Assembly: GCA_947499095.1 (NCBI GenBank)
Contig: CANMMR010000004.1
Span: forward strand, 124,001-188,000
DNA length: 64,000 bases
Origin: an uncultured Erythrobacter sp.
GTDB taxonomy: Bacteria > Pseudomonadota > Alphaproteobacteria > Sphingomonadales > Sphingomonadaceae
Reading direction: 5' to 3'
Part shown: positions 1-64,000 of the stretch, piece after piece
Numbering within the stretch: the stretch's first letter is position 1
Layout: each line of letters opens with the position of its first letter
The notes under the pieces: model-generated
The model's database searches: none
What the model was told of the DNA's origin: nothing
The model's input: the letters and a program-made list of their open reading frames with translations, nothing else
Made by a program: the position numbers and the translations under genes

Positions 1-344
1 TGGAGCTGGTCCGTGTGCGAAGTTGGCAACCCGTTCCTCGCGCCGTCACGGTGTGCATGAACGGGGGTCACGGCGAATGGTTCATCCAGAACTTCGCCGC
101 AGATGGGCAAGCCGAAGACGAGGTCCGATCGCTCGCGCCTGACGCGGCAGCGGGGGCGGCGCGCTACCGCGTCCTGGTCGGCAATCGCGCCAAGGAGCTA
201 GCAGCGTTGCTAGATAAGGATAATCTTGTCCTGGAGCTGACACCGGATGCCCGCGCGGCATATTTGCTCCACGAAAGCCGCCTCGCCTCCGATCTTGCGC
301 CCCTCTACGGTCGGGGGCCGGACGCGAAGCTGCCGGGTAAATGA
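1..344 (+). CDS. tsaB: TsaB, tRNA threonylcarbamoyladenosine biosynthesis protein (C-terminal part, cut by window edge)
   Basis: The open frame runs in from the left edge (first full codon at base 3) and ends at TGA 342-344, so only about the last 113 residues are present. The tail PLYGRGPDAKLPGK is typical of the TsaB C-terminus. TsaB is an inactive ASKHA-fold partner of TsaD in the t6A tRNA modification complex in the cytoplasm. Its stop overlaps the rimI start (ATGA), and tsaB-rimI is a common bacterial pair. The ORF-track start at 15 is just an internal GTG; the true start lies outside the window. Confidence 0.85.
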   Translation, partial: ELVRVRSWQPVPRAVTVCMNGGHGEWFIQNFAADGQAEDEVRSLAPDAAAGAARYRVLVGNRAKELAALLDKDNLVLELTPDARAAYLLHESRLASDLAPLYGRGPDAKLPGK

Positions 345-793
345 ACGAAATCGACAAGTTGATGGCAGTGATGGATGCTGCTTTCGAACCGTATTGGCGC
401 GAAGCGTGGACGCGGGCGCAGGTCGAGGGTTCGCTCGCCCTGCCCCATACTTACGCTCTGCTCTGCAACGCCCAGGGAGACGCTGTCGGCGCGGATGAGG
501 AAGCCGCCGGTTTCGTTCTCGCCCGCCGCGCTCCGGGCGAGGAAGAATTGCTATTGGTCGCAGTCCACCCCGACTATCGCGGCACGGGCCTTGGCCGCAA
601 TCTACTCCAGCAATTCTTCGAGAGCGCCCGCAATGGCGGCGCGGAGCAGGTATTTCTGGAAATGCGCGCAAATAACCCGGCCGAGCAACTCTACCGCGCA
701 GTCGGATTCGAGCCGATCGGTCGGCGGCCTGCCTATTACCGCACTCTCGATGGCGAGACCTTGGACGCCATCACCTTAGGTAGAAAGTTGTAA
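341..793 (+). CDS. rimI: RimI-like ribosomal protein S18 alanine N-acetyltransferase (GNAT)
   Basis: A 150-residue GNAT protein. The acetyl-CoA loop is visible as HPDYRGTGLGRNLL near residue 80, followed by the ANNPAEQLYRAVGFE motif typical of RimI. The family acetylates the N-terminal alanine of ribosomal protein S18, and homologues may act on other N-termini. It starts inside the tsaB stop (ATGA), so the two are probably translationally coupled. The gene is full length. Which protein it acetylates cannot be read from sequence. Confidence 0.88.
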   Translation: MNEIDKLMAVMDAAFEPYWREAWTRAQVEGSLALPHTYALLCNAQGDAVGADEEAAGFVLARRAPGEEELLLVAVHPDYRGTGLGRNLLQQFFESARNGGAEQVFLEMRANNPAEQLYRAVGFEPIGRRPAYYRTLDGETLDAITLGRKL

Positions 794-931
794 ATACACG
801 CCAATTCACTTGTATATTTGCGTCAAAATAGTCCTGTAAACTGGACGCTTTACCTTCTCTTGTCGATTTTATACAATGCTGCCTACCAAAGGGTCGCATC
901 AATAAAGATTGGCTGAAGGGAGCCTTGCCGA
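794..931 (+). promoter_or_regulatory. AT-rich promoter region upstream of mucR
   Basis: These 138 bases between rimI and mucR are clearly more AT-rich than their surroundings and contain TATACAAT and TTGTATATT stretches. MucR/Ros proteins are known to bind AT-rich promoter DNA and often repress their own gene, so autoregulation is a reasonable inference. A GAAGGGA ribosome binding site lies about 10 bases before the mucR ATG. I cannot fix an exact -35/-10 pair. Confidence 0.4.
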
Positions 932-1372
932 ATGGACACTATCGAAACCGACATGACCGAAACGCTGATCACGCTGACCTCGGATATTGTCGCTGCACAC
1001 GTGAGCAACAATAGCGTGGCTGTCGAGGACGTGCCGACGCTTATTTCCAATGTCTATTCAGCCCTTTCCGGCCTCGACGGCGCAGGCTCTGCCGCCGAAC
1101 CCACTCCCGATCCCGCTGTTTCGGTCCGTTCTTCGGTAAAGAAGGACCATCTGGTCTGCCTCGACTGCGGCAAGAAGATGAAAATGCTCAAGCGGCACTT
1201 GTCGACCGAGCATGACATGACGCCGGAAGACTATCGTGCGCGTTGGGGACTGTCGGCCGATTATCCGATGGTCGCGCCGGACTATGCGGCCACCCGCCGC
1301 GACCTTGCGGTGAAGATCGGCCTCGGCCGCAAGCCCGGCCAGAAGCGCGGTCGCAAGAAGAAGAGCGCATAA
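932..1372 (+). CDS. mucR: MucR/Ros family zinc-finger transcriptional regulator
   Basis: A 146-residue protein with an acidic N-terminal half and a Ros/MucR prokaryotic zinc finger: C76-x2-C79-x9-H89-x4-H94, then the conserved YRARWGL and DYPMVAP segments, and a basic tail (KRGRKKK). In alphaproteobacteria MucR is a global, nucleoid-associated repressor of exopolysaccharide, motility and cell-cycle genes. The ATG is preceded by a good Shine-Dalgarno, and a hairpin terminator follows directly. It is monocistronic between rimI and fur. Confidence 0.93.
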   Translation: MDTIETDMTETLITLTSDIVAAHVSNNSVAVEDVPTLISNVYSALSGLDGAGSAAEPTPDPAVSVRSSVKKDHLVCLDCGKKMKMLKRHLSTEHDMTPEDYRARWGLSADYPMVAPDYAATRRDLAVKIGLGRKPGQKRGRKKKSA

Positions 1373-1397
1373 AGCCCTTCGGTTCGCCTTGAGGAAG

Positions 1398-1431
1398 ACG
1401 CCCCGGCCCGATAAGGGTACGGGGCGTTTTT
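1398..1431 (+). terminator. Rho-independent terminator after mucR
   Basis: An 8-bp perfect stem (ACGCCCCG / CGGGGCGT) with a 14-base loop runs straight into a T tract. It sits 26 bases after the mucR stop. It also shows that the ORF-track start for fur at 1389 is wrong, because that start would lie upstream of this terminator. Confidence 0.85.
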
Positions 1432-1445
1432 CAATCGGGAAGCAA

Positions 1446-1868
1446 ATGCACCAGAAAATCGATCTCGAGCAATTGTGTGCCGACAAGGGCCTGCGCATCA
1501 CCGAGCAACGCCGTGTTATCGCGCGCGTGCTGTCGGAAAGCGACGACCATCCCGATGTCGAACTGCTCCACGAACGCGCCAACAAGATCGATTCCGGCAT
1601 ATCGATCGCAACGGTCTATCGCACCGTCCGCCTGTTCGAAGAGGCCGGAATCCTCGACCGCCACGATTTCGGCGATGGCCGCGCGCGCTACGAAGCGGCG
1701 CCCGAAGCCCACCACGATCACCTGATCGACGTGGAAACGGGCAAGGTCATCGAATTCGTCGACCCCGAGATAGAAGCATTGCAGAAGCAGATCGCCGAGA
1801 AGCTCGGCTACCGCCTCGTCGACCATCGCCTGGAACTCTATGGCGTCCGGCTCGACCGCGAAAGCTGA
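1446..1868 (+). CDS. fur: Fur family metal-responsive transcriptional regulator
   Basis: A 140-residue Fur protein starting at ATG 1446, chosen because the terminator at 1398-1431 rules out the longer ORF. The winged helix includes SGISIATVYRTVRLFEEAG (about residues 50-68), followed by the metal-binding run HHDH at 89-92 and EFVDPEIE. There is no C-terminal CxxC structural zinc site, as in many alphaproteobacterial Fur/Mur proteins. It probably regulates iron or manganese genes; which metal cannot be decided here. It overlaps the next gene by 29 bases. Confidence 0.92.
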   Translation: MHQKIDLEQLCADKGLRITEQRRVIARVLSESDDHPDVELLHERANKIDSGISIATVYRTVRLFEEAGILDRHDFGDGRARYEAAPEAHHDHLIDVETGKVIEFVDPEIEALQKQIAEKLGYRLVDHRLELYGVRLDRES

Positions 1869-2739
1869 GCGGCGCCTGGCGCGCTATACCGAGCGTCGGC
1901 TGGCCGCCGCGCGCGGAGAAAAAGTACCGCTGACGGCCACCGGTTGGGGGCGGTTCACCCTGCGCGCGCTCGGCATCCTCGCCCTGCTGATCGTGTTCGT
2001 GCCATTGCACTATCTTTACCGCATCTTCGCCTATGGCTCGCCTTTCCCCATGCTGTTCCTCCGCTACACGGCGCGAGTAATCGGGGCGCGCGTCACCATT
2101 GTAGGCACCCCGCTGCGGCGGGACGTCTTCTTCATCTCCAACCACCTGTCGTGGGTAGACATCCTCGCCTCGGCCGGAGCCAGCGGCACGGCCTTCGTCG
2201 CCAAGCAGGAATTGGCCGAGGTACCGGTGATCGGCTGGCTGTGCCGCCTCAATCGCACAGTCTTCGTCAAGCGCGAGAACCGCCTGGGTGTGGCTGAGCA
2301 GATCAATGCGCTGAAGGAAGCGCTGCAGGACAATTGGTCGGTCACGGTCTTTCCCGAAGGAACGGTGACGGACGGACAGTCGCTGCTGCCGTTCAAGTCT
2401 TCGATGCTGTCGGTGCTGGAGCCGCCGCCGCCCGGCGTCCTCGTCCAGCCGGTGATGCTCGATTACGGCGAGAATGCCGAGGAAATCGGCTGGGTCGGCG
2501 ACGAGAGCGGATTGCACAATGCGATGCGGGTGATGGCGCGCAAGGGTACCTTCCCGCTTCGAATCAATTACCTCGAGCCGTTCAGTCCGGAGGACTACCG
2601 CGGCCGTAAAGCGATCGCCGCCAAGGCGCGCGAGGAGATCGAGCAAGCGCTCGTTGCGGCATTGGGCAGGCCTCTACGCGATTTTCAGCATGTCGTCGAT
2701 GCAGTCCGCTATCGCCCGAAGGACGCCGACGCGACTTAG
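1840..2739 (+). CDS. PlsC-type acyltransferase (1-acylglycerol-3-phosphate or lyso-ornithine lipid acyltransferase)
   Basis: A 299-residue membrane-associated acyltransferase. A hydrophobic segment lies at about residues 40-64, followed by the family motif NHLSWVD (H102, D107) and FPEGT at about 171-175. These are the PlsC-superfamily catalytic and phosphate-binding motifs. The substrate could be lysophosphatidic acid or lyso-ornithine lipid (OlsA-like); the latter is a frequent annotation for the copy that follows fur in this order. The start lies inside fur, giving translational coupling. It converges on the LysR gene with stop codons overlapping. Confidence 0.85.
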   Translation: MASGSTAKAERRLARYTERRLAAARGEKVPLTATGWGRFTLRALGILALLIVFVPLHYLYRIFAYGSPFPMLFLRYTARVIGARVTIVGTPLRRDVFFISNHLSWVDILASAGASGTAFVAKQELAEVPVIGWLCRLNRTVFVKRENRLGVAEQINALKEALQDNWSVTVFPEGTVTDGQSLLPFKSSMLSVLEPPPPGVLVQPVMLDYGENAEEIGWVGDESGLHNAMRVMARKGTFPLRINYLEPFSPEDYRGRKAIAAKAREEIEQALVAALGRPLRDFQHVVDAVRYRPKDADAT

Positions 2740-3620
2740 AGCTCGGCGCCGATCAACCAGTCGTGAAATAGGCGCACGGGGCGCTCTTCCAATGCGGTTG
2801 GCTTGCACACGAACCAGTAGCTGTAGGGGCTTTCCACATCCACATCGAACAGGCGGGCTAGGCGGTTGTCGTGTGCACGCCGCAGGTGGTCGTCATGCAT
2901 GATCGCAATGCCGAGGCCCTGAGCCGCCGCTTCCAGCATGATCTGCCCTGAATCGAAGTGATCGATTGCCGCAGGCTCCAGATCGGGCATGCCGATTTCC
3001 TGCCGCCAGGCCACGAAGCTTTCGGACAGTTCGTTGTGAATCAGGAAAGTCTGTTTGGCGAGCACTTCCTGCTCGGGATTGTCGCCCAGCTTTTCCTGCA
3101 ATCCGCGGCTGCAGATGGCATGGACCTTGTTGTAGTCCAGTCGCACGGCATGCAGGCCCCGCTCCGGCCCGCGCGACAGGATGATGGCGGCATCGAGGAG
3201 GTCGCCGACGCGATCCTCAAGGTGCGCGCCCGTATCGATATCGATGTGCAGCAACGGGTGGCGCGCGCGCAATTCGCCGAGCTTAGGGAACAGGCGCTGT
3301 GTGCCGAACAGCGGCAGCACGCCAAGGCGCAACCGGAGTAGCGAGAGATTGTCGGACTGGCTCTCCACCGCCCGCGCAAGTGCCTCCAGCTGTGGATTGA
3401 CCGCTTCGTAGAACGCATGCCCATCGTCGGTCAGCTGCATCGACTGCCGTGCACGCGTGAACAGCTTCTTGCCGACGAATTCCTCGAGGTTTCCGATCCG
3501 CCGCGACAGGGCCGAGGGGCTGAGGCCCAGTTCCTCCGCCGCCGCCCGGGCGGAACCCAGCCGGACGGTGCGCACGAAGGCTTCGAGCGCACGCAGGGGG
3601 GGAAGTCGCCGGGTTGCCAT
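2736..3620 (-). CDS. LysR family transcriptional regulator (GcvA-like)
   Basis: A 294-residue LysR protein. The N-terminal winged helix-turn-helix reads PLRALEAFVRT, then LGLSPSALSRRIGNLEE. A substrate-binding domain follows from about residue 90 (LRLRLGVLPLFGTQRL). LysR proteins are effector-responsive and usually act on divergent or nearby genes. No obvious partner lies beside it: it converges on plsC and is followed upstream by corC on the same strand. It may be a late insertion at the end of the corC block. The target is unknown. Confidence 0.88.
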   Translation of the reverse strand: MATRRLPPLRALEAFVRTVRLGSARAAAEELGLSPSALSRRIGNLEEFVGKKLFTRARQSMQLTDDGHAFYEAVNPQLEALARAVESQSDNLSLLRLRLGVLPLFGTQRLFPKLGELRARHPLLHIDIDTGAHLEDRVGDLLDAAIILSRGPERGLHAVRLDYNKVHAICSRGLQEKLGDNPEQEVLAKQTFLIHNELSESFVAWRQEIGMPDLEPAAIDHFDSGQIMLEAAAQGLGIAIMHDDHLRRAHDNRLARLFDVDVESPYSYWFVCKPTALEERPVRLFHDWLIGAEL

Positions 3621-3690
3621 TGCCGTTGCTAGCTATGGTCGGGACGCGCGCCTGTCGAGGGCGAATGTGCGAATTCATGCAACAATGCGA

Positions 3691-4614
3691 TCAGTCGCTT
3701 TCGCCCTCGTCCTCGCCGGCAGGCTCGTGCAGGCGAAGGCGCTTCACGTGCGTCTCGTCGCCATCGGTAACCTCGATCCGCCAGCCGCTCGGATGCGCGA
3801 CCACCGTGCCGACCTGCGGGACCTGCTCGGCCAGCACGAAGGCGAGCCCGCCCAGCGTATCGACAGATTCCTCGACCTCGGCGAGCGCGGGATCGACCTG
3901 CTCGGCCACATCGTCCAGCTCGGCGCGCGCGTCACAATCCCACATTCCGGCGCCGATCGGCACGATCCATTCCTCGGGCGCGTCATCGTGCTCGTCCTCG
4001 ATCTCGCCGACGATTTCCTCAACCAGATCCTCGATCGTGATGATGCCGTCGGTGCCGGAAAATTCGTCGACGACAATGGCCAGATGCATCCGCTGTGCAC
4101 GCATGTCGGCCAGCACGTCGAGCGCGTTGCGCGTCTGCGGCACGTAGAGCGGCTGGCGCATCAGCACTGTCCAGTCCGCCGGCGGCTCGTCGCCGCGCGC
4201 CAGATAGGGGAACACATCCTTCAGGTGGACCATGCCGATCACGTGGTCGAGCTGGTCGCGGTAGACGGGCATGCGCGAATGGCCGTGTTCGGCAAAGGTC
4301 TCGACCAGCTCGTCCCAGCTGGCGGTCGCGTTCATGGCGACGATCTCGCCGCGCGGCACGGCCACGTCGTCGGCATCGTGTTCGGAGAAGTGCAGCAGGT
4401 TGCGCAGCATCTGGCGCTCGACCTGCGAGAGGTCGCCCGTGCCGCTATGCTCGGGCTCGTCCTCGCCGTTCTCGTCCTCGTGCTCGTCGATGGCTTCTTC
4501 CAGCTGCGCGCGCAGGCTGCGCTCGCCGCCGTCAGGATCGAACATTTTCCGGATTGCGAGCCACAGCCCGCTTCTACTCTCCGCGTCTCCGGCGGGTGAT
4601 GACGAATCGGGCAT
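3691..4614 (-). CDS. corC: CorC/HlyC family CBS-domain transporter accessory protein
   Basis: A 307-residue soluble protein with paired CBS domains (MPVYRDQLDHVIGMVHLKDV and DEFSGTDGIITIEDLVEEIVGEI) and a C-terminal CorC_HlyC domain (GLAFVLAEQVPQVG). The N-terminal transmembrane DUF21 domain of CNNM proteins is absent, as in CorC/YbeX. The family is linked to magnesium/cobalt homeostasis and ribosome maturation. It sits directly after ybeY, with phoH further upstream, the conserved phoH-ybeY-corC (ybeZ-ybeY-ybeX) order. Confidence 0.9.
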   Translation of the reverse strand: MPDSSSPAGDAESRSGLWLAIRKMFDPDGGERSLRAQLEEAIDEHEDENGEDEPEHSGTGDLSQVERQMLRNLLHFSEHDADDVAVPRGEIVAMNATASWDELVETFAEHGHSRMPVYRDQLDHVIGMVHLKDVFPYLARGDEPPADWTVLMRQPLYVPQTRNALDVLADMRAQRMHLAIVVDEFSGTDGIITIEDLVEEIVGEIEDEHDDAPEEWIVPIGAGMWDCDARAELDDVAEQVDPALAEVEESVDTLGGLAFVLAEQVPQVGTVVAHPSGWRIEVTDGDETHVKRLRLHEPAGEDEGESD

Positions 4615-4635
4615 GGCCCTAACAATGCGCTCCCA

Positions 4636-5127
4636 TCAGTTGCGATCCCCATATGGGTCGGCGATGCCCATTTTTGCAAGAGCAGCGATTTCGAGCGCTT
4701 CCATGGCCTCGGCCTGCGCATCGCTGTCGACGTGATCGTGGCCTGCGAGGTGGAGCAGGCCGTGGACGATCAGGTGGGCGGTGTGGTGTTCGAGACTGAC
4801 GCCCTTCTCCGCCGCTTCGCGCGCGCATGTCTCGTGGGCGAGCGCGATGTCGCCGAGCATTTCTGGCGGGCCTTCCGGAGCCAGGGCAAGCAGGTCCTCT
4901 CGCTCCAGCATGGGGAAGCTGAGTACATTGGTCGGCTTGTCCTTGCCGCGCCATTCCCGGTTGAGCCCGTGCACCTGCGCGTCGCTGGTGAATAGGATCG
5001 AGGCCGACAGTCGCTCGCCGACCAGCACCGGCTCGACCCCCGTTGCAGCTGCGGCCGCACGCCCGGCAAGGCCCTCCCAGTCAAGCGCCTCGGGCCACCC
5101 TTCGATTGCGATATCGAGGTCCATCAA
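4636..5127 (-). CDS. ybeY: YbeY, endoribonuclease / rRNA maturation factor
   Basis: A 163-residue YbeY protein. The zinc-binding motif HGLLHLAGHDHVDSD (HxxxHxxGHDH) is intact, and the upstream NREWRGKDKPTNVLSFP signature is present. YbeY is a single-strand endoribonuclease needed for 16S rRNA 3-prime end maturation and ribosome quality control. It is 21 bases upstream of corC. Unlike the usual arrangement it is separated from phoH by 591 bases holding a small membrane-protein gene. Confidence 0.94.
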   Translation of the reverse strand: MMDLDIAIEGWPEALDWEGLAGRAAAAATGVEPVLVGERLSASILFTSDAQVHGLNREWRGKDKPTNVLSFPMLEREDLLALAPEGPPEMLGDIALAHETCAREAAEKGVSLEHHTAHLIVHGLLHLAGHDHVDSDAQAEAMEALEIAALAKMGIADPYGDRN

Positions 5128-5362
5128 CCCGCCGATTTCCGAGACATGGACCGCATGTTACACTGTCCAGGGCGGAAAAACCTGCCCTCCATTCGCGGGA
5201 TGCAAACCGGTGGGGGCGTGCAGGAGAAACCGTAAGCCATCCGAGCCATCTAGCGGAGCATCCGAAGGTAGGAAAGCGGCTGGCGCCGTTAGTTATTGGG
5301 TTGAAAGTGGACCGTCCAATCTTAGGCCGACCTGATTATGTCAGGGACACGGGACCAATCAG

Positions 5363-5626
5363 TTAGCCGTCCTTTGTCCGCTTGGTCTGAGCGAAAAGGT
5401 ACATGTAACGGGCATAATGAAGCAGAAGCGGGATCAGCGAAACCAACAACACTGGCAGAAATAGGTTTTCGTAGAAAAACGTGCCCGGACCACCGGAAAA
5501 AAGCGCCGCAGCTAAGATGAGTGCGGCGCTCCAAGCGCAGCCAAGAAAATGCGATATCGCCAGCCCGCGCAGACCGCCGCTCGCGGGATCGATTTTTGAA
5601 TCAAGCCAACTTATATAGCCCTTCAT
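5363..5626 (-). CDS. Small hypothetical membrane protein between phoH and ybeY
   Basis: An 87-residue protein with two predicted transmembrane segments (about residues 22-46 and 53-78). An AGGGAG Shine-Dalgarno lies 8 bases before the ATG, which supports it being real. I do not recognise a family. The gene and its flanks are more AT-rich than the neighbours. It interrupts the normally tight phoH-ybeY-corC operon in the same direction, suggesting an acquired accessory gene. No function can be assigned. Confidence 0.55.
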   Translation of the reverse strand: MKGYISWLDSKIDPASGGLRGLAISHFLGCAWSAALILAAALFSGGPGTFFYENLFLPVLLVSLIPLLLHYARYMYLFAQTKRTKDG

Positions 5627-5682
5627 TCAGTACGCTCCCTGGACGCAGTGGCGACCTTATCTAACATTGCAGTGTTACGGAA

Positions 5683-5709
5683 TGTCCGCAAACGGGTCGT
5701 TAGCGGACA
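5683..5709 (-). other. Stem-loop just downstream of phoH
   Basis: A 7-bp perfect inverted repeat (TGTCCGC / GCGGACA, extendable with one mismatch) with a 13-base loop lies 9 bases past the phoH stop on the minus strand. There is no following T tract, so it is a weak candidate terminator or mRNA 3-prime stabiliser. Confidence 0.35.
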
Positions 5710-5718
5710 CTTACTGCC

Positions 5719-6762
5719 CTACCCTCCGGGCCCCTCATACGCCTCGACGATCCGCCCCACGATCGGGTGGCGCACCACGTCGGCTGCCTTAAACCGGATC
5801 GTGCCGAAGCCTTTCACGCCCTCCAGCTTGCCGACCGCATCGGCAAGGCCGCTCATGCCGCCGCCGCCGGGGATATCGACCTGGTTCGGGTCGCCGCAGA
5901 TCACCATGCGGCTGTTCTGGCCGAAGCGGGTGAGGAACATCTTCATCTGCTCGCGCGTGGTGTTCTGCGCCTCGTCGAGGATCACGAAGGCATCGGCCAG
6001 CGTGCGCCCGCGCATGAAGGCGATCGGCGCGATCTCGATCTCGCCCGAAGCCAGCCGCCGCTCGACCTGTTCGGGCGGCATGCAGTCGTAGAGCGCATCG
6101 TAGAGCGGCCGCAGATAGGGATCGACCTTTTCCTTCATATCGCCGGGCAGGAAGCCGAGCTTCTCGCCCGCCTCCACCGCCGGACGGCTGAGGATCAGCC
6201 GCTGCACGCTGCCGGTGATGAGCTGCGCCACCGCCTGCGCCACGGCGAGATAGGTCTTGCCGGTGCCCGCGGGGCCGAGCGCAAAGATGATGTCGTCGCG
6301 CACGAGGCTGCGCATATAGGTCGCCTGCATCGCGCTGCGCGGCACGATCGTCTTGCGGCGGGTGCGGATCATGATCGGCGGGGCGTTCTTGCCCTTGCCG
6401 GGTTCGGCATCGACGATCCCGTCGAGCGTGGGTTCGTCCGACATGGCGATCAGCGCCTCGATCGCGCCGCCGTCGAGCTCCTGCCCGATGGCCAGCCGGT
6501 CGTACATCGCCTTGAGCACGTCGCGCGCGCGGGCGACGCTGTCTTCGGGGCCTTCGATATGGAGCTGGTTGCCGCGGGCCGAAATGAATACGCCGAGCCG
6601 GTTTTCCACCTGCACCAGGTTCGCATCGAACTGGCCGAAGAGCGCGCCGAGCAGGCTCTGGTTGTCGAAGCTGATATCGACCTGCGCGCGGCGAACCTCG
6701 CGCTGCGGACTGGGCGGCGGGGTGAAGGACCTGGCGTCCTTCGGTGCGGGTTTACGGGCCAT
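5719..6762 (-). CDS. ybeZ: PhoH family ATPase (YbeZ-like)
   Basis: A 347-residue P-loop ATPase. Walker A is GPAGTGKT at residues 163-170, Walker B is within FVILDEAQN, and the sensor region is [12 protein letters not shown]. PhoH/YbeZ proteins are predicted RNA helicase-like ATPases that partner YbeY in rRNA metabolism. The first about 120 residues carry a nucleic-acid-binding region with an acidic and glycine-rich linker. It is the promoter-proximal gene of the ybeZ-ybeY-corC string on the minus strand. Confidence 0.92.
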
Positions 6763-6960
6763 GCGCTCCTTTCGTGTACGAGTCGGAAATGTAGGCCCGA
6801 TTATGCCGCGCGCAAGCTGGAGGCCCCCTCCGGATGGTGGATAGTAATACCGATGTCATCCGGCCGTGCGTTGATCGGTTGCGCAAGTCGTTGGTCGAAC
6901 AGCTTGGACTTCTGCCGAAAACGGTTTGGCTTACGGCGGTGGAAATACTGGAATAGCGCC

Positions 6961-7854
6961 ATGAAAAAGCTCACGATCTGCTCCGCCATCGCGCTTGGCT
7001 TGTCGGCCGCTGCTCCTCTGCTGGCGCAGGACAACGACCCTGCCGAAGAAGTCATCATCGTGACGGGTGAGCGCGAGCAGGAGGCGATGGAACGGGTCGA
7101 GGGCATGACCCGGGCTATCACTCGCCGCCCCCGCGTGGACAAGCCGCTGGCCCGCCAATACGGCCAGATCTGCGTCGGCGTGATGGGCATGGATCCCGCC
7201 TATGCCGGGGTGCTGATCGACCGGATCGAGGCCAATGCCCGGCGGCTCGACATCGCGATTGCCGGCGAGGGTTGCCAGGTGAATACTCTGGTCGCCTTCG
7301 TGGACGACGGCCCCGAGGAAGTGAAGCAGCTCCGCAAGGACGCGTCGTGGCTGTTTTCCACGCTGCTCGATTACGAATACGACCGGATCCTGCGTGGCAG
7401 CGGCGGCGCGCATGCATGGCATTCGACCGAAGAGAGAGAGGTCGACGGCAAGCAGCTGGCCGTGATCGAGGTCGGCGATCCGCCGCGTCAGGTCAAGGCG
7501 GGCGATCCCTTCAACGCCACGCGCATGACCCAGCAGATCCGCATGGACATGATCGGTTCGGTTGTACTGATGGAACGCGCGCTGGTGCCGGGCAAGACGC
7601 TGCAGCAGCTGGCGGATTACGCCTCCATGCGCAGCTTTGCCTCGATCGACGATATGGCGTCCGACGGTCCGGACACGACGCCGACGATCCTGTCGCTGTT
7701 CCTCGATGCCGATGCCGCGCCGCAGGAAATGACCGAATTCGACTGGGCCTATCTCGAAGCGCTCTACCGGTTGCCGCGCACGGCGCGCGGCGAGCAGATC
7801 CACGACGCCGCCTGGTCGGAATATCGCAAGAAGGTGATCCGCGCGAAGGATTGA
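6961..7854 (+). CDS. Secreted protein of unknown function with TonB-box-like N-terminus
   Basis: A 297-residue protein starting at ATG 6961; the upstream part of the ORF-track frame is a shadow of phoH. A signal peptide (KKLTICSAIALGLSAAAPLLAQ) is followed by EEVIIVTGERE, which resembles the TonB box found at the mature N-terminus of sphingomonad TonB-dependent receptors. Two cysteines (near residues 70 and 101) could pair. The C-terminal part (TILSLFLDADAAPQEMTEFD) is faintly like DUF2927/matrixin-type proteins but has no HExxH. It is flanked by minus-strand phoH and miaB. Function is unknown. Confidence 0.7.
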   Translation: MKKLTICSAIALGLSAAAPLLAQDNDPAEEVIIVTGEREQEAMERVEGMTRAITRRPRVDKPLARQYGQICVGVMGMDPAYAGVLIDRIEANARRLDIAIAGEGCQVNTLVAFVDDGPEEVKQLRKDASWLFSTLLDYEYDRILRGSGGAHAWHSTEEREVDGKQLAVIEVGDPPRQVKAGDPFNATRMTQQIRMDMIGSVVLMERALVPGKTLQQLADYASMRSFASIDDMASDGPDTTPTILSLFLDADAAPQEMTEFDWAYLEALYRLPRTARGEQIHDAAWSEYRKKVIRAKD

Positions 7855-7869
7855 CGCGCGGGAAAGGCC

Positions 7870-9213
7870 TCAGGCCACGACGGTTTCGCGTAGCTTTGCG
7901 CTGAGCGAATTGGGGCCGGCTTCGAGCAGTTCGACCTGCACGAGGTCGCCGATCGCCACATCGCCTTCGAACCAGGCGCTTTGCAACCACGGTGTTTTGC
8001 CGAGCCACTGGCCCTCGTGCTTGCCCCTGCGCTCGACGAGGACTTCGCAGGTCTTTCCGACGCTCGCCTGATTGAAAGCCAGCTGGTCGCGGTTGAGCGC
8101 GGCCTGGAGGCGTTGGAGGCGCTCGTCCATGACCACTTTCGCGACCTGCCCGTCCATCGTAGCGGCGGGGGTGCCGGGGCGGGGCGAGTATTTGAAGCTG
8201 AAGGCCTGCGCGTATCGGACCTCGTCCACCAGTGCGAGGGTTTCCTCGAACTCGGCATCGGTTTCGCCGGGGAAGCCGACGATGAAGTCGCCCGACAGCG
8301 CGAGGTCGGGCCGCGCAGCGCGGAAAAGGTCGAGCAGCTTGAGGTAGCTGTCCGCCGTGTGGCTGCGGTTCATGGCCTTGAGCACGCGGTCGCTGCCTGC
8401 CTGCACCGGCAGGTGGAGGAAGGGCATGAGCTTGTCGATTTCGCCATGCGCGGCGATCAAATCGTCGTCCATGTCGGCGGGGTGGCTGGTGGTGTAGCGG
8501 ATGCGTGCGAGACCATCGACGGCGGCAAGGTCGCGGATGAGCCCTGCGAGGCCGACCGTGTGGCCCTTCTCGTCCTCGCCCGACCAAGCGCTGACGTTCT
8601 GGCCCAGCAGGGTGATTTCCTTCGCGCCCGCGTCGACCAGCTTTCTCGCTTCGGTGACGAGGTCCGCATAGGGACGGCTGATTTCCGCGCCGCGCGTATA
8701 AGGCACCACGCAATAGGTGCAGAACTTGTCGCAGCCTTCCTGCACGGTGAGGAAGCTCGCCGGATTGGTGCGGCGGCGTTCCGGCAGTGCGGCGAACTTG
8801 GCGATGGCGGGCATGTCGGTGTCGGTCGCCCGCTCGCCCTGCACCGCCTTGTCGAGCATTTCAGGTAGGCGGTGATAGGCCTGCGGGCCGACGACCATGC
8901 TGACCGCCGGAGAGCGCTTCATGATCTCCTCGCCCTCGGCCTGCGCGACGCAGCCCGCGACCGCGATCAGCGGCTCCTTGCCCGCCTCGCGCCCCGCCTT
9001 GGACAGGCGGCCGATGTCCGAATAGACCTTCTCCGCCGCCTTCTCGCGGATGTGGCAGGTGTTGAGCACGACGAGGTCGGCTTCCTCGCCCTCGGGCGCC
9101 GGCACGATCCCGCGCTCGCCAAGCATCTCGGCCATGCGCTCGCCGTCATAGACGTTCATCTGGCAGCCGAAGCTCTTGACCCTGTAGGTCTTGGGGGATC
9201 TGGTGGGTTTCAT
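7870..9213 (-). CDS. miaB: MiaB, tRNA-i6A37 methylthiotransferase
   Basis: A 447-residue radical SAM methylthiotransferase from ATG 9213. The N-terminal UPF0004 domain carries C17 (FGCQMN), C53 and C88; the radical-SAM cluster is C161-x3-C165-x2-C168 (CDKFCTYC); a C-terminal TRAM domain ends the protein. MiaB converts i6A37 to ms2i6A37 in tRNAs reading U-starting codons. I preferred 9213 over the upstream starts because the longer forms overlap the preceding gene and lack conservation; no strong Shine-Dalgarno decides it. It is normally next to phoH; here a divergent gene lies between. Confidence 0.94.
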
Positions 9214-9226
9214 GGGAGAGGGCGCT

Positions 9227-9622
9227 TTAGTCTTTATCTCTAGCTGCATCAACTTTCGCTTCGGCTGACGCCTCAACCCATGCTCGAGCCGGTTTCGAAA
9301 AGAGCAGACCTAAGACAACCACCGCTATTAGCAGGTAGCCGAGTGTCCATTTGATTTCCTCATGTCGAAACTCGGAATTTAAGAGGATGACGTAGATGGC
9401 TGCTAGAATTGTAAGTGCATTAAAGACGATCAGAACCCATCGCGCGACATTCCCACCCCCTCGAGTGAACCAAACGGTGAGCGCCAAAATAAGGATCGCC
9501 ACGAGAATGTCGGGCCAGACATAGCTATGATCGATTGGGTCGAGAAAAATTTGGACAAGCGAGAGGCCGACCTCGGCGAAAGCCAGAGGTTCGATCCAAA
9601 AGACCTCTTTCGGCCTCTCCAC
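9227..9622 (-). CDS. Small hypothetical multi-pass membrane protein between ppiB and miaB
   Basis: A 131-residue protein with three to four predicted transmembrane helices (for example [33 protein letters not shown] and [12 protein letters not shown]) and an Ala/Glu-rich hydrophilic tail. GTG 9622 is chosen because GGGAG lies 6 bases before it; the ORF-track start at 9643 is a TTG overlapping ppiB. I recognise no family. It sits 13 bases after ppiB and 13 before miaB, so it is co-transcribed. Codon use is visibly more AT-rich than its neighbours. Confidence 0.6.
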
Positions 9623-9635
9623 TTGCAACTCCCGT

Positions 9636-10097
9636 TTAACCAACAGTCGCCTTCACGATCTTGCCCGGATTTGCCGGCGGCTCTCCCTTGGGCAGCGCAT
9701 CGACGTGTTCCATGCCGCTCTCGACCTGGCCCCAGACGGTGTACTGGCCGTCAAGGAATTCGGCGTCGTCGAAGCAGATGAAGAACTGGCTGTTGGCGCT
9801 GTCGGGCACCTGGGTGCGCGCCATCGAGCAGGTGCCGCGGGTGTGCGGTTCGCTGTTGAATTCCGCCTTGAGGTCGGGCTTCTCGCTGCCGGACATGCCG
9901 GTGCCGGTCGGATCGCCGCCCTGCGCCATGAAGCCGGGGATCACGCGGTGGAAGACCACGCCGTCGTAAAAGCCTTCGTTGGCGAGCGTCGTGATGCGTT
10001 CGACATGGTTCGGCGCAAGGTCGGGGCGCAGCTTGATTAACACGTCCTTGTTCTCGCCGTCGCCGGTGTCGAGGGTGAAGGTCAACTTGTCGGCCAT
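9636..10097 (-). CDS. ppiB: Cyclophilin-type peptidyl-prolyl cis-trans isomerase
   Basis: A 153-residue single-domain cyclophilin. The core motifs FHRVIPGFMAQGGDPTGTG and NSQFFICFDDAEFLDGQYTVWGQV are intact, with the catalytic arginine in FHR. There is no signal peptide, so it is the cytoplasmic PpiB type that accelerates proline isomerisation during folding. The start at 10097 is set by CAGGAG 8 bases upstream; the longer ORF has no ribosome binding site. It leads a minus-strand group with a small membrane protein and miaB, and diverges from mgtE. Confidence 0.93.
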   Translation of the reverse strand: MADKLTFTLDTGDGENKDVLIKLRPDLAPNHVERITTLANEGFYDGVVFHRVIPGFMAQGGDPTGTGMSGSEKPDLKAEFNSEPHTRGTCSMARTQVPDSANSQFFICFDDAEFLDGQYTVWGQVESGMEHVDALPKGEPPANPGKIVKATVG

Positions 10098-10191
10098 TGT
10101 TCGTCTCCTGTATTTCGGTTGGCGCCTCCCTAGCAAACGCAGCGCCTGTGTCACGGCTTGCTTTTCGGTAGCCTGTGCCTAGAGCGAGCGC
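10098..10191. promoter_or_regulatory. Divergent promoter region, ppiB / mgtE
   Basis: This 94-base gap serves two divergent genes. On the minus strand GTGACA, 15 bases, then CTAGGG precedes ppiB. On the plus strand TTGCTT, 15-16 bases, then CTAGAG precedes mgtE. A similar TTTGCTAGG lies upstream of atpH. These are plausible housekeeping promoters, but the -10 elements are far from TATAAT, so this is tentative. Confidence 0.35.
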
Positions 10192-11640
10192 ATGAGCGAG
10201 AGCGACCGCCCCCTCGATGAAGACGGCTTCCTGCTGGCGCGCGAGCCGGAGGAGGAGGCGCGCCCGGACGACCGCATCGACGACGAGCGGATGGACGAGG
10301 AGAACACGCTCAAGAAGGAATATGTCGAAAGCGTCGAGGAAGCGCTGGACGAAGGCGACACGGCGCGCGTCTACGACCTCGTCGAGCCGCTCCACCCCGC
10401 CGACATCGCCGACCTTCTCGAGCTGTTCGAGCGCGAGGAACGCTACCAGCTGGCTGAGGCGATCACCGATTTGATGACGTCGGACGTGGTCGCCGAGCTC
10501 AACGACTACGTTCGCGAGGACATGATGGAAGCGCTGCCGCCCGAGGCAGTGGCGCAGATCGTCGACCAGCTGGAAACCGACGATGCCGTCCAGCTGATCG
10601 AGGATCTCGACGAAGCCGACCAGCGCGCCATCCTGGCCGAGGTGGAGCTGGAAGACCGGATCGCGATCCAGTCCGCCCTCTCCTATCCGGAGGAAACCGC
10701 CGGCCGCCTCATGAGCCGCGACCTCGTGGCGGTGCCGGAACACCTGACCGTCGGCGATCTGATCGATTATCTGCGCGACGGGCGCGAGCTGCCGGACGAA
10801 TTCTACGAAATCTTCGTCGTGGACGAGAAGCACCACCCGGTCGGCACCTGTGCGCTCAGCTGGGTGCTGCGCGCGCCCCGCGCCATCGCGCTGGCCGATG
10901 TAATGAAGCGCGACCAGACGCTGATCCCCGTCATGCTCGACCAGGAAGAGGTCGGCCTGATGTTCCAGAAGTACAACCTCATCAGCGCCGCTGTGGTGGA
11001 CGACGACGGGCGACTGGTCGGCCAGATGACGGTGGACGACGTGGTCCACATCATCTCCGAAGAAGCGGGCGAGGACGCCCTGCTGATGAGCGGCGCGGGC
11101 GAAGGCGACATCAACGAGCCGATCCGCGAGGCATACTCGGCCCGCGTACGCTGGCTGGTCGCGAACCTCGGCACCGCGCTGGTGGCATCGCTGATCATCG
11201 CGCTGTTCGGCGCGGCAATCGAGAAACTGGTCGCGCTGGCCGTGCTGATGCCGATCGTCGCCAGTATCGGCGGCAATGCGGGCACCCAGACCATGGCGGT
11301 GACCGTACGCGCCATCGCCACCAACCAGCTCACCCGCAGCAACACCCGGCGCATCTTGTGGCGCGAGATGCGCGTGGCCATGCTCAACGGCGCGACCATC
11401 GCCGTGCTGATCGGAGCGGCGACGGCGGCGATCTTCACGCCGTTGCTTGGCGTCGTGATTGCACTCGCCATGGTGATCAACGTGGCGGTTGCGGGGCTCG
11501 CAGGCGTGCTTGTGCCGGTGGCCTTCGAACGGCTCGACCAGGACCCGGCCGTGGCGAGCAGCGTGTTCGTGACGATGATCACGGATTCGATGGGCTTCTT
11601 CGCCTTCCTCGGCCTGGCTGTCGCGCTGGGGGTAGTTTGA
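10192..11640 (+). CDS. mgtE: MgtE family magnesium transporter
   Basis: A 482-residue MgtE channel. A very acidic N-terminal extension leads into the MgtE_N superhelical domain (VEPLHPADIADLLELFERE), a CBS pair (about residues 160-290) and five C-terminal transmembrane helices. The signature GGNAGTQT and the pore-lining MITDSMGFF are present. MgtE forms a homodimeric Mg2+ channel gated by cytosolic Mg2+ bound at the N and CBS domains. It stands alone on the plus strand, 30 bases before a DUF1489 gene. Confidence 0.94.
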   Translation: MSESDRPLDEDGFLLAREPEEEARPDDRIDDERMDEENTLKKEYVESVEEALDEGDTARVYDLVEPLHPADIADLLELFEREERYQLAEAITDLMTSDVVAELNDYVREDMMEALPPEAVAQIVDQLETDDAVQLIEDLDEADQRAILAEVELEDRIAIQSALSYPEETAGRLMSRDLVAVPEHLTVGDLIDYLRDGRELPDEFYEIFVVDEKHHPVGTCALSWVLRAPRAIALADVMKRDQTLIPVMLDQEEVGLMFQKYNLISAAVVDDDGRLVGQMTVDDVVHIISEEAGEDALLMSGAGEGDINEPIREAYSARVRWLVANLGTALVASLIIALFGAAIEKLVALAVLMPIVASIGGNAGTQTMAVTVRAIATNQLTRSNTRRILWREMRVAMLNGATIAVLIGAATAAIFTPLLGVVIALAMVINVAVAGLAGVLVPVAFERLDQDPAVASSVFVTMITDSMGFFAFLGLAVALGVV

Positions 11641-11670
11641 ATTGGCGGGCGCGCGCCCTACATCCTCCCC

Positions 11671-12060
11671 ATGCCGCTCCACCTGACCAAGATCGCTTTC
11701 GGTGCGCAATCCTATAACGATATCGAAAGCTGGTACGCGCAGCGGCGCAGTCCGAACCTGACCACCCGCTATCGCCCGACCAAGTGGGAGCAATGCATCG
11801 GCGGCTCGCTCTACTGGATCCACCAGCACAGCATCGTCGCGCGCAGCGAAATCCTCGGTTTCAGCGAGACGAAGACGGGGCGCTGGTCGATCGACCTCAA
11901 GCCCGAACTCGTCCGCGTCTACCCGCGCCCCAAGCGCGCCCATCAGGGCTGGCGCTATCTCAAGGGCGAACCGCCGCGCGATCTGGAAGAGGGTGAGGAT
12001 ATCGGCGACGCCCTGCCAGGCAAGCTCGCCGGAAAGCTGGAACGGCTCGGCTTGATCTAA
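11671..12060 (+). CDS. DUF1489 family protein
   Basis: A 129-residue soluble protein that reads as DUF1489, a family of unknown function widespread in alphaproteobacteria: MPLHLTKIAFGAQS at the start, then TTRYRPTKWEQCIGGSLYWI, and EPPRDLEEGED. No catalytic motif is obvious. It has its own ATG 30 bases after the mgtE stop and may be read through from it. The family call is from memory of the motif pattern. Confidence 0.75.
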   Translation: MPLHLTKIAFGAQSYNDIESWYAQRRSPNLTTRYRPTKWEQCIGGSLYWIHQHSIVARSEILGFSETKTGRWSIDLKPELVRVYPRPKRAHQGWRYLKGEPPRDLEEGEDIGDALPGKLAGKLERLGLI

Positions 12061-12081
12061 GGGCCTGCCTGCCACTCCGTT

Positions 12082-12106
12082 GGAACGGCTTACTCGATAA
12101 GTTGTT
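12082..12106 (+). promoter_or_regulatory. Candidate general-stress (EcfG-type) promoter upstream of entericidin gene
   Basis: GGAAC (12082-12086), 16 bases, then TGTT (12103-12106). The known alphaproteobacterial EcfG/RpoE2 consensus is GGAAC, 16-17 bases, CGTT. The predicted transcript would start near 12113, about 40 bases before the ATG. E. coli entericidin B is under the stationary-phase sigma factor, so the functional fit is good. Confidence 0.55.
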
Positions 12107-12155
12107 GATTGCCCGTCGCCCGGACAATTTCACCCGGCGCCAGGGGAGTATGACA

Positions 12156-12290
12156 ATGAAAAAACGTGTCCTGACCATTTTCGCATTTGCCGCCGCCGCG
12201 CTGCTTTCGGCCTGCAACACCGTCGACGGTATCGGTGAAGACGTCGAATCCGTGGGCGACTGCGCCGACGGTGTGGAAGGCAACTGCTGA
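12156..12290 (+). CDS. Entericidin-like small lipoprotein
   Basis: A 44-residue lipoprotein, MKKRVLTIFAFAAAALLSAC then a short mature part with NTVDGIGEDVESVGD, matching entericidin A/B (EcnA/EcnB) peptides. The lipobox LSAC marks lipidation at C20. Start 12156 is chosen over 12150 because AGGGGAG lies 8 bases upstream. Entericidins are stationary-phase or stress-induced membrane lipopeptides sometimes linked to lysis; their role in alphaproteobacteria is unclear. A GGAAC-type promoter precedes it. The gene is below the ORF-track length as a trimmed frame. Confidence 0.85.
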   Translation: MKKRVLTIFAFAAAALLSACNTVDGIGEDVESVGDCADGVEGNC

Positions 12291-12315
12291 CCACCGGCGA
12301 CAAGCCAATGTAATT

Positions 12316-12347
12316 CGATGGCGCTGCCCCCGCGGGTGGCGCCATCG
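12316..12347 (+). terminator. Possible terminator hairpin after the entericidin gene
   Basis: A 9-bp perfect inverted repeat (CGATGGCGC / GCGCCATCG) encloses a 14-base loop containing the palindrome CCCGCGGG. It lies 25 bases after the stop codon. No long T tract follows, so termination is uncertain. Confidence 0.45.
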
Positions 12348-12380
12348 TCGTCTCGGGGTCCATCGCGCTAGTGGCTCCGC

Positions 12381-12410
12381 GGAACTAGCCGCCCTTCCCG
12401 ACCATTGGTT
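12381..12410 (+). promoter_or_regulatory. General-stress (EcfG-type) promoter, copy 1
   Basis: GGAAC (12381-12385), 17 bases, CATT (12403-12406). Within it the 17-base block CTTCCCGACCATTGGTT (12394-12410) is identical to one upstream of the aldehyde dehydrogenase at 43753-43769, with GGAAC at exactly the same distance. It is 18 bases before the start codon of the disordered protein gene, giving a very short leader. Confidence 0.65.
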
Positions 12411-12427
12411 CCGTGAAGGAGATACAC

Positions 12428-12670
12428 ATGCCCGAACGTCAATCCAAGCATCCCGACAACGACTATATCGACGAACTGACCGAAAACCCCACGCCGAGCC
12501 AGCAAGGCTCCGCAGGCGGCGAAGTCAATCGCCGTGTCGGCAAGCGGGGTGAGGAAAACAGCGCCAAGGATCCCGCCAATCGCGAACCGGAAGTCGGCTC
12601 GGACAATCCGCAGCAGGATGCGCAGAAGGGCGACAAGACCCTTGCCGCGATGCAGGATTCGCGCGGCTGA
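12428..12670 (+). CDS. Small hydrophilic, probably disordered protein (stress protein candidate)
   Basis: An 80-residue protein with almost no hydrophobic residues, rich in Glu, Asp, Asn, Gln, Lys, Pro and Gly, so likely intrinsically disordered and hydrophilin-like. The start at 12428 follows GAAGGAG by 6 bases; the ORF-track start at 12413 overlaps that site. A GGAAC-type stress promoter lies immediately upstream and a strong terminator downstream, making it monocistronic. I recognise no family. A role in osmotic or desiccation stress is inference from promoter and composition. Confidence 0.7.
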   Translation: MPERQSKHPDNDYIDELTENPTPSQQGSAGGEVNRRVGKRGEENSAKDPANREPEVGSDNPQQDAQKGDKTLAAMQDSRG

Positions 12671-12693
12671 TCGGCCGGACAATTCGAAGACAA

Positions 12694-12722
12694 GCGCCCC
12701 GCCGGACCGGTGGGGCGTTTTC
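12694..12722 (+). terminator. Rho-independent terminator
   Basis: CGCCCC (12695-12700) pairs with GGGGCG (12712-12717), extended inward by GCCGG/CCGGT, and is followed by TTTT. It lies 24 bases after the disordered protein gene and just before the stop of the convergent DsbA-like gene. Confidence 0.75.
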
Positions 12723-12724
12723 GT

Positions 12725-13408
12725 TCAGGCGGGCACTTTCTCCGCCACGCGCCGCAGAGCGTTCACATAGGCTTCGGGCGGCTGCGCACCGGGGATCATG
12801 AACTTGTTCTCAACGATCATCGCGGGCACGCCGGTGATATTCAGATCCCAGGCCGCAAGTTCTTCGGCGCGGGTCTTGTGGGCGATTTCCTCGCTGACGA
12901 GCGCTGCTTCCGCCGCCGCGCGGTCGAGGCCGACGCTCTCCGCGATGTCGAGCAGAACCGGCTCCTCGCCGATATTGCGACGCTCGTTGAAATGCGCCTT
13001 GAACAGCGCGAGTTTCAGCTCGGTCTGCTTCTCGGGACGGTGCTCCTCGCCCGCCCAGGTCAGCAGCTTGTGCGCGGCGAAGGTGTTACACATCATCGCC
13101 TCGGGTGCCGGATCGGAGCCCTCGTAATCGAGCGATACGCCCGCCGTCTCGGCCGCTTCGCGCATGCGGCCCTGCACGGCGCGCGACTGCTCGGGCGTCG
13201 AACCGTATTTGCGTGCGATATGAGCGGTGCGCTCTTCGCCCTCGGCAGGCATGTCGGGATTAAGCTCGAACGCATGCCAGCGAATGTCCGCTGCGATCTC
13301 GCCATCCAGCTGCTCGAGACCCTTTTGCAGATTGCCCCAGCCGACCAGGCACCAGGGGCACATCACGTCGGACCAGATATCGATCCGCAGGGTTCTCGGT
13401 TCGCTCAT
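12725..13408 (-). CDS. DsbA/FrnE family thiol-disulfide oxidoreductase
   Basis: A 227-residue cytoplasmic-type DsbA relative (no signal peptide). The thioredoxin-fold CxxC is in IWSDVMCPWCLVGW near residues 17-20, and the cis-proline loop is NITGVPAMIVE. FrnE-like proteins are disulfide isomerases or glutathione/mycothiol-linked oxidoreductases, linked to polyketide and stress metabolism. The ATG at 13408 overlaps the nudC stop (ATGA), so it is translationally coupled; the longer ORF-track frame is a shadow of nudC. Confidence 0.9.
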   Translation of the reverse strand: MSEPRTLRIDIWSDVMCPWCLVGWGNLQKGLEQLDGEIAADIRWHAFELNPDMPAEGEERTAHIARKYGSTPEQSRAVQGRMREAAETAGVSLDYEGSDPAPEAMMCNTFAAHKLLTWAGEEHRPEKQTELKLALFKAHFNERRNIGEEPVLLDIAESVGLDRAAAEAALVSEEIAHKTRAEELAAWDLNITGVPAMIVENKFMIPGAQPPEAYVNALRRVAEKVPA

Positions 13409-14262
13409 TGCTTTACCCACCATTCCATCAGGTGATGCGCGATAGCATGGCGCGGCGGGCAGCGGAACGGGCCGTTCCCGGCAAGCGCCGCCTCGACATC
13501 GGCGCGGGTGAAGAATTCGATCTCCGCCATCTCGGTCTCGTCGATGGTGAGATCGTCGCTGTCGGTATGGCTGTGGCAGCCGATCATCAGCTGGCTGGGG
13601 AAAGGCCATGGCTGGCTGGCGACGTAGCTGACGTCGCGCACTGCCACTCCCGCTTCTTCCAGCACCTCGCGGGCGACAGCCTCCTCGATACTCTCGCCGG
13701 GTTCTACGAAGCCGGCGAGCGCGGAGAAGCTGCCTTCGGGCCAGCCGAGCCCGCGCCCGAGCATCAGATGCCCCTCGAACTCGACCAGCATGATCGTGAC
13801 CGGATCGGTGCGCGGGAAATGGCTTGCGCCGCAATTCGTGCAGTCGCGCTGCCACCCGCCCTTGGCCAGCTTCGTGTCGCCGCCGCATTGCGCGCAGAAA
13901 CGATGGCGGGCGTGCCAATCGGTCAGGCTGCGCGCGCCGCCGTAGAGCGCGAGGTCGTCGGGCGAGAGCGTCGCCATCAGTGACCAGAGTTGCGGGTTGG
14001 CCATGCGCGGCCGGGAGTCGCCGCGCGGCGGAACCGCGGCGAAGCAGGCCTTACCCTCGTCGAGGCCGAGGAAACACAATTCCGCATCCTCTGGCGCGTC
14101 GGCCAGCGTGCCCCAGCCGAGCCGCCCCTCGTCGTCTAGCGCGGGCATCAGTCCGTCGAGCGCGAGCAACCGCGCCTTCCAGTTCATATACCCTGCCAGC
14201 CGCTCCGGATCGGCGCGGACGTGGTCCGCGCGGTCTATACGCGAGCCGGTGAAGGCGATCAA
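13405..14262 (-). CDS. nudC: NAD(+) diphosphatase NudC
   Basis: A 285-residue NudC. A four-cysteine zinc ribbon (CAQCGG ... CTNCG) precedes the Nudix box GFVEPGESIEEAVAREVLEEAG-type segment and the NudC-specific SQPWPFPSQLM motif. It hydrolyses NAD(H) and can remove NAD caps from RNA. The start is placed at TTG 14262 because upstream residues (AFTGSRIDR) look like a conserved NudC N-terminus, and the TTG overlaps the preceding stop as TTGA behind GGAG. ATG 14187 is the conservative alternative. Confidence 0.9.
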   Translation of the reverse strand: MIAFTGSRIDRADHVRADPERLAGYMNWKARLLALDGLMPALDDEGRLGWGTLADAPEDAELCFLGLDEGKACFAAVPPRGDSRPRMANPQLWSLMATLSPDDLALYGGARSLTDWHARHRFCAQCGGDTKLAKGGWQRDCTNCGASHFPRTDPVTIMLVEFEGHLMLGRGLGWPEGSFSALAGFVEPGESIEEAVAREVLEEAGVAVRDVSYVASQPWPFPSQLMIGCHSHTDSDDLTIDETEMAEIEFFTRADVEAALAGNGPFRCPPRHAIAHHLMEWWVKQ

Positions 14263-15587
14263 AGCGCCTCTCCCGCTCCTTGCCGTGCTGCCTGCATGGT
14301 GGCGAGATCGGCCATCACGGCCTTGGGGAATTCCGCGTGAATCGGATAGGCCTCGGACGGCATGTACTGCGTCATCAGTGTGCCGCGCAGGCCCGCGGCG
14401 AAGTTGACGAAGCCGACCGTGCCGGCCGCGCCGCCCCAACCATAGCTGCCGTCGGACACCCGCCCGCCTGCGCCGAAGCCCTGTCCTTCGACCCAGGTGT
14501 TCTCGGTCGTCGCGGTTTCCGGAAGCAGGTTCGATGTGCCGAGCCTGACGGCCGCCTCGCTCATCACGCGCTTTCCGTCGATCGCGCCGTAGCCAAGCAA
14601 CATGCGCAGGAAGCGGTCGTAGTCGCGGCTGGAGGAAACCAGCCCTGCCCCGCCGAAGGGGAACGCCGGCTTGTCGAGATAGATCGACGCTCTGGCCGGG
14701 TCTATCGGCAGCGGCGTGTTGTTGAGAATGCCGTAATTGGTTGTGAAGCGGTCCACCTCGCTCTCCGGCACGGTGAAAAAGGTGCTGTCCATGCCGGTCG
14801 GCTCGAAGATTCGCTCCTTCAGGAAAGCATCGAACGCCATTCCGCAGGCGACCTCGATCACCCGGCCCATGAGGTCGAGGCCGACCGAATAGCTCCATTT
14901 GGTGCCGGGCTGGAGGACCAGCGGCAGTTCGGCAAGCCGGTCGGCGAACACATCGAGACCTTCCACCGCCTGCGCACGCCCGATGCCGGGGATCGGCATG
15001 CGGCTGACCTGCCCGGGCACGAGGCCGCGCTGCTCGTAAGCCTTGGTGATCGGTCCCTTTTGGACGATGCCGTAGCCGAGACCTGCCGTGTGGGTGAGCA
15101 GGTGGCGCACCGTGATCGGCCGCTCCGCCGGAACGACATCCTCGATCGAGCCGTCATAGGACTTCTGCACCTGAATGTTCGCGTAGGCGGGCAGCAGTTC
15201 GGCGATCGGCTGGTCGAGGCCGAGACGGCCTTCATCCACCAGCATCATCGCGGCCATGCCGGTCACCGGCTTGGTCATCGAATAGATGCGATACAAGCTG
15301 TCTGGATCGACCTGCGTCGGACTGCCCAATGCCAGCGTTCCGCGCGCAATGGTGAGCGGGTCGCGCTGGCCCCAGCCGAGCGTCGCGACCATGTTCGCGA
15401 CCTTGCGCGAGCCGACATATTTATCGACCATCGCCTCGACATTCGTCCACGTTGCAGCCGGAGTGCGCGCAAACGCCTGGCGGCCCATCGGCACGGCCGC
15501 CAGCGCGGCGCTCGCGGTCAGCCAGGCACCGCCACGCAATAGCGAGCGGCGGGAAATCTGCGGGATGTCGAATTCGCGGTATGCCAT
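14259..15587 (-). CDS. Serine hydrolase of the class C beta-lactamase / esterase family
   Basis: A 442-residue exported serine hydrolase. The N-terminus has a twin-arginine motif (SRRSLLRG) and hydrophobic stretch ending QAFA, so Tat export is likely. The active site SMTK (in IYSMTKPVTG) provides Ser and Lys of the SxxK motif; a Tyr near WSYSVGLDLMG and a late GGAAG motif fit the family. Such proteins are mostly esterases or D-amino-acid peptidases rather than true beta-lactamases. It overlaps nudC by four bases and leads the serine hydrolase-nudC-dsbA operon. Confidence 0.88.
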   Translation of the reverse strand: MAYREFDIPQISRRSLLRGGAWLTASAALAAVPMGRQAFARTPAATWTNVEAMVDKYVGSRKVANMVATLGWGQRDPLTIARGTLALGSPTQVDPDSLYRIYSMTKPVTGMAAMMLVDEGRLGLDQPIAELLPAYANIQVQKSYDGSIEDVVPAERPITVRHLLTHTAGLGYGIVQKGPITKAYEQRGLVPGQVSRMPIPGIGRAQAVEGLDVFADRLAELPLVLQPGTKWSYSVGLDLMGRVIEVACGMAFDAFLKERIFEPTGMDSTFFTVPESEVDRFTTNYGILNNTPLPIDPARASIYLDKPAFPFGGAGLVSSSRDYDRFLRMLLGYGAIDGKRVMSEAAVRLGTSNLLPETATTENTWVEGQGFGAGGRVSDGSYGWGGAAGTVGFVNFAAGLRGTLMTQYMPSEAYPIHAEFPKAVMADLATMQAARQGAGEAL

Positions 15588-15615
15588 GAAAATCCTCTCC
15601 GGTCGGGTCGCCCGG

Positions 15616-15645
15616 CTATGTGCGGGACCATAGCTGAACGGTCAA
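15616..15645 (-). promoter_or_regulatory. Candidate promoter of the serine hydrolase operon
   Basis: On the minus strand TTGACC (15645-15640) and ACATAG (15621-15616) are spaced by 18 bases, about 29 bases before the serine hydrolase ATG. GGAGAGG precedes that ATG. Confidence 0.4.
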
Positions 15646-15661
15646 TTGCGAATTGAAACGC

Positions 15662-15690
15662 TTGATTATGAGCGCTGTCCTAACCATATA
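15662..15690 (+). promoter_or_regulatory. Candidate promoter giving a leaderless transcript
   Basis: TTGATT (15662-15667), 17 bases, CATATA (15685-15690) is a good housekeeping match. The expected start of transcription falls within a base or two of the ATG at 15697, and no Shine-Dalgarno is present between them. Confidence 0.5.
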
Positions 15691-15696
15691 AGACAC

Positions 15697-15918
15697 ATGC
15701 TGAACATCCTCTCGTTCCTCTTCGGCCTCGTCTCGCTCGTCATCGTCATTCCGGCGACCATTCCCTTCCTCGGCGCGCTGAACTGGCTCGCCTTGCCGCT
15801 GATCGTGATCGGCATCATCGTGGGGCAGCTGTCGTCGAGCAATTCGGGGCGCAACTTCAACCTGATCGTGCTGCTGGTCGCCGTCATCCGGCTGAGCCTG
15901 GGCGGCGGAATCTTTTAG
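15697..15918 (+). CDS. Small two/three-helix membrane protein
   Basis: A 73-residue protein starting at ATG 15697 (MLNILSFLFGLVSLV). It is nearly all hydrophobic, with a first helix at about 1-20, a second around 23-42 and a third at 53-68, and one polar hinge (SSSNSGRN). I see no functional motif; similar small membrane proteins are common beside mutY in this group. It has no upstream Shine-Dalgarno but a good promoter ending just before it, so it may be leaderless. It converges on mutY with stop codons overlapping. Confidence 0.7.
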   Translation: MLNILSFLFGLVSLVIVIPATIPFLGALNWLALPLIVIGIIVGQLSSSNSGRNFNLIVLLVAVIRLSLGGGIF

Positions 15919-16913
15919 GCCAGCGCCAGCTGCGCGGCCTTGGCGAACAGCGTCGGCAAGCCGGCCTCGTCGAGCTTGTCGAGCGGCCACCACTCGCCCT
16001 CGCCCAGCGGCGCACCGTGCCTCTGAACCGAGAGTTCGAGATCGAAATGCGTGAAGCCGTGGCGCACGAGACCGAGCGGTTCGCCGGCCGGTCCGCCCTC
16101 CCCGTCGCCGCGTGCGCTCCAGCCATCGTCGGGCAGTGCGCGCATCCCGCCGAGCATCCCGGTGCCCTCGCGCCGCACGAGCCAGACCGCATCGTCGCGC
16201 TCGATCCACCACGTGCGGCCCTTGCGTAGCGGCTTGGCCTTCTTCGGCGCCTTCACCGGCAAACGGGCCGGATCGCCGGCCTTCCTGCCTTCGCATTCGT
16301 CCGCCAGCGGGCACAGCAGGCACTTCGGGTCACGCGCCGTGCAGATCGACGAGCCCAGATCCATCATCGCCTGCGCGAAATCGCCAGCACGCTCATCGGG
16401 CGTGATCATGTCCGCCTTCGCAAGGATCGCCTTGCGCGCGCCGGGCAGAGGCTCATCGATGGCAAACAACCGCGCGACCACCCGTTCCACATTCGCATCG
16501 ACCACCACCGCCCGCTGTGCGAAAGCAATCGCGGCGACGGCGGCGGCAGTGTAGTCGCCCAAACCGGGCAGTTTGCGCAATTCTTTCTCGCTGGAGGGAA
16601 ACGCTCCCATGTCCGCCACTGCGCGGGCGCATTTCACCAGATTGCGGGCGCGCGAGTAATAGCCCAGCCCCGCCCATGCCGCCATGACGTCTTCCTCCGG
16701 CGCAGCTGCCAGCGCTTCGACCGTCGGCCACCGTTCGGTGAATACGGCAAAGTAAGGCTTCACGGCAGCCACCGTAGTCTGCTGCAGCATCACCTCGGAC
16801 AGCCACACGCGATAGGGCTCGGGCGCAGGCGTCCCGGGCGGCGCGCGCCACGGTAGATCGCGGGCATGGCGATCGTACCAGTCGAGCAAAGTTTCGGAGA
16901 CAGTGGCGGCCAC
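15915..16913 (-). CDS. mutY: A/G-specific adenine DNA glycosylase MutY
   Basis: A 332-residue MutY from GTG 16913. The helix-hairpin-helix LPGLGDYTAAAV and following catalytic Asp (VVDANVERVV) are present, as is the 4Fe-4S ligand set C-x6-C-x2-C-x5-C (CTARDPKCLLCPLADEC). A C-terminal NUDIX-like domain recognises 8-oxoG. It removes adenine mispaired with 8-oxoguanine. GTG 16913 follows an AGG by seven bases; the longer ATG frame would run into the divergent dciA start. Confidence 0.93.
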   Translation of the reverse strand: MAATVSETLLDWYDRHARDLPWRAPPGTPAPEPYRVWLSEVMLQQTTVAAVKPYFAVFTERWPTVEALAAAPEEDVMAAWAGLGYYSRARNLVKCARAVADMGAFPSSEKELRKLPGLGDYTAAAVAAIAFAQRAVVVDANVERVVARLFAIDEPLPGARKAILAKADMITPDERAGDFAQAMMDLGSSICTARDPKCLLCPLADECEGRKAGDPARLPVKAPKKAKPLRKGRTWWIERDDAVWLVRREGTGMLGGMRALPDDGWSARGDGEGGPAGEPLGLVRHGFTHFDLELSVQRHGAPLGEGEWWPLDKLDEAGLPTLFAKAAQLALA

Positions 16914-16942
16914 GCCACGCCTATGGCATGGCGGCAGGTGCA

Positions 16943-17521
16943 ATGGAACGGGACGACAGCAGAACGGGCGCTAAAAAGCCGCACGCCTCAAGCAGCGCAG
17001 CGGTAGGCGGAAAGAAACCGAAGACCTATAGCCGCCCGCGTGGCGGCGGGGCCAAGCCGATCAGCGACCTCATGCCGCAGATCGGGCGCAGCGCCTTTCG
17101 CCGCTTCGGCTTCGTCCAGAGCTCGGTCGTCAGCCGCTGGCCGGAGATCGTCGGCGACACGCATTCGCGCGTCTGCACGCCGGAGATGATCCGTTTCCCG
17201 CCCGGCGAGAAGTCCGAAGGGATCATGCACCTCGTCGTCCAGCCCGCCCACGCGCCGCTGATCCAGCAGATCCTGCCCGACATCATCGAGCGGGTGAACC
17301 GCTTCTTCGGCTACCGCGCGGTCGCCCGTATCAAGCTGCGGCAAGGTGCGGTTCAGGCGCCCCCTGCGAAGGACAAACCGAAAGCGCCGCCGTCGCTCAA
17401 GCCGATTCCGATGGAACTTGGCGACAGTCTGCGCGATATTGGCGATCCCGAACTGCGCACGGTGCTTGAATCGCTCGCGCGCGGCCTCGGGTCGCACAAC
17501 GAGGGACAAGACGACACGTGA
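16943..17521 (+). CDS. dciA: DciA (DUF721) family replicative helicase loader
   Basis: A 192-residue protein with a basic disordered N-terminus and a central DUF721 domain (GFVQSSVVSRWPEIVGDTHSRVCTPEMIRF). DciA is the ancestral bacterial loader of DnaB helicase, replacing DnaC. A long Pro/Lys linker and short C-terminal tail follow. ATG 16943 is preferred, with CAGGT just upstream; ATG 16928 is possible. It diverges from mutY and its stop overlaps the next gene as GTGA. Confidence 0.85.
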   Translation: MERDDSRTGAKKPHASSSAAVGGKKPKTYSRPRGGGAKPISDLMPQIGRSAFRRFGFVQSSVVSRWPEIVGDTHSRVCTPEMIRFPPGEKSEGIMHLVVQPAHAPLIQQILPDIIERVNRFFGYRAVARIKLRQGAVQAPPAKDKPKAPPSLKPIPMELGDSLRDIGDPELRTVLESLARGLGSHNEGQDDT

Positions 17522-18225
17522 GCAGGAAAACATCGCTTTTCGCAGGCCTCCTGGTGGCAGCGGCGAGCACATTCGCGCTCGGCGCCAGCGCGCAGGGTGG
17601 CTTGCCGGTCAAGGGCGGTAACTGGGCCGGTATGGTCGCCGAGACGTCGGGCGGCCACTTGCTCGGCAATCCGAAGGCCGAGACCAAACTGGTCGAGTAC
17701 ATGAGCTACACCTGCTCCCACTGCGCGAGTTTTGCGCGCACCGGCGACGCGGCGCTCAAGCTGCTTTATGTGCCAAGCGGGCAGATGAGCTTCGAGATCC
17801 GCCATCTGGTGCGCGATCCGGTCGACCTTACCGCCGTGCTGCTGACGCATTGCGGCGAGGCCAAGAAATTCCCCGGCAATCACGAAGCCTTCATGGCGCG
17901 TCACGATGCATGGATGGCCAAGGCGCGCAAGACCACGCAGGCGCAGCGTGCCCGCTGGCAGTTCGGCTCGCTCGGCGCGCGCTTCCAGGCCATCGCCAGC
18001 GATCTCGATTTCTACGACATCATGGAAGCGCGCGGCTACTCGCGCGTCGCGGCGGACAAGTGCCTTGCCGATGAAGCCAAAGCCAATGCCCTGGCCGAAG
18101 GATCGCGGGCCGATATCGAGGCGCACGGCATCAGCGGCACGCCCAGCTTCATGCTCAATGGCGAACTGCTGGACGGCACGCATGCCTGGGAAGACCTCCA
18201 GCCGCAGCTCGACAAGGCGCTCTGA
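17518..18225 (+). CDS. Periplasmic DsbA-like thioredoxin-domain protein 1
   Basis: A 235-residue exported protein from a GTG that overlaps the dciA stop. The signal peptide ends around ALGASAQ. The DsbA-like fold has active site CSHC (VEYMSYTCSHCASFA, about residues 64-72) and cis-Pro loop SGTPSFML. It resembles the DsbA/Thioredoxin_4 family that oxidises or carries disulfides in the periplasm. A second paralogue follows 111 bases downstream with a different active site and anchoring. Confidence 0.87.
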   Translation: MSRKTSLFAGLLVAAASTFALGASAQGGLPVKGGNWAGMVAETSGGHLLGNPKAETKLVEYMSYTCSHCASFARTGDAALKLLYVPSGQMSFEIRHLVRDPVDLTAVLLTHCGEAKKFPGNHEAFMARHDAWMAKARKTTQAQRARWQFGSLGARFQAIASDLDFYDIMEARGYSRVAADKCLADEAKANALAEGSRADIEAHGISGTPSFMLNGELLDGTHAWEDLQPQLDKAL

Positions 18226-18336
18226 GCGCACTTCGGCGCGGTTTTCGGGGGAAAGCCCTGTGGATACCCCCCACCGTGCCTTTCCCTGGCGGTTTCGCCT
18301 GATCTAGCCTCCGCTTTACCGACAAAGAGGATATCC

Positions 18337-19080
18337 ATGACCAAGACGTTTCGTTTCGCCCTCGCCGCCCCTCTCGCATTGGTAATGGCCGCCTGCGGTT
18401 CGGACGCTGCCGATACCGGCGGCGAGATCGAAGGCGAGGCCGTTGCTGCCGTCCCCGCGCCAGACGGGACGGAGTGGCGCGATACGGTCACGGTTACCGA
18501 CATGGACGGCTACATGATCGGCAATCCCGATGCGCCGATCAAGCTGGTCGAATACGCCTCGCTCACCTGTCCGACCTGCGCGCGCTTCGCCGCCGAGGGG
18601 ATGGAGCCGCTGATCAGCGAATATGTGAACTCGGGCCGCGTCAGCTTCGAGCTGCGCAATCAGATCCACGGTCCGCACGACCTCGCACTCGCGACCCTCG
18701 TGCGCTGCACGGCGGACGAGGCCTTCATCCCCCTGTCGGATCAGGTCTTTGCCAACCAGCAGCAGGTGCTCGGCCCTATCTTTGAAAACCAGGCGGCGGT
18801 CGAGCAGTCGCTCAGCCTCCCGCCCGAGCAGCGCCTCGTACGGCTGGCCGAAGTCGGCGGTTTCTACGATTTCTTCGCAGCGCGCGGGCTGAGCGAGGAT
18901 CAGGCGCGGGAATGCCTGGCCGACGAGCAGGCCTATACGACCATCGCCGATAACTCGACCCGCCAGTCCGAAGAATTGAACATCACCGGCACGCCGACCT
19001 TCCTCATCAACGGCACAGCGGCGGACGCCAATACCTGGGCCGCGCTGGAGCCGATCCTCCAGCGCGCCGGCGCCAGGTAA
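18337..19080 (+). CDS. DsbA-like thioredoxin-domain lipoprotein 2
   Basis: A 247-residue paralogue of the preceding gene, but a lipoprotein: the lipobox VMAAC puts the lipidated Cys near residue 20, followed by an acidic linker. The active site is CPTC (VEYASLTCPTCARFA) and the cis-Pro loop NITGTPTFLING. AGAGG precedes the ATG. Two adjacent members with distinct CxxC dipeptides and locations suggest a redox pair, such as a soluble carrier and a membrane-held partner. It ends 23 bases before smc. Confidence 0.87.
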   Translation: MTKTFRFALAAPLALVMAACGSDAADTGGEIEGEAVAAVPAPDGTEWRDTVTVTDMDGYMIGNPDAPIKLVEYASLTCPTCARFAAEGMEPLISEYVNSGRVSFELRNQIHGPHDLALATLVRCTADEAFIPLSDQVFANQQQVLGPIFENQAAVEQSLSLPPEQRLVRLAEVGGFYDFFAARGLSEDQARECLADEQAYTTIADNSTRQSEELNITGTPTFLINGTAADANTWAALEPILQRAGAR

Positions 19081-19103
19081 GGCGCGGCAGCGCGGGGGCG
19101 GGG

Positions 19104-22100
19104 ATGGAAATTACGAAGCTCCGGCTCAGCGGCTTCAAGAGCTTCGTCGAACCCGCCACCCTGCATATCGAATCCGGCCTGACCGGTGTCGTCGGCCCGA
19201 ACGGCTGCGGCAAGTCCAACCTGCTCGAAGCGATCCGCTGGGTGATGGGCGAAAACTCGCCCAAGTCCATGCGCTCGGGCGGAATGGAAGACGTAATCTT
19301 CGCCGGCACGCAGAGCCGCCCGCCGCGCGACTTCGCCGAGGTGGTCCTGCAGGGCGCTGACGACGATGGCGACGAGATGGAAGTCGTTCGCCGGATCGAG
19401 CGCGGAGCAGGATCCGCCTATCGCCTCAACGGTGGCGATGTGCGGGCCAAGGACATAGCGCTGATCTTCGCCGATGCCGCGACCGGGGCGCATAGCCCGG
19501 CCCTCGTCAGCCAGGGCAAGATCGCGCAGGTCATCGCCGCCAAGCCGACCGAACGCCGTCAGATGCTGGAGGAGGCCGCGGGGATCGCGGGGCTTCACGT
19601 TCGCCGCCGCGATGCCGAGAGCAAGCTGCGCCAGACCGAGACCAATCTCGAGCGGCTCGAGGACATCATGGCCAGCCTCGACAGCCAGATCGCCTCGCTG
19701 CGGCGACAGGCGAAGCAGGCGGAGCGATACAAGAAGCTTTCCGACCAGATAAAGACTGCCGAAGCGCGGCTAATCTTCGCTCGCTGGCGCGATGCGGCGG
19801 CCGCCGCGGACGAAGCCAAAAAGGCGGCACGCGACGCCGATGCGCGGGTCGCTACAACACAGGCTGCCGCGGACGAAGCGCAGAAATCCCAGCGCGCGGC
19901 GGCGGAGGCTCTGGCCGAGGCGCGCGAGGAGCAGGCCGACCGGCGCGACGATGCCAGCGCCCATGGTCACCGCATGGCGGCACTGACCACACAGCTGGAA
20001 GCGGCGGAGCAGCGTCTCGCCGACCTCGACCGGCAGACCGCGCGGCTCGAGGCAGATCGCGGCGAGGCGGACCGGCTGACCAAGGATGCCGCCGAAGCGC
20101 TCTCGCGTCTGGAGCGAGATCTGGCCGCAGTCGAGAAGACGCTGTCCGAGGATGAGGGGAAGCGCCCCGCCCTCGAACGCGCTGCAGAGCAGGCCGAGCG
20201 CGACAGCCGCGCCGCCGAACTCGCGCTCGCCAAGGCGACGGCGGATAATGCCGGTGTGGAAGCCGAATGGCGGGTGGCCGAGGCCGCGATCGCACAAGCG
20301 CGCACGCGGCTGGACCGGGTCGAAGCGGAATCGCGGCGCATGGCGCAGCAGCGCGAGGCTTTGGCGGGCGAGAACCCGGACGCCGATGTCGATGCGGCGA
20401 AGGCGGCGCTGGCGCAGGCCGAGGCTGAACTGGCTCAGCAGCGCGCGGCGCTGGAAACGATGCAGGCGCGTAAGAGCGAGCTGCAGGCCGAGCGTGACGA
20501 GGCCTCATCCGCCCTCGCCGAAGCCAAGGCCGAACTCTCCGGCGTCCAGCGCGAGTACGATGCCCTGCAACGCGACCGCGACGCACGCCAACGCGCTGCC
20601 GAAAAGCGCAGCGGCCGCCAGCAGGCGATCGACGGCGTCCGGGCGGCAAAGGGCTATGAACGCGCGGTCGCGGCGGCTCTCGGGCGAGACGGCAAGGCGC
20701 TGCTCGGCTCACCCGATGGAGATGCTGACGGGCGTTACTGGACCGGCGCCGATGCCCCTGCAGCGGTGAAAGACAGTCTGTCCGACCACGTCGAGCGATG
20801 CCCCGATGAATTGCGCGCGCGGCTGGCGTTGGTCCATGTGGCGGAGGCCGACGACGGACGGACGCTCGCCCCCGGCCATGCGCTGGTGACGCTGGGGGGC
20901 AGCTTGCGGCGGTGGGACGGGCTGGTGGTGCGCGGCGAAGGCTCTGCCGAGGCGGCGCGGCTGGAGGCCGAGAACCGCTTCTCCGAACTGGAGGCGCGCT
21001 TGCCCGAACTGCGCGAAGCCGCGAAAACGGCGCAATCCTCGCTCGACGCGGCGAGCGATGAATTGAGCCAGTTGCAACGCGATCTGGTGGCCGCCGAACG
21101 GGAGCTAGCCGCCAGCGCCGATGCCGAGCGGCAGGCGCTCCGGGCTCTCGACCAGGCCGAGGCGGCGCGCGAGCGGTTGGCGGCGCGACTGGAAGAACTC
21201 GAACGCAACGAAGCCGAGCATGGCGAGTTGATTGCATCGGCCAAGGCGGACCTATCCGCCGCCGAAGCCAAGCGCGACGCCCTGCCCGACCCTCAGGCGG
21301 GGCGCGCCTCGCTCGAGGCTTCGCGAGCGCAGAACGAAGCCGCCCGCTCGACCCTGCAGGCGCGTGCTGCCGAACTCGCCGCGCACGACCAGTCGCTCGC
21401 CGTGGCGCGAGAGCGTGCGATGGCGCAGCGCAGCGACATGGCGAACTGGCAGGCGCGCAGCGGCGATGCGGCCCGCCGCCTTTCCGACATGGAGATCCGC
21501 GCCGAAGAAATCGCCCAGGAACGCGCCGTCATTGCCGCGAAGCCCGAGGGCCTCATGCGCGAGATCGAACAAGGCGATCAGGTCCGCGAGCGCCTCGGCG
21601 CAGAACTGGCCGAAGCGGAAAAGGCCGTCGCCGTTGCAAATGAGGTCGCGCAGGAAGCGGACCGGGCCTTCGCGCAGGCCAACGAAGCGCTCGCCGAAGC
21701 GCGCGAGAACCGCGCCGGTCTTGCCGCACGGGCGGAGAATCAGGATGGCCGCCGCATCGAAATGGCGCGAATCTCGGGCGAGCGCTTCCAATGCCCGCCC
21801 CCGCTGCTGCCCGAACGCTTTGCCTTCGACGACACCGCCATCGCCAGTGCCGAGGCCGAGAGCGAGGAGATGGACCGCCTCACCGCTAGCCGCGAGCGGA
21901 TCGGCCCGGTCAACCTCGTCGCCGCCGAAGAGCTCGAGCGGATCGAAAGCGAGCATGGCGCCAATTCCGCGGAGCAGGAAGAATTGCGCGAAGCCGTCAG
22001 CCGGCTGCGCGGGTCTATCGGCAGCCTCAACCGCGAGGGCCGCGAGCGACTGCGAGCGGCGTTCGAGCAGGTCAACGACCACTTCCAGCGCCTCTTCACC

Positions 22101-22526
22101 CGCTTGTTCGAAGGCGGCGAAGCGCATCTGGCGCTGATCGACAGCGACGATCCGCTGGAGGCCGGGTTGGAGATTTTCGCCCAGCCGCCGGGCAAGCGCC
22201 TGCAATCGCTGACCCTGCTATCGGGCGGCGAACAGGCGCTGACGGCGACGGCGCTGATCTTCGCGCTGTTCCTTACCAATCCCGCGCCGATCTGCGTGCT
22301 GGATGAAGTCGATGCGCCGCTCGACGATGCGAATATCGACCGCTTCTGCGACCTGCTTGACGCGATGACCCGCGAGACCGACACGCGCTATCTGATCGTC
22401 ACGCACAACGCCGTGACCATGAGCCGCATGCACCGCCTCTTCGGCGTGACCATGATCGAAAAGGGCGTCAGCCGCCTCGTCAGCGTCGACCTGGGCGCGG
22501 CGGAGGAATTGCTGGCGGCGGAGTGA
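19104..22526 (+). CDS. smc: Chromosome segregation ATPase SMC
   Basis: A 1140-residue SMC. Walker A GPNGCGKSNLLEAIRW starts near residue 32; long alanine/arginine/glutamate-rich coiled coils flank a hinge at about 500-640; the ABC signature LLSGGEQALTATAL and Walker B CVLDEVDAPLDD are near the C-terminus. SMC with ScpAB compacts and resolves replicated chromosomes. The length is normal. The run dciA-dsbA-dsbA-smc is co-directional. The large antisense ORFs over the coiled coil are codon-bias shadows. Confidence 0.96.
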   Translation: MEITKLRLSGFKSFVEPATLHIESGLTGVVGPNGCGKSNLLEAIRWVMGENSPKSMRSGGMEDVIFAGTQSRPPRDFAEVVLQGADDDGDEMEVVRRIERGAGSAYRLNGGDVRAKDIALIFADAATGAHSPALVSQGKIAQVIAAKPTERRQMLEEAAGIAGLHVRRRDAESKLRQTETNLERLEDIMASLDSQIASLRRQAKQAERYKKLSDQIKTAEARLIFARWRDAAAAADEAKKAARDADARVATTQAAADEAQKSQRAAAEALAEAREEQADRRDDASAHGHRMAALTTQLEAAEQRLADLDRQTARLEADRGEADRLTKDAAEALSRLERDLAAVEKTLSEDEGKRPALERAAEQAERDSRAAELALAKATADNAGVEAEWRVAEAAIAQARTRLDRVEAESRRMAQQREALAGENPDADVDAAKAALAQAEAELAQQRAALETMQARKSELQAERDEASSALAEAKAELSGVQREYDALQRDRDARQRAAEKRSGRQQAIDGVRAAKGYERAVAAALGRDGKALLGSPDGDADGRYWTGADAPAAVKDSLSDHVERCPDELRARLALVHVAEADDGRTLAPGHALVTLGGSLRRWDGLVVRGEGSAEAARLEAENRFSELEARLPELREAAKTAQSSLDAASDELSQLQRDLVAAERELAASADAERQALRALDQAEAARERLAARLEELERNEAEHGELIASAKADLSAAEAKRDALPDPQAGRASLEASRAQNEAARSTLQARAAELAAHDQSLAVARERAMAQRSDMANWQARSGDAARRLSDMEIRAEEIAQERAVIAAKPEGLMREIEQGDQVRERLGAELAEAEKAVAVANEVAQEADRAFAQANEALAEARENRAGLAARAENQDGRRIEMARISGERFQCPPPLLPERFAFDDTAIASAEAESEEMDRLTASRERIGPVNLVAAEELERIESEHGANSAEQEELREAVSRLRGSIGSLNREGRERLRAAFEQVNDHFQRLFTRLFEGGEAHLALIDSDDPLEAGLEIFAQPPGKRLQSLTLLSGGEQALTATALIFALFLTNPAPICVLDEVDAPLDDANIDRFCDLLDAMTRETDTRYLIVTHNAVTMSRMHRLFGVTMIEKGVSRLVSVDLGAAEELLAAE

Positions 22527-22548
22527 AGCCGCCGAGGGGGAGATACCG

Positions 22549-23901
22549 ATGATCTTGCGTTTCGCCGCCGCGGCTGTCGCGCTGCTTGCCATGCCCGCCC
22601 TCGCCTCGCCTCCGATCATCCCGATGAGCGAGACCGAGCAGGCCGATCCGGAGCTACCGCCGATCCTGCCGTTGCGCGAGCGGGCCGAGGTAATCGATCG
22701 CATCCTTGCCGAGCGGCTCGCGACCATCGTGCCAGCGATCATGCGCGAGCAAGGCATCGACATGTGGGCGCTGATGGCGCGCGAATATTTCGAGGAGCCC
22801 GTGGTAGCCAGCATGCTCGACGCGACAAGCATGAGCGCGCGGCGGCGCACGATCCTGGTCTTCCACGATCCGGGCGACGGCCAACCGGTCGAGCGGCTGA
22901 CGGTCAGCCGCTACGGCCTCGCCGACCTGTTCGAGGCGAGCTGGGACCCGGCGCAGCAGCCCGACCAGTGGCAAGCGGTGGCCGACCTCATCGCCGAGCG
23001 CGATCCGGCAAGGATCGCCATCAACTTCTCCGACCTCACCGCCTTTGGCGACGGCATGACGCTGAGCCAGTATCGCCTGATGCACGCCGACCTGCCCGAG
23101 CCTTATCGCCAACGGATCGTTTCGGGCGAGACGCTGGCCCTGCGTTGGCTCGAAAGCCGCGTGCCGAGCGAGCTGGAAATTTATCCCGGCATCGTTCGCA
23201 TCGCCCACGCGCTGATTGCCCAGGCCTTTTCGCGCGAGGTCATCACGCCCGGCGAAACCACGGCGGCAGACGTGCAGTGGTGGTATCGCGAGACGCTTGC
23301 TTCGCTGGGTTTGACGCCGTGGTTCCACCCGTCGGTCGGAATCCAACGGCAAGGTGCGGAGGGGATGCTGTCCGGCGACACCGTGATCCAGCCGGGCGAC
23401 CTCTTGTGGACCGATTTCGGCATCACCTATCTGCGGCTCAACACCGATACGCAACACCTCGCCTATGTCCTGAAGCCCGGCGAGACCGTGGCACCCGCGG
23501 GCCTGCGCGCCGGGTTCGCTGCGACCAATCGCGTGCAGGACCACCTCATCGCGGCCTTCGAGACCGGCCTCACCGGCAACGAGATCCTCGCGCGCGCCCG
23601 CGCGGCAGCCATCGCAGACGGGCTGGACCCGTCGATCTACTCGCACCCCATCGGCCTGCACGGCCATGGCGCAGGCACGGCGATAGGCTTCTGGGACAAC
23701 CAGAATGGCGACCCGCGCAGCGAATACCGCCTGCGCGCCGACACCGCCTGGTCGATCGAGCTGACGAGTTACAGCGCAGTGCCCGAATGGGACGGCCAAA
23801 AGGTCGATCTTCGCAGCGAGGAGGACGCGTGGTTCGACGGGGAAACGGTGCGCTTCCTCAACGGGCGGCAGACGGAGCTGACGTTGATACAGTCGGAGTA
23901 G
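22549..23901 (+). CDS. Exported M24 family metallopeptidase (Xaa-Pro aminopeptidase-like)
   Basis: A 450-residue protein with signal peptide (ILRFAAAAVALLAMPALA). The C-terminal pita-bread domain has the five expected metal ligands: Asp in LWTDFGITY, Asp in NTDTQH, His in HPIGLHGHGAG, Glu in SIELTSY and Glu in the final DLRSEED. M24 enzymes cleave Xaa-Pro bonds; here the location would be periplasmic. GGGGAGA precedes the ATG, 22 bases after smc. Confidence 0.87.
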   Translation: MILRFAAAAVALLAMPALASPPIIPMSETEQADPELPPILPLRERAEVIDRILAERLATIVPAIMREQGIDMWALMAREYFEEPVVASMLDATSMSARRRTILVFHDPGDGQPVERLTVSRYGLADLFEASWDPAQQPDQWQAVADLIAERDPARIAINFSDLTAFGDGMTLSQYRLMHADLPEPYRQRIVSGETLALRWLESRVPSELEIYPGIVRIAHALIAQAFSREVITPGETTAADVQWWYRETLASLGLTPWFHPSVGIQRQGAEGMLSGDTVIQPGDLLWTDFGITYLRLNTDTQHLAYVLKPGETVAPAGLRAGFAATNRVQDHLIAAFETGLTGNEILARARAAAIADGLDPSIYSHPIGLHGHGAGTAIGFWDNQNGDPRSEYRLRADTAWSIELTSYSAVPEWDGQKVDLRSEEDAWFDGETVRFLNGRQTELTLIQSE

Positions 23902-23986
23902 CGGCTGCGCTGCCCTTGTCGAGCAGAATGCAGCTTTTGTGTAAAAGGACGCGATTGCAGCGTCGTTTTCCTGCCAAAGAAACATC

Positions 23987-25486
23987 GTGAAGACGAAGCG
24001 ACCTATCGGAAGGAAGCTGAAAGTCAGCTTTGCCCTGCTAGGGTTGCTAGCCTCTGCGATCGCAATCCTGGTGCTCTGGCCGTCGAGCCTGCCTCCCGAG
24101 CCGGACGCAGAAACGAGCCGTCTGATCCGTAATGTCCGGATCATCGACACGCAGAACGGCACCGCGAGCGCGCCGCAATCCATTCTCGTTCGTGATGGGA
24201 TGATCGAAGCGATCGGGGTCGATCTCGATAACGGCGGGCTGCCGGTTTACGACGCTGGCGGAGCATTCGCCCTGCCCGGTTTCTGGGACATGCACGTCCA
24301 CACGTTCCAATTGTCGCCGCAGCTTCATCTGCCGCTGTGGGTGGCGAATGGGGTTTTGAATACGCGCGACATGATGGACTGCCCCGAAGAGAGCGATTCG
24401 CTGGTCGCTTGCCATGATGACAAGCAGGCTTGGAACGACGCAGTCTCGACGGGTCGGCTCGCCGCGCCGCGCATTGTCCAGGTCGCAAGTTTCTATCTCG
24501 AGCGACCGGACATGACGGCAGGGGAGGCACGCCGGCTCGTGCAACGTTACGATGCACGCGGCCTCGATGCGATCAAGATATATAACGGGCTGCGTCCGGA
24601 TGCTTTCGCTGCAGCTGCTGATGAAGCTCAGGCTCGCAAGCTCAAGCTTGTCGGCCACCTGCCGAAAGCGGTGTCGCTTGAAGAGGCGATTGCTGCGGGG
24701 CAGACCAGTTTCGAACATGCGCACATCTTCGCCCGGCATTGCTTCGCCGGGGCCGAGGACTGGCGCGAAGGGCGGCTGGACGATCTACCCGCCGTTGCGC
24801 TCGCCGAAAGGATCGTCACCACACACGATGACGACCGCTGTGCCGACGCGATGCAACAGATGGCCGAGGCGCAGGCATGGTTCGTACCCACCCATGTAAC
24901 GCGCGAGGAGGATGCCCGCGCGGCCGATCCCGATTTTCTCGAAGATCCCGTGCTCGACTATCTCGATCCGCTTTCGCGCTGGGCGTGGAACGACGATCGC
25001 TCTGCGACGCGGGATACGTTCCAGGGGAGGCGAGGACGCAATGCTCTAAGTTCCTATTTCGACATGGGTCTCGACTTGACCGGCAAGGCCCACGATCGCG
25101 GCGTTCCCGTACTGGTCGGCACAGACAGCCCGCTTGGCGGATTCCGCTATCACGACGAAATGGCGCACCTCGTCCGCGCGGGGCTTTCGCCTGCCGAAGT
25201 GCTCAAAGCGGCGACCATCGATGCGGCGCGCTACGCAGGCGAGCAGGACACCGCCGGGACGATCGAGCCGGGGAAGCGGGCCGATTTCATCCTGCTGACT
25301 GCCAATCCGCTCGATTCGATTGCCAATACGAAGCGGATCGATGCCGTCGTCCAGTCCGGTAGATTGTATGATCGAGCCAGGCTCGACGCGCTGCTGGCGT
25401 TCACGCGCGGCCAGGCAGGGGCGCCACACAACTGGGCCAAGCTGATCTGGGGTTTCTTATGGAGTTCGGTCAGTTCCGAACTTTGA
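23987..25486 (+). CDS. Membrane-anchored amidohydrolase family protein
   Basis: A 499-residue amidohydrolase-superfamily protein beginning at GTG 23987. An N-terminal membrane helix (FALLGLLASAIAILVLW) anchors or exports it. Metal ligands appear as HVH in FWDMHVHT, His in LVGHLPK, His in FEHAHIF and Asp in VGTDSPLGG. Imidazolonepropionase-like and prolidase-like members share this layout (AGTIEPGKRADFILL). The substrate is unknown. Following an Xaa-Pro peptidase, it may join peptide breakdown, which is inference. It converges on merR. Confidence 0.82.
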   Translation: MKTKRPIGRKLKVSFALLGLLASAIAILVLWPSSLPPEPDAETSRLIRNVRIIDTQNGTASAPQSILVRDGMIEAIGVDLDNGGLPVYDAGGAFALPGFWDMHVHTFQLSPQLHLPLWVANGVLNTRDMMDCPEESDSLVACHDDKQAWNDAVSTGRLAAPRIVQVASFYLERPDMTAGEARRLVQRYDARGLDAIKIYNGLRPDAFAAAADEAQARKLKLVGHLPKAVSLEEAIAAGQTSFEHAHIFARHCFAGAEDWREGRLDDLPAVALAERIVTTHDDDRCADAMQQMAEAQAWFVPTHVTREEDARAADPDFLEDPVLDYLDPLSRWAWNDDRSATRDTFQGRRGRNALSSYFDMGLDLTGKAHDRGVPVLVGTDSPLGGFRYHDEMAHLVRAGLSPAEVLKAATIDAARYAGEQDTAGTIEPGKRADFILLTANPLDSIANTKRIDAVVQSGRLYDRARLDALLAFTRGQAGAPHNWAKLIWGFLWSSVSSEL

Positions 25487-25495
25487 GAAGCAACG

Positions 25496-25873
25496 CTACG
25501 TCGCTGCCTGCGACAGCGCCGTGCGCAAATCGTCGCGGATGGCCTTCAGGCGCGGGAGGATGTCTGCAGCGCCCCTATCAACTGCCGGTAAGACTCCCTG
25601 CGCCGCCGCCTGCTGATCCGGCACACCCTTCAGTGCCGCCTTCGCTCCCTTCAGCGTGTAACCTTCGCGGTTAACCAGCCGGTCGATCCGCTCGACCAGT
25701 TCGACATCCTCGGGGCGATAGTAGCGCCGCCCGCCGCTGCGAGTCAGCGGTTTGAGCATGGGAAACTGCTGTTCCCAGTAACGCAGGACATGCGCCTTGA
25801 TGCCGGTCGCCTTGGCGACTTCGCCGATGGTGCGCAGCGCGCCCGCTTCCTTGCCGTCGTCGAACTGCGCCAT
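25496..25873 (-). CDS. MerR family transcriptional regulator next to ihfA
   Basis: A 125-residue MerR protein with the helix-turn-helix AKATGIKAHVLRYWEQQFP and wing GGRRYYRPEDVELVERI. The C-terminus is short, with no cysteine metal site, so it is not a typical metal sensor. It starts 8 bases after the ihfA stop, the usual alphaproteobacterial ihfA-merR pairing, in the rpmF-plsX-fabH-ihfA-merR string. The target is unknown. Confidence 0.88.
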   Translation of the reverse strand: MAQFDDGKEAGALRTIGEVAKATGIKAHVLRYWEQQFPMLKPLTRSGGRRYYRPEDVELVERIDRLVNREGYTLKGAKAALKGVPDQQAAAQGVLPAVDRGAADILPRLKAIRDDLRTALSQAAT

Positions 25874-25881
25874 GCGTGATC

Positions 25882-26190
25882 CTATCCGTTTGCGATCCGC
25901 TCTTTGAGCAGCTGGCTGGCGCGAAAGGTCATCACCCGGCGCGGCGTGATCGGCACCTCCACCCCGGTCTTGGGATTGCGGCCGATCCGTTCCTTCTTGT
26001 CACGCAGGACGAAGCTGCCGAATCCGGAAATTTTCACATTTTCGCCATCGGCGAGTGCGCCGCACATTTTTTCGAGAATCGCCTCGACCATATCGAGCGA
26101 GTCCGCGCGGCTGAGCCCCATCTTGCGATTGATCGTTTCGGCCAGATCGGCCCGTGTAAGTGTGCCCACGGAGCGCATCATATCCATCAT
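25882..26190 (-). CDS. ihfA: Integration host factor alpha subunit
   Basis: A 102-residue HU/IHF fold protein with [40 protein letters not shown] and [19 protein letters not shown]. The conserved Pro in the NPKTG arm inserts in the DNA minor groove. IHF bends DNA at specific sites for replication, recombination and promoter activation. GGGGAAGGA sits directly before the ATG run, so translation could begin at any of the first few Met codons (26190, 26187 or 26178). Confidence 0.93.
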
Positions 26191-26304
26191 TCCTTCCCCT
26201 CAGATGCGACCCTGAGCGGCGGTGCGGCCCCTTGTTATGTCCGGCATGGAGCATAAACAATTGGCAGGAAAACTCAAACACTTCGGTGAGAAATCCCGAG
26301 TATT

Positions 26305-27270
26305 CTACATCCGGGCGAGCGAAGCACCCCAGGTAAAACCGCCGCCCATCGCCTCGAACATGACGAGATCGCCCGCCTTGATGCGCCCGTCGCGCACCGC
26401 CGTATCGAGAGCGAGCGGCACCGACGCGGCGGAGGTATTCGCATGACGGTCGACGGTCACCACGACCTTCTCCGTCGGCAGGTCGAGCTTGCGCGCCGTG
26501 GCATCGAGGATGCGGGCATTGGCCTGGTGCGGCACGACCCAGTCTATATCCTCCGCGCCGAGATCGGTATCCGCGAGCACTTCCGTGAGCACATCGGCGA
26601 GATTCACGACCGCGTGGCGAAACACCTCGCGCCCTTTCATGCGCAAATGGCCGACCGTGCCGGTGGTCGAGGGCCCGCCATCGACATAGAGCATGTCCTT
26701 GTGCGCGCCTTCGGCATGCAGCCGCGAGGCCAGGATACCGGGGCCGTCCTCCGCCACATCCTGCGCTTCCAGCACAACCGCACCCGCACCGTCGCCGAAC
26801 AGCACGCATGTGGTACGATCCTCCCAGTCGAGGATGCGGCTGAAGGTCTCCGCGCCGATCACCAGCGCCTTTTGCGCCATGCCGGTGCGCAGCATCGAGT
26901 CCGCTGTCGCGAGCGCGTAAAGGAAGCCGGAGCATACCGCCTGCACGTCGAAAGCAACGCCGCCACCGCAGCCGAGCGCTGCCTGAACCTGCGTGGCGGT
27001 GGCAGGAAAGGTGTGATCGGGCGTGGCGGTCGCGAGGACGATCAGGCCGATCTCGCTCGCATCTATCCCAGCGGCCTCAAGCGCGGCCCGCGCCGCCTTG
27101 GTCGCGAGGGTAGATGTGAATTCGGTCTCGTCGGCAATATAGCGTTGGCGGATGCCGGTGCGCTCCACGATCCAGTCGTCGGAGGTATCGACGCGCTCGG
27201 CAAGCTCGGCATTGGTCACGCACTTCGCGGGCAGCGCCGATCCCGTGCCGGTGATGACCGACCGGATCAC
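26305..27270 (-). CDS. fabH: 3-oxoacyl-ACP synthase III (FabH)
   Basis: A 321-residue KAS III with the catalytic triad: Cys113 in [10 protein letters not shown], His in [10 protein letters not shown] and Asn in RHANTSAAS. It condenses acetyl-CoA with malonyl-ACP to start fatty acid synthesis. The ATG overlaps the plsX stop (ATGA), so the two enzymes at the entry to fatty acid and phospholipid synthesis are translationally coupled. A 114-base gap separates it from ihfA. Confidence 0.96.
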
Positions 27271-28304
27271 TTGGCCACCAGCGTATCGGTTCCGACTTCG
27301 CCGAGGTCGTGCTTGATGCGGTTGAGGATGTCGTCCTCCAGCAACCGTGCGGCGACTTCCACCGCATTGGCGACGCCCTTGGCATCGGCACTACCGTGGC
27401 TCTTCACCACCACACCGTTGAGGCCCAGGAAGACCGCGCCGTTGTGGTTGTTCGGGTCGAGATGGTGCTTGAGCAGTTCGGTCGCGGGGCGCGAGACAAG
27501 GAAGCCGACCTTGGAACGGATCGAACTGGTGAAGGCGCGGCGCAGCAGGTCGGTGACGAAACGCGCCGTTCCCTCGATCGCTTTCAGCGCGATATTGCCG
27601 GAAAAGCCGTCGCACACCACGACATCGCATTCGCCGCGGTTGATCTTGTCCGCCTCGACATAGCCTTCGAATTGCATTTCGAGGCCGGTCGCGGCGCGCA
27701 AGGTTTCGGCGGCGTTCTGGATATCCTCGGTGCCCTTGGTCTCTTCCGTGCCGATGTTGAGCAGCCGGGTCCGCGGGCGCGAAATGCCGGTGACGATGCG
27801 CGAATAGGCCGCGCCCATGATGGCGAATTGCACGAGGTTGCGGGCATCGCATTCGCGATTGGCACCGAGGTCGAGCATGATGACGTCGTTGTCGCTCAGC
27901 GTCGGCAGCAGGGCCGCGAGCGCGGGCCGGTCGAGACCGGGCATGGTGCGCAGGGCCAGCTTGCTGATCGCCATAAGCGCGCCTGTGTTGCCGGCGGATA
28001 CGGCAGCGCCGGCTTCCCCGCGCTTCACCGCATCGACGGCGAGACCCATGCTCGTGGTCTTGGCACGGCGGAGCGCTTTCGAAGGCTTTTCGTCGCCCTC
28101 GATCACATCCTCGCAATGGAGAATTTCGGAGGCTTCCGCCATGCCGGGATGGGTTTCGAGCGCCGCCTTGATGCGCGGCTCGTCACCCACCAGCAAAAAC
28201 TTGAATCTATCGTGACGACGACGGGCCAGCGCCGCGCCTTCGATCATCACGCGCACGCCTTCATCGCCGCCCATCGCATCGACAGCGATACGCGGCAGGC
28301 TCAT
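27267..28304 (-). CDS. plsX: Phosphate acyltransferase PlsX
   Basis: A 345-residue PlsX beginning [17 protein letters not shown], with [10 protein letters not shown] and [15 protein letters not shown] typical of the family. It makes acyl-phosphate from acyl-ACP for PlsY. The protein is full length and peripheral to the membrane. It lies 27 bases after rpmF and overlaps fabH by four bases, the conserved rpmF-plsX-fabH order. Confidence 0.95.
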
Positions 28305-28331
28305 GAGCGTCTCCGGTTTATCAGCGTGGTC

Positions 28332-28511
28332 TTAGAGACCGACGGCGATGATTTCGCGACCGTTGTAGTGGCCGCAGTGCGGGCACAGGTTATGCGGACG
28401 CTTCAGTTCGCCGCAGTTCGAACACTCGTGATGAGCCTCGACCTTGAGCGAATCATGCGCACGGCGGTTGCCGCGGCGGTGGGGCGATACTTTCCTCTTG
28501 GGGACGGCCAT
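28332..28511 (-). CDS. rpmF: 50S ribosomal protein L32
   Basis: A 59-residue L32 that falls just under the ORF-track length cut. It begins [17 protein letters not shown] and has the zinc-ribbon cysteines C30, C33, C43 and C46 (CSNC and CPHC), so it is the zinc-binding C+ form. It starts at ATG 28511 and ends at TAA 28332. It heads the rpmF-plsX-fabH-ihfA-merR string on the minus strand. Confidence 0.96.
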
Positions 28512-28750
28512 GGCGGCACCTTTTCCTCAAACAAATTCAATCAATTTCGGTGGCCGCCCTAGGGGAAGGTCCGGCATCGCACAAGTGTGCGTGAACCCGA
28601 AACATCCCGGCAAGTGCGGTGAAGGCGCGCGCTATAGCGAATTCCGCGGGCGATGCAAGCGGTGTGAGGCGTGGGTTTTGTCTGAGGCGGTCAGGACATC
28701 CTTCCCAACATCGCCGTTCCGTCTGACACGCCCTCCCGAAGTCTTTGTTG
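28512..28750. other. Intergenic region upstream of rpmF, no gene seen
   Basis: Part of a 381-base stretch without a gene. The ORF-track frames here on both strands have no start signals or recognisable protein features and run through the adjoining palindromic repeat. It should contain the rpmF promoter, but I cannot pick a convincing -35/-10. A small hairpin CGCAC/GTGCG lies near 28577-28590. Confidence 0.5.
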
Positions 28751-28893
28751 GGTGCGCCTTCGACATCCGTCGAAGGCTTACGGCACCAGCCCACTCCCCC
28801 ACCCGGCCACCCATAGAATACCGTGCCGTGGGTGGCCGGGTGGGGGAGCGGGCCGGTTCCGAAGGAAAGCGCGGATGCGCTTTCCGCACGCAC
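28751..28893. repeat. Paired inverted hairpin repeat (REPIN/BIME-like element)
   Basis: Two inverted copies of a roughly 60-base unit. The central inverted repeat is 28782-28813 against 28829-28860 (32-base arms, three mismatches, 15-base spacer). Each unit ends in its own hairpin: GCCTTCGAC-ATCC-GTCGAAGGC (28756-28777) and, read on the other strand, GGAAAGCGC-ATCC-GCGCTTTCC (28885-28864). The two 9-bp stems differ at seven of nine positions yet both pair perfectly around the same ATCC loop. This layout is typical of REP pairs moved by RAYT-type transposases, but I cannot confirm the family. Confidence 0.8.
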
Positions 28894-29570
28894 TAAGACA
28901 ACGCGTAATCGCTCACAAAGGCGTTGGTCTTGCGCTCCTGCCCGAAGGTGCTGGTCGGGCCGTGGCCGGGAATGAAGGTGACGTCGTCGCCCAGCGGCCA
29001 GAGCTTCTGTGTAATCGCGTCGATCAGGTCCTGGTGATTCCCCATCGGGAAGTCCGTCCGACCGATGCTGCCCTGGAACAGGACATCGCCAACAATGGCG
29101 AACTTGCTCGGCCGGTGGAAGAAGACGACATGGCCGGGCGTGTGGCCGGGGCAGTGAATGACTTCCAACGTCAGGTCGCCGACGGTCACCGTATCGCCGT
29201 CGACCAGCCAGCGGTCGGGCTCGAACACCTCGGCATTCATGCCGTATTTCGCACCGTCCTCGTCGAGGCGTGCGATCCAGAAGCGATCCGCCTCATGCGG
29301 GCCTTCTATCGGCAGACCGAGCTCCTTCGCCAGCACGCCGGCCTCGCCGCAATGGTCCATATGGCCGTGGGTGATGAGGATCTTCTCGAGCTCCACTCCG
29401 GAATTGGCGACCGCCGCTTTCAGCTTGTCGAGATCGCCGCCCGGATCGATCAGCGCGCCCTTGTTGGTGGCGGTGCACCAGATGAGCGAGCAGTTCTGCT
29501 GCAACGGCGTCACCGGTACGATGCCGGCTTTCATCGGAGGCTTCGCGGGGGCTTGGGTACTTTGTTCCAT
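28893..29570 (-). CDS. MBL-fold metallo-hydrolase (glyoxalase II-like)
   Basis: A 225-residue metallo-beta-lactamase-fold protein. The zinc motif THGHMDHCG (HxHxDH), His in CPGHTPGHVV, Asp in VGDVLFQGS and His in FIPGHGP are all present. Small members like this (YcbL-type) hydrolyse S-lactoylglutathione or related thioesters. ATG 29570 is used; MKAG at 29534 is an alternative since neither has a strong Shine-Dalgarno. The ORF-track start at 29636 is too long. Confidence 0.87.
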   Translation of the reverse strand: MEQSTQAPAKPPMKAGIVPVTPLQQNCSLIWCTATNKGALIDPGGDLDKLKAAVANSGVELEKILITHGHMDHCGEAGVLAKELGLPIEGPHEADRFWIARLDEDGAKYGMNAEVFEPDRWLVDGDTVTVGDLTLEVIHCPGHTPGHVVFFHRPSKFAIVGDVLFQGSIGRTDFPMGNHQDLIDAITQKLWPLGDDVTFIPGHGPTSTFGQERKTNAFVSDYALS

Positions 29571-29653
29571 GGTTCGAAAATGGTCGGATTGTTGATCGAA
29601 AACAAGGTTTGCCCGCGCAATCATGTTATGGTCCAAGGAAAAGGAGCCTAGGC

Positions 29654-30025
29654 ATGAACAATTCGGGTATGATGATCGTCGCCGTTTTCACACTGGCCGC
29701 GTGCGCAGCTTACGACACGCAGCCAGAGACAACCGGCATGCCGGTCTCTGCGGCGTCCGCCGAAGTGCCGGCTTTCGTCAGCGGTGTCTGCGGCGAATGT
29801 CACGCGGTGACGCTCGATGCCATCTCTCCCAACCCGCAAGCGCCGGGGTTCGCCGATATCGCAAACAGCCCGGGCGTCACCCGCGAAACTCTCGAGACCT
29901 TCCTGTCGGACGCACACAACTATCCGATGCAGATGGATGTCGATCTGGTGGAGGAAGACATCGAACTCATCGCGGATTATCTGATGACGCTGCAATCCGA
30001 GGAGTATTCCAAACCGCTGGGATGA
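29654..30025 (+). CDS. Small c-type cytochrome lipoprotein
   Basis: A 123-residue protein starting at ATG 29654, seven bases after AAGGAG. The lipobox LAAC indicates a lipoprotein. A single heme-c motif CGECH occurs near residue 49, and a C-terminal Met (around PMQMD) could be the axial ligand. It is probably a membrane-tethered mono-heme cytochrome carrying electrons in the periplasm; its partner is unknown. It diverges from the metallo-hydrolase and converges on the next lipoprotein. Confidence 0.8.
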   Translation: MNNSGMMIVAVFTLAACAAYDTQPETTGMPVSAASAEVPAFVSGVCGECHAVTLDAISPNPQAPGFADIANSPGVTRETLETFLSDAHNYPMQMDVDLVEEDIELIADYLMTLQSEEYSKPLG

Positions 30026-30041
30026 GGTCAGGAGCGACCGA

Positions 30042-30386
30042 TCAGTAGCGGCGGAATTCGACGATCCGGCCGTCGCTGCGGAACACGCAGTCGAACTGGT
30101 CGCGATCGCTACTGCGGACGTCGATTCGCCCGCGTACCCGCACGAGATCACGGCTGGGACGGTCAACATCGTCTATGCGGATGCGGCCATAGCGCGATGC
30201 TTCACGGCCACAGGCGCGCACCGCGGCCTGTTCGAAATCGTCGCCGCCATCGTAGCCGTAGCGGTCATCGTCATAGCGGTCGCTGCCAAGAATACCGCCG
30301 AGCAGGCCGCCATTACCGCCATAGGCCGCACAGCCTCCGAGGGTGAGTGTTCCGGCCATGGCGAGAGGTAAGAGGATCTTGCGCAT
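30042..30386 (-). CDS. Hypothetical lipoprotein with Asp/Tyr/Gly-rich linker
   Basis: A 114-residue protein from ATG 30386 with a GGAGAA site upstream. The lipobox TLGGC places the lipidated Cys near residue 19, followed by a Gly-rich stretch and an Asp/Tyr-rich linker. The C-terminal part (RACGREASRYGRIRIDDVD ... DCVFRSDGRIVEF) is a compact beta-type domain with two Cys that may pair. I recognise no named family. A GGAAC-type promoter candidate lies upstream. Confidence 0.7.
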   Translation of the reverse strand: MRKILLPLAMAGTLTLGGCAAYGGNGGLLGGILGSDRYDDDRYGYDGGDDFEQAAVRACGREASRYGRIRIDDVDRPSRDLVRVRGRIDVRSSDRDQFDCVFRSDGRIVEFRRY

Positions 30387-30443
30387 TCGGGTTCTCCGTC
30401 TGGTTTGACCTGCCGCACCCACCCGACGCAGGGATGACGGAAT

Positions 30444-30468
30444 TACGAGTGCACTAAGCGATTGTTCC
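30444..30468 (-). promoter_or_regulatory. Weak GGAAC-type stress promoter candidate
   Basis: On the minus strand GGAAC (30468-30464), 16 bases, CGTA (30447-30444), about 58 bases before the lipoprotein ATG. It matches three of four bases of the CGTT -10 element. A second GGAAC lies 12 bases upstream at 30480-30476. This is weaker than the sites at 12082, 12381 and 43740. Confidence 0.3.
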
Positions 30469-30482
30469 GAATGGCGTTCCGA

Positions 30483-31172
30483 TTACACTCGTCCGCCCTT
30501 CCACACGACACGTCCGATGATCTCCACTTCCTCGCGTGCCAGTTCGATCGGGGCATAGGACTCGTTGGCGCTGATAAGCTTGATCCGGCGCGGGGCGCTG
30601 GCCTGGACCTGTTTGACGTGCAGCGTGTCACCGATGCGGACGACATGCACGCCCTCGCCCGCGCGCTTGTTGCGATCGACGAAGATCTCGTCCCCGCTGC
30701 GCAGAAGCGGCTCCATGCTGTCGCCCTCGACGCGGATGGCGGAAAGGTCGGCGCCCTCCAGCCCCATCTCGCGCAACCAGCGGCGGGAGAACTGGAAGGT
30801 GTCGTAGGAAATTTCCTGGGCGCTGAAGGCACCGGGCCCGGCCGAAGCTTCCAGCGGCAGGCGCGGGACTTGGACAAAGCCCTCCCTCTCGCTGCCGCTG
30901 TCGGTCGCTGAAGACCGCGGCAGGACGATCTCCCGCGTGGCGATGGTCTCGTGATCGACGCCCAGGAATTCCGCGATCTTCATGAGGTCCGGCTCGTCCA
31001 GATGCCGGGGGCTTCCCCGCCCCAGATACTGGTGGAGATAGGCGGGATTGCGCCCGATCAGCCGGGCCAGCGCCGACAATGTATGACCCTTCTCCTTGAT
31101 GATTTCACGCAGCCGGGCGCGGGCATAGCGTTCTTCCGGCTCGTATCTGTCCAGCGGCTCTGCGAAATCCAT
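30483..31172 (-). CDS. S24 family repressor/peptidase with helix-turn-helix (LexA/CI-like)
   Basis: A 229-residue protein with an N-terminal XRE-like helix-turn-helix (TLSALARLIGRNPAYLHQYL, residues 31-50) and a C-terminal S24 peptidase domain with catalytic Ser152 (GDSMEPLL) and Lys187 (LHVKQV). An Ala111-Gly112 bond in the linker is a plausible self-cleavage site. Such proteins are repressors inactivated by RecA-assisted autolysis. No phage genes adjoin. Twin TCCTA/TAGGA palindromes lie between it and two divergent small genes, suggesting autoregulation. Confidence 0.87.
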   Translation of the reverse strand: MDFAEPLDRYEPEERYARARLREIIKEKGHTLSALARLIGRNPAYLHQYLGRGSPRHLDEPDLMKIAEFLGVDHETIATREIVLPRSSATDSGSEREGFVQVPRLPLEASAGPGAFSAQEISYDTFQFSRRWLREMGLEGADLSAIRVEGDSMEPLLRSGDEIFVDRNKRAGEGVHVVRIGDTLHVKQVQASAPRRIKLISANESYAPIELAREEVEIIGRVVWKGGRV

Positions 31173-31206
31173 GGCCGGCTCCTCGATGTACTAGCTCATT
31201 GAAATT

Positions 31207-31221
31207 TCCTATAGCATAGGA
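31207..31221. promoter_or_regulatory. Palindromic operator 1 (TCCTATAGCATAGGA)
   Basis: A perfect 6-3-6 inverted repeat in the divergent region between the S24 regulator and the small gene at 31312. With operator 2 it shares the half-site TCCTA/TAGGA. It is well placed, 35 bases before the regulator start, to control both directions. Confidence 0.6.
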
Positions 31222-31225
31222 TTTT

Positions 31226-31241
31226 TCCTAGACAAGTAGGA
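31226..31241. promoter_or_regulatory. Palindromic operator 2 (TCCTAGACAAGTAGGA)
   Basis: A 5-6-5 inverted repeat with the same half-site as operator 1. The centres are about 20 bases apart, two helical turns, which would place bound dimers on the same face of DNA as in lambda-type repressors. Confidence 0.55.
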
Positions 31242-31311
31242 TTTGGGTTGGAACGTATAGAGAACACGGCGAGCGATTCGCCAGTCAGTTCAGCCAATTG
31301 GGAGCCTTCGC

Positions 31312-31524
31312 ATGCTGATCCGATCCATCGAGAAATTCCTGCGCCAGCACGAAATGGCGGCCACCAAGTTCGGCCGCCTCGCCGCGCACGACCCGCGATT
31401 CGTGCTCGACCTCAGGTTGGGGCGCGAGCCACGCGACCGCACCGAACAGCGCATCCGCGGGTTCATGGCCGGCTTCGAGGCGGCGCAGGACAGCGGCGTG
31501 CGGGAGGCAGCCCATGTCGGTTGA
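31312..31524 (+). CDS. Small basic protein, putative DNA-binding, divergent from S24 regulator
   Basis: A 70-residue basic protein (MLIRSIEKFLRQHEMAATKF). The FGRLAAHDPRFVLDLRLGREPRDRTEQRIRGFM segment looks like a short helical DNA-binding fold and I associate it with small sphingomonad proteins of unknown role. It overlaps the next gene by 11 bases. It begins beyond the two operators, so it is probably repressed by the S24 protein. Function is inferred only. Confidence 0.6.
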   Translation: MLIRSIEKFLRQHEMAATKFGRLAAHDPRFVLDLRLGREPRDRTEQRIRGFMAGFEAAQDSGVREAAHVG

Positions 31525-31867
31525 AGCGAAACTCAAGCGTCCTGCCCGCACCCGCCGCACGTCCGGCGACCGTTTGCGCGAAGCCCTGATGACGCTCGCC
31601 CAGCATCACGCGCAGGTCATCACCCATAGCGAGAAGGCATGGGCCAGCATCACCTTTGCCGGGACGCGGCATTCGCTTGCGCTGGTCTTTGCAGGAGTGG
31701 ACGCGGTGGAAGCGGGCGAGAATTTCGTGGCCGAGCTCCCCGATCACGAATTCGCGATCCCGGGCCAGCTGGTGGCCGATGCGACCATCGTCGAAGTCGA
31801 ACACCGCATCGCACCCGACCCTCGGATGGTAGTGCAATGCGAGTTGCTGCTGCTGGAGGACGCCTGA
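31514..31867 (+). CDS. Hypothetical protein, second gene of the S24-divergent pair
   Basis: A 117-residue soluble protein with a basic N-terminus (KLKRPARTRRTSGDRLREAL) and an otherwise mixed alpha/beta sequence rich in Val, Ala and Glu. No signal peptide, membrane segment or recognised motif. Its start lies inside the preceding gene, so the two are co-translated. It converges on the hydroxyacid dehydrogenase gene with 12 bases between stops. I do not recognise a family. Confidence 0.6.
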   Translation: MSVEAKLKRPARTRRTSGDRLREALMTLAQHHAQVITHSEKAWASITFAGTRHSLALVFAGVDAVEAGENFVAELPDHEFAIPGQLVADATIVEVEHRIAPDPRMVVQCELLLLEDA

Positions 31868-31879
31868 GCCGCCGCCCGG

Positions 31880-32818
31880 TCAGTAGCCCGCCTCGAGATC
31901 CATTTGCGGCTGGACCGGCTCGCCCGCCTCCCAGCGCTGCAGGTTCTCGATGAAGCGGTCGGCGCTACGTTGGAACATCTTGGTCTGCGCGCGGCCCGAC
32001 AAATGCATGGTGACCTGCGCATTCTCAAGCTCCCAGAGGGGGTGGTCTTCTGGCAGCGGTTCCGGATCGGTGACGTCCAGCAGGGCCGCTTCGATTTTCT
32101 GCTGCTCCAGCGCGGCGACCAAGGCGTCCTGATCGACCACATCGCCGCGCGCGATGTTCACCAGCACGGCATTGGGGCGCATGGCGGCGAGCTCGATCTC
32201 GCCGATCATGCCCTTGGTTTCCTCGGTGGAGGGAACGGCAAGCACGACCCAGTCGAAGTCGCCCAGCTTCTGGCGCCATTCGCCGGGTCGCAATGCGCCC
32301 TCCCCGCCCGAGCGGCGCACCGGCACTACGGTCATGTCGAAGGCTTCGAGCCGCGATTTCACCAGGCTGCCGATCGCACCCATGCCCAGCAGCAGCACAC
32401 GCTCGCCAGCGAGCTCGCGCTTGCCCGGGCTGTCCATCAGCCATTCCTTGCGGTCCTGCGCGCGCACGACCTCGCGATAGCCCTTGGCATGGGCGAGCAT
32501 CAGCATGACGACATATTCGGCGATGGTCAGAGCGTTGATACCGACGCCGTTGGTAACGACCACGCCACGCTCCTTCAGCAGGTCCAGCGGCATGAAATCG
32601 AGCCCGGCATAGATCGAGTTGAGCCATTTGAGACTGGTCGCCGCACTGGCGATCTCGATCATCGGCTCTTTCTCGTTAAGGTCGAACCAGCCGATCTCCG
32701 CCTCGGGCGCCATCTCCAGTGCCTGCTCCTTGCTGGCGAACCAATGCGGTTCCACCCATTCGGGAAGGCGCGGCTCGACGAGCGGGCGGATCAGGGCAGA
32801 CAATACGGCTTTGGTCAT
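31880..32818 (-). CDS. D-2-hydroxyacid dehydrogenase
   Basis: A 312-residue NAD(P)-dependent dehydrogenase. The Rossmann motif GMGAIGSLVKSRL and catalytic Arg (VNIARGD), Glu (DPEPLPEDHPL) and His (VTMHLSG) follow the family order. Start 32818 follows GAGGAGAA by eight bases. The His position and the Leu-Ser after it resemble GhrA-type glyoxylate/hydroxypyruvate reductases more than PHGDH. The substrate is not certain. It overlaps no neighbour but follows the DUF559-like gene. Confidence 0.87.
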   Translation of the reverse strand: MTKAVLSALIRPLVEPRLPEWVEPHWFASKEQALEMAPEAEIGWFDLNEKEPMIEIASAATSLKWLNSIYAGLDFMPLDLLKERGVVVTNGVGINALTIAEYVVMLMLAHAKGYREVVRAQDRKEWLMDSPGKRELAGERVLLLGMGAIGSLVKSRLEAFDMTVVPVRRSGGEGALRPGEWRQKLGDFDWVVLAVPSTEETKGMIGEIELAAMRPNAVLVNIARGDVVDQDALVAALEQQKIEAALLDVTDPEPLPEDHPLWELENAQVTMHLSGRAQTKMFQRSADRFIENLQRWEAGEPVQPQMDLEAGY

Positions 32819-32852
32819 CGGGCGGTTCTCCTCGGCCCGCCTTCTTGCGGGT

Positions 32853-33164
32853 TCAGACCGCCTTGGCAAACCGTTCGCGCCGCGGCTCGGCGATGTCGAG
32901 GATCGCGTCGGCGACTTCGGAGGCGTTCTGCTTCACGTGGCTGGGCGGCACTTGCATGATGTCCACCCGGTTCGCTTCCTGCCACGCATCGCGCGTGTCG
33001 TGCTTCGCGGTCTTGAACGGGTCGTCCTCGATCTCGACTGCGAGATGCGCGTCCTCGCAATAGAACGGCAGGGTGAAGCCGTCGCCTTCGTAGTCACAGA
33101 CGAATGTAAGCCCCCGCGGCGCGTCTTTCAGATGTTCCCAAAGAAGCGCGTGCGGGTCTGCCAT
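32853..33164 (-). CDS. DUF559/Vsr-like restriction-endonuclease-fold protein (tentative)
   Basis: A 103-residue protein from ATG 33164 (GGAGA eight bases upstream). The pattern LWEHLKD near the start, LPFYCEDAHLAVEIEDDPF in the middle and RDAWQEANRVDIMQVPPSHV resembles DUF559 proteins, which share the Vsr nuclease fold; the usual VDFxxxxxxLVVEVDG core is altered. Whether the catalytic residues survive is unclear. It starts two bases after the cysS stop, so it is co-transcribed. Role unknown. Confidence 0.55.
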   Translation of the reverse strand: MADPHALLWEHLKDAPRGLTFVCDYEGDGFTLPFYCEDAHLAVEIEDDPFKTAKHDTRDAWQEANRVDIMQVPPSHVKQNASEVADAILDIAEPRRERFAKAV

Positions 33165-33166
33165 CG

Positions 33167-34663
33167 CTACAGTCTCCATTCCCATCCCAGCGGGTCGCCA
33201 TCCATCACCTCGACGCCCTTCGCGGCGAGACTGTCGCGGATTGCATCCGAAGTTGCAAAATCTTTTGCAGCACGCGCTTCTTTGCGGCGCTCAAGCTCGG
33301 CTTCGATCTCGACCTCGGTGAGCTGCGCGTCCTTCGGTCGGATGCGGAGGTCGGTGCGGGTGAGGCTAGATAGAGAGAGACCTAAAACTTCATTCATATA
33401 AATTGCCGCAAACAATGCATCGCCGCTCCAAGCGGCGCCACCGCCAGCGACATTTATCGCGCGCTCTAGTGCGACTAATGCCGGTGGCGTTGATAGGTCA
33501 TCACCAACGAAATTTTCGAAGTCATCGACCAACTCGCGAATGCTGGGGTTCAAGCCCTCCATGAATGAGTTTCGGTCCCGCTTCGCCGCACGAAGCATCG
33601 GCTCGACGCTAACGGATTGCCGAAGTCGTTCAACGATAGTGACCATTCGCTTCAACCGCGTCAGCGCCGCCTGCAGTCCCTCCCAGCTGAACTCCAGCTC
33701 GCTGCGGTAATGCGCCTGCAGGCACATCAGGCGGTAGGCGAGCGGGTGGTAGCCCTTGTCGACCAGCAGTTGCAGGCGCAGGAACTCGCCCGCCGACTTC
33801 GACATCTTGCCGCTGCGTTCGACGAGGAAGTTGTTGTGCATCCAGATGCGCGCGCCCGAATTGCGCGCATCGTCCAAGCCATTCGTGCAGCAATAGGCCT
33901 GGTTCTGCGCGATCTCGTTCGGGTGATGGATCTCGCGGTGGTCGATCCCGCCGGTGTGGATGTCGAACGGGAAGCCGAGCAGCGCCTCGCCCATGACGGA
34001 ACATTCGAGATGCCAGCCGGGCGCGCCTTTGCCCCAGGGCGAATCCCATTCCATCTGCCGCGTCTCGCCAGCGGGGGTCTTGCGCCAGATCGCGAAGTCG
34101 GCCTGGTTGCGCTTGCCCTCGACCGTGTCGATCCTGCCCTCGCCGTCATCGGTAACCGCGCGGGCCAGCCGCCCGTAATCCGCCACGGTCGAGACATCGA
34201 AATAGAGCCCGCTGTCGAGTTCGTAGCAGTGCTTGTCGGCGATCCGCTCGCCCCACGCGATCATCGCCTCGACATATTCGGTCGCGCGCGGATGCTGCTT
34301 GGGCTGGACGTTCAGCCGCGCCAGATCGCGCTCGAAATCCTCCTGGTAGAATTTGGCGATGTCCCACGCGCTCTTGTTCTCGCGCGCGGCCATCTTCTCC
34401 ATCTTGTCCTCGCCCTCGTCCGCATCGGAGGTGAGGTGGCCGACATCGGTGATGTTGATCACATGGGTGAGCTTGTAGCCCTTCCATTGCAGCACGCGCC
34501 CCAGCGTGTCCGCGAAGACATAGGCACGCATATTGCCGATGTGCTGGTAATTGTAGACCGTCGGCCCGCAGGAATAGACGCGCGCCTCGCCCTCGTGGAT
34601 CGGCTGGAATTCCTCCAGCTGGCGGGTCAGCGAATTGAACAGCTTGAGCGGCGTATCGGTCAT
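33167..34663 (-). CDS. cysS: Cysteinyl-tRNA synthetase
   Basis: A 498-residue class I synthetase. The HIGH motif is HIGN (YNYQHIGNMR), with the zinc-binding Cys at residue 32 (YSCGPT), GWHLECSVM and KMSKS. The C-terminal DALR-type region (about residues 340-475) is coded by visibly AT-richer DNA than the rest. Length is slightly above the usual 460-480. The gene is intact and essential. It is followed directly by the DUF559-like gene. Confidence 0.95.
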   Translation of the reverse strand: MTDTPLKLFNSLTRQLEEFQPIHEGEARVYSCGPTVYNYQHIGNMRAYVFADTLGRVLQWKGYKLTHVINITDVGHLTSDADEGEDKMEKMAARENKSAWDIAKFYQEDFERDLARLNVQPKQHPRATEYVEAMIAWGERIADKHCYELDSGLYFDVSTVADYGRLARAVTDDGEGRIDTVEGKRNQADFAIWRKTPAGETRQMEWDSPWGKGAPGWHLECSVMGEALLGFPFDIHTGGIDHREIHHPNEIAQNQAYCCTNGLDDARNSGARIWMHNNFLVERSGKMSKSAGEFLRLQLLVDKGYHPLAYRLMCLQAHYRSELEFSWEGLQAALTRLKRMVTIVERLRQSVSVEPMLRAAKRDRNSFMEGLNPSIRELVDDFENFVGDDLSTPPALVALERAINVAGGGAAWSGDALFAAIYMNEVLGLSLSSLTRTDLRIRPKDAQLTEVEIEAELERRKEARAAKDFATSDAIRDSLAAKGVEVMDGDPLGWEWRL

Positions 34664-34682
34664 GGGCGGCCTGATACTATCC

Positions 34683-34760
34683 CGTCATCCCAGCGCAAGC
34701 TGGGATCGCTGTCGGCTTGGCGCTTGGTCGAGAACGATCCCAGCTTTCGCTGGGATGACG
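34683..34760. repeat. Paired inverted repeat (REPIN type, TCATCCCAGC family)
   Basis: Two 26-base arms, 34683-34708 and 34735-34760, are inverted copies with one mismatch, separated by 26 bases. Each arm is itself a hairpin (ATCCCAGC / GCTGGGAT around GCAA or GAAA). This sequence type is common in alphaproteobacterial genomes as a dispersed REP pair. It lies between the nitroreductase stop and the cysS start and could act as a terminator or mRNA stabiliser. Confidence 0.8.
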
Positions 34761-34767
34761 AGTGGCT

Positions 34768-35439
34768 TCACCAACCCTCCCAGCGCACGCTCTCTTCAAT
34801 GTCGGCGCGGCGGACCTCGAACTGGTTCACGGCCGCATCCTCGTCGCGGTAGCCGATGGCGACGCCGCAGAAGAAGATGTGGTCCTCAGGGATATCGACC
34901 ATCTCGCGGATTTGCGGGGAGTAGACCGCCCAGGCTTCCTGGAAGCAGGTGTCGAGACCCTCTTCGCGGCAGAGCAGGCCGATGGTCTGGAGCCACATGC
35001 CGATATCGCTCCATTGCGGCGGGCCCATGTATTTGGGCGTGTGGACCAGCATCAGCACCGGCGCCCCGAAAGCGCGGAAGTTGTTGGCGAACCACATCAG
35101 GCGCTTGCCCTTGTCCTCGCGGGAAATCTCGAGCGCGCCGTACATATCCTCGCCCACCCCGCGGCGGCGCTGTTCATAGGCCCCGTCGAGCTCAGGCGGA
35201 TAGACGTGATATTCGGGCGCATGCGCCGCGCGACCCTTGGGAAACTCCTCGGCAATCCGGTCGAACAGCGCCTGCATCGGCTCGCCGGTGAGGACGATGC
35301 CGTGCCACGGCTGGGTATTGCCGCCCGAGGGAGAACGCTGCGCCTTTTCGAGGATGCGGGTGAGCGTCTCGCGCTCGACCGGCCGGTCGGTGAACGCGCG
35401 GACGGAACGGCGGGTCTGGACGGCTTCAGTGACTTTCAT
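34768..35439 (-). CDS. Nitroreductase family protein
   Basis: A 223-residue FMN-dependent nitroreductase. RRSVRAFTDRPV at the N-terminus, SPSGGNTQPWHGIVL for FMN contact and the C-terminal FFCGVAIGYRDEDAAVN are family hallmarks. Such enzymes reduce nitroaromatics or quinones with NAD(P)H. The physiological substrate is unknown. The ATG overlaps the preceding stop (ATGA). Confidence 0.9.
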   Translation of the reverse strand: MKVTEAVQTRRSVRAFTDRPVERETLTRILEKAQRSPSGGNTQPWHGIVLTGEPMQALFDRIAEEFPKGRAAHAPEYHVYPPELDGAYEQRRRGVGEDMYGALEISREDKGKRLMWFANNFRAFGAPVLMLVHTPKYMGPPQWSDIGMWLQTIGLLCREEGLDTCFQEAWAVYSPQIREMVDIPEDHIFFCGVAIGYRDEDAAVNQFEVRRADIEESVRWEGW

Positions 35440-35786
35440 TCTTCGTCCGATCCTTCGCTTGGGACTATGACCCCAGCTTGCTTGAGATCATCTACAAGTT
35501 CTACCGCGAGATAAGATTTGTTGCGCAACAGTTTGTAGCAATTCTGACCGTAGTTACTCACGAAGACCCCATCTGGTCCGCTCAGCGTGAGGCGATTCTC
35601 TCGGTGTTCGTTTAGCGCCCAAGCCGCTAGGGCGAAGCCAACGATGAGCTCGTTCTCCGTATCACTGGTCGCATGGTAGGGAAGGCTTGCCCGGGCCGCG
35701 TGTTCGACAGCTTCAAAGTCGGGAAGAAAGTAGCTTGGTATCCGCTTCCTCAGCTTTTTCGCTGGTGTATCGAAGATGCCAAACAT
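35436..35786 (-). CDS. Hypothetical soluble protein between cobT and nitroreductase
   Basis: A 116-residue protein with no signal peptide or membrane helix. It has a basic N-terminus (AKKLRKRIPSYFLPDF) and acidic tail (PSEGSDEE). I recognise no family. Codon use is more AT-rich than in cobT and the nitroreductase on either side. It starts six bases past the cobT stop and its own stop overlaps the nitroreductase start, so it is transcribed with them. It may be an acquired gene. Confidence 0.5.
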   Translation of the reverse strand: MFGIFDTPAKKLRKRIPSYFLPDFEAVEHAARASLPYHATSDTENELIVGFALAAWALNEHRENRLTLSGPDGVFVSNYGQNCYKLLRNKSYLAVELVDDLKQAGVIVPSEGSDEE

Positions 35787-35792
35787 TTGTTG

Positions 35793-37616
35793 TCACTCAA
35801 TCTCGAACAAATCGGCAAGCTGTTCGATGATAGTGCCACCCAGCTGCTCGACATCCATTATCGTCACCGAACGGCGATAATAGCGCGTCACGTCATGGCC
35901 GATCCCGATCGCCGCCAATTGCACCGGCGATTGCTTCTCGATCCAGTCGATCACCTTGCGCAAATGGCTTTCGAGATAGCCCGCCTGGTTCACGCTCAGC
36001 GTGCTGTCGTCGACGGGAGCACCGTCGGAGATGACCATCAGGATGCGGCGGTCTTCGGGGCGACGGAGCAGGCGGTCGTGCGCCCAGAGCAGCGCCTCGC
36101 CGTCGATGTTTTCCTTCAGCAGCCCTTCGCGCATCATCAGGCCGAGGTTGCGGCGCGCGCGGCGCCAGGGCTCGTCGGCCTGCTTGTAGAGGATGTGGCG
36201 CAGATCGTTGAGGCGCCCGGGATTGGCAGGGCGGCCATCGGCGAGCCACGCCTCGCGTGATTGCCCGCCCTTCCACGCGCGGGTGGTGAAGCCGAGGATT
36301 TCGGTCTTCACCCCGCACCGCTCCAGCGTGCGCGCGAGGATATCGGCGCTGATCGCGGCGATGCTGATCGGCCGCCCGCGCATGGACCCCGAATTGTCGA
36401 TCAGCAGCGTGACAACCGTGTCCTTGAACTCGGTATCGCGCTCGATCTTGTAGGAGAGCGCATGGCCGGGGCTGACGACCACGCGGGTCAGCCGCGCGGC
36501 ATCGAGCATGCCCTCTTCCTGGTCAAAGTCCCAGCTGCGGTTCTGCTGCGCCATCAGGCGGCGCTGGAGGCGATTGGCGAGCCGGGTGACGACGCCCTGC
36601 AGGCCCGCAAGCTGGCTGTCGAGATACTGCCGCAGCCGGTCGAGCTCCTCGTTGTCGCACAGCTCGGGCGCCTCGACGACCTCGTCGAACTTGTCGGTAT
36701 AGGGCTTGTAGTCGAAGCCTTCGGGAATCTCGGTCCAAGGGCGGTTCGGGCGGACGGGTTGCATGCCCTCGCCCTCCTCGTCCGAGGGATCGCCGTTGGA
36801 CATTTCCTGCTCGCCTTCGACCTCCTGATCGGCATCGCCTTCGGCCTCGCCGTCGGTCACGTCGGAGCGCATGTCGCTGGCCTGCGGTTCGGCGCCGCCC
36901 TCGTCTTCCTCGTCGGTATCCTCGTCCTGCTCGGGGCTTTCGCCGTCGTCCTCGTCGCCATCCTCGGCGTCGGTCGCATCGGGCGTGTCGGGCAGCGTCA
37001 GGTCGAGATGCCGCAGCATGTCGAGCGTCAGGTCCTGGAAGGCAGTCTGGTCGTCGAGCACGCCCGCCAGATCGTCCATGTCGGTGCCGATCTTGGCGAG
37101 GATATCCTCGCGCACCATCTCCACCGCGCCCTGCGCCCGTTCGGGGATCGCCTCGCCCGTCAGCGCCTCGCGCAGCATGAGCGACAGCGCGGTCGGCAGC
37201 GGGACCTCGTTCGCCTCGTCGGCGCGGACGATGGGGTCGGCATTGGTCCGCATCTCGACCGCCGAGCCGAGATTGTCGCGAATGCCGGCATAGCGCGTGG
37301 TGCCGATCGCCTCGTAACGCACCTGCTCGATGGCATCGTAACAGGCGCGGGCGATCGGCTCGGAGGGTGCGCCCTTGGTGTGCAGCGCCTCGTTGTGATG
37401 GCGCAGCTTGAGCGCGAAGCTGTCCGCGAAACCGCGCGCCTCGGTCGCCTGTTCGCGCGGGAGCGTGCGGCCCGGCAGCGGCACGCGGAAGTTCTTGCCC
37501 GCCTGTGCGGGTGCGTCCGCGCTCCAGGCGACTTCGACTTCCGGTTCGTTCGCCAGCGCACGGCTGGCACCGGTAAGCGCCCGCTTGAAACGATCGAGGG
37601 GGGTCTGGTCTGCCAC
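35793..37616 (-). CDS. cobT: Cobaltochelatase CobT subunit
   Basis: A 607-residue CobT. The N-terminal domain includes VRLPLPGR-like segments, then a long acidic linker (about residues 215-275, nearly all Asp/Glu), and a C-terminal von Willebrand A domain with the MIDAS motif [11 protein letters not shown] and ISDGAPVDD. CobT forms the AAA+ complex with CobS that powers aerobic cobalt insertion by CobN. CobS, usually adjacent, is not in this window. Confidence 0.92.
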
Positions 37617-37625
37617 GCGGCCTAT

Positions 37626-38288
37626 TTAGGACGTCGGGATGGTCTGGCCAGTCTTTTCCCAGTCCTTGGTAAAGCCTTCGATGCCCTTGTCCGTCAGCAC
37701 GTGCTTGAACAGCCCCTTGATGACGGCGGGCGGCATGGTCGCGACATCGGCGCCGATGCGCGCGCTTTCGAGGACGTGGACCGGATTGCGGATGCTGGCG
37801 ACGAGGATCTCGGTCGTGAAGCCGGGATAGTTGTCGTAGATGGTGCGGATGTCGCGGATCAGCGCCATGCCGTCGAAGCCGTTGTCGTCATGCCGGCCGA
37901 CGAAGGGCGACACGAAGGTCGCGCCGGCCTTCGCCGCGAGCAGCGCCTGGTTGGCGGAAAAGCACAGGGTGACGTTCACCATCGTGCCGTCACCGGTCAG
38001 CTTCTTGCAGGTCTTCAGCCCGTCGATCGTCAGCGGCACCTTGATGCAGACATTGTCCGCGATGCGGCGCAATGTCTCGGCCTCTTTCATCATCGTGTCG
38101 TGATCGAGCGCGACGACTTCTGCGCTGACCGGGCCATCGACGAGGTCGCAGATTTCCTTGGTCACTTCCATGAAATCGCGGCCGGACTTGGCGATCAGGG
38201 AGGGGTTGGTGGTGACCCCGTCGAGCAGGCCGGTGTCGGCCATTTCCTTGATGTCGGCGATGTCGGCGGTGTCGACGAAGAATTTCAT
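37626..38288 (-). CDS. Transaldolase / fructose-6-phosphate aldolase (small type)
   Basis: A 220-residue TIM-barrel aldolase of the short transaldolase/FSA family: [28 protein letters not shown] and Schiff-base lysine in NVCIKVPLT, then [10 protein letters not shown]. In cells with this type it performs the transaldolase step of the pentose phosphate pathway, though some members are fructose-6-phosphate aldolases. It is nine bases before cobT and the stop of a TIM-barrel lipoprotein lies 27 bases upstream. Confidence 0.92.
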
Positions 38289-38315
38289 TGCTGCGCGCTC
38301 CGGAAAGGCGATGGA

Positions 38316-39119
38316 CTATTCGCCCTGCTGCAAGGGCATTGCGCGCAGCGAGTCAAGGCTCGACGCAAGGCTCGCCCACGGATCGGGCGCATCGTCGCGC
38401 TCGACGAGGAAAGGGAGCACGCCCTGCGCCCGCGCCTGCATGACGATGGCCTGCATCGGCAGCGTGCCTTCGCCGACATCCGCCATGCTGCCGTCTGCTG
38501 CCATATCCTTGAGGTGGAGATGGGTTACGCGGTCGGCATGGGCCTCGAGGAAAGCGAGCGGATCGACGCCCGCCTTGGCCAGCCAGTAGGTGTCTAGCTC
38601 GAAGCCGATGTCGGGGTCGAGCCCTTCGAACAGCACGTCGATCGGGCGGATCCCGTCGGTCTCCGCAAACTCGAAATCATGCGCGTGATAGGCGAGCGAC
38701 ATGCCCTCGGCCTTGGCCAGAGTGTTGATCGCGTTGAGCCGCACGGTCCATTCGCGCCACTGATCAAGCGAGCGGCGCTCGTCTTCAGGCAGCCACGCGA
38801 GCACAAGGGTGTCTGCGCAGAGCGCCTTCGCCTCGGCAATTGCGGCGGCGGGATAGGCCTTGAGTTTTTGCCAGTCGGCATGCGCGGCAGCGACCTCCAG
38901 CCCCATCCTTCGCGCATAGCGACAAAGCAGCGCCGGATCGGTGCCATAAGTCCCCGCAAACTCGATCTCGTCATAGCCGAGCTTCGCCACATCGAGGATC
39001 GCGGCGAACGGGTTGCGTTGCATGGAATCCCGCACGGTGTAGAGCTGGGCGCCGAAGCTCGCCGATTCCGGCGCAGGCTGCGGTGTCGCGCAACCGGCAA
39101 GCAGGCCCGCAGTCATCAC
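38316..39119 (-). CDS. Sugar phosphate isomerase/epimerase-like TIM-barrel lipoprotein
   Basis: A 267-residue AP-endonuclease-2-type TIM barrel: SFGAQLYTVRDSM, metal-ligand candidates in HDFEF, FELDTYW, HLHLKDM and LVERDD. The N-terminus is a lipobox (LLAGC). The first usable start is GTG 39119, which leaves only about 11 residues before the Cys; in-frame codons upstream (R-F-A-L) look like the missing signal peptide and begin with ATA at 39134, suggesting a mutated ATG or a non-standard start. The substrate is unknown. Confidence 0.8.
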   Translation of the reverse strand: MMTAGLLAGCATPQPAPESASFGAQLYTVRDSMQRNPFAAILDVAKLGYDEIEFAGTYGTDPALLCRYARRMGLEVAAAHADWQKLKAYPAAAIAEAKALCADTLVLAWLPEDERRSLDQWREWTVRLNAINTLAKAEGMSLAYHAHDFEFAETDGIRPIDVLFEGLDPDIGFELDTYWLAKAGVDPLAFLEAHADRVTHLHLKDMAADGSMADVGEGTLPMQAIVMQARAQGVLPFLVERDDAPDPWASLASSLDSLRAMPLQQGE

Positions 39120-39191
39120 CAGAGCAAATCTTATCCGTCACTCATGGCAAAGCGCACGCTGCAGAGCCAGCGCGCCTTCGCCCGCGGCAGG

Positions 39192-39893
39192 TCAGTACCC
39201 CGCCTGGCCGCCAGCCCCGAACACGCCGATGATCAATGGGTCACGCGTCGCGCCGGGATCGCGGCGGATGGCGGCTTCCTCGTTGCCGATCTCGCGCCAG
39301 ATGGTGTTGTCGATATTGTCGGCAAAGCGCGTCGTCGCGCCCGACAGGTCGACGCCGGTGAGCCCGTTGATCAGCTCGCCGACCAGCGGATCGCTGGCGA
39401 CACGCATCGCGGTGCCGAGTTCGGGCACCATCGCCTCGATCAGCGTGCGCCCCATCGACTGGCGCAGGAAGCCGGTCGCCGCAGTCGGCCCGCCGCGCAC
39501 GAGGTCGATCGCGTTCTGGATGCCGATGGTGCGCACGGCATCGGTCACCAGCGGCGCGGCACGTTCCGCGCCTTCATAGGCAATGTCGCCGAAGGCATTC
39601 TGTAGCCGGTTCTTGAACAGAGCCGAGGTCAGGATACGGCCGAGCACATCGCCGCGTGTGCCGAGCAAATTGTTCAGGCCCAGCTGCGCCACCTGATCGT
39701 CCCAGAAACCGTTCGACTGCAGCATGCGCCCGAAGGCCCGTTCGCTCGAGAGAAACAGGATGCGCTGGACGGCATCGACCATGCTGTAGCCGGGCAGGTC
39801 CGCGCAGCCGGGCAGCGCCAGTGCCGCGCCGCCGAGCGAAAGTCCGCCGAGAAAGGCGCGTCGTCCGGTAGGTCTCACAAGAATATCGGTCAT
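39192..39893 (-). CDS. DUF4197 family exported protein
   Basis: A 233-residue protein from ATG 39893, following AGGACT by seven bases. An N-terminal RR motif with hydrophobic segment (GRRAFLGGLSLGGAALALPGC) fits a Tat-type or lipoprotein signal. The mature part, with VDAVQRILFLSSERAF and IDNTIWREIGNEEAAIRRDPGA, matches DUF4197, of unknown function. It diverges from priA; the 64-base gap holds both promoters. Confidence 0.8.
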   Translation of the reverse strand: MTDILVRPTGRRAFLGGLSLGGAALALPGCADLPGYSMVDAVQRILFLSSERAFGRMLQSNGFWDDQVAQLGLNNLLGTRGDVLGRILTSALFKNRLQNAFGDIAYEGAERAAPLVTDAVRTIGIQNAIDLVRGGPTAATGFLRQSMGRTLIEAMVPELGTAMRVASDPLVGELINGLTGVDLSGATTRFADNIDNTIWREIGNEEAAIRRDPGATRDPLIIGVFGAGGQAGY

Positions 39894-39957
39894 ATTTTCA
39901 GTCCTCATGCTTCCCACCCTTGTTTCCTCACTGTCGCGCCGCCCATATGGCCGCGCG

Positions 39958-42123
39958 ATGAACCGTGTCCGCTGCCTCGTCCTCAATGCCGCCCTGGGTC
40001 CGCTGGACTACAAGGTGCCCGAGGGGCTGGAGGTCGGGCCCGGATCGGTCGTTGAATGCCCGCTGGGCCCGCGCACGATCATCGGGATCGTCTGGGAAGC
40101 TGAACGGCTTCCCGGCAGCGAGGTTCCGGCGGAGAAGTTGCGGAATTTGCGCGGAGTTTTGCCCGTGCCGCCGCTGTCGGCTCCGCTGCGGCGGCTGATC
40201 GAATGGACGGCGGACTATTACGTCGCTTCCCTGTCGAGCGTGGCGCGGATGGCGCTGTCTTCCGGCGGGGCGCTCAAAGGCCCGGCGACGATGACCGAAT
40301 ATCGCCTGACCGGCGGCATGCCGGAGCGGATGACGCCGCAGCGGCAGGCGGCAATGGAGGCACTCGAAGGCGAGCAGGCGAACATTCGTGAATTGTCCGG
40401 CATCGCCGGTGTCAGCGAAGGGGTGCTGCGGGGGCTGGTCAACCAGGGCGTGCTCGAACCGGTCGAGGTCGATTGCGACCGGCCTTACCCCGATGCGCGG
40501 CCCGACTTCGCCCATGTCGAGCTGAGCGCTGAACAGGCCGAGGCATCGGGCGTGTTTGCAGAGGCGGTCCGCAAGGCCGAGTTCGCGCCCTTCCTGCTCG
40601 ATGGCGTGACCGGATCGGGCAAGACCGAAACCTATTTCGAACCCGTGGCCGAGGCGTTGCGGATGGGCCGGCAGGTGCTGGTGCTGCTGCCCGAGATCGC
40701 GCTGACCGAAAACTTCCTCCATCGCTTCGAGGAGCGGTTCGGGGCAGCCCCGGTGCTGTGGCATTCCTCGCTCAAATCGACCGAGCGGCGGCGCGCCTAC
40801 CGCGCGGTGGCACAGGGCACGGCGCAGGTGGTGGTCGGCGCGCGGTCGGCCCTGTTCCTGCCCTTCGCCAGGCTCGGGCTGATCGTGGTCGACGAAGCGC
40901 ATGAGATAAGTTTCAAGCAGGAGGACGGCGTGCGCTACAATGCGCGCGACGTCGCCGTGATGCGCGCGCATTTCGAGCGTGTGCCGGTGGTCCTCGCCAG
41001 CGCCACGCCCGCGCTCGAAAGCCTGCAGATGGCCGAAAGCGGGATCTACGCCAAGATCGACCTGCCCAGCCGCTTCGGCGGGGCGGAACTGCCGAGCATC
41101 GACACGATCGACCTCACCGAAGAGAAACCGCCCACGGGCATGTGGCTGGCCCAGCGGCTGGTCGACGGGATCGAGGACCGGCTGGCCAAGGGCGAGCAAT
41201 CGCTGCTGTTCCTCAACCGCCGCGGCTATGCGCCGCTGACGCTGTGCCGCAATTGCGGCTTTCGCTACCAATGCCCCAATTGCAGCGCCTGGCTGGTCGA
41301 GCACCGCTTCAGCCGCCGCCTCGCCTGCCACCATTGCGGCCACGAAACGCCGAGCCCGCGAGCCTGCACCGAATGCGGCGAGCCCGATTGCCTTGTCGCC
41401 TGCGGCCCGGGCGTGGAGCGGATCGCCGACGAAGTAGCCGAGCGTCTGCCCGAAGCGCGGGTGTTCGTGGCGACATCAGACACGCTCAATTCGCCCGGCA
41501 AGGCAGCGGAGTTCATCGCCGCAGTCGAAGCGCGCGAGGTGGACGTGATCGTCGGCACGCAATTGGTAACCAAGGGGTTCCATTTTCCCGAGCTCACGCT
41601 GGTGGGCGTGGTCGATGCCGACCTTGGCCTCGAGGGCGGCGATCTACGCGCGGGCGAGCGGACCTACCAGCAGGTGGCGCAGGTCGCGGGCCGCGCCGGG
41701 CGCGGGACCAAACCGGGCGAGGTTCTGATCCAGACCCGCCACCCCGAAGCCAGCGTCATCGCCGCTCTGGCCGAAGGCGACCGCGATGCGTTCTACGAGG
41801 CCGAAACCGAAGCCCGCCGCCATGCCGGTGCCCCGCCTTTCGGTCGCTGGGCGGCGATCATCATCTCCAGCGAAAACGACGCCGAAGCGCGCGAAGCCGC
41901 CAATCGCCTCGGCGCATTCCGCCCGCAAGTCGACGACTGCATGATCCTCGGCCCGGCACCCGCGCCCATGGCCCTGCTCCGCAATCGCTACCGCTATCGC
42001 TTCCTCATCAACGCGCGCCGGAGCGTCCAATTGCAGGACGTGATCCGCGGCTGGCTGCGTCAGGTCGATCACCCGCCCGGCGTGCGCGTGGCGGTGGATA
42101 TAGATCCCTACAGTTTCGTCTGA
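39958..42123 (+). CDS. priA: Primosomal protein N' (PriA replication restart helicase)
   Basis: A 721-residue PriA. The Walker A motif is DGVTGSGKTETYF, the DEAH box is VVDEAHE, and eight zinc-binding cysteines lie in CRNCGFRYQCPNC to CTECGEPDC. N-terminal 3-prime DNA-binding and winged-helix domains precede. PriA reloads the replisome at stalled forks. ATG 39958 (MNRVRCLVLNAALGPLDY) is chosen over 39907 because homology-like sequence begins there. It diverges from the DUF4197 gene. Confidence 0.95.
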   Translation: MNRVRCLVLNAALGPLDYKVPEGLEVGPGSVVECPLGPRTIIGIVWEAERLPGSEVPAEKLRNLRGVLPVPPLSAPLRRLIEWTADYYVASLSSVARMALSSGGALKGPATMTEYRLTGGMPERMTPQRQAAMEALEGEQANIRELSGIAGVSEGVLRGLVNQGVLEPVEVDCDRPYPDARPDFAHVELSAEQAEASGVFAEAVRKAEFAPFLLDGVTGSGKTETYFEPVAEALRMGRQVLVLLPEIALTENFLHRFEERFGAAPVLWHSSLKSTERRRAYRAVAQGTAQVVVGARSALFLPFARLGLIVVDEAHEISFKQEDGVRYNARDVAVMRAHFERVPVVLASATPALESLQMAESGIYAKIDLPSRFGGAELPSIDTIDLTEEKPPTGMWLAQRLVDGIEDRLAKGEQSLLFLNRRGYAPLTLCRNCGFRYQCPNCSAWLVEHRFSRRLACHHCGHETPSPRACTECGEPDCLVACGPGVERIADEVAERLPEARVFVATSDTLNSPGKAAEFIAAVEAREVDVIVGTQLVTKGFHFPELTLVGVVDADLGLEGGDLRAGERTYQQVAQVAGRAGRGTKPGEVLIQTRHPEASVIAALAEGDRDAFYEAETEARRHAGAPPFGRWAAIIISSENDAEAREAANRLGAFRPQVDDCMILGPAPAPMALLRNRYRYRFLINARRSVQLQDVIRGWLRQVDHPPGVRVAVDIDPYSFV

Positions 42124-42156
42124 GGCACTGGCAGTCTGATTGCGCGTTCCCCCGCC

Positions 42157-43728
42157 ATGGCAGACACCTCCGAAGGCCCCGTCCTCGTCCCCATCCTCGG
42201 CGACCAGCTGACCCGCGACCTCTCCTCCATCAGGGGCCGGACGAAAGACGATACCGTCATCCTGATGATGGAGGTCTGGGACGAGGCAACTTACGTCAAA
42301 CACCACAAACAGAAGATCGTCCTGATCTTTTCCGCCATGCGCCATTTCGCCGAAGAATTGCGCGATGCCGGCTGGACGGTCGATTACGTGAAGCTCGATG
42401 CCGAGGACAATGCGGGCAGCTTCACCGGCGAGGTCGCGCGCGCGGTCGAGGAGCATTCCCCGCGCGCCATCCACGTGGTCGAGCCCGGCGAGTGGCGCGT
42501 GCGCGAGGCGATGGACCAATGGGCGGACAAGTTCCCCTGCGAGGTCGAGATCCTGCGCGACGACCGGTTCCTCTCCACCCAAGCCGAATTCGACGACTGG
42601 GCCGAGGACCGCAAGGAACTGCGGATGGAGTATTTCTACCGCGAGATGCGCCGCAAGACCGGGCTGCTGATGGACGACGGCAAGCCCGAAGGCGGGGAGT
42701 GGAATTACGACAGCGAGAACCGCAAACCGCCCAACGACGGCATGACGTCGCCCGAGCGCCCGAAGTTCGAGCCCGACGACATAACGCAGGACGTCATCGA
42801 ACTGGTCGAGGACCGCTTCGGCGACCACTTCGGCAGCCTCGAGAAATTCCGCTGGCCCGTGACGCGCGACGAGGCGGAGGAAGCCGCCGACGCCTTCTTC
42901 GCTGAACGGATCGAACATTTCGGCCCCTATCAGGACGCGATGGTCTGCGGGGAGGACGACCTCTACCACTCGATGCTTTCGACCAGCATCAATCTCGGCC
43001 TGCTCGATCCGCTGGAACTCTGCCGGCGCGCCGAGCAAAGCTACAAGGACGGTAAGGCCCCAATCAATTCTGTCGAGGGTTTCATCCGCCAGATCATCGG
43101 CTGGCGCGAATATGTCCGCCGCTTCTACTGGCACCAGATGCCGCATCTGCAGGAAGCCAATGCGCTCAACGCCCAGCGCAGCCTGCCGGAATTCTACTGG
43201 ACGGGCGAGACCGACATGCGCTGCCTCGCCGACTCCATCCGCTCGACGCGCGACAACGCCCATGCCCACCACATCCAGCGGCTGATGGTGCTCGGCAATT
43301 TCGCGCTGCTGGCAGGCATCGACCCGCGCGAGGTGCAGGACTGGTACCTCGTCGTCTACGCCGATGCCTATGAGTGGGTAGAGCTGCCGAATGTCTCGGC
43401 CATGATCCTCTATGCCGATGGCGGCAAGCTGGCGTCCAAACCCTATGCGGCCAGCGGCAACTACATCAACAAGATGAGCGACTACTGCGCCAACTGCTCA
43501 TACTCGGTCAGCAAGAAGACCGAGGAGAATGCCTGCCCGTTCAACTCGCTCTACTGGCATTTCATAGATCGCCACCGCGACCGGCTGGAGAAGAACGCGC
43601 GTATCGGGCGAATCTATTCGACCTGGGACCGGATGGATGAGGACAAGCGCCAGGCCTATCTCGACCGGGCGGACAGCTTTCTCGACAGCCTGACCCCGGC
43701 GGACAAGGCCTGGGCGCGCGCCGATTGA
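42157..43728 (+). CDS. FeS-cluster bacterial cryptochrome/(6-4) photolyase
   Basis: A 523-residue member of the FeS-BCP/CryPro group: VLVPILGDQLTRDL at the start, IGWREYVRRFYW, HHIQRLMVLGNF for FAD, and the C-terminal cysteines SDYCANCSYS and ENACPFNSLYWHF that with one upstream Cys bind 4Fe-4S. Members (PhrB type) repair (6-4) photoproducts with light. It is 33 bases after priA. A GGAAC stress promoter for the next gene overlaps its end. Confidence 0.9.
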   Translation: MADTSEGPVLVPILGDQLTRDLSSIRGRTKDDTVILMMEVWDEATYVKHHKQKIVLIFSAMRHFAEELRDAGWTVDYVKLDAEDNAGSFTGEVARAVEEHSPRAIHVVEPGEWRVREAMDQWADKFPCEVEILRDDRFLSTQAEFDDWAEDRKELRMEYFYREMRRKTGLLMDDGKPEGGEWNYDSENRKPPNDGMTSPERPKFEPDDITQDVIELVEDRFGDHFGSLEKFRWPVTRDEAEEAADAFFAERIEHFGPYQDAMVCGEDDLYHSMLSTSINLGLLDPLELCRRAEQSYKDGKAPINSVEGFIRQIIGWREYVRRFYWHQMPHLQEANALNAQRSLPEFYWTGETDMRCLADSIRSTRDNAHAHHIQRLMVLGNFALLAGIDPREVQDWYLVVYADAYEWVELPNVSAMILYADGGKLASKPYAASGNYINKMSDYCANCSYSVSKKTEENACPFNSLYWHFIDRHRDRLEKNARIGRIYSTWDRMDEDKRQAYLDRADSFLDSLTPADKAWARAD

Positions 43729-43739
43729 GACAGGCCGCA

Positions 43740-43769
43740 GGAACGCGGCTCGCTTCCCGACCATTGGTT
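43740..43769 (+). promoter_or_regulatory. General-stress (EcfG-type) promoter, copy 2
   Basis: GGAAC (43740-43744), 17 bases, CATT (43762-43765), with the block CTTCCCGACCATTGGTT at 43753-43769 identical to that at 12394-12410 and GGAAC at the same distance. It is 29 bases before the aldehyde dehydrogenase ATG and lies just past the photolyase stop. Confidence 0.65.
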
Positions 43770-43797
43770 AATCGAAACCAGGATCGAAAGAGGCACC

Positions 43798-45177
43798 ATG
43801 TCCAGCATTACCACCGTCAACCCCGCCACCGGCGAAGATATCGAAACCTACCAGCAGATGTCGAAGGAAGATGCCTTCGCCAAGGTGGAGGCGTGCCACA
43901 AGGCCTTCACCGAATGGAAGCTGCGCAGTCTCGAGGACCGGGCGGAAGTCATCAAGGGCGTCGGCAAGGCGTTGCGAGACAACAAGGAAGAGCTGGCGCA
44001 GCTGATGACCCGCGAGGTCGGCAAGCTGATCGGCGACAGCCGCGACGAAATCGAACTGTGCGCCGGCATTTGCGACTACACCGCTGCCAATGGCCCCAAG
44101 GAACTGGCCGACGAGCAGCGCGATCCGAACAATGCCGCGCGCGGAATCGTTACCTATTCTCCGATCGGCGTGGTCTATGGCATCCAGCCGTGGAATTTCC
44201 CCGCCTACCAGGTCATTCGCTATGCCATCGCAAGCCTCATGGCCGGCAATGGCGTGCTGCTGAAGCACTCCTCGCTGTGCACCGGTAGCGGGTTGATGAT
44301 CGAGAAGATTTTCGAGGAAGCAGGCCTGCCCGAGAACCTCTTCACCGTGCTGGTGATCGACCATGATACGTCCGACGAAATCATCGGACACGACAAGGTC
44401 CGCGGCGTTACGCTCACCGGATCGGACGGCGCAGGCCGTCATGTCGGCGAAAGGGCGGGCAAGGCGATCAAGAAGACCGTCCTCGAACTCGGCTCGAACG
44501 ACGCCTATATGGTCTTGGAAGATGCCGATCTCGACAAGGCTGCCGAGGTTTGCGCGCAGGCCCGGCTCTACAATAACGGCCAGACCTGCATAAACGGCAA
44601 GCGCTTCATCGTGACCGACAAGGTCTACGACGCATTCCTCGAGAAGTTCGTGGCGCACTTCGAAGGTGTGAAGCTGGGCGATCCGACCGACGAGGATAGC
44701 GACATGGGCCCGATGTCCTCCGCCGACCTGCGCGACGACCTGCAGGACCAGGTGGACGAGTCGGTCAAGAACGGCGCGAAGATCGCCTGCGGCGGTAGCG
44801 TGCCCGACAAGAAGGGGGCCTGGTATCCGGCGACCGTCCTCACCGATGTCGCACCCGGCCAGCCTGCCTATGACGATGAATTATTCGGCCCCGTAGCCAG
44901 CGTCATCCGCGCCAAGGACGACGAAGACGCCATGCGTCTCGCCAACGACAGCCGCTATGGCCTCGGCGGCGGCATCCTGTGCGGCGATACCGAGCGCGCG
45001 ATCGAGCTGGCCTCGAAGCACTTCGACACCGGCATGGTCTACATAAACACCTACGGTGTGGCCGATCCGTCGATGCCTTTCGGCGGCGTGAAGAACTCCG
45101 GATACGGCAAGGAACACGGCGGCTTCGGCATCAAGGAGTTCGTCAATGCGAAGGCGATCTTCGTCGGCGCTGAGTAA
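43798..45177 (+). CDS. NAD(P)-dependent succinate-semialdehyde dehydrogenase-type aldehyde dehydrogenase
   Basis: A 459-residue aldehyde dehydrogenase. PWNFPAYQVIRYA, catalytic Glu in LELGSND, catalytic Cys in NNGQTCING and PFGGVKNSGYGKE are intact. The short form and LELGSND fit GabD/SSADH-like enzymes; the exact substrate is uncertain. AAAGAGG precedes the ATG. A GGAAC-type promoter lies upstream, so it is probably induced in general stress, perhaps for reactive aldehyde removal (inference). Confidence 0.88.
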   Translation: MSSITTVNPATGEDIETYQQMSKEDAFAKVEACHKAFTEWKLRSLEDRAEVIKGVGKALRDNKEELAQLMTREVGKLIGDSRDEIELCAGICDYTAANGPKELADEQRDPNNAARGIVTYSPIGVVYGIQPWNFPAYQVIRYAIASLMAGNGVLLKHSSLCTGSGLMIEKIFEEAGLPENLFTVLVIDHDTSDEIIGHDKVRGVTLTGSDGAGRHVGERAGKAIKKTVLELGSNDAYMVLEDADLDKAAEVCAQARLYNNGQTCINGKRFIVTDKVYDAFLEKFVAHFEGVKLGDPTDEDSDMGPMSSADLRDDLQDQVDESVKNGAKIACGGSVPDKKGAWYPATVLTDVAPGQPAYDDELFGPVASVIRAKDDEDAMRLANDSRYGLGGGILCGDTERAIELASKHFDTGMVYINTYGVADPSMPFGGVKNSGYGKEHGGFGIKEFVNAKAIFVGAE

Positions 45178-45192
45178 AGGGCGCAGCGATGG

Positions 45193-46218
45193 TTATCCTT
45201 CTCGCTCTCTTCGCAAAAGCTCGGCCTTGATTTCCGGCCCGTAAGCGTAGCCGCCCAATGAGCCGTCAGCCTGCACCACGCGGTGGCAGGGGATAAGGAC
45301 AGCAATGTTGTTCGCGCCGTTGGCTCCGCCGACGGCGCGACTGGCATTCGGGTTGCCTAGTTCGGCTGCCAACTCGCCATAACTGCGGGTCTCTCCCGCC
45401 GGAATGGCGCGCAGCGCCTCCCACACCCGTTGCTGGAAAGCGGTGCCTTTCACGTCGATTGGAATTTTCGAACTGTCCGCGCCGGGCGTTTCGACCGCTT
45501 CGACGACTTGCGCCAGAAGCGTTTCGAAGCCCGCGCCGCCCTCCACCAGTTGCGCCTTCGGGAAACGCGCCTGCAAGTCTGCCCCGCCCTCGCCGAACGA
45601 CAGGCAGCAGACGCCCTTGTCGGTCGCGGCAACGAGCATTTCGCCGAGACTCGTCTCGACCACCGACCAGAGGATCGTGCGGCCCCTGCCTCCGTCGCGC
45701 CAGTCGCTTGCCGTCATGCCCAAACGTCCCTTTGTCTGATCGTAAAATCGCGAGGCCGAGCCATAACCCGCCTCGTAAATCGCATCGGTAACACTCTCGC
45801 ATTCGCCCAGTGCCTCGCGCACCCGCTCTTCGCGCAGGGCCCGCGCGTAGCCGACGGGAGACAGGCCGGTTTGACGCTTGAACACCCGCTGGAAATGTGC
45901 CGGGGAATAGCCGACGATCGCGCCTAATACCTTCAGCGTCGGCACTTCTTCAGCGCTGCGGATCTCGTCGATGGCCGCCAGCACTGCAGCCTCGTCGCGC
46001 GCGACATCGTCGGGGAGGCAACGCTTGCAAGCGCGCAGGCCCGCCGCCCGTGCATCAGCGCTGCTGGCGAAGAAGCGGACATTGCTTCGCAGCGGATGCC
46101 GCGCAGCGCAGGACGGGCGACAGTAGATGCCCGTGCTGAGCACTCCCGTGACGAAGCGCCCATCGAAAGCGCGGTCGCGCCGCTTCACCGCGGCCCAAGC
46201 TTCATCGTCACCGATCAT
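45193..46218 (-). CDS. ada: Ada, bifunctional O6-methylguanine-DNA methyltransferase and transcriptional activator
   Basis: A 341-residue Ada. The N-terminal zinc/methyl-phosphotriester domain has C33, C37, C64 and C67 (IYCRPSCAARHP and CKRC), followed by an AraC helix-turn-helix and the C-terminal methyltransferase with PCHRV (acceptor Cys311). Ada repairs alkylated DNA and, once methylated, activates its regulon. Start 46218 follows GGAGGA by seven bases; the longer ORF is a shadow of the protease gene. It diverges from that gene. Confidence 0.93.
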   Translation of the reverse strand: MIGDDEAWAAVKRRDRAFDGRFVTGVLSTGIYCRPSCAARHPLRSNVRFFASSADARAAGLRACKRCLPDDVARDEAAVLAAIDEIRSAEEVPTLKVLGAIVGYSPAHFQRVFKRQTGLSPVGYARALREERVREALGECESVTDAIYEAGYGSASRFYDQTKGRLGMTASDWRDGGRGRTILWSVVETSLGEMLVAATDKGVCCLSFGEGGADLQARFPKAQLVEGGAGFETLLAQVVEAVETPGADSSKIPIDVKGTAFQQRVWEALRAIPAGETRSYGELAAELGNPNASRAVGGANGANNIAVLIPCHRVVQADGSLGGYAYGPEIKAELLRREREG

Positions 46219-46324
46219 CGCATCGTCCTCCATAGCCGATTTCACCGCCTGGCTAGAGCAGCTTGCGAAGAGCAGCATCCCGCACCTTGCGATCAAAGCC
46301 AATGCCCGCCACAAGCGGGAGCGG

Positions 46325-47881
46325 ATGGGACGCATTCTCGCATATCTCGCGCTGGTCACGACGCTTTTCACGGCACTGTTCGCGCCGCTGGTCGCGCATG
46401 CCGATGCCGCCGACATCGATGCGGCGGCGCGCGGCGTGGTGCGCGTCATCATCATCGGAGAGGATGGCGACGGAGAACTCTATCCGATCAGCCACGGAAC
46501 CGGCTTTGCGGTCTCGGGCGACACGGTCGTTACCAACGCCCATGTCGTGCGCGATGCGGTGCGCGATTCGGGACTGCAGATCGGTATCGTGCCGAACGGC
46601 GGCGGCGAGGCGACCTATGGCCGGCTCATCGCAGCCTCGCCCAAGAACGATCTCGCGCTGATCCGCATCACCGGCGGCAACCTGCGCCTGCCCCCGCTTG
46701 CGCTCGCCGGAGGCGCGCCGCCCGACAGCGGCGAGGTGACCAGCGTCGGCTATCCGATGAATGTCGACCGCGCACAGGGTCTGGAGATCGGCGACATCTT
46801 CCGCAGCCAGCCGCCGGTGAAGAGCCGCGGCTTTATCTCCGGCCAGCGTCCCAGCCGCCAGTTCGACACGATCCTCCACACCGCACCCATCGCCCGGGGT
46901 AATTCGGGCGGGCCCCTGCTCGACACCTGCGGCCGCGTGCTCGGCGTGAACAGTTTCGGGGCGGATAACGAGGGCGGCGATGCGGAGTTCTTCTTCGCCG
47001 TATCCATGCGCGAATTGTTGCCGTTCCTGCGCGCCAACGATGTCACCCCGCGGGTCAACGAAAGGCCGTGCCGCTCCATGGCCGACCTCGATGCCGCCGA
47101 ACGCGAGCGGATCGAGCGCGAACAGCAGGCCGCACGACAGGACCTCGCCCAGCGCGCCGAAGCCAGCCGCGCCAAGCGCGAGCGCGCGCAGTTGGAGGCC
47201 GAACAGGCGGTGATGACCGAGCGCGAAGACCGCGTCTTCCTCGCCTTCGTGCTGCTGCTGGTGGCCTTCGCGCTGGGCCAGTGGGCTATTGCGATCTACA
47301 ATTCGGAAGAGCGCGACGAAACCCGCATGCGGATCGTCGCGGTCGCTGCTGCTGTCGCGGTTCTGGCCGCAATCGCTGCCTATCTCACCCGCCCTGGCCT
47401 GGACGAAATCGACCGCCGGGTAGCCGCAGCAATGCAGGAAGGCAGCGACCCTGTTTCGCCGGAAGAGCCAGTCACCGGCGACCTTGCCCTGCAATGCACG
47501 CTGCTGCCCGAACGCAGCCGCATCACCAGCGCCGAGGCGCAGGACCTCAGCTTCGACTGGGCCGAGGGCGGCTGCGTCAACGAGCGCACGCAATACGGCT
47601 TCTCCGGCGGCACGTGGAGCCGGGTCTTCGTGCCGAACTCGGAGGATGCCGTATCGGTCAATAGCTTCGACCCCGACCGCCGCATCTATCGCGTCGAACG
47701 CTACCTCCTGCCGCGCAGCGCGATGGCCGAAGCCCGCGAAGCGCGCGGCAAGTACAAGGCCCCCATCTGCGGCGCGGAGAATGCTGCAAGCCAGCTTGGC
47801 GACCTGCAGACCGAGGTGCTCGGCCAGCTTCCGCGTCAGGCTAACGAGCGGCTGGTCTACGAATGCAGCGACCGGCGATAG
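46325..47881 (+). CDS. Trypsin-like serine protease with internal membrane helices
   Basis: A 518-residue protein from ATG 46325. After a signal peptide (LAYLALVTTLFTALFAPLVAHA) comes a trypsin-like domain with His73 (TNAHVV), Asp109 (KNDLALI) and Ser194 (GNSGGPL). Next an Arg/Glu/Ala-rich coiled coil (about 245-300), then two transmembrane helices (about 305-325 and 345-365), and a C-terminal domain with paired Cys. There is no PDZ domain, so it is not a standard DegP. Topology would put the C-terminal domain back in the periplasm. Its role is unknown. Confidence 0.8.
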   Translation: MGRILAYLALVTTLFTALFAPLVAHADAADIDAAARGVVRVIIIGEDGDGELYPISHGTGFAVSGDTVVTNAHVVRDAVRDSGLQIGIVPNGGGEATYGRLIAASPKNDLALIRITGGNLRLPPLALAGGAPPDSGEVTSVGYPMNVDRAQGLEIGDIFRSQPPVKSRGFISGQRPSRQFDTILHTAPIARGNSGGPLLDTCGRVLGVNSFGADNEGGDAEFFFAVSMRELLPFLRANDVTPRVNERPCRSMADLDAAERERIEREQQAARQDLAQRAEASRAKRERAQLEAEQAVMTEREDRVFLAFVLLLVAFALGQWAIAIYNSEERDETRMRIVAVAAAVAVLAAIAAYLTRPGLDEIDRRVAAAMQEGSDPVSPEEPVTGDLALQCTLLPERSRITSAEAQDLSFDWAEGGCVNERTQYGFSGGTWSRVFVPNSEDAVSVNSFDPDRRIYRVERYLLPRSAMAEAREARGKYKAPICGAENAASQLGDLQTEVLGQLPRQANERLVYECSDRR

Positions 47882-47888
47882 CCCGCGC

Positions 47889-48719
47889 TTAAGCCGCCAG
47901 CGCTTCCCCGCTCAGCGTGATGCGATGCATCTCGCGGGCGTGGCCCTGGTAGTTGTTGAGCGCATTGTGCCAGGTCGTGCGATTGTCCCAGATCGCCACT
48001 GCGCCCGACTCCCATCGCACGCGGCAGGTATTGTCCGCCGCCAGTGCCTCGGCATAAAGGCGAGTGAGCAGCGGCAGGCTCTCCTCGCGTGTCATGCCGA
48101 CAATGTTCACCGTGAAAGCGCGGTTGACGTAGAGCAGCTTGCGGCCCGTGACGGGGTGGCGGATCACCACCGGATGCGTCGCGCCGGTTTTCAGATCGTG
48201 CCCGCGCAATTCGCGGCCCATGTCGGTCTTCGCATAAAGCCCGTCGGCCTTGTAGATATGATCGGCGGTGTGGAACGCCTCCAGCCCCTCGATCTCCTGC
48301 TTGAGATCATCCGGTAGCGCATCATAGGCCTCGCCCACATGCGCGAACAGCGTGTCGCCGCCTTTGGGCGGTAAAGTGCGCGCCACGAGGATCGATCCCA
48401 TCGCCGACACCTGGTCGTAGGAATGGTCGGTATGCCAGTCGCCGCCGATATTGGTCTGCTGGTCGGCCGCCTTGCGGACCACGGCGATCTCGGGATGTTC
48501 GTCCGTCAGCGGGAAGTAGCTGTTGATGTCGATCCCGCCCCAGCGTTTCGCGAAGGCGATGTGCGCTTCGGGTGTAAAATCGTCCTGGCCGCGAAACAGC
48601 GCCACGCCGTGCTCGTAGATCGCCGTGCGGATCGCATCGAGCGTGCCGCCCTCGGCCTCGCTCAATCGGACGCCTGTGATCTCCACCCCGCACTTCGTGG
48701 CCAGCGGCACCATCTCCAT
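47889..48719 (-). CDS. TauD/TfdA family Fe(II)/2-oxoglutarate dioxygenase
   Basis: A 276-residue dioxygenase. The iron motif is HTDHS with H96 and D98 ([10 protein letters not shown]), and the distal His and Arg lie in [11 protein letters not shown] and HREMHRITL-like tail. The family oxidises taurine, 2,4-D or other substrates using 2-oxoglutarate; the substrate here is unknown and no sulfonate transporter adjoins. ATG 48719 follows GGAGAGAG. It diverges from the atp operon. Confidence 0.88.
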
Positions 48720-48795
48720 TGCATCTCTCTCCCAACTCTCCCCGCGCATTCTACGCCGCTCGCACGAGGAGTCCAGAATCCGGGCCGGAGTCGGC

Positions 48796-48823
48796 TTGCC
48801 TTTGGATAGACCCTTTGCTAGGC
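48796..48823 (+). promoter_or_regulatory. Candidate promoter of the atp operon
   Basis: TTGCCT (48796-48801), 16 bases, CTAGGC (48818-48823), about 90 bases before the atpH GTG. The CTAGG element recurs upstream of ppiB. The match to a sigma-70 -10 box is poor, so this is tentative. Confidence 0.3.
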
Positions 48824-48915
48824 GCGCGCCGACCCTGCCGGGGCGATGTGTTCCGTCGCCTGCAACCGGTCGGGACGCACAAAGTTTTCTCCGGACCCAA
48901 GAGGACCTCAAGCGC

Positions 48916-49470
48916 GTGGATATTTCCGCCGGTATTCAGGCTAGCCTGGCAGGCCGTTACGCCTCGGCCCTGTTCGATCTCGCAAGCGAGGCCGGCACGG
49001 TCACCGCAGTCGAATCGGACCTCGAGAAGCTCGAAGCCGGGCTGCACGAATCGCCCGAGCTCGCCGCCCTCACGACCAACCCCAAGATCTCGCGCGCAGC
49101 CGCCGAAAAGGCGCTGTGGGGCGTTTCCGCGATCATGGGCCTCTCAGAGCTGACGCAGAACTTCCTCGGCGTGCTGGCGCAGAACCGCCGCCTGTCGCAG
49201 CTGCCGCAGGTCATCCGTGCCTTCCGCGCCATCGCCGCCGCCCAGCGCGGCGAGGTGACCGCCGAAGTCACCAGCGCCCATGCGCTCACCGATGCGCAGC
49301 TGGCCGATCTCAAGACCAAGCTGACGGCCCGCGAAGGCCGCACGGTCAAGCTTTCCACGAAGGTCGATCCCGAGCTGCTCGGCGGCCTCGTCGTCACCAT
49401 CGGATCGAAGCGCATCGATGGCTCGATCCGCACCCGTCTCAATTCGCTCTCCCAGGCCATGAAGGCTTAA
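48916..49470 (+). CDS. atpH: ATP synthase F1 delta subunit
   Basis: A 184-residue delta subunit beginning at GTG 48916, preceded by GAGGA. The OSCP-like fold shows [15 protein letters not shown] at the start and [26 protein letters not shown] at the end. It links F1 to the peripheral stalk. It is the first gene of the F1 operon; F0 genes are not here, as is normal in alphaproteobacteria. The ORF-track start at 48625 is too far upstream. Confidence 0.94.
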
Positions 49471-51012
<1,542 letters not shown>

Positions 51013-51036
51013 GCCTGACGAGATAAGGGAGCCGAA

Positions 51037-51912
51037 ATGGCTAGCCTCAAGGAACTCAAGGGCCGGATCAACTCGGTCAAGTCGACCCAGAAGATCACCA
51101 AGGCCAAGCAGATGGTCGCGGCGGCCAAGTTGCGCCGTGCGCAGGCCGCTGCCGAAGCCGCGCGCCCTTATGCCGAGCGGCTGTCGGGCGTGATGGCCAG
51201 TCTCGCCGCCAAAGTGAGCGGCGATAGTGCGCCCAGGTTGCTCAAGGGCACCGGATCGGACAAGCGCCACCTGCTGGTGGTCGTAAACACCGACAAGGGC
51301 CTGTGTGGCGGTCTCAACGCGAATATCGTCAAGGCCGCCAAGGCCAAGGCGCGCGAGTTGATTGCCGATGGCAAGGACGTATCCTTCTACCTCGTCGGCA
51401 AGAAGGGCCGCGCCCCGATCAAGCGCGACTATGCGAACCGAATCGAAAAGCATTTCGACACCTCGGAAGTCCGCACGCCGGGCTTCGAAGAGGCCGAAGC
51501 GATCGCCGACGATCTGATCGAGCGTTTCGAGAAGGGCGAATTCGATGTCGCACATCTCGTCTACCCGATCTTCAAGTCGGCCCTCGCGCAGGACCCGACC
51601 GTCGACCAGCTGATCCCCGTCCCTTCCCCCGAAGGCGATGCGGGCACTGCCGGCGATGCCGTGGTGGAATACGAGCCTGGCGAGGAGGAAATCCTCGAGG
51701 AACTGCTGCCGCGTTACGTCAAGACACAGCTGTTCGGTTCGCTGTTGGAGCGCGAAGCCTCCGAACAGGGCGCCTCGATGACCGCAATGGACAACGCCAC
51801 GCGCAATGCCGGCGACCTGATCCAGAAGCTCACCATCCAGTACAACCGCAGCCGCCAGGCCGCGATCACCACCGAACTGATCGAAATCATTGCCGGCGCC
51901 GAAGCGCTGTAA
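51037..51912 (+). CDS. atpG: ATP synthase F1 gamma subunit
   Basis: A 291-residue gamma subunit, with [35 protein letters not shown]-type N-terminus (only part quoted: [18 protein letters not shown]) and C-terminal [24 protein letters not shown]-type helix ([18 protein letters not shown]). It is the rotating central shaft. GGGAG precedes the ATG. It is followed by a lipoprotein gene instead of atpD. Confidence 0.97.
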
Positions 51913-51966
51913 GAATTGGAGAGGATGCCGGAGAGACGTCGAAGAACGCCTACCGGAGCCAGATTT

Positions 51967-52299
51967 ATGACCAAACCCGTTTTCACCCTCGTCGCTATCG
52001 CACTGCTTGCCGCTTGCAGCGAAGAGCCCGCACCCGCTCCGGTCGAAACCGCCACGCCTGAGCCGGTCGAGACGCTCACTCCGCCCGACCAGGCCTATTT
52101 CACTGCCAAATATGCCGAGCAGTGCCCCGAGGAAGAGGCCGTCAACACCGCCGTCTGTCGCCGCGCCGGCATGGGCTCGCCCGATGTCATTTGCGAATTC
52201 GGCCTCGGCGAAGACGAATATCTGCGTAACGAGGCAACCCTTACCGCCGGCGACGGTGACTGGGTTTTTGCCGATCCGGAAAATGTTTGCGTCGGCTAA
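51967..52299 (+). CDS. Small lipoprotein embedded in the ATP synthase operon
   Basis: A 110-residue lipoprotein from ATG 51967, with CGGAG upstream. The lipobox LLAAC lipidates C17, followed by a Pro/Glu/Thr-rich linker (EEPAPAPVETATPEPVETLT) and a compact domain with several Cys (CPEEEA, VCRRAG, ICEFG and NVCVG), likely two disulfides. The frame and spacing (54 bases after atpG, 33 before atpD) show it is part of the transcript. No ATP synthase component like it is known to me. Confidence 0.78.
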   Translation: MTKPVFTLVAIALLAACSEEPAPAPVETATPEPVETLTPPDQAYFTAKYAEQCPEEEAVNTAVCRRAGMGSPDVICEFGLGEDEYLRNEATLTAGDGDWVFADPENVCVG

Positions 52300-52329
52300 G
52301 GCGCGAGAAACCCACTAGTCAGGACATAG

Positions 52330-53790
<1,461 letters not shown>

Positions 53791-53792
53791 GC

Positions 53793-54050
53793 ATGGCTCT
53801 CCACTTCGAACTCGTCACGCCGGCCAAGCTGGTCCGCTCGGAGGACGTCCACATGGTGGTCGTCCCCGGTGCGGAAGGCGAATTCGGTGTGCTCGAAGGC
53901 CACGCGCCCTTCCTGTCCACGATCCGCGACGGCGCGGTGCAAGTCTACAAGACCGAAGGCGGCGCGCCCGAGACGATCGAAGTCCGTGGCGGCTTCGCCG
54001 AAGTGGGAGACAAGGGCCTGACTGTCCTTGCCGAACACGTCGAAGGCTGA
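53793..54050 (+). CDS. atpC: ATP synthase F1 epsilon subunit (short form)
   Basis: An 85-residue epsilon subunit with only the N-terminal beta sandwich ([36 protein letters not shown]). The C-terminal helical hairpin that inhibits ATP hydrolysis in other bacteria is absent; typical length is 130-140. This shortening is known in sphingomonads, where a zeta protein can inhibit instead. It closes the operon, followed by a strong terminator. Confidence 0.93.
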
Positions 54051-54074
54051 CGCAAAGCGGTCATACAGAATGCA

Positions 54075-54104
54075 AAGGGGCGGTCCTGTAGGGCCGCCCT
54101 TTTC
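54075..54104 (+). terminator. Rho-independent terminator of the atp operon
   Basis: A hairpin (AAAGGGGCGGTCC / GGGCCGCCCTTT with one mismatch and one G-T pair, 4-base TGTA loop) followed by TTTT lies 25 bases after atpC. It marks the end of the atpHAG-lipoprotein-DC transcript. Confidence 0.85.
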
Positions 54105-54197
54105 GTTTGGCACAGCGATCGCCGCGTAGCGCGCAGTTTACCCTCCGTTTACCAATAATCTTTAGCCCCGATCGCAGAGTTCCACGGGGGGCAGGCG

Positions 54198-55226
54198 ATG
54201 AGCGAGACACCGGCACCGATCTGCGACCGCGCATTGTCCGTGGTCGTGCCGGTCTATAACGAGGAATCCGGGATCGACGAGCTGATGCGCCGCGTCGAGG
54301 CGGTCTGCGCAGCCCAATATCCGGGCGATTACGAAATCCTCCTGGTCAACGACGGGTCGAGCGACGACAGCTGGGCACATATCTGCCGCCACGCAGATGC
54401 CAAGCCCCATTTGGTCGGCATCAACCTCTCGCGCAATCACGGACACCAGCTCGCACTTGCCGCCGGTCTGGAGCATGTACGCGGTAAGCTCGTCTTCGTG
54501 CTCGATGCCGATTTGCAGGACCCGCCCGAACTGCTGGGCGCAATGGCCGCGAAGATCGCCGACGGCGCCGACGTGGTGTACGGCCAACGCACCGCCCGCG
54601 CAGGTGAGACGGCATTCAAACGCGGGACCGCCGCGCTGTTCTATCGCTTCCTGCAAACCATGACCGACGTCGCGATCCCGCGCGATACAGGCGATTTTCG
54701 CCTGATGACGCGCCGGGTGGTCGAGCAACTCAAGGCCATGCCGGAGCGCTATCGCTTCGTACGCGGCATGGTGAGCTGGATCGGCTTCAGGCAGGTCGCC
54801 GTCCCCTACGAGCGCGATGCGCGCTTTGCCGGCCAGACGAATTACCCGCTGCGCAAGATGATCGGCCTTGCCGTGGATGCAGTCACAAGCTTCTCGACCG
54901 TGCCACTGCGGTTCGCCTCGCATCTCGGCATGGCGTTCGGCCTGCTGGGCATACTCGCGCTCGGCTGGGTCGGCTGGGGCTGGCTCAGCGGCGAAGCCGT
55001 GCAGGGATGGGCCAGCCTTGCCGCGCTGATCCTGATCATCGGTTCGGTCCAGCTGATGGTGCTCGGCGTATTCGGCGAATATCTCGGCCGGATGTATATG
55101 GAAGCAAAGGGCCGCCCGTTGTTCATCGTCGATGAGATCCGTTCACAGAAAGCGGCGGACGGCGCAAGCAATCCGGTCCACCGGATGGATCATGATCTTC
55201 GCGAGGCTTACCGTGAAGCCAGTTGA
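54198..55226 (+). CDS. GtrB-like family 2 glycosyltransferase with two C-terminal membrane helices
   Basis: A 342-residue GT2 of the polyprenyl-phosphate glycosyltransferase type. The SVVVPVYNEESGID start, VNDGSSDD and DADLQDPPE motifs and QRTARAGETAFKR (DxD and QxxRW-like) give the catalytic domain, then helices around 240-265 and 275-300. It transfers a sugar to undecaprenyl phosphate, like GtrB. It overlaps the methyltransferase start by 14 bases and lies two genes before gtrA. Confidence 0.87.
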   Translation: MSETPAPICDRALSVVVPVYNEESGIDELMRRVEAVCAAQYPGDYEILLVNDGSSDDSWAHICRHADAKPHLVGINLSRNHGHQLALAAGLEHVRGKLVFVLDADLQDPPELLGAMAAKIADGADVVYGQRTARAGETAFKRGTAALFYRFLQTMTDVAIPRDTGDFRLMTRRVVEQLKAMPERYRFVRGMVSWIGFRQVAVPYERDARFAGQTNYPLRKMIGLAVDAVTSFSTVPLRFASHLGMAFGLLGILALGWVGWGWLSGEAVQGWASLAALILIIGSVQLMVLGVFGEYLGRMYMEAKGRPLFIVDEIRSQKAADGASNPVHRMDHDLREAYREAS

Positions 55227-55902
55227 GTTCGATAGCGTAGCCGAGACCTATGCGGCTCAGCACGCCGCCTCAATTCGGCTGAGCGGCGAAGAGCCCGAAT
55301 ATTTTCACCGGTACAAGATCGAGGCGGTCGCGCACTCGCTCAACCACGACGGGATCGTGCCGAAGCGCATCCTCGATTTCGGCGCCGGGGTCGGAAATTC
55401 GTTGCCGCATCTGCAAAGCTCCTTTCCTACTGCGGAAATTACCTGCCTCGACGTCTCACGGGAATCGCTGGCACAGTGTAGCGCGCGTGCCGCTCGACCG
55501 GTGACGATTTTACCCTACGACGGTCGCTCGATCCCTCGTTCCGACGGGGAGTTCGATCTGGTCTTCACCGCATGTGTGTTTCACCACATCGACGCCTGCG
55601 AGCATTTACGCCTACTAAGCGAAATTCGCCGGGTGCTGTCACCCGCCGGCCGGTTCGTGTTGTTCGAGCACAACCCGTGGAACCCTTTAACGCAACATGC
55701 CGTCCGAACTTGTCCCTTCGATGAGAACGCGGTGCTGATTTCAGGACCCGAAATGCGACGGCGGCTGGCAGCGGCGGGCTTCGATCAAATCGAACTCGAT
55801 TATCGGGTATTCTTCCCCGCCCTACTCGCCCGGTTCCGTCCTATCGAGAGAAGCCTCGCGTGGCTGCCCATCGGGGCGCAATATTCGTTGATTGCGAGCT
55901 GA
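55213..55902 (+). CDS. Class I SAM-dependent methyltransferase
   Basis: A 229-residue methyltransferase with motif I LDFGAGVGNSLPHL, motif II LDVSRES, and FDLVFTACVFHHIDA. Start GTG 55213 follows GAGG by six bases and lies inside the GT2 gene; the stop overlaps the gtrA start (TGATG). The substrate is unknown; by context it may methylate a sugar or lipid-linked intermediate. Base composition is AT-richer than the flanking housekeeping genes. Confidence 0.8.
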   Translation: MKPVEFDSVAETYAAQHAASIRLSGEEPEYFHRYKIEAVAHSLNHDGIVPKRILDFGAGVGNSLPHLQSSFPTAEITCLDVSRESLAQCSARAARPVTILPYDGRSIPRSDGEFDLVFTACVFHHIDACEHLRLLSEIRRVLSPAGRFVLFEHNPWNPLTQHAVRTCPFDENAVLISGPEMRRRLAAAGFDQIELDYRVFFPALLARFRPIERSLAWLPIGAQYSLIAS

Positions 55903-56291
55903 TGCAAGAACATTGGCAAATTGGACGGTTCGGGCTGGCAGGTGTCGTCAATACCGTGATCGGTTACAGCGTGATCGTGCTATGCTTGTCGACCGGGTCC
56001 GGTGACTACCTTGCCAATGCGATCGGCTATGGAACAGGCTTCTTACTTTCTTTCGCGCTCAACCGACGTTTTACCTTCGGCCTCCGCGGACCAGTTCGGA
56101 AAGGTGAGATCGCACGCTTCGCCATAGCCGTTACGCTGGCCTATGCGGCAAACCTTGCTGTCCTCACCTTAGGGCGAACGTTTTTTGGCGAAGGCCACGC
56201 ACTCGTACAATTGCCTGCGCTGGCGACTTACACGGTAGTTTTTTACGTCCTGAGCGCGCGGTTGGTCTTTGTATCCCGACAGGGCTGTTAA
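55902..56291 (+). CDS. GtrA family membrane protein
   Basis: A 129-residue protein with four transmembrane helices and the GtrA pattern IGRFGLAGVVNTVIGYSVIV, FLLSFALNRRFTF and YVLSARLVFV. GtrA proteins are thought to flip polyprenyl-linked sugars made by GtrB. The ATG overlaps the preceding stop. With the GT2 gene it forms a GtrAB pair. Confidence 0.85.
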   Translation: MQEHWQIGRFGLAGVVNTVIGYSVIVLCLSTGSGDYLANAIGYGTGFLLSFALNRRFTFGLRGPVRKGEIARFAIAVTLAYAANLAVLTLGRTFFGEGHALVQLPALATYTVVFYVLSARLVFVSRQGC

Positions 56292-56293
56292 GG

Positions 56294-57814
56294 GTGGAGA
56301 AGGCCGCAGTTAGCGCCGATCTGCGGGAGCGGCTGCTGTGGCCGATGCTGCTGTTCGCCTGCGCCGTGCCGTTATTGCTTGTCGAGTTCCCGCCGCTAGT
56401 CGATCTGTTCGGTCATCTCGGGCGCTATGCCATCCAGACCGAACTGGCCGAAAGGCCGGAGTTGCAGCCCTATTTCAGCTACCGATGGCAATTGGTCGGC
56501 AATCTCGGCGCGGACCTGTTGGTAGAAGTGCTTGCACCCATCCTCGGCCTTGAGCCGGCCGTGCGGCTGATCGTGCTGTCGACTCAATTGCTGGCGGCAT
56601 CGGGCATCCTGGCAATCAGCACCGTGCTGCACGGGCGGATCACGCCCTTCGCCATCTGTGCCCTGCCGCTGATCTACGCCTTCCCCTTCCAGTACGGCTT
56701 TCTCAACTTCTCGCTGTCGATGGGGGTGGCGATGCTGGCTTTCGCCACGTGGCTACACTTGCGGCAATCGCAGGCCGCATGGCGAGCGACCCTATTTCTT
56801 GCCCTCGCAGGACTGCTCGCCTGGCTTTGTCACGCCTTCGGCTGGGCATTCCTCGGCCTGTTGTGCGGCAGCGCCTCACTCCACGCTCGCTGGACGCAGG
56901 GGCGGCGAGGTGCTGACCTCGTCCTGCGGGTGCTGGCCGATTGCGGTGTCCTTCTGCTGGCCATCGTGCCGATGATGGTGTGGCGGACGGCTTCTGCGGG
57001 CGCGGACACCAATGAATGGTCCGTCCTGCTCAAGATCGTCTGGCTGACCTCGGTCTTCCGCGCCGGGCCGCCGCTGCTAGACTGGCTTTCGGCGGGTTTT
57101 CTCGCCGCCGTTGTGGTTGCCGGTTTCGTGTTACGGCCCATCCGCGTTCACGGCGCTATGGCAATTGCAGCGCTGCTGTGCCTGGCGGCCTTTCTCGCCC
57201 TCCCCGCCCGCGTGTTCGGCTCGTACTATGCCGACATGCGGTTGGTGCCTTATACATTAGTCGCCGCGCTTCTGGCATTGAGTGCGCCGAAGCTGAGCCG
57301 GGCCGGCAAGCGCATCACACTAATCGCCGCTTTCCTCTTTCTCGGCACGCGTATCGGTGCGACCAGCGTCGATTTCGTCGAAAAGGACCGGCTGGTTCAG
57401 GCCAATCTGCCCGCCCTCGAAGCAATCCCGCGCGGCGCTCGCGTGGTCAATTTCGCCGTCGAGAAATGCGGCTTCCAGTGGCGCCTCAATCCGCTGCGCC
57501 ATCTCGGCGGTTTCGCGATTGCGCGGCGTAGCGCCTTCACCAACGACCAGTGGGAAGTGGCGGGCGCGAATGCGCTGACCGTGCACTATCCGCGGGGCGA
57601 ACCCTTCGTGCGCGATCCGTCCCAGTCGGTGGTCATCGGAGAATGTCCCGATTCCGGGCTGCCCACCCTGTCGCGGGTGCTGGACCGCTTGCCCGCTGGC
57701 GCCTTCACGCACATCTGGATTCACGGAACCGATCCTGCAGGTGTAAAACTTCCGTTCCCGGCTCGCGAGATCTGGCGCGGCCAAAGCGGAGCGGTTTTCG
57801 AACTAGGCTCATAG
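56294..57814 (+). CDS. Multi-pass membrane protein, GT-C-like glycosyltransferase candidate
   Basis: A 506-residue protein with about ten transmembrane helices and a soluble C-terminal part (from about residue 370). It starts at GTG 56294, three bases after the gtrA stop. An early acidic loop (VDLFGHLGRYAIQTELAERPELQP) might be the catalytic loop of a GT-C fold, but no clear DxD is present. By position it could be the serotype-specific Gtr transferase using the GtrAB product. I do not recognise the family. Confidence 0.65.
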   Translation: MEKAAVSADLRERLLWPMLLFACAVPLLLVEFPPLVDLFGHLGRYAIQTELAERPELQPYFSYRWQLVGNLGADLLVEVLAPILGLEPAVRLIVLSTQLLAASGILAISTVLHGRITPFAICALPLIYAFPFQYGFLNFSLSMGVAMLAFATWLHLRQSQAAWRATLFLALAGLLAWLCHAFGWAFLGLLCGSASLHARWTQGRRGADLVLRVLADCGVLLLAIVPMMVWRTASAGADTNEWSVLLKIVWLTSVFRAGPPLLDWLSAGFLAAVVVAGFVLRPIRVHGAMAIAALLCLAAFLALPARVFGSYYADMRLVPYTLVAALLALSAPKLSRAGKRITLIAAFLFLGTRIGATSVDFVEKDRLVQANLPALEAIPRGARVVNFAVEKCGFQWRLNPLRHLGGFAIARRSAFTNDQWEVAGANALTVHYPRGEPFVRDPSQSVVIGECPDSGLPTLSRVLDRLPAGAFTHIWIHGTDPAGVKLPFPAREIWRGQSGAVFELGS

Positions 57815-57914
57815 GCAGGACCCCCGAGTTTCCCCAATCCTTCGTCAACACGAGCCGTCACCGGAAAATTAACCATCGCGATGGCAGGGTGCCGCGCGAA
57901 AGGGGCATCTGCGC

Positions 57915-59399
57915 GTGGCAAATGTTGCAAGCGATCTCGAGACGGTACCGCGCGCGTGGCCGACATGGCTTGGCGATGCGCTGGTCCTGCTTGCCGTTGT
58001 TACGACGGCGCTTGTTGCACGCCTTCCGTGGTTCGGCTTCCCTATCGCGGACTACGACGAGCAGCTTTATTCGCTAATCGGGCAAGCCATGACGCAGGGC
58101 GCGCTGCCTTTCGTCGACGTCTGGGATCGCAAGCCCGTCGGCCTCTTCGCTCTGTTCGCAGCCGCGCATGCCGTCGGCGGACCGGAGCCCGAAGCCTACC
58201 AGGCGCTCGCCCTGATGTTCACCGTGGCCGGCGGCTGGCTGACGGCGGTTCTGGCGAGCCCGTTGGTCGATCGCGTGACTGCCGCCGGAGCAGGCATGCT
58301 ATTTGTCCTGCTGATGTCGGTTTACGGCAGCGCGTCGGGGCAATCGGAGGTCTTCCACGTCCCGCTAATGCTGGCGATGGCCGTTTTAGTTCGCGATCCT
58401 ACACACCCGAATGCCATCCGCCGCGCGCTCATAGCCATGCTGATTGGCGGGCTCGCATTGCAGGTCAAATACACCGTTGCGCCGCAATGCGCGATGTTCG
58501 GCCTGTGGGCTCTGTGGGGGCAGTATAGGCAGGGAGCAAGCACGGCCAGGCTGATCGCCCTCGCCGTCGGCTTCCTCGCACTCGGCCTGCTGCCGACCGC
58601 CATGGTGGCGCTATACTATACGTTAGCGGGGCACTGGGACGCCTTCCTCTTCGCCAATTTTCTGTCCTTCTTCGACCGTGCACCGTCTGGTGCCGGGCGG
58701 GTTCACAAAGATCTGCTTCTTGGGCTAGTCCCGCTGGCCGTGCTCGCTAGCGGCGGTCTCTACGCTGCCGTCCGCCTGACGCCGCCGCGCGACAGGTCTC
58801 ACTATGTGTTCATCGCGCTCTGGTTCGCCGCCTGCTTCGCGACCGCATTTCTGCCCGGTACCGTCTACCGCTACTATTTCGCCGCTCTCGTCCCGGCCAG
58901 CGTGTTGCTCGCGCTGCCCCTGCTCGACCGCACGGCACCTGCCCGGTGGGGTCCGCTGGCCTTGGTCCTGACGGGTGCATTCGTGCTTGCCGCGCCTCTT
59001 TCGTTGCCTGGCGAGCTTCGCAAGCGCTCTGCCGAGTACGAACGGTTCGCGGTCACCATCGCGCAGAGCAGTAAAGGCAGCGATGCCTGCATCTTCGTCT
59101 TCGACGGGCCGAGCTCGCTCTATCGCCTTGCCGAGTCCTGCCTGCCGTCGCGTTTCGTCTATCCCGACCATCTCAATAACACTCTGGAACGCGATGCGCT
59201 GGGCGTATCCCAGGAGGGCGAGGTCGCGCGCATCCTGGCAACCCGTCCGCCCGTCATCGTCACCGCCGACACGCCGCTTACTCCGCAGAACGAGCAGGCA
59301 AAGGCGCTGGTGCTGGAGACGATCGCCGGCGACTATCGCGAGCTCTCCGCTATCGAGATCGGAGCTCGCACGATCCGCGCGTGGGAACGCCGCCGCTGA
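57915..59399 (+). CDS. GT39/ArnT-like dolichyl-phosphate-mannose-type glycosyltransferase
   Basis: A 494-residue membrane protein starting at GTG 57915. Over ten helices, with the acidic first-loop motif PIADYDEQLYSLIGQAM like the DE of PMT/ArnT enzymes, and WDRKPVGLFALFA after it (DRxP). GT-C enzymes of this type transfer a polyprenyl-linked sugar to lipid A, protein or polysaccharide. It follows the Gtr-like set after 100 bases and may use its donor; this is inference. Confidence 0.8.
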   Translation: MANVASDLETVPRAWPTWLGDALVLLAVVTTALVARLPWFGFPIADYDEQLYSLIGQAMTQGALPFVDVWDRKPVGLFALFAAAHAVGGPEPEAYQALALMFTVAGGWLTAVLASPLVDRVTAAGAGMLFVLLMSVYGSASGQSEVFHVPLMLAMAVLVRDPTHPNAIRRALIAMLIGGLALQVKYTVAPQCAMFGLWALWGQYRQGASTARLIALAVGFLALGLLPTAMVALYYTLAGHWDAFLFANFLSFFDRAPSGAGRVHKDLLLGLVPLAVLASGGLYAAVRLTPPRDRSHYVFIALWFAACFATAFLPGTVYRYYFAALVPASVLLALPLLDRTAPARWGPLALVLTGAFVLAAPLSLPGELRKRSAEYERFAVTIAQSSKGSDACIFVFDGPSSLYRLAESCLPSRFVYPDHLNNTLERDALGVSQEGEVARILATRPPVIVTADTPLTPQNEQAKALVLETIAGDYRELSAIEIGARTIRAWERRR

Positions 59400-59498
59400 G
59401 CTTTCGTCCGCCCGAGTCCGCCCTCCGTCGATAGGACCTCCCCTTGCACTGCCCGCAAGCTATGTCTCATAGGGCGTACAACGCATGGGAGACTGCAC

Positions 59499-61637
59499 TT
59501 GAAACTCGTATCCACGCTGGCCATGGCCGCAGCCATGACGCTTGCAACCACCACCCCTGCCGCTGCACAGGACGGCGTGCCCGGCTCCGAAGACGATCCG
59601 CACATCTGGCTGGAAGAAGCCCGCAGCGACGAAGCTCTCGACTGGGTCCGCGCCGAGAACCAACTTACCATGGCCGCGCTGGCCAGCGATCCGCGCTTCG
59701 AGACGCTCAAGGCCGAGGCGCTGGCGATCTACGACAGCGAAGACAAGATCCCATACGTCTCGATCCGCCCCGATGGCCTCTACAATTTCTGGCAGGACAA
59801 GGAAAACCCGCGCGGTCTCGTCCGTCGTACAACGCTGGAAAGCTATCGCACCGACAGTCCTGAATGGGAGACCGTGCTGGACGTGGATGCCTTGGCCGAA
59901 GCAGAGGGCAAGGAGTGGGTCTACAAGGGCTCGACCTGCCTGCCACCCGCCCAGGACATGTGCATGATCGCGCTCAGCGACGGCGGGAAGGATGCCACCA
60001 TCCTGCGCGAATTCGACATGGCGACCAAGAGTTTCGTCGAAGGCGGTTTCGTGCTCGAGAACGAAAGCCAGGGGGGCATTCAATGGCTCGACAAAGATAC
60101 CTTGCTCGTCAGCCGCGATTTCGGCGAGGGTTCGCTCACCGATAGCGAATATCCGCTCAGCACGCGCGTGTGGAAGCGTGGGACGGCAATCGAAGATGCG
60201 CCGGAAATCTTCCGGGGCGAGCGGAGCGACGTCTGGTCCGGCGCGAGCCTGCTGCGCGACGGCGATGCCGTGGTTCACGGCTATACCGCCTTCCGCGCGG
60301 TCAGCTTCCACGAGACCGAGCATTATTTCCAGAAGGATGGCGAGTGGCTGCGCCTCGACATTCCGCTCAAGGCCTCGCCCTATGGCATCGTCGACGACCA
60401 GCTCCTGTTCTCGACCGATGTGGATTGGGAAACGCAAGGACAGACCTTCGCGGCCGATTCGCTGATCGCAGTCGATCTGGAAGCGTTCAAGGCCGACCCG
60501 AACGGCGCGACGAAGACGCTCGTCTGGGCACCCGAGGACCGCCAGACCAAGCAGGGCGCCACGATCACCTCGGACAGCCTTTACGTCACCCTGCTCGACA
60601 ATGTGCGCGGCAAGGTGATGAAGCTGGACTATGCGGACGGCGAGTGGGTGAGGAACGCGGTCGACCTGCCCGAGAATGCGACGATCGGGATCAACGCCTC
60701 TTCCGATGAGCGCGATGAGGTGATGTTCACGGTCACCGACTTCCTCAACCCGTCGAGCCTCTACTACCTCGATGGCGAAGCGGGCACGATGGAAGTGCTC
60801 AAGACCTCGCCCGCCTATTTCGACAGCGAGGGCATGGAGGTCGAGCAGTTCGAAGCAACCAGCAAGGACGGCACGAAGATTCCGTACTTCGTCGTCAAGC
60901 CTGCGGGCGCGACGCTCGACGGGACCAACCCCACGCTGCTGACCGGTTATGGCGGTTTCCAAGTCCCGCGCCTGCCTGCCTATCTCGGCACGACCGGCAA
61001 GATGTGGCTGGAACGCGGCGGGGTCTACATCCTCGGCAACATGCGCGGCGGCGGCGAATTCGGCCCCGGCTGGCACCAGACCGCTATTCGCGAGAACAAG
61101 CAGCGCACCTGGGACGATTTCATCGCCATCGCCGAAGATGCGGTCGCGCGCGGGATCACCAGCCCCGATCACCTCGGCATCCAGGGCGGTTCCCAAGGCG
61201 GCCTGCTGGTCGGCACAGCCTTCACCCAGCGGCCCGACCTGTTCGACGCGGCCATCGTCCAGATCCCGCTGTTCGACATGCTGCGCTATCACCTGATCGG
61301 CCGCGGCGCATCGTGGATCGGCGAATATGGCGATCCGCGCATTCCCGAACAGCGTGAGTGGATCGAAGGCTATTCTCCTTACCAGAAAATCGTCGAAGGC
61401 GTGGACTATCCCACCCCCTTCCTCTGGGCCTCGACCGCCGACGACCGCACGCATCCGGCCCATGCCCGGAAAGGCGCGGCCAAGCTCAAGGCGCTCGGTC
61501 AGCCGTATTACTACTACGAGGAAATGACCGGCGGTCACTCGGGCGGCGTGGACAATGAACAGCGCGCGCAATTGCAGGCGCTGCAATATGTCTACCTGCT
61601 CCAGCAACTGGCGGACGACGAACAGAGCGGCGGCTGA
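59499..61637 (+). CDS. Prolyl oligopeptidase family serine peptidase (S9)
   Basis: A 712-residue exported peptidase beginning at TTG 59499, eight bases after GGGAGA. A signal peptide ends near TTTPAAAQ; a beta-propeller-type region follows (DDPHIWLEEARSDEALDWV); the C-terminal alpha/beta hydrolase has Ser in GGSQGGLLVG, Asp in STADDRTHP and His in GGHSGG. It hydrolyses peptides C-terminal to proline. It stands alone after the glycosyltransferases. Confidence 0.9.
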   Translation: MKLVSTLAMAAAMTLATTTPAAAQDGVPGSEDDPHIWLEEARSDEALDWVRAENQLTMAALASDPRFETLKAEALAIYDSEDKIPYVSIRPDGLYNFWQDKENPRGLVRRTTLESYRTDSPEWETVLDVDALAEAEGKEWVYKGSTCLPPAQDMCMIALSDGGKDATILREFDMATKSFVEGGFVLENESQGGIQWLDKDTLLVSRDFGEGSLTDSEYPLSTRVWKRGTAIEDAPEIFRGERSDVWSGASLLRDGDAVVHGYTAFRAVSFHETEHYFQKDGEWLRLDIPLKASPYGIVDDQLLFSTDVDWETQGQTFAADSLIAVDLEAFKADPNGATKTLVWAPEDRQTKQGATITSDSLYVTLLDNVRGKVMKLDYADGEWVRNAVDLPENATIGINASSDERDEVMFTVTDFLNPSSLYYLDGEAGTMEVLKTSPAYFDSEGMEVEQFEATSKDGTKIPYFVVKPAGATLDGTNPTLLTGYGGFQVPRLPAYLGTTGKMWLERGGVYILGNMRGGGEFGPGWHQTAIRENKQRTWDDFIAIAEDAVARGITSPDHLGIQGGSQGGLLVGTAFTQRPDLFDAAIVQIPLFDMLRYHLIGRGASWIGEYGDPRIPEQREWIEGYSPYQKIVEGVDYPTPFLWASTADDRTHPAHARKGAAKLKALGQPYYYYEEMTGGHSGGVDNEQRAQLQALQYVYLLQQLADDEQSGG

Positions 61638-61813
61638 CCAGTTTGGGACGATGGAGTCCCTGCATCTTTTCTGAGTCCCGTTCCCGCGATACCAGTCGGA
61701 CATTCGCTGGGACGGGCTGGTGATGAATACTATAGGGGGTCGATCAACGGTCCGATCTTGCCCCAAATATAGCGGCCGGATGTCTCCTTTGCGCTCCGGC
61801 CCTCTTTGCGCTC

Positions 61814-62988
61814 ATGACGTTCGAGCATCGTTTCGCAAAGGATCCCATGCGGACCTACGGCGTACCGCTGGTCATCGTAGAGATCGTGATCGTCCTGCTG
61901 GCCATCACCTCAGGTGCAAGGCTGTCCAACGGCATTTCTTCCATGCCCGCCGGGATCAAGATTGCGTTGGCGATCTGGTTGGCGGTGGCCGCCGCCAGCG
62001 CATTTCTCTCAGCCTACCGAGCGCTGGCTACGCTGCAGCTACTTTTTCTGCTTTTGCACCTGATTACGATGTTAATGTTGTTCGATGCACTACGCGGAAA
62101 ATGGCGCAATCATCGCCCGCGCTTCCTAGCGGCATTGGCGGCGAGTGTTCCAATCTACGCGATTGTGATCCAATTGCAGATGTTGTCCGTTTGGGACGTG
62201 CCGGATTTCAACTGGAAGAACATCGGCAGCGGCGTAATCCATGTGCGCCATATCTCGTTCTACGGCATCGTACTTGCGGGCCTTTCTCTCGGCTATCTCG
62301 TAACGGCCAAGGATCAAGGCGGATGGCCAATCCCGCTGACCGGCCTCGCCTCTGCCTTTTATCTTGGCGCCCTCTCCGGTGGATGAAACCCTTTTCTGGT
62401 CTCGATCGTCGGCGCAGTTTGCATCATCGCCGCCTTTGCGAGACGCGACAGGCTCGCGCTCTTACTTGTGAGCATGTTTGTCGCGACGGGTGCAATGTCA
62501 CTGACGCTGCTGACGGCACCATCGGATCCCTTTTACGGACTGGATGCTATCTTGAGGCGAGGAAGCCTCTCGACAGACGATTCCATGAGCACAATCACGG
62601 GGCGCTGGGACATGTGGCGGGACACCTTGCTGGCCGCGCTCAACGAGCGACCGTTGATCGGTCACGGTCCCGCCAGTTTCGAGCACGACATCCGCCATTA
62701 CTCGTTCCATCCGCACAATCTTCCCGTCCAGCTACTCTACAAGTGGGGCCTTATAGGCACCATGGCGCTCTTCTATCTTTTTCTTGCCGGAGCAAAGCGG
62801 GCGCGCGGCTGGACCGAGAGTGACGGGCGACTTGCCATGCCTGCGCTCGGAGCCATCACACCCCTTTTCATGCTTTCAGGCGTCGACGGCCCCTTTTTTT
62901 CGCCTACCCCTTGATGGTGCTATCCGTCTGCATCGCCATTCTGACTTCGATTACATCAAAGCCATGCGGCGACCGCGCTCTCGCTTAA
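61814..62988 (+). pseudogene. O-antigen ligase-like membrane protein, interrupted by a stop and a frameshift
   Basis: The frame from ATG 61814 gives transmembrane helices typical of a WaaL/O-antigen polymerase-type protein, then ends at TGA 62384-62386. The same frame continues at once with a membrane segment and the ligase motif region GRWDMWRDTLLAALNERPLIGHGP and HPHNLPVQLLYKWG. A second break occurs at a T7 run (62894-62900): shifting one base restores AYPLMVLSVCIAI. The TGA probably replaced CGA. Two lesions point to a decayed gene, though sequencing error at the T run is possible. Confidence 0.8.
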
Positions 62989-63254
62989 CGCGTCGGCGCA
63001 TGGAAATCGGGCGGCTTATCGGCTACCCAGTGCACGAATTTGGCGAGCGCCGGATTTTTCAATATGCGGTCCCGATCCTCGCCGATGCGGGCCAGCTCGG
63101 CATTGGTGAAATTGGCGTGGATGGCACGATGGCAGATCGGGTGGACGGGCACCGTAGCCCGGCCCTTCTTCGATTTCGGCACTGTATGATGCTGCTGTAC
63201 GCGCCGACCCAGCGGACGCTCGCAGACCCAGCACCTATCGGACTCTTTCGTCAT
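62985..63254 (-). CDS. HNH endonuclease-family protein
   Basis: An 89-residue protein with the HNH zinc pattern CWVCERPLG, QQHHTVPKSKKG, and HPICHRAIHANFT. Small stand-alone HNH proteins may be homing-type or defence nucleases or regulators; no partner is visible. It lies 13 bases after glmU on the minus strand, likely co-transcribed, and its end meets the O-antigen ligase remnant. Confidence 0.8.
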   Translation of the reverse strand: MTKESDRCWVCERPLGRRVQQHHTVPKSKKGRATVPVHPICHRAIHANFTNAELARIGEDRDRILKNPALAKFVHWVADKPPDFHAPTR

Positions 63255-63267
63255 CCGGTCGGACGGC

Positions 63268-64000
63268 TCACGTCTTTTGCGCCGCCTTTTTCTTCTTCAT
63301 CGTGTCGTGAAAGCGGTCCGCCCAGCCGGGCTTAACCACCTGCTCTGCGCGCACCATGCGCAGGTCCCCGGCACCCACGTCGCGGCTCACCGCGCTTCCC
63401 GCTGCCACGATGGCGTCGGGGCCGATGGTGATCGGAGCGATCAGCGCGCTGTTGGAGCCGATGAAGGCCCGCTCTCCGATCACGGTTTTGTATTTGAAAT
63501 AGCCATCGTAATTACAGGTAATCGTGCCCGCGCCGATATTTGCCCCCGCACCGACCTCTGCATCGCCGAGATAGGTAAGGTGACTTGCCTTAGCGCCTTC
63601 GCCCAGGGTCGCTTTCTTCATCTCGACGAAATTGCCGACGAAGCTGTCCTTCTCCATCACCGCCCCGGGTCGCAGGCGGGCATAAGGGCCGACTTGCGCG
63701 GCTTCGCCGATGGTCGCGCCTTCGATATGGCTGAAACTCTTGATTTGCGCCCCGCTTGCCACGGTGACGCCGGGGCCGAAGACCACGTTCGGGTCGATGG
63801 TCACATCGGCGGCCAGCTTCGTATCGTAGCTGAAGAACACCGTTTCGGGAGCGCGCAGAGTGACGCCCTCGGCCATCCAGTGCTCGCGCTGCTCCACCTG
63901 CCATTGCGCCTCGGCAGCGGCGAGCTCGGCGCGGCTGTTGATCCCGGCGACCTCGTTGGCATCGGTTTCCACGACCACCACCCTGTCGCCACGCGCAATC
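63268..64000 (-). CDS. glmU: GlmU, bifunctional UDP-GlcNAc pyrophosphorylase/acetyltransferase (C-terminal part, cut by window edge)
   Basis: The C-terminal left-handed beta-helix of GlmU is visible with [33 protein letters not shown] and [20 protein letters not shown], including the acetyltransferase His/Asn/Tyr residues. The N-terminal uridyltransferase extends past the right edge; the tail with [10 protein letters not shown] marks the linker. GlmU makes UDP-GlcNAc for peptidoglycan and lipopolysaccharide. About 244 residues are here. Confidence 0.95.

Follow-up and report, generated by a model that had tools for sequence, protein, structure and literature searches.

Genes and promoter-like sites at the two loci

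The window (the whole stretch of DNA that was analysed, 64,000 nucleotides, G000:C4:124001-188000) is part of an uncultured Erythrobacter genome of 2.96 Mb in 25 contigs, and it contains the same block twice on the forward strand, as GGAACTAGCCGCCCTTCCCGACCATTGGTT at 12381-12410 and as GGAACGCGGCTCGCTTCCCGACCATTGGTT at 43740-43769. Both copies consist of GGAAC, eight bases that match in part between the copies, and 17 identical bases (CTTCCCGACCATTGGTT); in register 25 of the 30 bases are the same. The preliminary description had reported a block that occurs twice with the same spacing, 17 bases between GGAAC and CATT, and 17 consecutive matching bases ahead of unrelated genes, all of which we found again: the genes encode a hydrophilic protein of 80 aa and an aldehyde dehydrogenase, respectively. 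The features at the two loci are:

12082..12106, + strand: EcfG-like promoter GGAAC-N16-TGTT before an entericidin-like gene (conserved in four close relatives)
12157..12291, + strand: open reading frame of an entericidin-like small lipoprotein, 44 aa (weak NCBIfam and Pfam matches; ends approximate to 1-2 bases)
12381..12385, + strand: -35 box GGAAC of the predicted EcfG-type promoter of the 80-aa gene (orthologue comparison)
12386..12402, + strand: 17-base spacer TAGCCGCCCTTCCCGAC (no change among five close species, variable elsewhere)
12403..12406, + strand: -10 box CATT, replaced by CGTT in most orthologues; GGTT comes next (orthologue comparison; for Sphingopyxis granuli, CATT has been tested in vitro, PMC7083833)
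12428..12670, + strand: open reading frame of the 80-aa hydrophilic protein, with the ribosome-binding site GAAGGAGA ahead of it
43740..43744, + strand: -35 box GGAAC of the predicted EcfG-type promoter of the aldehyde dehydrogenase gene (GGAAC upstream of most homologues)
43745..43761, + strand: 17-base spacer GCGGCTCGCTTCCCGAC (comparison with close relatives)
43762..43765, + strand: -10 box CATT, followed by GGTT
43798..45177, + strand: succinate-semialdehyde-dehydrogenase-like aldehyde dehydrogenase, 459 aa (PF00171, E=1.9e-135)

The CATT box ends 21 bases before the start codon of the 80-aa gene and 32 bases before that of the dehydrogenase gene. The 80-aa protein has no match in Pfam or NCBIfam, and its named relatives are found in Erythrobacter, Qipengyuania and other Erythrobacteraceae. 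The best NCBIfam model for the dehydrogenase is that of the NADP-dependent succinate-semialdehyde dehydrogenase (SSADH), with a score under the cut-off of the model (467 vs 730 bits), and a literature search for SSADH together with PhyR returned nothing. Upstream, the dehydrogenase promoter is adjoined by a gene for a photolyase-related protein (PF04244, DPRP; 42157-43728), which ends some 11 bases before the -35 box.

The promoter-like site at 12082-12106 had been overlooked in the preliminary description. The small gene behind it (46 aa if started at an ATG six bases upstream) matches the NCBIfam models for entericidin A and B (4.4e-06 and 1.3e-05, both below cut-off) and, weakly, the Pfam Entericidin model (0.0052), and more distant homologues carry a GGAAC/CGTT site at the same position. 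Just 3' of this gene lies a hairpin-like inverted repeat (GATGGCGCTGCCCCCGCGGGTGGCGCCATC, 12317-12350), largely conserved in relatives, which is possibly its terminator.

Conservation of the boxes in relatives

Ahead of the 80-aa orthologues, the -35 box, the spacing and a -10 box are kept in nearly all of about 35 genomes: GGAAC, a spacer of 16-17 bases and CGTT (CATT in the clade of this genome), directly before the ribosome-binding site. The exceptions are two genomes with GGATC, one in which CTTG replaces the -10 box, and one orthologue (L177) that lacks a clear site. An EcfG-like promoter thus runs almost throughout this family of hydrophilic proteins of about 80 aa, which occurs in many Erythrobacteraceae and carries no Pfam or NCBIfam name. 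Among the 30 dehydrogenase homologues examined, nearly all have GGAAC at about -58 to -74, with a variable -10 (CATT, CGTT or less clear boxes), and a few, for instance that of G071, have no recognisable pair of boxes.

Distribution of the motif and of the block in the genome

The genome was surveyed by pattern search and by inspection of short stretches around the matches. The motif GGAAC-N16/17-CRTT gave 77 matches genome-wide versus 73 for the reversed pattern, which served as control; a genome-wide scan, proposed in the preliminary description, hence yielded no enrichment in the raw count, and the bare motif proves nothing by itself. One could take from this that the two sites are chance GGAAC...CATT words without promoter function. 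Position, spacing and boxes are conserved across many species at both loci, however, and it is position and conservation that carry the assignment, so that we regard chance words as very improbable. Two other motif matches in the window, at 16465 and 40103, are probably intragenic and were set aside.

The block itself is far more restricted. With up to three mismatches, CTTCCCGACCATTGGTT was found in the window only in the blocks at 12381-12410 and 43740-43769, whereas shuffled windows contained on average 0.07 copies and none of 100 shuffles contained two. A third exact copy of GGAAC-N8-CTTCCCGACCATTGGTT is lacking in the whole genome. With at most two mismatches, the 16-base core is found additionally only at L003 and L004, and at both of these the flanking sequence inspected lacks a correctly spaced GGAAC, leaving no third promoter-placed copy. 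A third apparent CTTCCCG site (G000:C6:225154, GGAACGCCCTCGCCTTCCCGTCCGTT) is probably coding: it falls within a long open frame, of which the sequence inspected covers 289 codons, and no start was seen close to it.

Origin of the extended match

The preliminary description had seen in the extra identity a hint of a recent duplication or of a second binding factor; neither suggestion was borne out. A recent copying of one promoter to the other locus, by duplication or gene conversion, would explain 30 bases in register of which 25 are identical, and should leave homology beyond the core or the highest identity in the ancestor. We observed neither. The identity ends at the edges of the block, outside of which the loci agree in 0-4 of 10 bases per step, so the flanks are without homology, and an orthologue of each promoter occupies the corresponding locus in other species. 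Close relatives show differences between the two sites within the block: at the dehydrogenase gene, G036, G077 and G002 have CCTCCCGACC and not CTTCCCGACC, and read CCTCCCGACCATTGGTT, with a C where this genome has a T. The less related G076, aligned by spacing, likewise has a C at that position. The simplest explanation is therefore that the T which completes the 17-base match arose in this lineage. Since the dehydrogenase gene of the more distant G001 and G081 already has CATTGGTT, and CGTTGGTT is frequent among the orthologous 80-aa promoters, the block was assembled stepwise. Relatives and flanks together led us to reject promoter copying, to which we give hardly any probability.

Another possibility is that both EcfG promoters are also bound, at CTTCCCGACC-CATTGGTT, by a further transcription factor through which the two genes would be co-regulated. 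In line with such a factor, four species have TCCCGACCATTGG at both loci, and five species agree in every base of the 80-aa promoter spacer, although three of these five differ from this genome at 21-26% of the fourfold-degenerate sites in the dehydrogenase gene. Invariant spacers are nevertheless common (9 of 25 EcfG-like promoters have no spacer difference from G077), and the invariance of the 80-aa spacer thus looks like ordinary promoter conservation. A shared second regulator should also be recognisable from more than a pair of promoters, or from conservation independent of the sigma boxes, and neither was seen: this genome has no third promoter-placed site within two mismatches of the core, no other promoter recurs with the block in the five relatives searched (positions only), the block is absent from the orthologous promoters outside the clade, where the 80-aa spacer changes freely, and in close relatives the block is not the same at the two sites. 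We consider a second factor highly unlikely. The same low probability applies to a related reading, in which TCCCGACCATTGGTT, as a selected extended -10/spacer element of a small Erythrobacter/Qipengyuania clade, tunes a subset of two genes within the EcfG regulon, either via DNA shape or through an accessory protein. In the spacer of the dehydrogenase promoter, three close relatives carry ...CCTCCCGAC, and in two of these three the left half is altered as well.

How often such a match would arise by coincidence was estimated by column-wise resampling of the 31 hand-curated EcfG-like promoters of this genome, with tail values that rest on few simulated events. A 17-base run in register has a probability of 1.5e-6 to 2e-6 per promoter pair. 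For a regulon of 31 promoters this corresponds to 0.0007-0.0009 runs per genome, and for one of 79 promoters to 0.005-0.006; for a 15-base run, the state common to the close relatives, about 0.006 to 0.04 per genome is expected. When all motif matches in this genome are paired with one another (2926 pairs), the run anchored on the -10 box is 13 bases for the pair described here and 10 for the next best. Given the low expectation per genome and this gap, coincidence is comfortable only when it is allowed that many genomes were scanned: the match is rare in one genome, and unremarkable, being expected somewhere, in a large multi-genome scan. CATT-GGTT or CGTT-GGTT is moreover a recurring -10 flank in the regulon, and only a few close species have TCCCGACC at both sites. 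The extended match is probably coincidental and no new control element.

The general stress regulators and a model

The genome encodes the regulators that such promoters call for. NepR was identified with 61.7 bits (Pfam cut-off 25.7), directly followed by the open reading frame of an ECF sigma factor, assigned as EcfG from its ECF sigma domains and its position next to nepR, and PhyR (PF22029, E=2.4e-23; NCBIfam PhyR family, 7.4e-52) lies about 2-3 kb from these genes. The cluster is located at G000:C6:56-59.5 kb (L035, L113), and a sensor-kinase-like reading frame, recognised by eye only, is divergent from nepR. Both nepR and phyR are preceded by GGAAC-N16-CGTT, and in all about 31 EcfG-like sites precede genes expected in the regulon, including CsbD-like and entericidin-like genes. 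The RpoE2, RpoE4 and sigmaT promoters of Sinorhizobium, Rhizobium etli and Caulobacter belong to the same sigma family and share the core boxes with EcfG.

With GGAAC-N17-CATT at both loci (within the 16-17 base spacing of EcfG promoters), a short distance to the gene that is conserved in most relatives, and PhyR, NepR and EcfG in the same genome, both copies are very probably EcfG (RpoE2-type) promoters, as the preliminary description had proposed. Our preferred reading, held with considerable confidence, is that the two blocks are EcfG-dependent general-stress promoters whose extra spacer identity is mostly coincidence. From work in relatives we infer the dependence on EcfG, the transcript starts and the cascade: under stress, phosphorylated PhyR would bind NepR and thereby free EcfG, and the EcfG-containing RNA polymerase would read GGAAC as -35 and CATT, 17 bases further, as -10, and transcribe the 80-aa gene and the aldehyde dehydrogenase gene. 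The spacer identity would have arisen mostly by coincidence among the tens of promoters that make up a GC-rich regulon, with a last C-to-T change at the dehydrogenase promoter in this lineage extending the match to 17 bases.

Two or three predicted targets with good support, among them the unnamed family of hydrophilic proteins, can be added to the general stress regulon of the Erythrobacteraceae, and the case illustrates that a repeated promoter word, however striking, need not imply a new regulator.

Comparison with known systems

The closest parallel is the EcfG regulon of Sphingopyxis granuli TFA, for which the part of the report drawn on here describes 79 transcription units and up to 14 different -10 boxes, with a nearly fixed -35 and a flexible -10 (PMC7083833). 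Its promoters resemble both of those described above in having GGAAC as -35, a spacer of 16-17 bases and CGTT as -10 with CATT and TGTT as variants; CATT is an accepted variant that is active in vitro, and mutation of CGTT to CATT lowered the output (PMC7083833). The likeness extends to the targets, which include small uncharacterised proteins, csbD and ecnAB, and to the autoregulation of nepR-ecfG (PMC7083833). The two promoters of the window differ in that they share 9 bases of the spacer and another 4 behind the -10 box: in the same part of that report the spacer sequence is thought to tune promoter output, and a shared spacer element is not described (PMC7083833). By description, the RpoE2, RpoE4 and sigmaT promoters can be likened to both sites as well, with the same sigma family and the same core boxes (PMC7083833).
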